From Flexilinea sp. (GTDB lineage: Bacteria > Chloroflexota > Anaerolineae > Anaerolineales > Anaerolineaceae): 32,660 nucleotides of DNA. The notes beneath the pieces are model-generated. The model saw nothing but the letters and a program-made list of their open reading frames with translations. It did no database searches and had not been told where the DNA came from. The translations under genes and the position numbers were made by a program. The stretch covers positions 1 through 32,660 of the forward strand of contig JAPKMT010000036.1 of NCBI GenBank assembly GCA_026645735.1, written 5' to 3'. This document shows, one piece after another, positions 1-32,660 of this stretch; position 1 is the stretch's first letter; each line of letters opens with the position of its first letter.

Positions 1-342
1 CTTTTTCAATTTACAACACAATAGGACATTTCTAAATTGCTGTGATTAGGACATTTCTAAATTGCCTTGACAGAAATTCAGCGAAATTGGAATTCAGATT
101 ACCTACCGCGTCAACGCCCTCCCGCTTTTCGAATCGCTGTCTCGAATTTTCTGAATGAGCGAATCGTATGATTTATGGGATAATTTGATTAAGAGCATCA
201 CAGTCATCCATAATCCGATCGAAACTGAGAAACGATGAGATTCTTCAGGATGGATTGAATGCAATTCTATCAACCAATCGCGTATGACAAAAATGGTTTT
301 CGAAAATTTCGAGTTCTTATTCAGCTATAATGGAGAAACTTT
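1..342. other. Non-coding left edge with a direct repeat
   Basis: No convincing gene lies in this stretch; its reading frames are short and lack a usable ribosome binding site. It holds a 19-bp perfect direct repeat at its left end, annotated separately. At about 125-138 there is a half-copy (TTTTCGAATCGCTG) of the dispersed repeat end found elsewhere in the window. The nearest gene begins at its right boundary. What lies to the left of the window is unknown. Confidence 0.5.
22..65. repeat. Two 19-bp direct repeats, 25-bp period
   Basis: The unit TAGGACATTTCTAAATTGC occurs twice without mismatch, at 22-40 and 47-65, separated by 6 bases. It is followed directly by TTGACA. Short direct repeats with this kind of spacing are known near the ends of IS21-type insertion sequences, where they bind the transposase. 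That makes an IS end or remnant a possible reading, but no transposase gene is visible here and the assignment is inference only. Confidence 0.6.
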
Positions 343-933
343 ATGTGGAAAAAACTTCTCTTATTCTTCGTGGTTTTATATCTATGCGCAGGCTGCAAGA
401 GCTTTTACACGCAGGAAGATGTCAACGCGACCACCGTTGCAAAAATCAAAGAAATGGCAGCGCTGCAGCGTATTAACATCACGGTTGAAACTGTCATTGT
501 GAAGGAATACGTCGTCGTCACGGCAACGCCCGGACCGACACAATTCGTTCCGGTACCGTTTTCGACGATGACACCGATTGGATTCGCTCGTTTTTCGAAA
601 GAACAAGTCTATAAAGCGCTTGCAGAAGGTGGATTGAAAATCCGTCAATATTTTTTTGAGCTGGGTGAGGATGAAATCAACGGACTGGCGAAACAGGTCT
701 CCTCAGCCACGAAATTTACCGTTCAATCTTCCATGGATGAACATTTTGGCAGATTGTATATCTTTTCCAACGAAGAAACCTTAAATGATGCGAAGATTTA
801 CCTGCAATCCGCCTTATATCCGGAGCACGGCAATAGTATTCTGAGCAAAGAGAACATCCTGATTGAACTGGACGTCAATACTCCCGCAGAGACCATCCTT
901 GCAGTCCAAAATATCCTGGATACCTTGCATTGA
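343..933 (+). CDS. Putative lipoprotein of unknown function
   Basis: A 196-residue secreted protein that I do not recognise as a characterised family. It starts with Lys-Lys and a hydrophobic stretch (about 5-14) followed by C-A-G-C at 15-18. This resembles a lipobox with Cys18 as the lipidated residue, although Cys at -3 is atypical. A Val/Thr/Pro-rich linker follows at about 47-65 (VVVTATPGPTQFVPVP), a style common in Chloroflexota surface proteins. The rest is a mixed alpha/beta domain of about 120 residues. The ATG is preceded by GGAGA at 7 bases. Its stop lies 13 bases before the next gene, so the two are probably co-transcribed. Both are predicted to act outside the membrane, but no partner function can be deduced. 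Confidence 0.75.
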   Translation: MWKKLLLFFVVLYLCAGCKSFYTQEDVNATTVAKIKEMAALQRINITVETVIVKEYVVVTATPGPTQFVPVPFSTMTPIGFARFSKEQVYKALAEGGLKIRQYFFELGEDEINGLAKQVSSATKFTVQSSMDEHFGRLYIFSNEETLNDAKIYLQSALYPEHGNSILSKENILIELDVNTPAETILAVQNILDTLH

Positions 934-946
934 TTTGCCACTGATT

Positions 947-1777
947 ATGAAGAAAAAGATAACAAATCGGATAACCATCCTGTCATTCCTGTTTTTTGCA
1001 GCCGCACTGCTCCTGTTTTTGGGAGTCATGATCAAAACTTCCCCGTACCGGTTGCTGCGCCCCTACATTCCATGGATCGCCGCCAGGCAGCTCGACAGCA
1101 CAACGTATCGCTTTTCCGATGATCGCTCCCATCTGGAAATAAAAATACCTGCCGCAGGCACCGCCGTACAGGAAGATTTCTGGGTTGACCAAATTCCGGT
1201 GACCATCAAAGCCTATCGTCAATGTGTCGCAGACGGATTCTGCAATCCGCCTCATTATCGCAATTATTTTCTGAAATATTACAATTCTCCCATCTATCAA
1301 TGGCTGCCTGTAACGTTTGTTTCATGGAAAGAAGCGCTGATTTTTTGTGAAGCGCAAGGCGGAAGGATTCCGACAGAAATGCAGTGGAACCTCGCAGCCG
1401 GCTATGCGCAAAAAGATCTGTATCCCTGGGGAAATACGGAACCATCCATGGATAAGGCAAATTATGACGGATATTACCAGGGATTAACCCCGGCAGGCTG
1501 GCTGCCCAATGGCGCCAGTCGATTTGGTGTCCTCGATTTGGGCGGAAATGTACGGGAATGGACGCTTGATTTTTTGATTCGAGAGACATATATCGACACA
1601 AGAATACCGGAAAAAATTTATCAGGACGCAATTCTTTCCGATGTGGCTGACCGGATTCTCAAAGGAGGCAGCTCCAGCGATTTTCCGCAGACAATGGAAG
1701 TCAGAAATCATCTGTGGCACGGACAGAATTCACCCGGCTTTAATCGCGGTTTCCGTTGTGTTTATCCAATAAGCTAA
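947..1777 (+). CDS. Membrane-anchored FGE/SUMF1-like protein, probably non-catalytic
   Basis: The 276-residue product has a positively charged start and one membrane segment (about 9-28), then an extracytoplasmic domain of the formylglycine-generating-enzyme/sulfatase-modifying-factor fold (FGE-sulfatase, also in EgtB and PvdO). Family signatures visible in order are SWKEAL.FC, GGRIPTEMQWNLAA, PWGN, FGVLDLGGNVREW, LKGGSS and the closing GFNRGFRCVYP. In true FGE enzymes the segment between GGS and GFRC carries two catalytic cysteines. Here that segment has none (it reads DFPQTMEVRNHLWHGQ), so sulfatase activation is unlikely and a binding or structural role is more probable. I chose the ATG 13 bases after the upstream stop. 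A longer frame exists but overlaps the upstream gene and would put codons before the obvious membrane anchor. The ribosome binding site is weak. Confidence 0.75.
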   Translation: MKKKITNRITILSFLFFAAALLLFLGVMIKTSPYRLLRPYIPWIAARQLDSTTYRFSDDRSHLEIKIPAAGTAVQEDFWVDQIPVTIKAYRQCVADGFCNPPHYRNYFLKYYNSPIYQWLPVTFVSWKEALIFCEAQGGRIPTEMQWNLAAGYAQKDLYPWGNTEPSMDKANYDGYYQGLTPAGWLPNGASRFGVLDLGGNVREWTLDFLIRETYIDTRIPEKIYQDAILSDVADRILKGGSSSDFPQTMEVRNHLWHGQNSPGFNRGFRCVYPIS

Positions 1778-1793
1778 CATGCAGACCGGTCCA

Positions 1794-1829
1794 CTGAATA
1801 TGAGAAAATTGAAATCTCCTCATATTCAG
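1794..1829. terminator. Inverted repeat between convergent genes
   Basis: CTGAATATGAG and CTCATATTCAG form a perfect 11-bp stem with a 14-base loop, 17 bases after the FGE-like gene and just beyond the end of the convergent glycosyltransferase gene. No clean T-run follows on either strand, so it is a plausible but not textbook bidirectional terminator. Its right arm abuts a copy of the dispersed repeat. Confidence 0.45.
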
Positions 1830-1865
1830 CGATTCGAAATATTGGAAGGATTATTGGTTGTTGTG
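1829..1865. repeat. Dispersed palindromic repeat, partial copy A
   Basis: Left-end segment of the window's repeat family, beginning GCGATTCGAAATATTGG and continuing into GATTATTGGTTGTTGTG. It aligns with the start of the complete copy at 9314 (GCAATTCGAAAT, then GATTATTAGTTGTTGTG). The second half of the element is missing. The copy overlaps the 3' end of the leftward glycosyltransferase gene and contains its stop codon and last codons. Confidence 0.65.
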
Positions 1866-3908
1866 TCCTACACGACGGGTTTGATGTTGTTCCGACCGAA
1901 ACACATTGTACACAATCAAGGCTGCTCCCATTAAAAACAAGATTTCCGTACTCCAGATATAACGCCGCTCCGGCTGGTTCATGACAGAAATCAAGAGATG
2001 AAGATTGTGCAGCAATATCAGAACGATTCCGGTCAAAGAATAACGGGAACATCGAAACAGTGAGATAACGATGAAAACAGCGAGCAGATAAATATACGGC
2101 AGCCGCGGAAGGTTCAATCGCGTCCGTTCCAAACCCAACAGCAGTTGATCTCGATATGCAGCCAGGAGCTCCGCCTTGTGCACGAAAACCAGATCCCTTG
2201 AAACGCGGTCAAAAAGCACATTGGCAGACACCGGATCGAATCCCAGTTTTTTCGCCTGTTCCAGAGCAATATCAAATACATAATCGTTTTGGGAAAGCGC
2301 TTTTCCTTCTGATTTCATCTCTTGAATTTGTTTGAAACTGGCTGTAAGGAATTCTCGTGTAGTCTCGTCTTTCGGCAGAGACAGATCCTCTTCATTCATG
2401 ACAGCCAGTGTCTGCCCGATTGCAGCATATCCCTGATTCGGCATGAGAATTATCTGATGATACTGCCGGTAGCTATTCACCGCCGGTATGAGGAGAAAAA
2501 ATCCGCAAATTCCAATCCCTGCCAGAATAGGTAACAAAGCTTTTTTTCGATCCTGAACAAACAGAATCATGGCAGCCAACAGGAATAATCCGAGAATGAA
2601 CATGTTAGACGGTCGGATGAGTATCGAAATACCGCAAAAAAAGCCCAGGAACGGGAATGACCATTTCAGTCTTTTGCCCACTAAAAAGCAAAAGATGCCG
2701 CAGGAAAGTAAGAGGGCTGCCTGGGAAATCACCTCAGACATGACGTAATTGTTATATACTCCCAGAAATTGGTTCGCGAGTACGAATTCGCCGAACAAAA
2801 AAACAAAATGCGGCGGGATCAGGAAACACAACAACACAGCGGTAATGAGAAAACAAAGACCTACTACCGCTTTCTGAGCTCGGACAATCTGAACCAATCC
2901 TCTGGAATCCCCGGAATGATCCTTGAAAAGCAATTCTTCACGTCTGGCAAGATCCTTCAGCCCCTCCTCAGAACGCCAATAATCCAGGTCAGAACCGGGG
3001 AGGAGTGTCATAACATCTTCAATAAATCGGGGGTAACCGGGAGTTCGGATCGAACCTGCATGATAAGACTGAATATATTCTGCCGAATCAGTCCGCACAC
3101 CGTAATAATCCCGTTCCGGAATGAAATAGTAAGACAGATTGATCACCAGAATCAATCCCATGAGCAACGCGATCCATTTTGATTTTCTCTTTGAGTAATA
3201 CAAATACAGAACTGAAAATCCCAGAAGCACAAACATGACTGCATTTCGCTGGATTAGCGGCATGATCCAAAATGACTTGGCAAACGGGAACACAGGCGGA
3301 ACAAAAAAGCTCTTCCAGGGAAACACAAGCATCAAAATGATCAGTATGCTGATAAAATCCGCGAAATTCTTCATACAGCTCTTAAAACATTGAAGTGATA
3401 TAGCATCTTTTCTGATTTTTGCCGACAATCCTGTCAAACCGGCAGTCATCATCAGCAGCAGAGCAATTGCCAAAACAGGCAATAAATACCGCATGCGAAT
3501 CACAACCGGAGACAAAACAGAATAAGCATGCGCACCGCTGGCCGGGTCAGAATGGTCAATCGAAGAGAAAATGATATTGTTATTCGGAAGGAGCTGATAT
3601 AGCCCTTTCCCGATATCCTTGATATCCTTGACAAGATCCTGATTGACCGCAAGAACCGGTGAATCAATCAGGACGTTATCTTCGACAAGATAAACCGGAA
3701 GGTCAAGCTTCGCTGCGTTCTCGTTGGGTATTCTCGCATAATATGCATATCCGGAATCGTGTTGAATCGCTGAAAGGTCATCTTTTTGCCAAAGCAAAAT
3801 GAAACCTCCAGTTTTATTTAGAATTCCAAACAAAGCCGGAATCATAACCAATGTTAAAACCGTAAACAGAAATCTTAACCAAAACGTTGAGGAGTTTTTT
3901 TGCTGCAT
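1851..3908 (-). CDS. GT-C membrane glycosyltransferase, GT39/ArnT-like
   Basis: A polytopic membrane protein of about 685 residues. It would transfer a sugar from a lipid-linked donor to an acceptor on the outer face of the membrane. Evidence is the GT-C/PMT-like hallmark with an acidic loop motif (RTDSAEYIQSYHAG) followed by RTPGYP and a series of hydrophobic segments through the rest of the protein. An N-terminal soluble insert (about 30-130) lies between the first and second membrane segments. I chose the ATG preceded by AGGGAC. A TTG start 14 codons upstream would overlap the preceding gene by 11 bases and has no ribosome binding site. It follows the PIG-V-like gene closely, so the two probably work together. 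Donor and acceptor cannot be told from sequence. The last codons (HNNQ-stop) lie inside a dispersed repeat copy. Confidence 0.7.
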   Translation of the reverse strand: MQQKNSSTFWLRFLFTVLTLVMIPALFGILNKTGGFILLWQKDDLSAIQHDSGYAYYARIPNENAAKLDLPVYLVEDNVLIDSPVLAVNQDLVKDIKDIGKGLYQLLPNNNIIFSSIDHSDPASGAHAYSVLSPVVIRMRYLLPVLAIALLLMMTAGLTGLSAKIRKDAISLQCFKSCMKNFADFISILIILMLVFPWKSFFVPPVFPFAKSFWIMPLIQRNAVMFVLLGFSVLYLYYSKRKSKWIALLMGLILVINLSYYFIPERDYYGVRTDSAEYIQSYHAGSIRTPGYPRFIEDVMTLLPGSDLDYWRSEEGLKDLARREELLFKDHSGDSRGLVQIVRAQKAVVGLCFLITAVLLCFLIPPHFVFLFGEFVLANQFLGVYNNYVMSEVISQAALLLSCGIFCFLVGKRLKWSFPFLGFFCGISILIRPSNMFILGLFLLAAMILFVQDRKKALLPILAGIGICGFFLLIPAVNSYRQYHQIILMPNQGYAAIGQTLAVMNEEDLSLPKDETTREFLTASFKQIQEMKSEGKALSQNDYVFDIALEQAKKLGFDPVSANVLFDRVSRDLVFVHKAELLAAYRDQLLLGLERTRLNLPRLPYIYLLAVFIVISLFRCSRYSLTGIVLILLHNLHLLISVMNQPERRYIWSTEILFLMGAALIVYNVFRSEQHQTRRVGHNNQ

Positions 3909-3939
3909 GATGTTATTGTCCCTGAGAGCCTGAAATTCA

Positions 3940-5127
3940 TTATCCGGCAAAATACCAGTGAGAAAAAAGGACTACAAAATAGGCCTGCATCGGCAAACTA
4001 ATGCCGATAATCAGGCGATCAACCCATTGCTTTTTTCCCCATAGAGCCAAAAGAATATAACATGGGACGATCACAATGACAAATCGCCGCATGGATAGTA
4101 AACTCCCGCTGACCAGCGGTATCATAAACGAAAGGAGCGTGAATAAGCCATAGGAAGGGCGAAATTTAAAAAAAGTAATTATTACGATCGGAATAAAGAT
4201 GATTGTAAAAAGAATATCAAGTTTTTGACTGTGATCCTGCAATACTCGTAGAAGCCAGTCAAAACCCACCGATCTTCCCCAATTTTCCTGCACATGAAGA
4301 AACGCCAGTGGATCGCCAAATTCTCGGTATAAATATGCCATATATGCAGCAAGTCCCAATAACGAAAGTATTGCAGCGAGGATTCCTTTTTTTGCTTGCG
4401 GGAGAATACCAATATCTTTTCGTAGAAGATCAATTTGACTTCGAGCGCTCCATGGCTTTGGAAAAAAACGGATTCCTTTTTGCCAGAAAGCTTCAAATAA
4501 AATAAAGGCCCCGACTAAAACACCATTTATCCGTGTTGCGGATGCCAGTACACCGGCAAGGCATGCGAATAACCATTTACTTTTCCGTGCATAATAAAAA
4601 CCGGCCGTTACAAATAAAAGAAAAAGGCTTTCCGTATAGACGGTTGAGAAAAAAAAGGCGCTGGGCGCTGCTGCAATATAGAATACTGCTCTGCCAGCAG
4701 TATTATCATCATAATCCTGTTTTGTTATTGCGTATAAATAAAAGAGTGCAACAAAAAAAGAAAGATTAGCAATCAGCAGTCCGGAAATGCTGGTACTTCC
4801 AGTAATTCTTGTCAGCGCCCGGATCAGAATCGGGTAAAGGGGGAAAAAGGCGACAGTGCTGCTGGAATAGCCATTTTGAGCGATATTCATATACCATCCG
4901 CTGTCCCATCGGGTTAATCCATCTTGAATGAGGTTTTGTGTATCCAGACGCCATAATCCTTCGCCAGATAACACTGGAAGCTGAATCATCGAAAACAGGA
5001 CAATGATACATACCATCACCCTGGTTATGATGAATGCAGTCAGCACTGCTCCGGTACATTGCATATCAATTTTGCTGGAAATCTTATACGAAAAACTTTC
5101 TATACCATTCTTAATAAAATTATTCAT
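3940..5127 (-). CDS. PIG-V-like mannosyltransferase family membrane protein
   Basis: A 395-residue polytopic protein of the PIG-V (GPI mannosyltransferase 2, GT76) superfamily. The diagnostic first luminal loop is present: RWDSGWYMNIAQNGY, then AFFPLYPILIRALT at about 72-105. In eukaryotes the family adds the second mannose to GPI. Bacterial relatives are presumed to use a polyprenyl-phosphate sugar for cell-surface glycans, so the exact role here is open. There are about ten hydrophobic segments and no signal peptidase site. The ATG has AAGGAT at a good distance. The gene lies downstream of the sensor kinase (68-base gap filled by repeat copy B) and 31 bases upstream of a second GT-C enzyme, which suggests a small surface-glycan unit. 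Confidence 0.78.
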   Translation of the reverse strand: MNNFIKNGIESFSYKISSKIDMQCTGAVLTAFIITRVMVCIIVLFSMIQLPVLSGEGLWRLDTQNLIQDGLTRWDSGWYMNIAQNGYSSSTVAFFPLYPILIRALTRITGSTSISGLLIANLSFFVALFYLYAITKQDYDDNTAGRAVFYIAAAPSAFFFSTVYTESLFLLFVTAGFYYARKSKWLFACLAGVLASATRINGVLVGAFILFEAFWQKGIRFFPKPWSARSQIDLLRKDIGILPQAKKGILAAILSLLGLAAYMAYLYREFGDPLAFLHVQENWGRSVGFDWLLRVLQDHSQKLDILFTIIFIPIVIITFFKFRPSYGLFTLLSFMIPLVSGSLLSMRRFVIVIVPCYILLALWGKKQWVDRLIIGISLPMQAYFVVLFSHWYFAG

Positions 5128-5144
5128 AAAACCGATCCTTACCA

Positions 5145-5192
5145 GCGATTCGAATTATGAGAGGGATTCTTTGTTGCTAATTTTTCAAATTC
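5145..5192. repeat. Dispersed palindromic repeat, internally deleted copy B
   Basis: Begins GCGATTCGAATTATGAGAG and ends with TTTTTCAAATTC, matching both ends of the repeat family, but the central hairpin is lost. It fills almost the whole gap between the kinase and PIG-V-like genes. Confidence 0.55.
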
Positions 5193-5195
5193 AGG

Positions 5196-6803
5196 TTACT
5201 CGCCAATATTCCGAAATTTTAATGAGGCAGGATGGTCATCCGGATCCAGCGGCAGTGAGAATGAAAAAATTGCGCCCTCACGATCAGTTCGGTTTTCAAC
5301 CCACATTTTTCCGCCATGTCCTTCAACAATCGCATTGCACAGATAAAGGCCTAATCCAACACCTTTTGCTTTATCTGCAGTCTTTTTTGAACGGAAAAAT
5401 CTTTCAAACAGATGCGGAAAATCTTCTGAAGAAATGCCCGGACCTTCATCCTGAATCGAAATTTCCACGAAATCTCCTGCCCGACGTCCTGAGATTTGAA
5501 TTTCGCCATCGGATGCGTATTTCATCGCGTTGGATACCAAGTTTTGGATCACTTGCTCAATTCGATCCGCATCACCGAAAATGATGGGGAAATCACTCGG
5601 AAAAGCACATTTCATATGGTGTTTGTCCGATTGATTCTGCATCCTGCGTGCCACATGAATTGAAATTTGTTCCAGATTTACATCCGAGCGATTCAACACC
5701 AACGCGCCTGAATACAATCTGGATGCATCCAGCAGGTTATTGATCAAACCGGTCAGGCGATCCGCTTCCTCTTCGATGACCGATAACGATTCTTCCAGTA
5801 CTTTGCCATCCCAGACAGCATCTTTCAGCCGCATGGTCGATGCGTATCCTTTTATTAATGCAACCGGTGTTTTTAATTCGTGGCTGATCGTTGAGATGAA
5901 AGTATTTTTCAGATCATCAGCCTCTCGAAATTTCGAAATATCGCGTACGATTGCAATAATATTCACCATGACATTTTCAGCATTCATGACCGGTGTATAG
6001 GTGATACTGACCGGAAGTGGTTTTTCGGTTAACTGTCCGTAGACCAGATCTCCTTCCACATAAAGTTTGGAATCCCGGTTGAAAGGCCATCCGCCGGCCT
6101 CTCCATCCTGCAGTTCCATGCCGCTGGTCAGTTTTGAAAATTCGATTACTTCATCGTGGTGAAATCCGACGATCTGATCTGCTGTGCTCCTCAGTAATTT
6201 CAGTAAAGCAGGATTGACTTGCTCAATTTTATGCCCATGATCCAAAACCATGATTCCATCAGCGGCGGCATTAATGAGCGCATACAATCGATTCTTCTCA
6301 CGAATATTCTCGGTGTATAAATACGCATTATGGACCGCAATCGATGCCTGATCTGCAAAAACCTTCAGCATCATCCGGTCATTTAATGAAAAACTGGTGT
6401 GATAATTACGAAAAATTACGATGCAGCCGAGAATTTTCCCATGTTCAACCATGGGCAATCCGACACCATCTGTAAATCCCAATTCCTGAATTTCCTGGAT
6501 GCGGTCTATCAGCAGGTTAATATCCAGCAATGCTGATTCCGTGGTTTCTACTGCCTCATCGTCAAATTTTGAGAGGTACGTTTCAATGTATTTTAATCCG
6601 GCCTCTCCGATGCCTCGTGTAATTCTGACCTGCCATTTTTCTGAATCAGAATACAACGCAATAAATCCTGCCAAGCCGCCAAGAAGATCGGATGAAATTC
6701 GCAGAATCTGCCACAGCAAGGTATCCAGATCTAATTCCTGTGTAAGAATCTGTGCCAGTTCCAGCAAGAAATCACGTTGACGGATCCGAATGTCCTGAAG
6801 CAT
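5196..6803 (-). CDS. Soluble GAF-PAS sensor histidine kinase
   Basis: A 535-residue cytoplasmic histidine kinase with no membrane segment. The order is a GAF domain (about 15-160), a PAS domain (about 172-290), the HisKA dimerisation domain with phospho-acceptor His308 (FISTISHELKTPVALIKGY) and an HATPase domain. The ATPase boxes are N (NLVSNAMKYA, 421-430), G1 (DEGPGIS, 452-458), F (HLFERFFR) and G2 (GVGLGLYL, 481-488). All boxes look intact, so it should autophosphorylate. The GAF and PAS domains point to a small intracellular ligand or redox signal rather than an external one. The ATG has AAAGGATT 6 bases upstream. No response regulator is encoded in the window, so it is an orphan. It is the first gene of the leftward group containing the two glycosyltransferases. 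Confidence 0.9.
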   Translation of the reverse strand: MLQDIRIRQRDFLLELAQILTQELDLDTLLWQILRISSDLLGGLAGFIALYSDSEKWQVRITRGIGEAGLKYIETYLSKFDDEAVETTESALLDINLLIDRIQEIQELGFTDGVGLPMVEHGKILGCIVIFRNYHTSFSLNDRMMLKVFADQASIAVHNAYLYTENIREKNRLYALINAAADGIMVLDHGHKIEQVNPALLKLLRSTADQIVGFHHDEVIEFSKLTSGMELQDGEAGGWPFNRDSKLYVEGDLVYGQLTEKPLPVSITYTPVMNAENVMVNIIAIVRDISKFREADDLKNTFISTISHELKTPVALIKGYASTMRLKDAVWDGKVLEESLSVIEEEADRLTGLINNLLDASRLYSGALVLNRSDVNLEQISIHVARRMQNQSDKHHMKCAFPSDFPIIFGDADRIEQVIQNLVSNAMKYASDGEIQISGRRAGDFVEISIQDEGPGISSEDFPHLFERFFRSKKTADKAKGVGLGLYLCNAIVEGHGGKMWVENRTDREGAIFSFSLPLDPDDHPASLKFRNIGE

Positions 6804-6837
6804 AAAATAATCCTTTTTTTTATTAGCTTAATGGATG

Positions 6838-6866
6838 ATTATAATCGGTTCCTCTGGCGGTTTTAC
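6838..6866 (-). promoter_or_regulatory. Candidate promoter of the sensor kinase gene
   Basis: On the minus strand a perfect TATAAT (6838-6843) lies about 35 bases upstream of the kinase start. The -35 region at the usual distance is poor (GTAAAA, half matching). The repeat element at 6871 begins immediately upstream. Confidence 0.35.
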
Positions 6867-6870
6867 GTCA

Positions 6871-6989
6871 GCGATTCCAAATATGGAAAGAAATATTTGT
6901 TGTTATGTAATGTTTGCGCTTCGCGCAAACATTACATAACAACAAGTTTTCTCTTTTAACTCAAAAGGCTTTTCCAAATTTCGAATTGC
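6871..6989. repeat. Dispersed palindromic repeat, complete copy C with 23-bp hairpin
   Basis: A 119-bp element with terminal inverted repeats (GCGATTCCAAATATGGAAAG at the left; the right end reads AGCAATTCGAAATTTGG on the complement). Inside is a perfect 23-bp stem (6897-6919 with 6923-6945) closed by a TTC loop. After the stem come the segments TTTTCTCTTTTAACTCAAAA and TTTCC, which recur in copy E. It lies between the divergent kinase and nicotinamidase genes. It has no coding capacity. Confidence 0.8.
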
Positions 6990-7029
6990 TGGTATTGAGT
7001 CAGTCTGCAGCAATTCGAAATAGGAAAAG
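6978..7029. repeat. Repeat end pair: right end of copy C and half-copy D
   Basis: ATTTCGAATTGCTG (6978-6991) and CAGCAATTCGAAAT (7008-7021) are perfect 14-base inverted copies with a 16-base spacer. The second one continues into AGGAAAAGAATAAG like a fresh element start, but no hairpin follows. Confidence 0.65.
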
Positions 7030-7041
7030 AATAAGCATCAC

Positions 7042-7080
7042 TTGACAATCTCAAAAAGTTTTTATTTATGCTAATATTGA
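7042..7080 (+). promoter_or_regulatory. Candidate promoter of the NAD salvage operon
   Basis: A perfect TTGACA (7042-7047) lies 50 bases before the nicotinamidase ATG. The -10 region is unclear: TTTATG at 17 bases is poor and TAATAT is too far (24 bases). The whole stretch is A+T-rich. Confidence 0.3.
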
Positions 7081-7096
7081 CTTGGGAGAGAAAAAA

Positions 7097-7672
7097 ATGA
7101 CAAATATTGTTGTTGTGATGGACATGAATATTGGTTTTGCAAAAAGAGGTTCGTTATTCAGTCCCCGAACAGAAAAACTGATTCATCCAATCTCAGATTT
7201 TTGCAGAGAGAAATCAGAAGCAGGATGGAAGATACTGGCGCTGACGGACACGCATGATCCGGCAGATATTGAATTCGGGGCTTTCCCGCCTCACTGCATT
7301 TCTGATTCCGGCGAATCAGAAGTTGTACCGGAAATCAAGCAATACTGCGACATCGTACTTCCGAAATATACTACAGGAGGTTTTTTTGAGGTACAGGAAG
7401 CGGCAAAGGACGATTCTCGTTTGGATTTGACAGGATATGACGAAATTCATATTGTCGGATGCTGTACGGATCTCTGTGTTTATAATTTTTCGATCATCAC
7501 CCAAAAATATCTCGAACTTCAATATCATCATAAGCGTATTTCCAGAATGCCCAGGATTGTTGCTCATAAATCGATGATTGATACCTATGACACGGAAAGA
7601 CATCCTGCTGAAGAGATCAACCATACATTTTTCGGACATATCGAACTCAACGGAATCGAGGTTATCGAATGA
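7097..7672 (+). CDS. pncA: Nicotinamidase (isochorismatase-like hydrolase)
   Basis: The product (191 residues) hydrolyses nicotinamide to nicotinate and ammonia in the cytoplasm, the first step of NAD salvage. Family residues are all visible: nucleophile Cys127 in GCCTDLCV, Lys90 in LPKYTTGGFF and Asp9 in MDMNIGF form the triad. Asp51, His53 and His66 (TDTHDP, FPPHC) match the metal site. The ATG is preceded by GGGAGAG at 6 bases; a TTG five codons earlier would bury that site. The stop overlaps the start of the phosphoribosyltransferase gene by four bases (ATGA), so the two are translationally coupled and their products act in sequence. Isochorismatase-family members differ in substrate, but the metal-site residues and the neighbour make nicotinamide the clear choice. 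Confidence 0.88.
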   Translation: MTNIVVVMDMNIGFAKRGSLFSPRTEKLIHPISDFCREKSEAGWKILALTDTHDPADIEFGAFPPHCISDSGESEVVPEIKQYCDIVLPKYTTGGFFEVQEAAKDDSRLDLTGYDEIHIVGCCTDLCVYNFSIITQKYLELQYHHKRISRMPRIVAHKSMIDTYDTERHPAEEINHTFFGHIELNGIEVIE

Positions 7673-9141
7673 TTTCTTTTCCTTCCAAAGACAAATTTGA
7701 TTCGCGAAACTTAACGATGCTGTGTGATTTTTATGAGTTGACCATGGCAAATGGTTATTTAAAAAACGGAATGAAAGACATTGTTGCAGTCTTCGATCTT
7801 TTCTTTAGAAGAATACCAGATGGCGGTGGTTTTGCTTTGTTTTGCGGACTTGAACAGGTGATTCAGTATCTTGAAAATTTAAAATTTTCTGATGAAGATA
7901 TCGCTTATCTTAAAAAGCGCAAATTATTTGATGCTCAATTCCTGGAATACCTGCGTACATTTCGATTTGAATGTGATGTCTGGTCTATGACCGAAGGAAC
8001 ACCTATTTTCCCCGGGGAACCCATTGTTCGAGTCAGGGGTCCGATTATTCAGGCTCAGTTTATCGAAACGATGCTGTTGGTATCTATTAATCATCAGTCG
8101 CTGATTGCGACAAAAACAAACCGGATTGTTCGTGCTGCAAAAGGACGCACTGTTTTTGAATTTGGATCCCGCCGTGCACAAGGTTATGACGCCGCCAATT
8201 ATGGCGCACGCGCAGCATATATTGCCGGTGCTGCTTCCAGCGCAAACACATGGTCTGATATTCATTTTGGAATTCCAGCCAGCGGAACCATGGCACATTC
8301 CTGGGTACAATCCTTCGATACTGAATTGGATTCCTTTATTGCTTACGCAAAAACATATCCCGATGAATGTACTTTACTGGTTGATACCTATAACACATTG
8401 AAAACGGGTATTCCGAATGCTATCAAAGTTGCACATGAAGTATTGGAACCGATGGGCCATCGATTACAGGGTGTTCGTCTGGACAGCGGCGATGTCGCTT
8501 ATCTTTCCAAGAAAGTTCGCAAAATGTTGGATGATGCCGGACTGGACGACTGTAAAATTGTGATCAGCAACTCATTAGATGAATTCTTAATTCGATCTAT
8601 TCTTTTACAAGGTGCACAGGTGAATGCTTTTGGAGTCGGTGAAAACCTGATTACAGCCCGCAGTGAAGCAGTGTTTGGAGGCGTTTATAAACTGGTAGCC
8701 ATATATGATTCGGATGGCAACCTCATACCAAAAATCAAAATTTCTGATAACTTCGAAAAAATAACCACACCATCCTTTAAAGAGGTCTGGCGTTTATATA
8801 ATAAAGATGATCATCACCCGCTTGCAGATGTGATCACCCTGGAGCATGAAGTCATTCCGGATGACGGACCTTACGAAATTTTTGATCCGCTGGATACGAC
8901 GAAAAGAAAAGTCGTAACGCATTACGTTGCGAAAAAGATGCTGGTTCCGATTTATGAAAAAGGTAAACTTGTCTATCAGTCACCAAATTTGCAACAAATC
9001 AGAAAAAACTGTCATAAAAATGTCAGCGAACTCTGGGAAGAAATGCTGAGATTGGACAATCCACACCAATACTATGTCGATTTATCTCAGGAACTTTGGG
9101 ATCTGAAGACAAATATGCTCAAGGAATTACGGACGAAATAG
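7669..9141 (+). CDS. pncB: Nicotinate phosphoribosyltransferase
   Basis: A 490-residue cytoplasmic enzyme joining nicotinate to PRPP to give nicotinate mononucleotide, usually with ATP hydrolysis through a phosphohistidine. Seen in the sequence are the N-terminal family motif MLCDFYELTMANGY (17-30), FEFGSRRAQGYDAA (163-176), the histidine motif SGTMAHSWV with His210, and LQGVRLDSGD in the type-II phosphoribosyltransferase barrel. Length is normal for the long bacterial form. It overlaps the nicotinamidase gene by four bases and completes the two-step route from nicotinamide to the NAD precursor. An inverted repeat follows 10 bases after the stop. Confidence 0.93.
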   Translation: MISFPSKDKFDSRNLTMLCDFYELTMANGYLKNGMKDIVAVFDLFFRRIPDGGGFALFCGLEQVIQYLENLKFSDEDIAYLKKRKLFDAQFLEYLRTFRFECDVWSMTEGTPIFPGEPIVRVRGPIIQAQFIETMLLVSINHQSLIATKTNRIVRAAKGRTVFEFGSRRAQGYDAANYGARAAYIAGAASSANTWSDIHFGIPASGTMAHSWVQSFDTELDSFIAYAKTYPDECTLLVDTYNTLKTGIPNAIKVAHEVLEPMGHRLQGVRLDSGDVAYLSKKVRKMLDDAGLDDCKIVISNSLDEFLIRSILLQGAQVNAFGVGENLITARSEAVFGGVYKLVAIYDSDGNLIPKIKISDNFEKITTPSFKEVWRLYNKDDHHPLADVITLEHEVIPDDGPYEIFDPLDTTKRKVVTHYVAKKMLVPIYEKGKLVYQSPNLQQIRKNCHKNVSELWEEMLRLDNPHQYYVDLSQELWDLKTNMLKELRTK

Positions 9142-9151
9142 ATGCACACAA

Positions 9152-9184
9152 GGGTGTTGAATCCCTTTGAACAATTCAACACCC
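9152..9184 (+). terminator. Inverted repeat after the NAD salvage operon
   Basis: GGGTGTTGAAT and ATTCAACACCC form a perfect 11-bp stem with an 11-base loop just downstream of the pncB stop. A T-run is missing after it, so termination may be inefficient or Rho-assisted. Confidence 0.5.
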
Positions 9185-9313
9185 GTATATACTCCGTCAG
9201 TTTTCCAAGAAATAATCTGATATGTAGCCATAATTTTGTGTTCAAAAAAAACATAGCCAACAGACTGTAATATTCTTTCTGCTTCATGCTTTCTCCATTC
9301 CGATTGACAATAA

Positions 9314-9444
9314 GCAATTCGAAATGTGAGATGGATTATTAGTTGTTGTGTTGTTTTTGCACAGATCGCAAAAACAACACAACAACAAACTTTCTCTTTT
9401 ATCTCAAAAAACATTTCACGAAACATTTCCAAATTTCGAATTAC
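9314..9444. repeat. Dispersed palindromic repeat, complete copy E with 19-bp hairpin
   Basis: Left end GCAATTCGAAATGTGAG, right end CCAAATTTCGAATTAC. The internal perfect 19-bp stem pairs 9342-9360 with 9368-9386 around a 7-base loop. After the stem the sequence ACTTTCTCTTTTATCTCAAAA is nearly identical to copy C, while the stem itself differs at four paired positions. With the inverted repeat before it, this accounts for most of the 386-base gap between pncB and the oxidoreductase gene; the remaining 9185-9313 shows nothing recognisable. Confidence 0.8.
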
Positions 9445-9457
9445 TAATTGACAATTA

Positions 9458-9486
9458 TTGCGATAAAACCATTAAGGCTTTATGAT
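9458..9486 (+). promoter_or_regulatory. Candidate promoter of the oxidoreductase pair
   Basis: TTGCGA (9458-9463), a 17-base spacer and TATGAT (9481-9486) form a reasonable sigma-70-type promoter about 42 bases before the GTG start. A perfect TTGACA at 9448-9453 lacks a matching -10. Confidence 0.4.
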
Positions 9487-9527
9487 AAAACCTGAAATAT
9501 TTCATAACCGTCGAAAGGTTTAGCATT

Positions 9528-10667
9528 GTGGAAAAAATAAGAACCGCAGTCATCGGGTGTGGTAAAGTCGGGCTGACGCATGCTCTGGCTTATCAAACCC
9601 TTCCTGAATCCGAAATATCTGCTGTATGTGACATTTCCATGGAAAAAGCTGAAAAACTTGCTTCAGAATACGGAGTCCCCGCTTACACCGATGTTGAAAA
9701 AATGATCCGCGAAAATGGGGTCCAGGCTGTCTCTGTCTGTACACCGCATCCGTTGCACGCAGATATGATTTGCAGCGCTGCCGCAGCCGGGGCGCATGTG
9801 ATTTGTGAAAAACCGCTGGCATCCAGCCTGAGCGACTGTGATCGGGCGATTCAAGTCTGTGAAACAGCCCATGTGAAACTGGGAGTAATCAGCCAGCGAA
9901 GATTTTATTGGCCGGTCGTGCGCATGATTAAGGCGATACAGGCTGGCAAGATTGGGCGACCAGTCATCGGAACCATGGAAGTTATGGGCTGGCGCAGTCC
10001 TGAGTATTATCAGATGGATTCCTGGCGTGGAAAATGGAAAGAGGAAGGCGGTGGTGTCATGGTCAATCAGACACCACACCAGTTGGATCTTCTGCAATGG
10101 ATCATGGGAGATATCGAAGAATTATTTGGCTATTGGGACAATTTCAATCATCCTTCTGTGGAAATTGAAGATACTGCCCTGGCAATAATTCGTTTCAAAA
10201 ACGGAGCTATGGGATCTTTCTTTGTTTCAAATTCTCAAAAGCCCGGTTTTTGGGGGAAAATTCATATTCACGGAGATTCCGGATATTCGGTGGGAGCCCA
10301 GATTGAAGGCGGATCTGCATTTATTTCCGGAGTAACAGCGAAGGTTGAGCCAGCATACAATGATATTTGGACAATCCCCGGTGAAGAACAAATGCTTCCA
10401 ATTTGGAAGACAGAAGATACAAGAAATACTGAAAAGCACGATCCGATGACCTATTTTCATCAGCTTCAGATAGCAGATTTTCTGGATGCGATTAAAAATG
10501 ATCGGACGCCGTCAGTTGATGGATATGCAGGCAGAAAAACTGTTGAAGTTTTTACAGCGGTTTATCGATCACAACGAGATCGGAAACCGGTTCATTTTCC
10601 GTTGCAGCCAGAAAGCGGAGATGATTTTGATGGTCGTTTATCCTATGTTCCGTTTTCAAAGCGATAG
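9528..10667 (+). CDS. Gfo/Idh/MocA-family NAD(P)-dependent oxidoreductase
   Basis: A 379-residue cytoplasmic dehydrogenase of the family that oxidises sugars, inositols or their derivatives. The N-terminal Rossmann domain shows GCGKVGLTH (10-18) and the conserved EKP motif (94-96, within ICEKPLASS). The C-terminal alpha/beta domain carries GGGVMVNQTPHQLDLLQWIMG, in which the motif N..HQLDLL holds the usual catalytic histidine and aspartate. The start is GTG, preceded by GAAAGG at about 10 bases; no better in-frame ATG exists near. A zinc dehydrogenase gene follows after 76 bases in the same direction, so the two may act on the same carbohydrate. No transporter is next to them and the substrate is unknown. 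Confidence 0.85.
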   Translation: MEKIRTAVIGCGKVGLTHALAYQTLPESEISAVCDISMEKAEKLASEYGVPAYTDVEKMIRENGVQAVSVCTPHPLHADMICSAAAAGAHVICEKPLASSLSDCDRAIQVCETAHVKLGVISQRRFYWPVVRMIKAIQAGKIGRPVIGTMEVMGWRSPEYYQMDSWRGKWKEEGGGVMVNQTPHQLDLLQWIMGDIEELFGYWDNFNHPSVEIEDTALAIIRFKNGAMGSFFVSNSQKPGFWGKIHIHGDSGYSVGAQIEGGSAFISGVTAKVEPAYNDIWTIPGEEQMLPIWKTEDTRNTEKHDPMTYFHQLQIADFLDAIKNDRTPSVDGYAGRKTVEVFTAVYRSQRDRKPVHFPLQPESGDDFDGRLSYVPFSKR

Positions 10668-10743
10668 ACGGTTTTTTTCTGCTTCGTTTAAATATTCAAA
10701 AAAAAGATATTCAGATAAACTGAATCCAAAAAAGGAAGAATTA

Positions 10744-11772
10744 ATGAAGGCGCTTGTTTTAACAGAATATAAAAAGATGGAATACCTTGAAGTTGATAAA
10801 CCGGCAATCAGCTCAGAAGAAGTGCTGATCCAGGTAAAAGCTTGCGGAATTTGCGGTTCGGACATCCACGGATTTGACGGATCCACCGGTCGACGCCGAC
10901 CTCCGGTCATTATGGGACATGAAGCAAGCGGTGTAATCGCTGAAGTCGGAAGTGGTGTCAAAGGATGGGAGATTGGAGATCGAGTCACATTTGATTCCAC
11001 AATTTATTGCGGACACTGCCATTATTGTCAGAAAGGGCAAATCAACTTATGTGAAAATCGCAGAGTGCTGGGTGTTTCCTGCGAGGAATATCGAAAAGAC
11101 GGGGCTTTTGCCGAATATATCGCAGTCCCGCAGCATATTCTTTATAAACTTCCGGATGAAGTCACTTTTGATCAGGCAACGATTGTGGAACCACTTTCAG
11201 TTGCCGTTCATGCAGTCAGTCTCAGCCCACGGACGATCAATGCATCGGTAGCTGTGATCGGTGCCGGTATGATCGGTCTGCTTGTAATTCAGACACTGCG
11301 GGCAACTGGATATGGAAATATCATCGCGATTGATAAAGATGAATCACGGCTGGAAATGGCAAAAAAAATGGGAGCTGATACTGTAATTTTTTCTGACGAG
11401 ACAACGGTTGAAACCGTAAAAAAAATAACGGGCGGTGAAGGGGTTGATCTCGCATTTGAGGCTGTTGGAGCAAACAGCAGTTTCAACTCAGCCGTACAAT
11501 GTGTCCGAAAAGGTGGAACCGTTACGCTGATCGGAAACGTTGCGCCCAAAGTTGAGATGCCACTGCAGCATATTGTGACAAGGCAAATCAGGCTGCAAGG
11601 ATCCTGTGCTTCCAGCGGAGAGTATCCTGCATGTCTGGATATGATTGCCAGAAAAATGGTTGATGTCGATTCAATCATCAGTGCTGTTGCACCTCTTTCC
11701 CAAGGTTTCGATTGGTTTTCTAAGCTGTACCGTCAGGAAGGAAATACTCTAAAGGTGGTTCTAAACCCATAA
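10744..11772 (+). CDS. Zinc-dependent medium-chain dehydrogenase, sorbitol-dehydrogenase-like
   Basis: A 342-residue MDR-superfamily enzyme that interconverts polyols and ketoses (or related secondary alcohols) with NAD(P). Catalytic zinc residues are Cys37 (CGICGSD), His59 and Glu60 (GHE). The structural zinc is held by Cys89, 92, 95 and 103. The Rossmann motif GAGMIGLL follows at about 171. The chosen ATG has AAGGAAG 6 bases upstream. The frame continues open for 86 codons before it, but that part overlaps the previous gene and does not resemble the family. It resembles threonine/sorbitol/galactitol-phosphate dehydrogenases; substrate is unresolved. A clear terminator follows. Confidence 0.87.
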   Translation: MKALVLTEYKKMEYLEVDKPAISSEEVLIQVKACGICGSDIHGFDGSTGRRRPPVIMGHEASGVIAEVGSGVKGWEIGDRVTFDSTIYCGHCHYCQKGQINLCENRRVLGVSCEEYRKDGAFAEYIAVPQHILYKLPDEVTFDQATIVEPLSVAVHAVSLSPRTINASVAVIGAGMIGLLVIQTLRATGYGNIIAIDKDESRLEMAKKMGADTVIFSDETTVETVKKITGGEGVDLAFEAVGANSSFNSAVQCVRKGGTVTLIGNVAPKVEMPLQHIVTRQIRLQGSCASSGEYPACLDMIARKMVDVDSIISAVAPLSQGFDWFSKLYRQEGNTLKVVLNP

Positions 11773-11799
11773 CCAACCCATTGTAACGCCTTAAACCAT

Positions 11800-11860
11800 A
11801 TGATCATGAGTATCTGAGTCTGCCGAGGATCGGAGACTGTTGCTCATGGTCTTTTTTTTC
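11800..11860 (+). terminator. Rho-independent terminator
   Basis: An interrupted stem (CATGAG with CTCATG, then GTCT.CCGA with TCGG.GAC) is followed directly by eight T residues at 11852-11859. It lies 30 bases after the dehydrogenase stop and ends that transcription unit. Confidence 0.7.
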
Positions 11861-11951
11861 TCCAATAAGAAACTTTCGTCTTTCTTTTCTAAAAAAGGGG
11901 TTCGGCGGCTCAAAATCCAGGTTGGAATCCCGAATAAATCATGCGGGTTTG

Positions 11952-12046
11952 TTGTTGATTTGTTTTTGCGCTTAAGACAATGACAAATCAACAAAAAGTT
12001 TTCTTGATCGATTCGAAAGGTTGGTTCCTGTTTCGAATTACTGCTG
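11952..12046. repeat. Dispersed palindromic repeat, degenerate copy F
   Basis: A 12-bp perfect stem TTGTTGATTTGT/ACAAATCAACAA (11952-11963 with 11983-11994) sits at the hairpin position of the family. The 'AAAAAGTTTTCTT' spacer follows, then ATTCGAAAGG and CCTGTTTCGAATTACTGCTG near the right end. The left end is not clearly preserved. Confidence 0.5.
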
Positions 12047-12079
12047 ATTTTTTTTTATGTCCGGTCAAAATGATTAGAG

Positions 12080-12085
12080 TATAAT
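12080..12085 (+). promoter_or_regulatory. Candidate -10 element of the RpiB-Tal-Pgi gene
   Basis: A perfect TATAAT lies 45 bases upstream of the GTG start. The -35 position has no good match (ATGTCC or TATGTC at 17-18 bases), so another factor may help. Confidence 0.4.
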
Positions 12086-12130
12086 TTATTAGGTTATCAT
12101 GTTGATTACATCATTTTAAGGAAAAGACAC

Positions 12131-15100
12131 GTGAAAAAAACGATTGCAGTTGCATGTGATCATGCTGGTTTTGAGCTAAAAGATTGTATTATCGATACGA
12201 TTCAAAAAGCTGGATGCGATGTTATCGATGTGGGTACATATTCGAATGAAAGTGCCGATTTTCCAGACTTTGTTAAATTGGGATCAGACAAAATATTAAG
12301 TGGAAAAGCTGATGCAGGTGTTTTCCTTTGCGGTTCCGGGGTTGGAGTCTGTATTGCTGCCAATAAAATTCCAGGAATTTATGCTAGCGTTTGCCATGAT
12401 ACCTATTCTGCTCATCAGGGAGTAGAACATGATGGTATGAATGTTCTCTGCCTTGGCTCACGAATCATTGGATTTGAAGTTGCTCGTGAACTGGTCATTG
12501 CTTTTTTAAATGCAAAGTTTAATAACAAACCCAACCAGATTCGGCGATTTGAAAAAATTAAGAGTATTGAACGTGGTGATTTTTCAGTTTCCAATAAAAT
12601 TGAAAAAATTTTTGAATTAGGGCAATCCATTTGGTATGACAACATTCAGCGCTGTATTATCCGCAATGGTGAATTAAAAGAGATGATTCATCGTGGTGAA
12701 ATTCGCGGAATGACATCGAATCCCTGTTCCTTTCATAAAGCAATTTCAGATTCTAATGATTATGACACAGCAATTGCTCCAATGGCACTTGCAGGATGGG
12801 ACTGTGAAAAGATTTTTGCGCAATTATCGGTTGAGGATATCCGCGACGCAGCCAGTTTATTCACAGAGCTCTATATCCAAACAGAAGGAAAAGACGGTTA
12901 TATCAGTCTTGAAATTAATCCTTCATTAGCTCATGACACAGAAAAAATCGTTGCAGAAGCAAGAAAAACATGGACTGCAGTCAATCGGCCCAACCTAATG
13001 GTAAAAATCCCTGCCACGGAAAGCGGGATTTCTGCCATGCGTCAGTTAACAGCAGCCGGAATTAACGTCAACAGCACGTTGATTTTTTCGGAGGAACAAT
13101 ACATTAAAGCAGCGGAAGCGTTCATTTCCGGATTGGAAGACAGAGTCGCCAGCGGTCAACCAATTGACAGAATCCAATCGGTTGCATCGGTCTATGTATG
13201 CTGGATTGACTTAAAAATTGATCCTCTTCTGGATAAAATCATCACGGATGGTTCCAGAGAACAAGCTGCCATCGCACGAGAATTAAAAAACAAAATCGGT
13301 ATTGCAAATTGTCAAAAAATCTACCGGCAATTTAAAAAGATTTTTTCCGGCGATCGATTTATCGAACTGCAGAAAAAAGGTGCAAAGATGCAACGCCCGT
13401 TGTGGACTGCAACCGGATGCAGTAATCATCATTATTCCGATACCATTTATATTGATTCGCTGATAGGGGAAAATACAATCAGTGCAGTTGATCCGGAAAC
13501 ACTCAAAGCTGCTCTGGATCACGGCCGAATAAAAGCTGGATTGCCAGTTACAGATGAAGAAATCGATCTAACATTTTCAAAATTGGCTTCCATCGGCATT
13601 TCGATCCGGAACATAACGGAAAAACTTGAGGAGGAAGGTGTGAATACTTTTGAAAACGCATTTAATGCGATGCTCGGAGATCTTAAAAAACGTTCAGACA
13701 TCCTTAAGAGATCGCTTGGTGATCTGTATGAACCGGTTATGAGCAATTTCAAAAAAATTGAGGAAAACTCAATCCTGCCGCGAATTTTTGCGAAAGACCC
13801 GACTGTCTGGACCTATGATATTCAGGCATATCCTGAAATCCGCAATCGTCTGGGTTGGTTGGATGCTCAAATTAATACTTCCAAGAATATTGATGAATTT
13901 CGAAGCATTTTGAAAAGCCTGAAAGAAAATGGCATTACAAAAGTGTTGCTCTTAGGGATGGGGGGATCATCGCTTGCTCCTGAAGTGATGGCTTTAACCT
14001 TCAGGGACATATCCGATTTAAAGTTGGAAATTGTTGATTCCACAGATCCAGGACAAGTACTGGAGGCAGAGCAAAGCCATCCGGTTTCTGAAACTATATA
14101 CATCGTTTCCAGCAAATCCGGTGGTACTGCGGAAGTACGGGCGCTAATGAGCTACTTTTATCAACGAGCAATCAATACACTCGGAGATAAAGCGGGCAGC
14201 CATTTCATAGCCATCACTGATCCGGGAACACAGTTGGAACGAACAGCCAAAGAATTAAATTTCCGCAATATTGTAATCTCAGATCCCGCAGTCGGCGGTC
14301 GCTTCTCTGCCATAACTCCATTTGGAGTCCTTCCGGCGACACTGATCGGAATGGATCCGGCCATTGTCCTTGAAAAGGTAAATGGAATTGCCAAAAAAAG
14401 CTCACCATCCAATCCGGTCGCAAGCAATGAAGGAGCTGCTTTGGGAGTCTACATGGGTACCGCAGCGCTGCTCGGAAGGGATAAATTTACCATCCTGACT
14501 GATCCGGAACTGGAATCCTTTGGATCCTGGCTTGAACAATTAATCGCTGAAAGCAGCGGCAAAAATGGAAAAGGGATCATCCCGGTCGATATTGAACCCA
14601 AAGTAAATCCTTCCGATTATGGAAAGGATCGCGCCTTTATTTACATCCAAACTTCCGGAACGCAATGTGATTTTACAGAACAGTTGATGGAAGCCGCTCA
14701 TCCGGTTCTAACCATTAAATTAAACGATCTGCCGGATCTGTTTGCAGAATTCTACCGATGGGAAATCGCGATTTCGGTTGCGTGTTCCCTTCTTGAGGTG
14801 AATGCATTCGATCAACCTAATGTCCAGGACAGTAAGAATCGAACCGTAGCAAAAATCAATGAGTATAAGGAAAAAGGCATATTAACAGAACCGGAAGCTT
14901 TATGGGAAAAAGACGGCGTTAAAGTCTTTTACAGCCTGGGTGAAGCAGACAATGAAACTCTGAAGAAAGAACTGGCTGCAGCGGAAAATCCTGCAAGTTT
15001 GCTTTCGAAATTTCTCAAAATTGCGAATTTTGGAGAAGATTACGTTGCTATCAACGCTTACCTTCCACGAAATAGGAATATGCTGCATGAGTTGCAATCT

Positions 15101-15388
15101 GTCCGGGAAGAAATCCTAAAACAAACAACTTGTGCTACAACGCTTGGCTTCGGACCACGATTTCAGCACTCGACAGGTCAACTTCACAAAGGAGGAGCGA
15201 ACAACGGTGTATTCATCCAACTTGTCGCAAATTCCGCCCAGGATGCTGAAATACCAAATGAAGGGATGACCTTTGCAATTCTTGAAAGAGCACAGGCATT
15301 GGGTGATTTCGAGGCGTTAATGGCGGTCAATCGGCGTGCCATCCGGATAGATTTAGGAAATCAGCCACCCTCAATTCTGATTCAATAG
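12131..15388 (+). CDS. Triple fusion: RpiB isomerase - transaldolase - phosphoglucose isomerase
   Basis: A 1085-residue polypeptide with three sugar-phosphate domains. Residues 1-about 145 are RpiB/LacAB-type ribose-5-phosphate isomerase: ACDHAGFELK, active Cys67 in FLCGSGVGVCIAANK, and EHDGMNVLCLGSR. About 155-515 is transaldolase with TSNPCSF (195-201), Schiff-base Lys292 in MVKIPATESGI and NVNSTLIFS. About 535-1085 is phosphoglucose isomerase of the type found in known Tal/Pgi fusions: GMGGSSLAPEV (609), SKSGGTAEV (661), VGGRFSAITPFG (721), AESSGKNGKG (806) and GPRFQHSTGQLHKGG (1008). All three sites look intact, so it should link ribulose-5-P, sedoheptulose-7-P, fructose-6-P and glucose-6-P. 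Tal-Pgi fusions are known; the added RpiB is the unusual part. Start is GTG with AAGGAAAAG upstream. The gene is monocistronic in appearance. Confidence 0.92.
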   Translation: MKKTIAVACDHAGFELKDCIIDTIQKAGCDVIDVGTYSNESADFPDFVKLGSDKILSGKADAGVFLCGSGVGVCIAANKIPGIYASVCHDTYSAHQGVEHDGMNVLCLGSRIIGFEVARELVIAFLNAKFNNKPNQIRRFEKIKSIERGDFSVSNKIEKIFELGQSIWYDNIQRCIIRNGELKEMIHRGEIRGMTSNPCSFHKAISDSNDYDTAIAPMALAGWDCEKIFAQLSVEDIRDAASLFTELYIQTEGKDGYISLEINPSLAHDTEKIVAEARKTWTAVNRPNLMVKIPATESGISAMRQLTAAGINVNSTLIFSEEQYIKAAEAFISGLEDRVASGQPIDRIQSVASVYVCWIDLKIDPLLDKIITDGSREQAAIARELKNKIGIANCQKIYRQFKKIFSGDRFIELQKKGAKMQRPLWTATGCSNHHYSDTIYIDSLIGENTISAVDPETLKAALDHGRIKAGLPVTDEEIDLTFSKLASIGISIRNITEKLEEEGVNTFENAFNAMLGDLKKRSDILKRSLGDLYEPVMSNFKKIEENSILPRIFAKDPTVWTYDIQAYPEIRNRLGWLDAQINTSKNIDEFRSILKSLKENGITKVLLLGMGGSSLAPEVMALTFRDISDLKLEIVDSTDPGQVLEAEQSHPVSETIYIVSSKSGGTAEVRALMSYFYQRAINTLGDKAGSHFIAITDPGTQLERTAKELNFRNIVISDPAVGGRFSAITPFGVLPATLIGMDPAIVLEKVNGIAKKSSPSNPVASNEGAALGVYMGTAALLGRDKFTILTDPELESFGSWLEQLIAESSGKNGKGIIPVDIEPKVNPSDYGKDRAFIYIQTSGTQCDFTEQLMEAAHPVLTIKLNDLPDLFAEFYRWEIAISVACSLLEVNAFDQPNVQDSKNRTVAKINEYKEKGILTEPEALWEKDGVKVFYSLGEADNETLKKELAAAENPASLLSKFLKIANFGEDYVAINAYLPRNRNMLHELQSVREEILKQTTCATTLGFGPRFQHSTGQLHKGGANNGVFIQLVANSAQDAEIPNEGMTFAILERAQALGDFEALMAVNRRAIRIDLGNQPPSILIQ

Positions 15389-15573
15389 CAGGCTTGTGCA
15401 ATTTTCCAGGTTGATATTCATTAATCAGTCCGTGTGGAATTACGGAGAAGATCGCTTTCTTAGGTACATGAGAAACAAAAAAGATACATAAGAGATAAAC
15501 TTTATTTTTTTTCGTTGCATTCTGAATCGCAAGAACCATACTGATTCAGAAAAATGATGAAGGCAGGTGTCAG
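15389..15573. other. Intergenic region with a weak inverted repeat
   Basis: No gene is seen. CTGAATC (15522-15528) and GATTCAG (15543-15549) form a 7-bp inverted repeat 25 bases upstream of the nitroreductase start, which could be an operator or chance. TCCGT/ACGGA near 15429-15446 is too short to call a terminator. Confidence 0.3.
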
Positions 15574-16113
15574 ATGAATACCATTGAATGCATTAAAACA
15601 CGTCGCAGTATCCGGAAATTCAAATCGGATACGATACCTCAAAAAACAATTGAAATGATCATCAGCACGGCTGCATGGGCTCCCAGCTGGAAAAATACGC
15701 AGACTGCGAGATATATTATGCTGACCGGGAACGAAAAAAACCAATTTGCAGAAATTGCATTGGGAGGTAATAACCGGACGATCACAGAAAATGCTCCGCT
15801 TCTGATCGCATTATGCACAGAGAAATACATTTCCGGCTGTAATCCCGACGGATCGTACCGGGATCGTTTTGGTACACATTGGGAATCTTTCGACAGCGGC
15901 ATCGCATGCCAGACCCTTTGTCTGACAGCACATGAACTGGGTGTAGGAACTGTCATCATGGGAATTTATGATCCACAAAAAGCTCACGAATTTTTAGGAT
16001 TACCGGATTCGATCCAGGTTTCCGCATTAATTGCCGCAGGGATCCCTGCAGAAAAGCCCGATCCACGTCCAAGGAAGGAAATTTCTGAATTGATGACCTT
16101 TTTTCATGAGTGA
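15574..16113 (+). CDS. Nitroreductase-family FMN oxidoreductase
   Basis: A 179-residue flavoprotein of the NfsA/NfsB-like superfamily, which reduces nitro compounds, quinones or other electron acceptors with NAD(P)H. The N-terminal FMN phosphate motif RRSIRKF (10-16), the APSWKNTQ segment (36-43) and the late motif LGVGTVIMGIYDP are typical. The length suits the compact single-domain group that forms dimers. It begins with ATG after AAGGCAGGTG. Its last 8 bases overlap the methyltransferase gene, so the two are co-translated, although no shared function is evident. The physiological substrate cannot be read from sequence. Confidence 0.85.
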   Translation: MNTIECIKTRRSIRKFKSDTIPQKTIEMIISTAAWAPSWKNTQTARYIMLTGNEKNQFAEIALGGNNRTITENAPLLIALCTEKYISGCNPDGSYRDRFGTHWESFDSGIACQTLCLTAHELGVGTVIMGIYDPQKAHEFLGLPDSIQVSALIAAGIPAEKPDPRPRKEISELMTFFHE

Positions 16114-16798
16114 ATCGCTGCACCAGATCCGAACTTGTATCAATCCTGAATGCGGATTGCGTTTTTCAATCGCTCCCAATCATCATGCTTCAATCGAATC
16201 GAGAGTTGGACACGAGGCGGAGCCATCAGTGCGCTGTCCAAAATGCGGCAGTGATACCCGACTTGAGTTGGAACCTTATCAATCCTATGTCATTGAAGAC
16301 AAAGCTGTTATGGAAAGGGGTCCAAAGGTTGCAGCCGTGCTGGACAACATCCGCAGCGCCCTCAATGTCGGAGCGATGATCCGCACTGCGGATGGAGCCG
16401 GAATCAATCCTCTGTATTTATGCGGTATCACACCACTCCCGGAAAAACAGTCAAAAGTATCAAAGACTTCATTGGGTGCAGAAAATTCAGTTAGCTGGGA
16501 ACACTATTGGAATATTCTGGAGGTTGTGCAGCAGTTAAAACGAAATGGTTATCAACTTTGGGCGTTGGAAGGCGGGAAAACGGCTGTTAACCTGTTTCGA
16601 AATATTCACGCGATCGATTGCGATCAACCGATCGCACTGATTGTCGGCAACGAAGTCAATGGAATCGATCCGGCTGTGGTAAACCTTTGTGATTATTGCG
16701 TCTTCATTCCAATGACAGGAGTTAAAGAATCGTTGAATGTCGCCACCGCGTTCGGAATTGCTGCATATTTGCTGCGTTTTGGAAAAAGCATAGCCTGA
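16106..16798 (+). CDS. SpoU/TrmH-family RNA 2'-O-methyltransferase with N-terminal zinc ribbon
   Basis: A 230-residue SPOUT-class enzyme that should methylate ribose 2'-OH in tRNA or rRNA using S-adenosylmethionine bound in a C-terminal knot. The three SpoU motifs are present: NIRSALNVGAMIRTADG, IVGNEVNGID and IPMTGVKESLNVATAFGIA. Before the catalytic domain lie Cys11, Cys16, Cys44 and Cys47 (CINPEC and CPKC), which form a predicted zinc ribbon likely to contact RNA or the ribosome. The start ATG lies inside the end of the nitroreductase gene with an 8-base overlap. Which nucleotide it modifies is not deducible. Confidence 0.85.
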   Translation: MSESLHQIRTCINPECGLRFSIAPNHHASIESRVGHEAEPSVRCPKCGSDTRLELEPYQSYVIEDKAVMERGPKVAAVLDNIRSALNVGAMIRTADGAGINPLYLCGITPLPEKQSKVSKTSLGAENSVSWEHYWNILEVVQQLKRNGYQLWALEGGKTAVNLFRNIHAIDCDQPIALIVGNEVNGIDPAVVNLCDYCVFIPMTGVKESLNVATAFGIAAYLLRFGKSIA

Positions 16799-16888
16799 AT
16801 CAAACAGGGATCTTTCAACATACAAGCGCCAGAAACCAATTTGAAGATTTATTATGCAACGGGAAACCGATATGATGATGAATAAACC

Positions 16889-19468
16889 ATGAACGAAGAA
16901 TCAACACCTATCCGTCAACAATACCTCGAAATTAAAAAAAATTATCCGGACACCATTCTTTTTTTTCGTCTTGGAGATTTTTATGAAACATTTGATGAGG
17001 ATGCAAAAACCACATCCCGTGAACTGGATTTGGTATTAACTTCCAGAAATGTCGCCAAAGGTGTACGGGTTCCAATGGCAGGCATTCCGTATCATGCGGT
17101 CGAAAACTATTTATCCCGATTAATCGATAAAGGATACCATGTCGCGATATGCGAACAAACCGGCGAACAACCTTCCAAAGGTCTTTTTAATCGCGAAGTA
17201 GTGCGTATTGTCACACCAGGAACACTGATCGAACCCGGATTGCTCAAGAATGATACCAACAATTATTTATTCGCAGCGATTGTTGAAGGAGAAAAAATCG
17301 GTATTTCCTACGCGGATATCACAACTGGCGAATTTGCCGTCACCCAGATTCATAGCACGAATGCTCAATCGGAATTGGTCGCAGAAATAGTCAGGCTGCA
17401 CCCTGCTGAAATACTGCTGCCGGAACATTTCACATTGGAAGAAAATGGGAATCTGCACATCACTAAACAACCGAATTCGGCGTTTGAACCGAGTCGCTGC
17501 TATGAGCTTCTGAAAGAACATTTTCAGGTAAATACGCTGGATAGTTTTGGCATACCTGAAAATAGTGTTGAAATCCGTGCTGCCGGATGCATTCTCCAAT
17601 ATCTTCAGAAAAACCAGCCCTCCAGCTTAAAATTGCTCAATGCCATTTCTGTTTATTCGATCGATGAGTTTATGGTTCTTGATTCATCTACACGCAGAAA
17701 TCTTGAATTGGTTGAAACACTCCGCTCGAATGATACCAAAGGTTCGCTGCTCGGAATCATGGACTTTACAGTCACGTCAATGGGCAAGAGACTGATGCGA
17801 CAATGGGTTAGCAAACCGCTGATCCAGAAAAAAGCAATTCAAAAACGGCAGGATGCCATTGAAATTTTGATTCAAAATGGTATGAAGCGCGCAGAACTGC
17901 GGCACTTATTGAAAGAACTGAACGACATCGAAAGGCTGATAAACCGTGTCAGCGGAAGTATGGCTCAGCCCAGGGATCTGACAGCATTGCGCAGTTCCAT
18001 TGAAATTTTGCCTGGTATTATCCAGATAATCGAACCAATACAAAACGTGTTATTACCAACCGATTATCGAATTTTACCATTAACGGAGGTACTTGCAATC
18101 TTACAGGCAGCCATCGCGGAGGATCCGCCGGCAACATTGATGAACACAGGAATCATTCGGAGCGGTTATTCTACTGAATTAGATCAGGTACATTATGAAT
18201 CCCGTCATGCACGTGATTGGATGGCGAATCTCGAAACTGTTGAAAAAGAGCGAACCGGAATCAAGACATTAAAGGTCAGCTACAACAAAGTCTTCGGGTA
18301 TTACATAGAAATTTCACGTGGCAATGCAGACCAGGCACCTCCGGAATATATCCGAAAACAAACATTAGTTAACGCCGAACGATTCATTACGCCTGAGATG
18401 AAAGAATATGAAACGCTGGTTTTGAATGCAGAGGATCGCATTCATGAAATTGAGAACCGCTTATTCTTTCAAATTTGTTCTGAAATCGATCAATTCGCGG
18501 CAGAAATCCTCCTCACTGCCCGCAGTCTTGCCATGCTGGATGTTCTATTATCGATGGCCGAAATCGCTGCAGTGAACGGCTATGTGCGTCCGGAAATTTC
18601 TGAGGATCAGATCATTGATATTGTCGGAGGGCGTCATCCGGTCGTTGAACAGACATTGGAAAAAGGGAAAAGCTTTGTCCCTAATGATATTCGCTTGGAA
18701 AACGGAGAAATCATCCGTATTGTGACTGGTCCCAATATGAGCGGAAAAAGTACCTTCTTACGGCAGGCTGCAATCATTGTGTTGATGTCTCAGATGGGTT
18801 CCTTCGTGCCTGCTGAAAAAGCCAGAATCGGGCTTGTCGACCGGATTTTCACCCGGATCGGCGCTCAGGATGAAATTCATGCCGGATTATCCACTTTTAT
18901 GGTCGAAATGGTGGAGACAGCAAACATACTCCATAATGCCACCTCAAAAAGTCTTCTCATACTGGATGAGATTGGACGGGGAACCAGTACTTATGATGGT
19001 CTTTCGATTGCCTGGGCAGTCATAGAATATATCCATAATGCACCCCGTCTGCGTGCCAGAACAATTTTTGCCACTCATTTTCATGAACTGACAAAGCTGA
19101 GCGAATCCCTGCCCGGAATTCGAAACTATAATGTGGCTGTCTCTGAGAAAAACGGTGAAGTTGTTTTTCTACATAAAATTATCCCGGGAGCAGCAGACCG
19201 TTCCTACGGGATTCATGTGGGTCAAATTGCCGGTCTGCCGAAACCTGTGATCTCCCGGGCCAATGAAATCCTGACTAAATTAGAAACCGAATCCAAAAAT
19301 GGCAGTAAAAGCGAAAACATCCCTATATCACAGCTTACATTGTTTCCGGAAACAAATCCGCTGTTGGAATCATTACAGAAGTTGGATATCAACAGCATCT
19401 CTCCCATTGAAGCCATCAATATTCTGTATGAATGGAAAAAACGTTTCCTAAATAGCGAAAATAAATAA
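16889..19468 (+). CDS. mutS: DNA mismatch repair protein MutS
   Basis: An 859-residue MutS1 protein, which recognises base mismatches and short loops and starts mismatch repair. The mismatch-reading motif F31-Y32-E33 (FFRLGDFYETF) is present in the N-terminal domain. The ABC-type ATPase has Walker A TGPNMSGKST (613-622), then Walker B LLILDEIGRGTSTYDG and the late THFHEL motif. Length and domain order equal those of bacterial MutS1, so it is not the MutS2 type. The start is fixed by an in-frame stop six bases upstream; the ribosome binding site is weak. No mutL neighbour appears. A repeat-type inverted sequence lies 7 bases after the stop. Confidence 0.97.
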   Translation: MNEESTPIRQQYLEIKKNYPDTILFFRLGDFYETFDEDAKTTSRELDLVLTSRNVAKGVRVPMAGIPYHAVENYLSRLIDKGYHVAICEQTGEQPSKGLFNREVVRIVTPGTLIEPGLLKNDTNNYLFAAIVEGEKIGISYADITTGEFAVTQIHSTNAQSELVAEIVRLHPAEILLPEHFTLEENGNLHITKQPNSAFEPSRCYELLKEHFQVNTLDSFGIPENSVEIRAAGCILQYLQKNQPSSLKLLNAISVYSIDEFMVLDSSTRRNLELVETLRSNDTKGSLLGIMDFTVTSMGKRLMRQWVSKPLIQKKAIQKRQDAIEILIQNGMKRAELRHLLKELNDIERLINRVSGSMAQPRDLTALRSSIEILPGIIQIIEPIQNVLLPTDYRILPLTEVLAILQAAIAEDPPATLMNTGIIRSGYSTELDQVHYESRHARDWMANLETVEKERTGIKTLKVSYNKVFGYYIEISRGNADQAPPEYIRKQTLVNAERFITPEMKEYETLVLNAEDRIHEIENRLFFQICSEIDQFAAEILLTARSLAMLDVLLSMAEIAAVNGYVRPEISEDQIIDIVGGRHPVVEQTLEKGKSFVPNDIRLENGEIIRIVTGPNMSGKSTFLRQAAIIVLMSQMGSFVPAEKARIGLVDRIFTRIGAQDEIHAGLSTFMVEMVETANILHNATSKSLLILDEIGRGTSTYDGLSIAWAVIEYIHNAPRLRARTIFATHFHELTKLSESLPGIRNYNVAVSEKNGEVVFLHKIIPGAADRSYGIHVGQIAGLPKPVISRANEILTKLETESKNGSKSENIPISQLTLFPETNPLLESLQKLDINSISPIEAINILYEWKKRFLNSENK

Positions 19469-19474
19469 TTATTC

Positions 19475-19511
19475 CCATATTTCAAATCGCAGGCAGCAAT
19501 TCGAAATATGG
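19475..19511. repeat. Dispersed repeat ends as a compact palindrome, copy G
   Basis: CCATATTTCAAATCGC and GCAATTCGAAATATGG pair at 14 of 16 positions around a 5-base loop. They are the two terminal sequences of the family without its centre. The palindrome stands directly between mutS and the DUF2284 gene and may weaken readthrough. Confidence 0.65.
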
Positions 19512-19552
19512 ACTAATTTTTCGGATGAAGAAAGAAAAAGGGGCAATCATTA

Positions 19553-20095
19553 ATGGATTACAATACAGAAGCGTTCATTCAGGAAGCCATCGACGAAGGT
19601 TTTTCACAGGCAGGTCCATTAAACACGAAAGCATTAGTATTCATGCCTGAAGTTCGTGATATGTGCCGGGCTGATCGCTGCCGCAGCTACAATAAAAATT
19701 GGCGGTGTCCTCCGGCTTGCGGAAGTATAGAAGATGCAGCAAAAAGCGTTGCAGCGTATTCTTATGGAATCATCGTTCAATCGATCGGGAAACTGGAAGA
19801 TAAATTTGATTATGAAACCATGCAGGCAACGGGCGAATATCATAAGACATTATTTGCTTCATTCATTGAAAAATTGAAAGTGCGTTATCCCGATATTCTT
19901 CCGATGGGAGCAGGTACCTGCACCCTCTGTAAAAAATGCACCTACCCGGATGAACCATGCAGATTCCCGGAACAATCGATTTCATCCATGGAAGCGTACG
20001 GATTGTGGGTCAGCAAAGTCTGCGAGCTTTCCGGTATCCCATATAACAATGGTAATTTGACTATCACATACACAAGCTGTTTTTTATTAAAATAA
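19553..20095 (+). CDS. DUF2284 cysteine-rich metal-binding protein
   Basis: A 180-residue soluble protein of the DUF2284 family, annotated as predicted metal-binding; its function is unknown. Ten cysteines are spread in two clusters: Cys38, 43, 52 and 56 (MCRADRC, RCPPAC) and Cys123, 126, 129 and 136 (CTLCKKCTYPDEPC), plus Cys157 and Cys176. The second cluster, C-x2-C-x2-C, resembles an iron-sulfur ligand set, which is inference. The family is common in anaerobes. ATG is preceded by AAAGGGG. It follows mutS in the same direction but has no obvious link to repair. A strong hairpin follows. Confidence 0.8.
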   Translation: MDYNTEAFIQEAIDEGFSQAGPLNTKALVFMPEVRDMCRADRCRSYNKNWRCPPACGSIEDAAKSVAAYSYGIIVQSIGKLEDKFDYETMQATGEYHKTLFASFIEKLKVRYPDILPMGAGTCTLCKKCTYPDEPCRFPEQSISSMEAYGLWVSKVCELSGIPYNNGNLTITYTSCFLLK

Positions 20096-20142
20096 ACAGG
20101 TCAGAGTATCACTTGACAAAGGATATTCTGACCCGTTTATTT
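20091..20142. terminator. Bidirectional terminator hairpin
   Basis: AATAAACAGGTCAGAGTATC pairs with GGATATTCTGACCCGTTTATT across about 10 loop bases, with T-rich flanks on both strands. It starts at the DUF2284 stop codon. It serves the rightward unit and could also catch readthrough from the leftward aldolase gene. Confidence 0.7.
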
Positions 20143-20163
20143 TAATAATCATTTAGGCCTTTA

Positions 20164-20283
20164 GCAATTCGAAATATAGATATGCTTTTCAAATATAGAG
20201 TGAAAATATGTAGTTGTGGTGTTTTTGCGCTTCGTGCAAAAACACCACAACTACTATTATTTTTTTTCATAATTCAAATCGCT
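20164..20283. repeat. Dispersed palindromic repeat, complete copy H with 19-bp hairpin
   Basis: Left end GCAATTCGAAATATAG and right end AATTCAAATCGC. A perfect 19-bp stem (20210-20228 with 20236-20254) is continued by a G-T and a C-G pair and closed by a TTC loop like that of copy C. The right-hand end lies within the aldolase gene: the stop codon and last eight codons (SDLNYEKK) are repeat sequence. Confidence 0.75.
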
Positions 20284-21135
20284 ATATGCCCTTCCATCCG
20301 AACCGCAAACCAAGATCCTCTCCTTAACAAATTCCTTGACTGCATCCCGTCCTGCAGCGCAATACTTTTTCGGATCAATGACTCCCGGATCGATGAGAAT
20401 TTTTCTGCAGGCATCCGTGAAATGCGCACGCAATTCTGTCGCAAAATTGACTTTGCAGATTCCTAAAGATATGGACTGACGAACTGCTTCATCGGGAACT
20501 CCGGAAGCTCCATGCAGCACCATCGGAATCGAAACGACCTCCAAAATCTGAGCAAGGCGGTCAAAATCCAGCTTTGGAATGCCCTTATAGAATCCATGAG
20601 CAGTGCCAATCGCCACTGCCAGGCTGCTGATACCGGTGCGCTCGACAAATTCCTTTGCCAGATCAGGATTGGTATAAAGCGCATCCTTATCCTTCACTTC
20701 ATGGGTATCTTCTTTTCCACCAACTGTACCGAGTTCTGCTTCCACCGGAATGGAACAACAATCCGCAACCTCAACCACTTTTTTGGTGACCTGAATGTTT
20801 TCCTCAAAAGATAATTTTGATCCGTCAATCATGACAGAGGTATACCCGGCCTGAATTACCTGACAACATTGATCAAAGGACGATCCATGATCTAAATGCA
20901 TCGCAACAGGAATTTTCGAGGAGTCTGCCAACGAACGGACCATAGAGAAAAATAACGATGGCGAAGCATATTTTAAGGTGGAAGGAGTAGTCTGAATAAT
21001 CAGCGGGGCACATGTTTCCTCCCCTGCCTGAATAACTGCCTGTGCCATTTCCATATTTTCGATATTAAACGCACCCACTGCATAATGACCTCTTTGGGCG
21101 TCCAGCAGCAGGTTTTTTGTTGTAACAATCGGCAT
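20257..21135 (-). CDS. Class II bisphosphate aldolase, GatY/KbaY type
   Basis: A 292-residue zinc aldolase cleaving tagatose- or fructose-1,6-bisphosphate into dihydroxyacetone phosphate and glyceraldehyde-3-phosphate. Catalytic Asp82 and zinc ligands His83, His180 and His208 (HLDHGSS, GTAHG, VLHGASG) fall at the same numbers as in E. coli tagatose-bisphosphate aldolase. This supports both the family and the chosen start, which has GAGGT upstream; an ATG 11 codons earlier has no such site. KCNF-type motif CKVNFATELR is also present. It is the last gene of the sugar operon, 131 bases after the PfkB kinase gene. Fructose- and tagatose-bisphosphate activities cannot be separated by sequence alone. 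The extreme C-terminus is encoded by repeat copy H. Confidence 0.88.
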   Translation of the reverse strand: MPIVTTKNLLLDAQRGHYAVGAFNIENMEMAQAVIQAGEETCAPLIIQTTPSTLKYASPSLFFSMVRSLADSSKIPVAMHLDHGSSFDQCCQVIQAGYTSVMIDGSKLSFEENIQVTKKVVEVADCCSIPVEAELGTVGGKEDTHEVKDKDALYTNPDLAKEFVERTGISSLAVAIGTAHGFYKGIPKLDFDRLAQILEVVSIPMVLHGASGVPDEAVRQSISLGICKVNFATELRAHFTDACRKILIDPGVIDPKKYCAAGRDAVKEFVKERILVCGSDGRAYSDLNYEKK

Positions 21136-21266
21136 AATTGACCTCAGTTTGATAACAGAATCAGTCATTCTGCGGTTTGAGTGCTCCGCTCATTAAAGAC
21201 ATAATAAACTCTGGCGGAAGCTCATCTATAAAACAGAATCACTGTAAAACTTATTTCCAAATTCTT

Positions 21267-22205
21267 TTACTGTTCTAATAATTTTTGAATTTTCACTTCT
21301 TTCAGTAAATTCTTTAGATCTTCTTCCAGGAATGAACCGGTCTCTGCCGTGAGTGCATTGGCTGCGGAAATTGCCACAGCAAAGCGCAAAGATTCTTCCG
21401 CATCATATCCTCGTTGAAATCCGCAGGCAAATCCGGCAACCATACTATCACCACATCCTACTGAATTGACAATATTTAATTGCGGCGGTTTTCCGGAAAA
21501 AATCCCTTCCGAACAGATCAGCAGCGCGCCCTCTTCTCCTAAAGAGATCACCACATATTCAATACCTCTCGTGTGTAACTGACGCCCTTTATGAATCAGA
21601 TTATCTGGTTTACTATTTTCACCGCCAAAAAGCTGCCGGATTTCATCTGAATTCGGTTTGATCATGGTTGGGATTGCACCGATTCCTGCTGCCAGTGCAG
21701 CACCGCTGGAGTCCAGAATGACTTTTTTTCCTTGTTCCTTTGCCAGAATTATTAGATTGGCATAAAAATCAGGTTTCACTCCTTTTGGCATGCTGCCAGA
21801 AATTGTCACGACATCAGCATAAGGCAGTTGTGTCTTGAAATCTCTGAGAAAGCGATCCAAATCATCTTTTGTTACCGGTTCCCCTGGTTCAAGGACTTCT
21901 GTACTCTGATTGGTGGCAAGATCATGGATGTTGATACAGCTTCGTGTCTCACCACACACGCATGTAAAAGCACAGTTAAGGTTGGCAACATCGATCAGAC
22001 TTTTAAAATAATTTCCGCAATGCCCTCCCAGGAATCCCATTGCGGTAACTTTCTCTCCTGCGGATGCTGCCACACGCGATACATTCATTCCTTTACCGCC
22101 CGCCGTATTGTTGACCATTCTCGCGCGCATAACCTGGTGCGGCAACAGTTCATCAACCACATAATACTTGTCAATCGAGGGATTTAGCGTAACAGTGATT
22201 ATCAT
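21267..22205 (-). CDS. PfkB-family 1-phosphofructokinase / tagatose-6-phosphate kinase
   Basis: A 312-residue PfkB sugar kinase of the FruK/LacC branch, which adds the second phosphate to fructose-1-phosphate or tagatose-6-phosphate. Signatures are ITVTLNPSID at the N-terminus, NTAGGKGMNVSRV (33-45), ISGSMPKG (135-142), KPNSDE (183-188) and the catalytic-base motif NSVGCGDS with Asp253. The start chosen gives the standard N-terminus and lies 16 bases after the aldo/keto reductase stop; a frame extended 23 codons upstream would overlap that gene. Its product is the substrate expected by the bisphosphate aldolase encoded next. This makes a two-step exit to triose phosphates. Confidence 0.88.
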   Translation of the reverse strand: MIITVTLNPSIDKYYVVDELLPHQVMRARMVNNTAGGKGMNVSRVAASAGEKVTAMGFLGGHCGNYFKSLIDVANLNCAFTCVCGETRSCINIHDLATNQSTEVLEPGEPVTKDDLDRFLRDFKTQLPYADVVTISGSMPKGVKPDFYANLIILAKEQGKKVILDSSGAALAAGIGAIPTMIKPNSDEIRQLFGGENSKPDNLIHKGRQLHTRGIEYVVISLGEEGALLICSEGIFSGKPPQLNIVNSVGCGDSMVAGFACGFQRGYDAEESLRFAVAISAANALTAETGSFLEEDLKNLLKEVKIQKLLEQ

Positions 22206-22221
22206 AAGAACAATACACCAA

Positions 22222-23235
22222 TCACTTTGTAATCGTACCATCAAGGTCCCACAGATCTTCCCAGCCTTTTGCACCCTCCCAAAGAAAAACTTGTCCTTTA
22301 ATCAAGCGACAGTTTTTATCTGCATTCCGAATTGTTTCCATCTCCGATTCTGTGAGGGGATCTTCCATCGTGCATCGCAGATTACTGACATACTCATTTT
22401 CATGGATCGAAAAAGGAATCGGCACCTGTCCCCGCTGAACCGCCCATTTCAGGCAAACGACTGCAGGGTGTACACCGTGAACCTTTGCAATTTCCACGAT
22501 TTCAGGCATTTGGATATCCACCACATCATCCGGAGTCTTGTCGCGATCCGGCCGGGTCGGAGATCCAATCGGACAAAATCCAATAGGCAGAATTCCTTTG
22601 TCAACAATATACTGAAAAAGTTCAGGTTGCTGAAAGCTCGGATGAAGTTCCATCTCTATGGCAGCCGGAGCAATACGACAAAGCGGTAGGACTGCTTCCA
22701 GTTTTGGAATCGTCATGCTGGACATCCCGATGTATTTTACCAATCCCATGTCAACGAGTCGTTCACATTGCCGCCAGGTATCCATAAATCGATCCACACT
22801 GAAAGGTTTTGAATCCGGATTCCTTGCATCGCCGCTGCATCCGGGTGCATGATAATTTGCAAAAGGCCAATGGACAAAGAACAAATCCACATAATCCAGT
22901 TGCAGATCTTTCAAACTCTTAGCACACGAAAGCAGTACATCACCCCTGCCATGCATATCGTTCCAGACTTTTGTCATGATGAAAAGATCTTCACGTTTGA
23001 CAGTCCCTTTATCAAACGCAGCCTTAAAAACAGCTCCAATTTTATCCTCATTTCCATACACTGCAGCACAGTCAAAAAGACGGTATCCTGCTTCAATCGC
23101 GCCGGCAACTGCAGCAGAAATTTGTTCCGGTGTAAATCGATCGGATCCGAAAGTTCCCATTCCGATACACGGGATTTTTGTTCCGTCAGAAAGAGTCCGC
23201 TGCGGGACTAAACTCGAATCAATCTTAGTTGTCAT
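22222..23235 (-). CDS. Aldo/keto reductase
   Basis: A 337-residue NAD(P)H-dependent (beta/alpha)8 reductase. The catalytic tetrad is complete: Asp55 and Tyr60 (FDCAAVYGNE), Lys89 (MTKVW) and His122 (FFVHWP). It is slightly longer than the ordinary 280-320-residue family. The ATG has GGAAGGATAG upstream. It lies 18 bases downstream of the zinc dehydrogenase gene and 16 bases upstream of the kinase gene, firmly inside the sugar operon. It may therefore interconvert an aldose and its polyol, with the zinc dehydrogenase making a ketose from that polyol. That order is inference. Confidence 0.88.
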   Translation of the reverse strand: MTTKIDSSLVPQRTLSDGTKIPCIGMGTFGSDRFTPEQISAAVAGAIEAGYRLFDCAAVYGNEDKIGAVFKAAFDKGTVKREDLFIMTKVWNDMHGRGDVLLSCAKSLKDLQLDYVDLFFVHWPFANYHAPGCSGDARNPDSKPFSVDRFMDTWRQCERLVDMGLVKYIGMSSMTIPKLEAVLPLCRIAPAAIEMELHPSFQQPELFQYIVDKGILPIGFCPIGSPTRPDRDKTPDDVVDIQMPEIVEIAKVHGVHPAVVCLKWAVQRGQVPIPFSIHENEYVSNLRCTMEDPLTESEMETIRNADKNCRLIKGQVFLWEGAKGWEDLWDLDGTITK

Positions 23236-23253
23236 TCTTCTATCCTTCCAATA

Positions 23254-24306
23254 CTAAAATTCATTAATAAGTAATATCCGACCATTTACAGCTCCAGGTT
23301 TTTTGTAGAGCATGAATGCTTCCTGTGCCTGACTCATCGGAAATCGTTCTCCAACGAGTCCCTCATCAAATTGAAGCTTCCCGGTAGCAAAATACTCTGC
23401 GGTCATTAGCCATTCCTTCCCCGGAAAAGGAGCGCTGTAACTCATCCACGAACCGGTCAGATAAAATTCTTTGCGGTTGAGTTTTTCCCATTCAGATGGA
23501 GAGAAGGAAAGATCACTATGCGGTGTGCCGATAAAACAAATCCTGGCTTTGTTCGATGCGAGTTCAAAAGACAGCTTCATCGTTGGAATGACACCGGCAG
23601 TTTCAAACACAAAATCGAATCCTTTGCCTTTTGTAAATTCTTGTACCGCATCCAACCATCCGGATTCATTCGTGTTGATCACTTCATCTGCCCCCAGACG
23701 TTTGGCCAATTCAAGCCGTTCCGGATTGATGTCAATAACTACTGTTGTTCTTGCCCCCAGTAATTTCGCCCATTGAAATGTAAATAGCCCAATAGTGCCA
23801 CCTCCTAAGATAGCGGTTATCCCTCCTCCTCGGAAATCATTCTGTAGTACACCATGAAGCGCTACCGTAGACGGCTCAAACATTGCTCCCTGTTCAAAAG
23901 AGATAGATTGATCAAAAACAACTGCATTTCGCTCAGGGATCACAATATAATCAGCATTACTGCCCTGTTCGCGGGAACCGATGAAACTATAATTCCGGCA
24001 TAAAGCAAAATTTCCTTTTTGACAAGCTTCACATTGCATACAGGGGAGTAATGGAACACCTGCAACACGATCACCGACTTTTACAGAAGATACTCCTTCA
24101 CCGGTTTCCACTACTTCTCCGGAGAATTCATGCCCCAAAACAATCGGATAAAAATGAGCTCCATTATGGAGAACACGCGGGACATCTGATCCGCATATAC
24201 CGGAAACTGCGACTTTCACTTTTACAGCGCCAGCTCGAACTTGCGGTTCTTCATAATCCAAATAACGCACATCTTCATTTGCAACCAATACTGCTGCTTT
24301 CATCAT
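23254..24306 (-). CDS. Zinc polyol dehydrogenase, galactitol-1-phosphate-dehydrogenase-like (MDR)
   Basis: About 350 residues, MDR superfamily. The zinc site has Cys38 (SGICGSD), His59 and Glu60 (LGHEFSGE). The structural zinc uses Cys89, Cys92, Cys95 and Cys103. The nucleotide motif LGGGTIGLF follows. The overall pattern resembles GatD (galactitol-1-phosphate 5-dehydrogenase) and related sugar-alcohol enzymes. Two adjacent ATG codons follow GGAAAAGAAG; the first is used here, and upstream GTG/ATG codons are possible but lack a site. It is homologous to the dehydrogenase encoded near 10.7 kb, but the two are clearly distinct sequences. Being next to an aldolase of GatY type, the galactitol/tagatose route is an attractive reading, not proven. 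Confidence 0.85.
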   Translation of the reverse strand: MMKAAVLVANEDVRYLDYEEPQVRAGAVKVKVAVSGICGSDVPRVLHNGAHFYPIVLGHEFSGEVVETGEGVSSVKVGDRVAGVPLLPCMQCEACQKGNFALCRNYSFIGSREQGSNADYIVIPERNAVVFDQSISFEQGAMFEPSTVALHGVLQNDFRGGGITAILGGGTIGLFTFQWAKLLGARTTVVIDINPERLELAKRLGADEVINTNESGWLDAVQEFTKGKGFDFVFETAGVIPTMKLSFELASNKARICFIGTPHSDLSFSPSEWEKLNRKEFYLTGSWMSYSAPFPGKEWLMTAEYFATGKLQFDEGLVGERFPMSQAQEAFMLYKKPGAVNGRILLINEF

Positions 24307-24388
24307 CTTCTTTTCCATTATCATAAGTAAACAATCCACGATTTGTATAAAATCTTTTGTTTCCCTTTTCTTTCTATTTGATCATAAC

Positions 24389-24418
24389 GATATAAAATGT
24401 TCTCGCTTGACTCGACAA
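24389..24418 (-). promoter_or_regulatory. Possible internal promoter within the sugar operon
   Basis: On the minus strand TTGTCG (24413-24418), an 18-base spacer and TATATC (24389-24394) precede the zinc dehydrogenase gene in the 193-base gap after the kinase gene. Each box matches consensus at four or five positions. The gap is the largest inside the operon, which makes a secondary promoter plausible. Confidence 0.3.
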
Positions 24419-24499
24419 GTTGATTGATTTTTCAAATTGCTATTTTGATCAGAAAAAACAATGAAACAAAATATTTTGATTTGTTCACATGGATCTAAA

Positions 24500-26014
24500 T
24501 CAATTGAGATCCATAAGATTCTTTAATAAATCGTACAGTTCCAAATAAGTTTTATATCCTTTTCGATATTGTTCCTGACCGGATGAATCAGCGATGTGAG
24601 TCCGCTTAATCGCTACAGTGTTGGCAGCAGCATCTTGAAAATTTCGGTACATACCAATACCAACTCCTGCCAAAATTGCTGCACCCAGTGTGGTTGCAGT
24701 ATCAGACGAAGGAACTTCGATTTCTCTTCCGGTAACATCCGCTTTAATCTGAGTCCAAATCAGGGAATTGGCTGAACCGCCCATGGCTCGGAGTTTTCCA
24801 GCTTTTGCTCCTGCACTTTCAGCGACATCCAGGTTGTGTTTTAAGGAATATGCCACACCTTCCATCACCGCTCGTACCATGTGAGCTTTAGTTTTAGAAT
24901 AATCCAATCCGTAAAAAACACCTTTTGCACTTTCATCCCAAATGGGAGAACGTTCTCCAGCCATGTAGGGCAAAAAAATTACGCCATCGCTTCCTGCGCT
25001 GATAGTCCCTCCCAATTGGGAAAGGATTTCAAAGGAAGAGCATCCTTTTTTTCCTGCTTCCAATCTTTCCTCATATCCGAATTGTTGTTCAAACCATTTT
25101 AAAGCGCCGCCCCCACCTGTTGTACCGCCTTGTAGCAGCCATCTTTTCGGAATCACATGAAATCCAAGGATTAACCTCGGATCAGAACAATACTCGGATA
25201 TGCAGATGCTCATGCCACCTGCCTGTCCACCTTGCTCCTGTGTCTCTCCATTATTAATGACTCCTGCGCCCAGAGTACCGCAGGCTGCATCCAGACCTCC
25301 GGCTACTACCGGTGTTCCGGCCAACAAACCTGTTTTTACTGCAGCTTCCGGAATGATATGACCCACAACTTCATGACATGCAGCAATTTCCGGGAGAAAA
25401 GATCGCAGTATTCCAATTTCATGGCACATCGCATCGTCCCAGCATCCTTTGTGCATATCAAAAGCATGAATTCCATATCCCTGAGAAACATCCTGACTGA
25501 TAATCCCCGTCAGACGATAAACAATAAAACTGTTGGATTGCAGAATCTTATCAATTTTCTGGTATACATTTGGTAAATGTTTTTTGTACCACAAGATTTT
25601 CCCAGTTGTGTACTGCGGTTTTAAAGAATTCCCACTGAATTCATACAGTTTCTTTGCACCGATACGCTCTTCAATCTGCTGACATATAGTTTTTGACCGG
25701 GTATCCAGCCAGATTGGATTCCGAGTCAAAACCTTTCCCTCAGCATCAACCGCAATGGCTGCCCAGCTTTGACCGTCGATACCGATACCGGCAATATCAG
25801 CAGCATTAATCGAATTTTCAGCCAAAAGACGTCGAATTCCTCTGCAAACTGCCTCCCACCAGATATCAGGGTCTTGTTCAACAAATCCATTTTGTGGATA
25901 GAAGACAGGATATTCATCGGAGCAGGAACAGGAAACGCATCCTTCGCGAGTAAACAATGCAATTTTACAGGCACTCGTTCCGATATCGATTCCCATCAGG
26001 TAATTGCTGCCCAT
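24500..26014 (-). CDS. FGGY-family carbohydrate kinase, xylulokinase-like
   Basis: A 504-residue cytoplasmic kinase phosphorylating a ketose or polyol with ATP. The first actin-like domain starts with MGIDIGTSACK, with Asp10 near the phosphate site, and has IGIDGQSWAA at about 77. The second has the catalytic aspartate Asp242 in GGLDAACGTLGAG, then a glycine-rich GGTTGGGGALKW and GGSANSLIWTQIKADVTG. Length and motif order fit XylB-like FGGY enzymes. It starts one base after the stop of the mutarotase gene, so translation is probably coupled. The sugar is not determined. It would provide the first phosphorylation, before the PfkB kinase provides the second. Confidence 0.88.
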   Translation of the reverse strand: MGSNYLMGIDIGTSACKIALFTREGCVSCSCSDEYPVFYPQNGFVEQDPDIWWEAVCRGIRRLLAENSINAADIAGIGIDGQSWAAIAVDAEGKVLTRNPIWLDTRSKTICQQIEERIGAKKLYEFSGNSLKPQYTTGKILWYKKHLPNVYQKIDKILQSNSFIVYRLTGIISQDVSQGYGIHAFDMHKGCWDDAMCHEIGILRSFLPEIAACHEVVGHIIPEAAVKTGLLAGTPVVAGGLDAACGTLGAGVINNGETQEQGGQAGGMSICISEYCSDPRLILGFHVIPKRWLLQGGTTGGGGALKWFEQQFGYEERLEAGKKGCSSFEILSQLGGTISAGSDGVIFLPYMAGERSPIWDESAKGVFYGLDYSKTKAHMVRAVMEGVAYSLKHNLDVAESAGAKAGKLRAMGGSANSLIWTQIKADVTGREIEVPSSDTATTLGAAILAGVGIGMYRNFQDAAANTVAIKRTHIADSSGQEQYRKGYKTYLELYDLLKNLMDLN

Positions 26015-26015
26015 G

Positions 26016-26462
26016 CTACTTGATTACACCTTTCTGAATCATCACATTGGCGTAGATCGCTTCCTCACCCGTTTGTATTATGCAATACGATTTTGCAGCT
26101 TCTTCATAAAATCGGAATCGTTCGTAAAAACCGATCGCATCGGCGCCGCGATCATCATGCCGGGCGACAATATTCTGATATTCATTCCAGATCGGAATGG
26201 AAATATTCGCATCACAATCCATCTTTTGCATCAACATGACTGGTCGCTCAACATAAGTATCACAGGGGATTACTGTCAGAATCGCATCCAGCAACGCTGT
26301 CCCAGAGATTCCATCTGCCCGTAAGAATTTACATCCACCTTTGGTTGCAAAATTTTTTCCCGGAAAGTTTGCATCTCCCAGGACTACTACATCGCCATGT
26401 CCCATTTCACAGAGCGCTGCAATGATCTCTGGTGACAATATTTTTGGTATACCAATCAGCAT
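26016..26462 (-). CDS. RbsD/FucU-family sugar mutarotase, FucU-like
   Basis: A 148-residue protein of the RbsD/FucU family, which speeds conversion between anomers or ring forms of a newly imported sugar so that the kinase or isomerase gets its preferred form. Family residues are the early GHGD motif with His22, Asp30 in GDANFP and the closing YANVMIQKG. The length matches FucU (about 140). It has a perfect AAGGAGGT six bases before the ATG, the best ribosome site in the window. It lies between the binding-protein gene (173-base gap with hairpin) and the FGGY kinase gene. Family members act on fucose, ribose and other sugars, so the name alone does not fix the substrate. Confidence 0.88.
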   Translation of the reverse strand: MLIGIPKILSPEIIAALCEMGHGDVVVLGDANFPGKNFATKGGCKFLRADGISGTALLDAILTVIPCDTYVERPVMLMQKMDCDANISIPIWNEYQNIVARHDDRGADAIGFYERFRFYEEAAKSYCIIQTGEEAIYANVMIQKGVIK

Positions 26463-26581
26463 GTTTGACCTCCTTAAGAAAATTTATCGGATACTGCATT
26501 TCAATCGGTAAAGGAATAGATAATCGGTTGCTCATTTTTTTACTCGTGTAGATGATTGCGGCTTTAATTTACTCTCTACCA

Positions 26582-26613
26582 AATGGGGCAGTCCAAATTC
26601 GGACTGCCCCATT
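26582..26613 (-). terminator. Perfect 13-bp hairpin between binding-protein and mutarotase genes
   Basis: AATGGGGCAGTCC and GGACTGCCCCATT pair perfectly around 6 bases, 21 bases after the binding-protein stop. On the minus strand it is followed only by TTGG, so it looks like a stability or attenuation hairpin rather than a full terminator. Such a hairpin would let the binding protein be made in excess over downstream enzymes. Confidence 0.6.
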
Positions 26614-26634
26614 GCTGATTACAAATCATCAATC

Positions 26635-27717
26635 CTAATCATAGAGTAGGGCAGCAATTGCCGGATCATCCATGTTTTGATAGGTGTAATACTGGCAGCC
26701 GGTATCCACAATCGGATCAACTTTTTCGCCATTGAGTGTTTTAACAGCGAGTTCAACAGCATAGAAACCGATCATATATGGATCCTGAGTAACTGCACCG
26801 TGAAACCACTGATTGCGTATTGCGTTGAGCAGTGTAGCGCCGGAGTCAAAACCTACAACGATCAAGTCCTTATAGCGTCCTTTTTCACGATCCAGATCAG
26901 AGCCATCGGCTGTTGCAGCAAGCATTCCATCAACAGAACCTGAGTTGGTGCAGAAAACTCCCACCGGTTCTCTTTGGATGACAGCCTGGGCTGCAGTCTG
27001 ACAATCGGTGACACTGGTGGAAGCTGCAATCGAAACCAGAATTTCGATGGCTACATCACCGGATTCTGATGCTTTCTTCCACTTATCATGACCCGTAACC
27101 GCTACGAGTCCTGGTTGGTGAAAATTGCAGACTTCATACATTCGATTGACAAAACCGGTAGTACGGCCGGTAATTGATGCTGAGGTTGCATCCTGGCTGA
27201 TAACACTCAGAACAATGGGAGCATCTTTGGTCGCGCCTGTTATGGCTGCCATAACTTTTTCTATACCTGCCATCTGATCCGCTGCCAAAGCGCCGGCTGC
27301 TTCATTGTCAGTGGAAGCCGTTGAAATAATTGAGCCTTCCGGAGCATTCGGTACACCGCTGTCGAATCCGATTACAGGGATCCCTTTTTCTTTGCAGGTA
27401 TTCAACTGTTCTGTGACCGATTCAGTATCCAGCGCTGCAAGGCAGAGGGCTGCCGGATTGTTGGCCATCGCTGCATTCAGCATGTCCACCTGAACACTGA
27501 TGTCAGATTCAGAGGGAGGGCCATCAAATGTAATTTTGACGCCATATTTTTCTGCAGCAGCTTGCGCACCAGCCTGAACTGTCTGCCAGAATTTATGTTG
27601 GAATCCCTTGGATATCAATGGAATATACGGGGTATCAGCCGCGACAGCGGGCGCTACAAAGGCTGACAGTGAAACAAGAATCAATAACACAGATACGACA
27701 ACTAAAAGTTTCTTCAT
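26635..27717 (-). CDS. Sugar ABC transporter substrate-binding protein, RbsB-like
   Basis: A 360-residue exported type-I periplasmic-binding protein. The N-terminus is a Sec signal peptide ending AVA at about residue 27, with ADTPYIPL beginning the mature part. No lipobox cysteine is present. The mature chain shows the RbsB pattern: PLISKGFQHKFWQTVQAGAQ at the start, DSGVPNAP, ASTDNEAAG, GFDSGATLL and the late GAVTQDPYMIGFYAVE. The ATG chosen is the second of two, with GGAGG at six bases. It lies 63 bases after the permease gene. With an ATPase of RbsA type and one permease, the system belongs to the CUT2 class, which imports monosaccharides. Confidence 0.9.
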   Translation of the reverse strand: MKKLLVVVSVLLILVSLSAFVAPAVAADTPYIPLISKGFQHKFWQTVQAGAQAAAEKYGVKITFDGPPSESDISVQVDMLNAAMANNPAALCLAALDTESVTEQLNTCKEKGIPVIGFDSGVPNAPEGSIISTASTDNEAAGALAADQMAGIEKVMAAITGATKDAPIVLSVISQDATSASITGRTTGFVNRMYEVCNFHQPGLVAVTGHDKWKKASESGDVAIEILVSIAASTSVTDCQTAAQAVIQREPVGVFCTNSGSVDGMLAATADGSDLDREKGRYKDLIVVGFDSGATLLNAIRNQWFHGAVTQDPYMIGFYAVELAVKTLNGEKVDPIVDTGCQYYTYQNMDDPAIAALLYD

Positions 27718-27780
27718 CATTTTCCTCCAAAAAATTACTATCACTCCATCAGATCGATTTTCTGATGGTTATTCCACGAT

Positions 27781-28752
27781 TTATTTCTTCACCCTGGTAC
27801 CTTGTTTCAAACGATATTGATCTAACAATACCGCTCCGATCACAACAACGCCGGTAAAGAATGTTTGCCAATGGCTCTGCAATCCCATCGACATTAATCC
27901 CTGTTTCAGAACGCTCATAATATATACACCAATGAGCGTGCCAACCAAGGTACCGGTTCCGCCAGCCATGCTGGTTCCGCCAATGACAACACCTGCAATT
28001 CCAAGAAGCTCCATTCCATTCCCGGTACTGGGGATAATCGATGTATACACAGCCGCATAGAAAATTCCAGCCAGTCCGGAGCAAAAACCGCAAAAAGTGT
28101 AAACCCCAGTCAGCCAGGGATTGATTTTGATTCCGGATAACCGTGCTGCTTCCCGATTTGAACCGATTGCGAAAGTATATCTGCCAAATTTCGTTTTGCT
28201 GAGCAAAATCAGCGCAATCAGAAAGAAACCCATTAGCCAGAAAATTCCTACAGGGAAACCTCCTGTTGTTTTATAGAAAAAGTTTTTGAACCACCCTTCT
28301 GGTGTACCAAACGTGGGATAGCGCATTGTCTGCACTCTAGTACAAATTGCACCAAATCCCATACCCATCATCTGCGTACCCAGGGTCGCAATAAACGGCG
28401 GAAGATTCAAATACGCGATTAAAACTCCATTTAAAAAACCAATTACTGTAGCAACAAAAACAACCAGCAGAAGGCACCAACCCATCGGCCAATGCCAGCT
28501 ATTGAAGGCAGCACCTCCCAACAGCGCAGCACACATCATGGTCGTCCCGAGCGAAAGGTCAATACCGCCGGTGATAATGACAAAGGTGACTCCAATCGCC
28601 ATGAAACCGATATAGTAAGAGCCATCCAGTATATTGATCAAATAATCATCCGAGAAAAAATTCCTTCCAAAAATCGAGAAAAACAAGTACAGCAAAACCA
28701 GAACCATCGGAGCAAGGATTTTCGTAAAGTTGAACTTTTTATTTTTTTCCAT
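27781..28752 (-). CDS. Sugar ABC transporter permease, RbsC-like
   Basis: A 323-residue inner-membrane permease of the CUT2 (ribose/xylose/galactose) class. Hydrophobic segments run throughout. The family signatures FVIITGGIDLSLG (about 55-68), PPFIATLGTQMMG and FAIGSNREAARLSGI, which contacts the ATPase, and GVVIGGTSMAGG are present. The ATG is preceded by GAGGT at 8 bases and lies 11 bases after the ATPase stop; a GTG five codons earlier overlaps that stop. In this class one permease gene gives a homodimer, consistent with a single copy here. Confidence 0.92.
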   Translation of the reverse strand: MEKNKKFNFTKILAPMVLVLLYLFFSIFGRNFFSDDYLINILDGSYYIGFMAIGVTFVIITGGIDLSLGTTMMCAALLGGAAFNSWHWPMGWCLLLVVFVATVIGFLNGVLIAYLNLPPFIATLGTQMMGMGFGAICTRVQTMRYPTFGTPEGWFKNFFYKTTGGFPVGIFWLMGFFLIALILLSKTKFGRYTFAIGSNREAARLSGIKINPWLTGVYTFCGFCSGLAGIFYAAVYTSIIPSTGNGMELLGIAGVVIGGTSMAGGTGTLVGTLIGVYIMSVLKQGLMSMGLQSHWQTFFTGVVVIGAVLLDQYRLKQGTRVKK

Positions 28753-28763
28753 AACCAATAACC

Positions 28764-30332
28764 TCACATTTTTGATGTCGCTAAAGTCATGATTTTTTCC
28801 TGGGTTGCATCTTCAATATTCATTTCACCCGTGATGCAGCCCTCACACATAACAACGATTCGATCACTCATCCGCAAGAGTTCAGGAAGTTCGGAAGAAA
28901 TCATAATAATGGATTTTCCTTCTGCAACAAGTTCATTCATCAACTTATAGATTTCCTGTTTTGCGCCGACATCGATGCCTCGTGTTGGTTCATCAAAAAT
29001 CAAAACATCGCTGTTTCGGATCAGCCATTTGGCAACCACAATTTTTTGCTGATTTCCACCGGACAGATTTACCACTAACTGACTTATGGAAGGAGTCTTA
29101 ATATTGATTTTGCCAACATAATCTATCGTTGTCACATCAATTTTTTGATCGTTGGTAAATGGACCTTTCAAAAAAGCGTCAAGATTTGCCATCACACTGT
29201 TTTCGCGGACAGCCAGTCCTATTGCCAAACCAAATCCTTTTCTGTCCTCAGAAAGATAACCAATGCCATGCGAAATCGCATCACTCGGACTCTTTACGGT
29301 TATGGTCTCTGCATTTACTACAATTTCTCCTCTGTCCAAAGGATCAGCTCCGAATAACGCTCGCATTGTTTCTGTACGACCGGCGCCAATCAATCCGGCA
29401 AAGCCTAATATTTCACCCTTGTGAAGACAAAAGGAAACATCTTTTACATTATTCCCGCACAAATGCCTGGCTTCCAAAATAACAGGAGCATCTGCCGGTA
29501 CGGTGCTTTTTACTTTTGGCTCTTCATAGATCGTCCGCCCAACCATCATACTGATAATTTCTGATTTGGTTACTTTGGTGGTTTCAACCGTTCCAACATA
29601 TTGCCCATCACGCATGACTGTGACGCGATCGGTAATAATTGGTAGTTCATCCAATCGATGAGAAATGTAAATAATTCCGTGTCCTCTTGCTTTTAAGTTA
29701 CGAATAATCTTAAATAATTCCTCAATTTCGTTGTCTGTCAGAGAGGAGGTTGGTTCATCCATCACCAGTAGTTCACTGTCGTAAGAGAGCGCTTTTACAA
29801 TTTCGACCATTTGCTGTTTCGCCACCGTTAATTGACCGGTTGGTATTGTCGGGTCGATATCGATATTTAATGCATTCAGCATTTTTCTTGCATCATCATT
29901 CGCTTTTTTCTCATCAAGGAAAAGCCCTTTCATCGGTTCTTTCCCGATAAAGATGTTTTCAGCTACCGTCAAATGGGGCATCAGATTGATTTCCTGATGA
30001 ATGATTCCAATTCCGAGCTGTTGAGATTCTCTGGTATTGTTAACATGAATTTCATTGCCGCGAAACTTAATCGATCCACTGTCCCTTTTGTAAATGCCAG
30101 TAAGTACTTTCATCAGGGTTGATTTGCCAGCTCCATTTTCCCCGACTAATCCGTGAACTTCTCCTTTTTTTACTTCCAAACAGGCATTATCAAGTGCATG
30201 AACACCTGGAAACGATTTTTGTATATCCGTCATCTGTAATAACACTTCTGCCACAGGTTTGCCGTCCCTTTCATGGTTTTCCAGTATTTCGAAATAAGAG
30301 GAGAATTCTTTTTTATTCGTGTAATGCTGCAT
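28764..30332 (-). CDS. Sugar ABC transporter ATPase with two nucleotide-binding domains, RbsA-like
   Basis: A 522-residue cytoplasmic ATPase with tandem domains. The first has Walker A GENGAGKST (64-72), the LTVAKQQM signature and LLVMDEPTSSL. The second has a degenerate Walker A (GLIGAGRTE), a strong LSGGNQQK signature and VLIFDEPTRGID. Such asymmetry is normal for RbsA/XylG/MglA proteins. About 28 residues precede the usual family beginning, so translation may instead start at GTG (base 30254) behind AAAGGGACGG. The first ATG has a weak site. It is the first gene of the nine-gene leftward operon, with an untranslated leader of roughly 220 bases from the proposed promoter. Confidence 0.92.
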   Translation of the reverse strand: MQHYTNKKEFSSYFEILENHERDGKPVAEVLLQMTDIQKSFPGVHALDNACLEVKKGEVHGLVGENGAGKSTLMKVLTGIYKRDSGSIKFRGNEIHVNNTRESQQLGIGIIHQEINLMPHLTVAENIFIGKEPMKGLFLDEKKANDDARKMLNALNIDIDPTIPTGQLTVAKQQMVEIVKALSYDSELLVMDEPTSSLTDNEIEELFKIIRNLKARGHGIIYISHRLDELPIITDRVTVMRDGQYVGTVETTKVTKSEIISMMVGRTIYEEPKVKSTVPADAPVILEARHLCGNNVKDVSFCLHKGEILGFAGLIGAGRTETMRALFGADPLDRGEIVVNAETITVKSPSDAISHGIGYLSEDRKGFGLAIGLAVRENSVMANLDAFLKGPFTNDQKIDVTTIDYVGKINIKTPSISQLVVNLSGGNQQKIVVAKWLIRNSDVLIFDEPTRGIDVGAKQEIYKLMNELVAEGKSIIMISSELPELLRMSDRIVVMCEGCITGEMNIEDATQEKIMTLATSKM

Positions 30333-30539
30333 CGTATGGCTAACAAATTCCCTCAGTTTATTCGAATAGCCGATATATGCAAATGATACTAATGTTTTTC
30401 GGCCAGTTATTAATAAATCAGCGATCGTTTTATAAACTCAATAGATTCTAAAGATTTCACAGAAATAAAACTGGTTATTCTGTAATAATACATAATTTTT
30501 TAATTTTTTTACACTTATTTTTTTAACTGTCCATATACA

Positions 30540-30562
30540 GAGAATTTATAAAAAAAATTCTC
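30540..30562 (-). promoter_or_regulatory. 8-bp inverted repeat over the operon -10 region
   Basis: GAGAATTT and AAATTCTC are perfect inverted copies 7 bases apart. The right arm coincides with the proposed -10 box and the left arm reaches past the expected transcription start. A repressor bound here would block initiation. Which protein binds is not known. Confidence 0.4.
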
Positions 30563-30585
30563 ACATAGATAATTTATCTTGTCAA
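30557..30585 (-). promoter_or_regulatory. Promoter of the sugar transporter/catabolism operon
   Basis: On the minus strand a perfect TTGACA (30580-30585), a 17-base spacer and GAGAAT (30557-30562) with a TG just before it form an extended -10 promoter. Transcription would start near 30550. Confidence 0.5.
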
Positions 30586-30589
30586 GCAA

Positions 30590-30634
30590 GAATTGAAATA
30601 TATTGAAACGTTTTAATATTTTAAATTTCAATTC
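30590..30634. promoter_or_regulatory. LacI-type operator nested in a larger inverted repeat
   Basis: The core ATTGAAACGTTTTAAT (30602-30617) is a 14-of-16 palindrome with the central CG typical of LacI-family operators. It is framed by a perfect 10-base inverted repeat, GAATTGAAAT (30590-30599) and ATTTCAATTC (30625-30634). The half-site ATTGAAA thus appears four times: two forward and two inverted, one inverted copy varied to TTTTAAT. The centre lies about 60 bases upstream of both divergent transcription starts. The adjacent LacI-type regulator is the natural ligand, by inference. Confidence 0.65.
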
Positions 30635-30661
30635 AGAAAAAAAATAAAATTCAGATATAAT
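30632..30661 (+). promoter_or_regulatory. Promoter of the LacI-type regulator gene
   Basis: TTCAGA (30632-30637), 18 bases and a perfect TATAAT (30656-30661) lie 31 bases upstream of the ATG. The -35 matches consensus in four of six positions and overlaps the outer arm of the operator repeat, allowing autoregulation. Confidence 0.5.
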
Positions 30662-30692
30662 AAACAGAAATCAATTTTTCTGAGGATCTTTT

Positions 30693-32660
30693 ATGAGCAC
30701 AATCAAAGAAGTTGCTGCATTGGCAGGAGTATCGATCGGTACAGTTTCCAATTACTGTACTGGAGCCAGATACGTACAACCTGAAAAGGCAAGAATGATC
30801 AAAGAAGCCATAGAAAAATTGGATTACAAACCGAATACTTACGCGAAAAGTCTCCGATCCCGAAATAATCAGGAAATTGGAGTCATACTCCCAAACATTT
30901 ACGATCAGTACTATTCATTCATTCTTGCCGGAATTGAAAGAGAACTGAGAAACAGTAATTATTATGTGAATTTGGGTCTCACTGATGATGTACCGGAAAC
31001 AGAAATTGCCATCCTTTCAAATTTTCAAAAAAAAGACATGAGGGGTTTGATTGTCGTTTCCTGTCAAACAGATCAGCTTTTTTTTGAAAAAACAAAAAAT
31101 TTGACAACAGTTTTTATCGACAGAAAAATTATGCCTGCCGATTTTAATTTTGTTTCCTCCAATCCTTATGAGACCATGTTTTTTCTACTTTCACAATTAA
31201 TAAATCATGGCTACACAAAAATTGGCTTAATTGCCGGACCTGAAAATTTTTCGTGCGAAAAAGAATGCTCAAAAGCCTATTACGATTTTTTTTCCGGAAG
31301 AAATATCACACCGGAAGATGGATTGGTTCATCACATTCGTTCAACGAAAGAAGAAGCATTTCGAACTGCCATTTCGTTCTTACAGGAAAAACACCCGCAA
31401 GTAATCATTTCAACTTCGCAGAATATCTCAACTGGAATCGAACAGGCTGCTTCGATTATTGGAATATCCACAGAAAAAGATCTGTTGATCATCTCCTTCA
31501 GTCAGGAACGATGGAATTATCACATCACATTCAACGGAATCATCAACACGATGAGACCTGCTCATTTTATTGGGAAAAAAGCGGCCAAATTATTACTCAA
31601 TAATTTGAAAAGCCCGCTCTTGTTTGAAAAGCAGCAGATCATCCTGAAGGATAAAATTATTTATCGAAAATTATTTGAAAACGACAGTTTTTCCAACTCA
31701 CAAAAACAATATCAAAACAAAGTATTGAAATTGCTTCTCCTCGATTCGCCCAATGCACACACAATAATTCAAACTCGTTATGACTTTACAAGCAAAACAG
31801 GGATTGATCTCGATATCTCCCTCTGTGAACATAATAAACTTCTCGATCGATTGTTGAATAAAGAGACACTCAGGCATTATGACATTCTGATGTATGATAA
31901 TCCCTGGCTTGATATTCTTGTAGCCAATCATTGTCTGGCTGATCTAACCGGTTTTATTCAGACAGAAGCATTTAATAAGGACATTTTTTTAAGCAAATTG
32001 CCGGAAAAAGTGGGCATGATCAATAAGCAATACTACGGCCTTCCGATTAATTTCGGTCCACAATTGCTTCTGTATCGAAAAGACCTGTTTGAGAATCCAA
32101 TGATCCAGGAACAATTTGAAAAAAAATATCAGACAAAATTGCGAGTCCCCAGGACCTGGTTCGAGTTCAATGTCGTCAGCAGTTTTTTTACACAATCGCT
32201 GAATTCGAATTCTCCTGTGCCATTTGGGACTTCTGTTGCTGCACAAAATGCATCTGTTTTGCTGCCGGAATTAATGCCTCGAATTTGGGCATATGGCGGT
32301 GACGTTTTTGATTCTAATGGGAATGTTGCAGTTGATTCGCCAGAATTTATCAAAGGTGTCACCAGTTTTGTAGAGACTTTCAACAGTACAAATCCTTCAT
32401 CTCTTGATGATAATGTTGAAAAAACCGTCGAAGATTTCTATCTTGGGAAAAGCGCCATGCTGGTCGGTTTTGCATCTTTCATCGCTGACGTCAATAACCA
32501 TTCAAAATCAAAAATCATTGGGAAAATCGGATATGATTATATTCCAGGCGGAGTTTCAGTCTTAGGCTGCTGGGGATTTGGAATCTCCAGCCAGAGCGAT
32601 CAAATCGAAGAAGCCTTTGAATTAATACGATGGACATGTGATCCTGATTTGGAGAATTAT
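30693..32660 (+). CDS. LacI-family regulator fused to a family-1 solute-binding domain (3' end cut by window)
   Basis: The frame is open for 656 codons to the window edge; the stop lies outside. Residues 1-about 55 are a LacI helix-turn-helix (TIKEVAALAGVSIGTVSNY). About 60-328 are the type-I sugar-binding core (IGVILPNIYDQYYSFILAGIE, GLIVVSC, GYTKIGLIAGP). From about 344 a second module begins. It resembles MalE-type family-1 solute-binding proteins: YGLPINFGPQLLLYRKDLF at 448, then PRTWFEF, KSAMLVGFASF and PGGVSVLGCWGFGIS at 618. There is no signal peptide, so the binding domain should be cytoplasmic and act as an extra sensor. ATG follows GAGGAT. The gene is divergent to the sugar operon that it probably controls through the shared operator. 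Confidence 0.88.
   Translation, partial: MSTIKEVAALAGVSIGTVSNYCTGARYVQPEKARMIKEAIEKLDYKPNTYAKSLRSRNNQEIGVILPNIYDQYYSFILAGIERELRNSNYYVNLGLTDDVPETEIAILSNFQKKDMRGLIVVSCQTDQLFFEKTKNLTTVFIDRKIMPADFNFVSSNPYETMFFLLSQLINHGYTKIGLIAGPENFSCEKECSKAYYDFFSGRNITPEDGLVHHIRSTKEEAFRTAISFLQEKHPQVIISTSQNISTGIEQAASIIGISTEKDLLIISFSQERWNYHITFNGIINTMRPAHFIGKKAAKLLLNNLKSPLLFEKQQIILKDKIIYRKLFENDSFSNSQKQYQNKVLKLLLLDSPNAHTIIQTRYDFTSKTGIDLDISLCEHNKLLDRLLNKETLRHYDILMYDNPWLDILVANHCLADLTGFIQTEAFNKDIFLSKLPEKVGMINKQYYGLPINFGPQLLLYRKDLFENPMIQEQFEKKYQTKLRVPRTWFEFNVVSSFFTQSLNSNSPVPFGTSVAAQNASVLLPELMPRIWAYGGDVFDSNGNVAVDSPEFIKGVTSFVETFNSTNPSSLDDNVEKTVEDFYLGKSAMLVGFASFIADVNNHSKSKIIGKIGYDYIPGGVSVLGCWGFGISSQSDQIEEAFELIRWTCDPDLENY

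Follow-up and report, generated by a model that had tools for sequence, protein, structure and literature searches.

LacI repressors are a textbook case of a binding protein turned gene switch. In the Flexilinea sp. DNA analyzed here, from a genus of the Chloroflexota, one such repressor appears to carry a second binding protein of a different fold. The frame lies at the right end of the whole 32,660-nucleotide stretch (the window; contig JAPKMT010000036.1 of assembly GCA_026645735.1), at positions 30693 to 32660 of the + strand, and comprises 656 open codons that run past the window end. This raises the questions of whether the fusion is real, which genes it would control, and which of its two binding folds would sense a ligand.

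Domain organization of the LacI-SBP fusion

Our results confirm that the fusion of a LacI regulator to a solute-binding protein (SBP) is real. The original prediction, made from the sequence, was that one frame encodes a LacI helix-turn-helix (HTH), a type-I sugar-binding core and more than 310 residues of a family-1 SBP. This organization holds: the Pfam search of the window protein detected the LacI, Peripla_BP and SBP_bac_1/SBP_bac_8 families, and each of the five matches exceeds its own curated cutoff. The LacI-type HTH (residues 1 to 48; 30693 to 30836, + strand) matches PF00356 over residues 3 to 48 (E = 1.1e-11, 44.7 bits against a cutoff of 27) and is followed by a hinge placed by homology to LacI proteins (residues 49 to 58; 30837 to 30866, + strand). 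The type-I (LacI/RbsB-like) core (residues 59 to 327; 30867 to 31673, + strand) is matched by both Peripla_BP_1 (PF00532; residues 60 to 264, E = 4e-8, 33.5 bits against 22.2) and Peripla_BP_3 (PF13377; residues 168 to 325, E = 1.7e-7, 31.9 bits against 26.5). After a variable linker (residues 328 to 343; 31674 to 31721, + strand), the family-1 (type-II) solute-binding domain occupies residues 344 to 656 (31722 to 32660, + strand), that is, 313 residues inside the window, and matches SBP_bac_1 (PF01547; residues 394 to 647, E = 1.9e-18, 68 bits against 26) and SBP_bac_8 (PF13416; residues 365 to 652, E = 2.5e-12). The family-5 SBP model (PF00496) gave no match in the window protein up to an E value of 0.1.

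Because the window is an entire contig (G000:C29) of a 3.35-Mb, 86-contig genome, the C-terminus of the fusion was out of sight when the original prediction was made. Extension to the right with the C-terminus of the orthologue placed the rest of the gene at the beginning of contig C30 (84% identity to the orthologue), where the remaining 91 codons and the stop codon occupy G000:C30:3-278. Should C29 and C30 be adjacent, the protein would be 747 aa long, as in Flexilinea flocculi, with the contig end cutting off the last 91 residues of the SBP domain. The chain continues for about 400 residues past the type-I core, in contrast to the two-domain plan of LacI/GalR proteins.

The orthologue from F. 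flocculi TC1 (L017) is intact at 747 aa and 90% identical over the part present in the window. It has neither a signal-like nor a membrane-spanning stretch: hydropathy over 19 residues peaks at 1.3, compared with 3.0 at the N-terminus of the neighboring RbsB. The predicted lack of a signal peptide is thereby borne out, and the fusion protein is probably cytoplasmic. AlphaFold2 models, built from alignments of seven rows, were poor (mean pLDDT of 54.3 for the full orthologue and 42.6 for its SBP part), so the fold assignment rests on homology to solved structures: the fusion-family profile matches PDB 5iai over its full length (E = 6e-44), and the SBP domain aligns with the trehalose/maltose-binding protein 1eu8 (E = 4e-40).

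Five further loci (L018 to L022), from Firmicutes or Clostridia bins, encode proteins that are 50 to 57% identical to L017, with L019, L021 and L022 cut by contig ends. Four of the ten loci in the first relative search match the LacI part only. The architecture was detected by Pfam in all 15 relatives scanned, the HTH of L054 being partial and below its cutoff. Among 11 full-length fusions, mean pairwise identity is highest in the HTH (58%), followed by the SBP (residues 345 to 680) at 36.5%, the type-I core at 24%, the last 67 residues at 23% and the linker at 13%. The SBP half is complete and is better conserved than the type-I core. Positions 19056 to 20840 of L018 hold a 595-aa frame in which SBP_bac_1 is matched only from residue 212, with no Pfam match before it at the limit used.

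The divergent sugar operon and a putative operator

The neighboring transporter is of the RbsABC class, as originally predicted, and its genes diverge from the fusion gene. The operon, entirely on the - strand, begins with an RbsA-like sugar ABC ATPase (28764 to 30332), an RbsC-like permease (27781 to 28767) and an RbsB-like type-I sugar-binding protein whose N-terminus is hydrophobic (26635 to 27744). It continues with an RbsD/FucU-type sugar mutarotase (PF05025; 26016 to 26462), an FGGY carbohydrate kinase (24500 to 26014), a zinc-dependent sugar or sugar-alcohol dehydrogenase (23254 to 24339), an aldo-keto reductase (22222 to 23235), a PfkB-type hexose-phosphate kinase (21267 to 22274) and a class II ketose-bisphosphate aldolase (20257 to 21168). 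Downstream of the fusion, and on its strand, lie a second FGGY kinase (C30:361-1839) and an L-fucose isomerase (C30:1785-3620) that is 97% identical to the L017 copy.

The L-fucose isomerase of L017 scores 973.8 bits against a cutoff of 775 and exceeds both curated cutoffs, and a hydrolase of family GH95, which includes alpha-L-fucosidases, is found near the L018 fusion copy. These genes point to L-fucose or a close relative as the probable sugar. The mutarotase has L-fucose mutarotase as its only NCBIfam match (91.8 bits, under the cutoff of 141), and the downstream FGGY kinase best fits rhamnulokinase; both fall below the cutoffs of the fucose- or rhamnose-specific models. Given the fit of this kinase, rhamnose or D-arabinose is also a possible sugar.

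Linkage to RbsABC genes was considered as a hallmark of the fusion and rejected. RbsA-like genes occur near 16 of 29 fusion loci, but they also occur near 8 of the 12 ordinary LacI loci in the window's genome, so that the transporter class is no mark of the fusion. MalFG-like genes are near 4/29 fusion loci, one of which has both types, and neither was found near 10/29, some of these on short contigs. The window itself yielded no MalFG-type permease.

A 16-bp CG-centered palindrome, ATTGAAACGTTTTAAT (30602 to 30617), with 7 of 8 pairs matched and its center 83 bp before the fusion start, is a putative operator. The window, L017, L018 and L019 share its 13-bp core, TTGAAWCGTTTYA, without a change, and L020 differs from it at one position (ATTAAATCGTTTTAAT); the palindrome centers of these five loci lie at -70 to -94. 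The sole perfect 16-bp match to ATTGAAWCGTTTTAAT in the window's genome is at 30602 to 30617; with up to two mismatches, the genome has 15 matches, compared with 6 for the reversed control, and within the window, at one mismatch, two matches occurred in 9 of 100 shuffles. The number of shuffles, of 500, that reach the palindrome is 8 for the window, 85 for L017, 87 for L018, 266 for L019 and 1 for L020. By itself, the palindrome does not outperform shuffled sequence at every locus, and the evidence for an operator is its conservation and its place. Among nine further fusion loci, L055, L056, L059 and L061 have a looser AACGTT-centered palindrome and the other five have nothing alike. Identity with a CcpA cre site was rejected, as two positions deviate from the cre consensus. 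Even, CG-centered palindromic operators are described for LacI regulators (PMC4052901). The palindrome at 30602 to 30617 fits such a LacI-type operator near the start codon.

Candidate ligand-sensing domain

Two elements of the type-I pocket are altered in the fusion. Codon 192 (31266 to 31268, + strand) encodes Cys in place of the Arg found in ordinary LacI proteins, and codons 268 to 270 (31494 to 31502, + strand) encode Ser-Phe-Ser, the sequence in most ordinary LacI proteins being Gly-x-Asp. In LacI and PurR, this Arg and Asp hold the effector; a literature search on this role found no text. The comparison used 22 ordinary LacI proteins from the window's genome and the genomes of five fusion-bearing relatives, several of them orthologue pairs and hence not independent. 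Arg at window position 192 is present in all 22 of these, in 0/15 fusions and, with more members, in 0/29, a set that contains near-copies (L058 and L130; L059 and L131). Gly at position 268 is present in 18/22 ordinary LacI proteins versus 0/16 fusions, and Asp at position 270 in 20/22 versus 1/16, or 2/29 (L095 and L129) with more members. Shifted residues, at places where the alignment is not certain, are Arg at 191 in 3/29 fusions and Asp at 271 in 2/29. Among the five aligned CcpA sequences shown, three have Gly-Phe-Asp opposite the Ser-Phe-Ser of the window and two are without it.

Seven of the 23 conserved type-I core columns are mostly lost in the fusions, and the family forms a series. 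At one end, L095 has an almost ordinary type-I core with a strong Pfam match (109.6 bits); at the other, the scanned E. coli and Proteus copies gave no type-I Pfam family at an E value of 0.001, their HTH and SBP still being detected. The SBP domain keeps its signature residues: Asp397, Asp402 and Asp464 are each present in 29/29 fusions, Tyr461 in 28, Trp405 in 26 and Trp627 in 23. Together, the absence of the Arg and Asp from the type-I core and the retention of these residues favor one main sensor, the type-II domain, with the LacI chassis's own pocket retired or repurposed.

The type-I core is not decaying. The dN/dS ratio between the window and L017 is 0.022 for the HTH, 0.035 for the type-I core and 0.068 for the SBP, values that are rough since the synonymous distance is near 1, and the core is thus under strong purifying selection. 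This argues against a dead core, which we read instead as kept for dimerization and signal transmission, or as re-specialized.

Our best explanation, to which we give somewhat better than even confidence, is that the fusion is a cytoplasmic LacI-derived repressor that controls a locus for the uptake and catabolism of a 6-deoxyhexose, most likely L-fucose, and that sensing has moved to the appended type-II SBP. We infer both ligand and mechanism. A fusion dimer would bind the palindrome through the LacI HTH and hold both divergent transcription units low. The sugar or its intracellular product would close the type-II domain, and the closed domain would act on the type-I core via the short linker and C-terminal helices, so that an altered hinge geometry of the dimer would release the DNA. 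The type-I core would then be the dimer and transmission part and not the main sensor. More tentatively, and falling a little short of even confidence, the same may be said of the family across Chloroflexota, Clostridia and Proteobacteria: a captured type-II protein would sense in the cytoplasm, the sensor having been swapped and the type-I pocket region reduced to a dimer and transmission part.

The original prediction had suggested that two ligands might be sensed. A two-input regulator would bind separate ligands, such as a phosphorylated intermediate and a sugar, in a re-shaped type-I core and in the type-II domain, and one or both would be required for DNA release; we consider this possibility distinctly less probable. 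In its favor are the strong constraint on the type-I core, the invariance of Ser187 and Glu189, near the type-I pocket, in a seven-row alignment of the window's clade (Glu189 is kept in 21/29 fusions), the Asp kept by L095 and L129, and the strong type-I Pfam match of L095. Such a regulator is harder to reconcile with the absence of the usual Arg at its position from all 29 fusions and of the Asp from 27, with SBP signature residues that are kept, with a type-I core less conserved than the SBP family-wide (24% versus 36.5%), and with a core that falls below Pfam detection in the scanned E. coli and Proteus copies. The claim of two ligands is therefore less well supported than a single main sensor in the type-II domain.

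It is also improbable that the SBP binds no ligand at all and acts as a scaffold or protein-contact module, touching for instance a transporter part or a kinase and so tuning the repressor. A protein partner governs CcpA, itself a LacI-type protein, an SBP in the cytoplasm would have no uptake role, and nine of the 49 columns conserved in standalone SBPs are largely gone from the fusions, a single C-terminal stretch accounting for four of the nine. However, the other 40 columns are wholly or partly kept, including Asp397, Tyr461 and Asp464, and the domain matches solved structures of sugar-binding SBPs over its whole length.

Distribution of the fusion and comparison with known systems

That two genes were misread as one through an assembly or annotation artifact can be set aside, since, although the window stops at a contig edge and a relative (in G1741) is split by a frame break, the same single-frame architecture recurs in many separate assemblies, among them F. 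flocculi, Clostridia bins, long chromosome-sized contigs and a complete Rhizobium plasmid, and 46 of 5426 complete genomes carry a near-identical copy of the 724-codon E. coli plasmid fusion gene.

In genome samples that overlap, that were searched with differing thresholds and profiles and that each include the center genome, the fusion was found in 2/14 genomes of the genus, 1/301 of the phylum, 3/396 of the window's class (including one whose frame is broken), 8/391 of the class of G314 and 13/396 of the order of G466 (5 of the 13 already known). The broken copy (L150; G1741:C6) has its frame break between the LacI and SBP parts and is either a pseudogene or a sequencing error.

In the plasmid collection, a 746-aa copy is present on a plasmid of Rhizobium rhizoryzae (L123:8566-10806), where it is flanked by two MalFGK-type transporter gene sets and adjoins a separate ordinary LacI regulator. 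Proteus mirabilis has a copy in two records, one of which (L124; NZ_OL790811.1) is titled a plasmid, is 4.08 Mb long and is probably a chromosome. The SBP half matches 48 Escherichia records, and Pfam detected HTH and SBP in all three proteins scanned, one each from Rhizobium, Proteus and E. coli. The E. coli gene is plasmid borne at 44 of its 46 places; in one record (L125:4020-6194; NZ_AP027681.1, 29492 to 31666) the 724-aa protein is named "extracellular solute-binding protein" and lies near MFS, MBL-fold and MgtC-like genes. This protein is probably a regulator. Among the 20 plasmid matches listed, 17 bear the name "extracellular solute-binding protein," one is called "hypothetical protein," and two are blank. 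Recognition of the family would correct the annotation of proteins that are filed as extracellular binding proteins though a DNA-binding domain comes first.

A mobile or phage origin was considered and rejected. No fusion relative was found in viral contigs, and of 10 matching records in the phage collection, the two that cover at least 80% of the query are both unannotated and fecal. These two "Bacteriophage sp." records, MT836780.1 (100%) and MT837991.1 (80%), are likely bacterial DNA filed as phage.

In the tree of LacI halves, 16 fusion halves lie on one side of a branch from the 22 ordinary LacI proteins (support 100/98), and in the tree of SBP halves, 17 fusion halves are separated from 28 standalone SBPs (support 99/96). 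Within this limited sample, the trees fit a single fusion event. The placement of L095 conflicts between them: it is outside the other 15 in the LacI tree and with six others in the SBP tree (85/53). An SBP-only profile, run against 398 genomes of the phylum of G314, gave 596 and 427 bits for two frames of fusion length and no more than 238 for any standalone SBP. Three close standalone SBPs (L096 to L098), read by eye, have hydrophobic N-termini and permease-like neighbors. The prediction that the adjacent binding protein did not supply the second domain agrees with these results, as that neighbor is a type-I protein (Peripla_BP_4) and the sampled fusion SBP halves form their own clade.

The first seven operon genes of the window are 61% (kinase) to 85% (aldo-keto reductase) identical to those of L018 and L019, with the aldo-keto reductase and RbsC at 82 to 85% and the others at 61 to 81%, and the regulators of L017 and L018/L019 are 55 to 57% identical. 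These identities with Clostridia bins, together with the rarity of the fusion in its phylum, suggest, without proving, horizontal transfer of the locus.

A literature search found no description of LacI-SBP fusions, most subscription papers being outside its reach. A natural series with an added binding protein of a second fold and an altered pocket would make it possible to study how allostery is rerouted between folds, and could serve as a template for the design of sugar sensors.

The fusion shares with LacI/GalR repressors such as CcpA, PurR and RbsR the HTH, the hinge, the type-I core and a CG-centered palindrome at a divergent sugar operon; unlike them, it adds a type-II SBP of about 400 residues and is without the usual Arg and Asp. 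It resembles the family-1 extracellular SBPs (PF01547/PF13416; 5iai, 1eu8) in having a complete domain, an end-to-end profile match and most signature residues, whereas its SBP has no signal peptide, is part of a DNA-binding protein and has no MalFG-like permeases in the window. SgrR of E. coli and Btr of Bacillus subtilis likewise join a DNA-binding domain to a solute-binding domain with a cytoplasmic sensing role, SgrR-type regulators combining a winged HTH with SBP_bac_5. Both use other DNA-binding and SBP families, and neither is known to have a LacI type-I core between its two domains. Regulators that join a GntR HTH to a LacI-type core also exist (PMC4052901). In these as in the fusion, HTH and periplasmic-binding folds have been shuffled, but there the HTH was swapped on one core, whereas here a second domain of a different fold was added.
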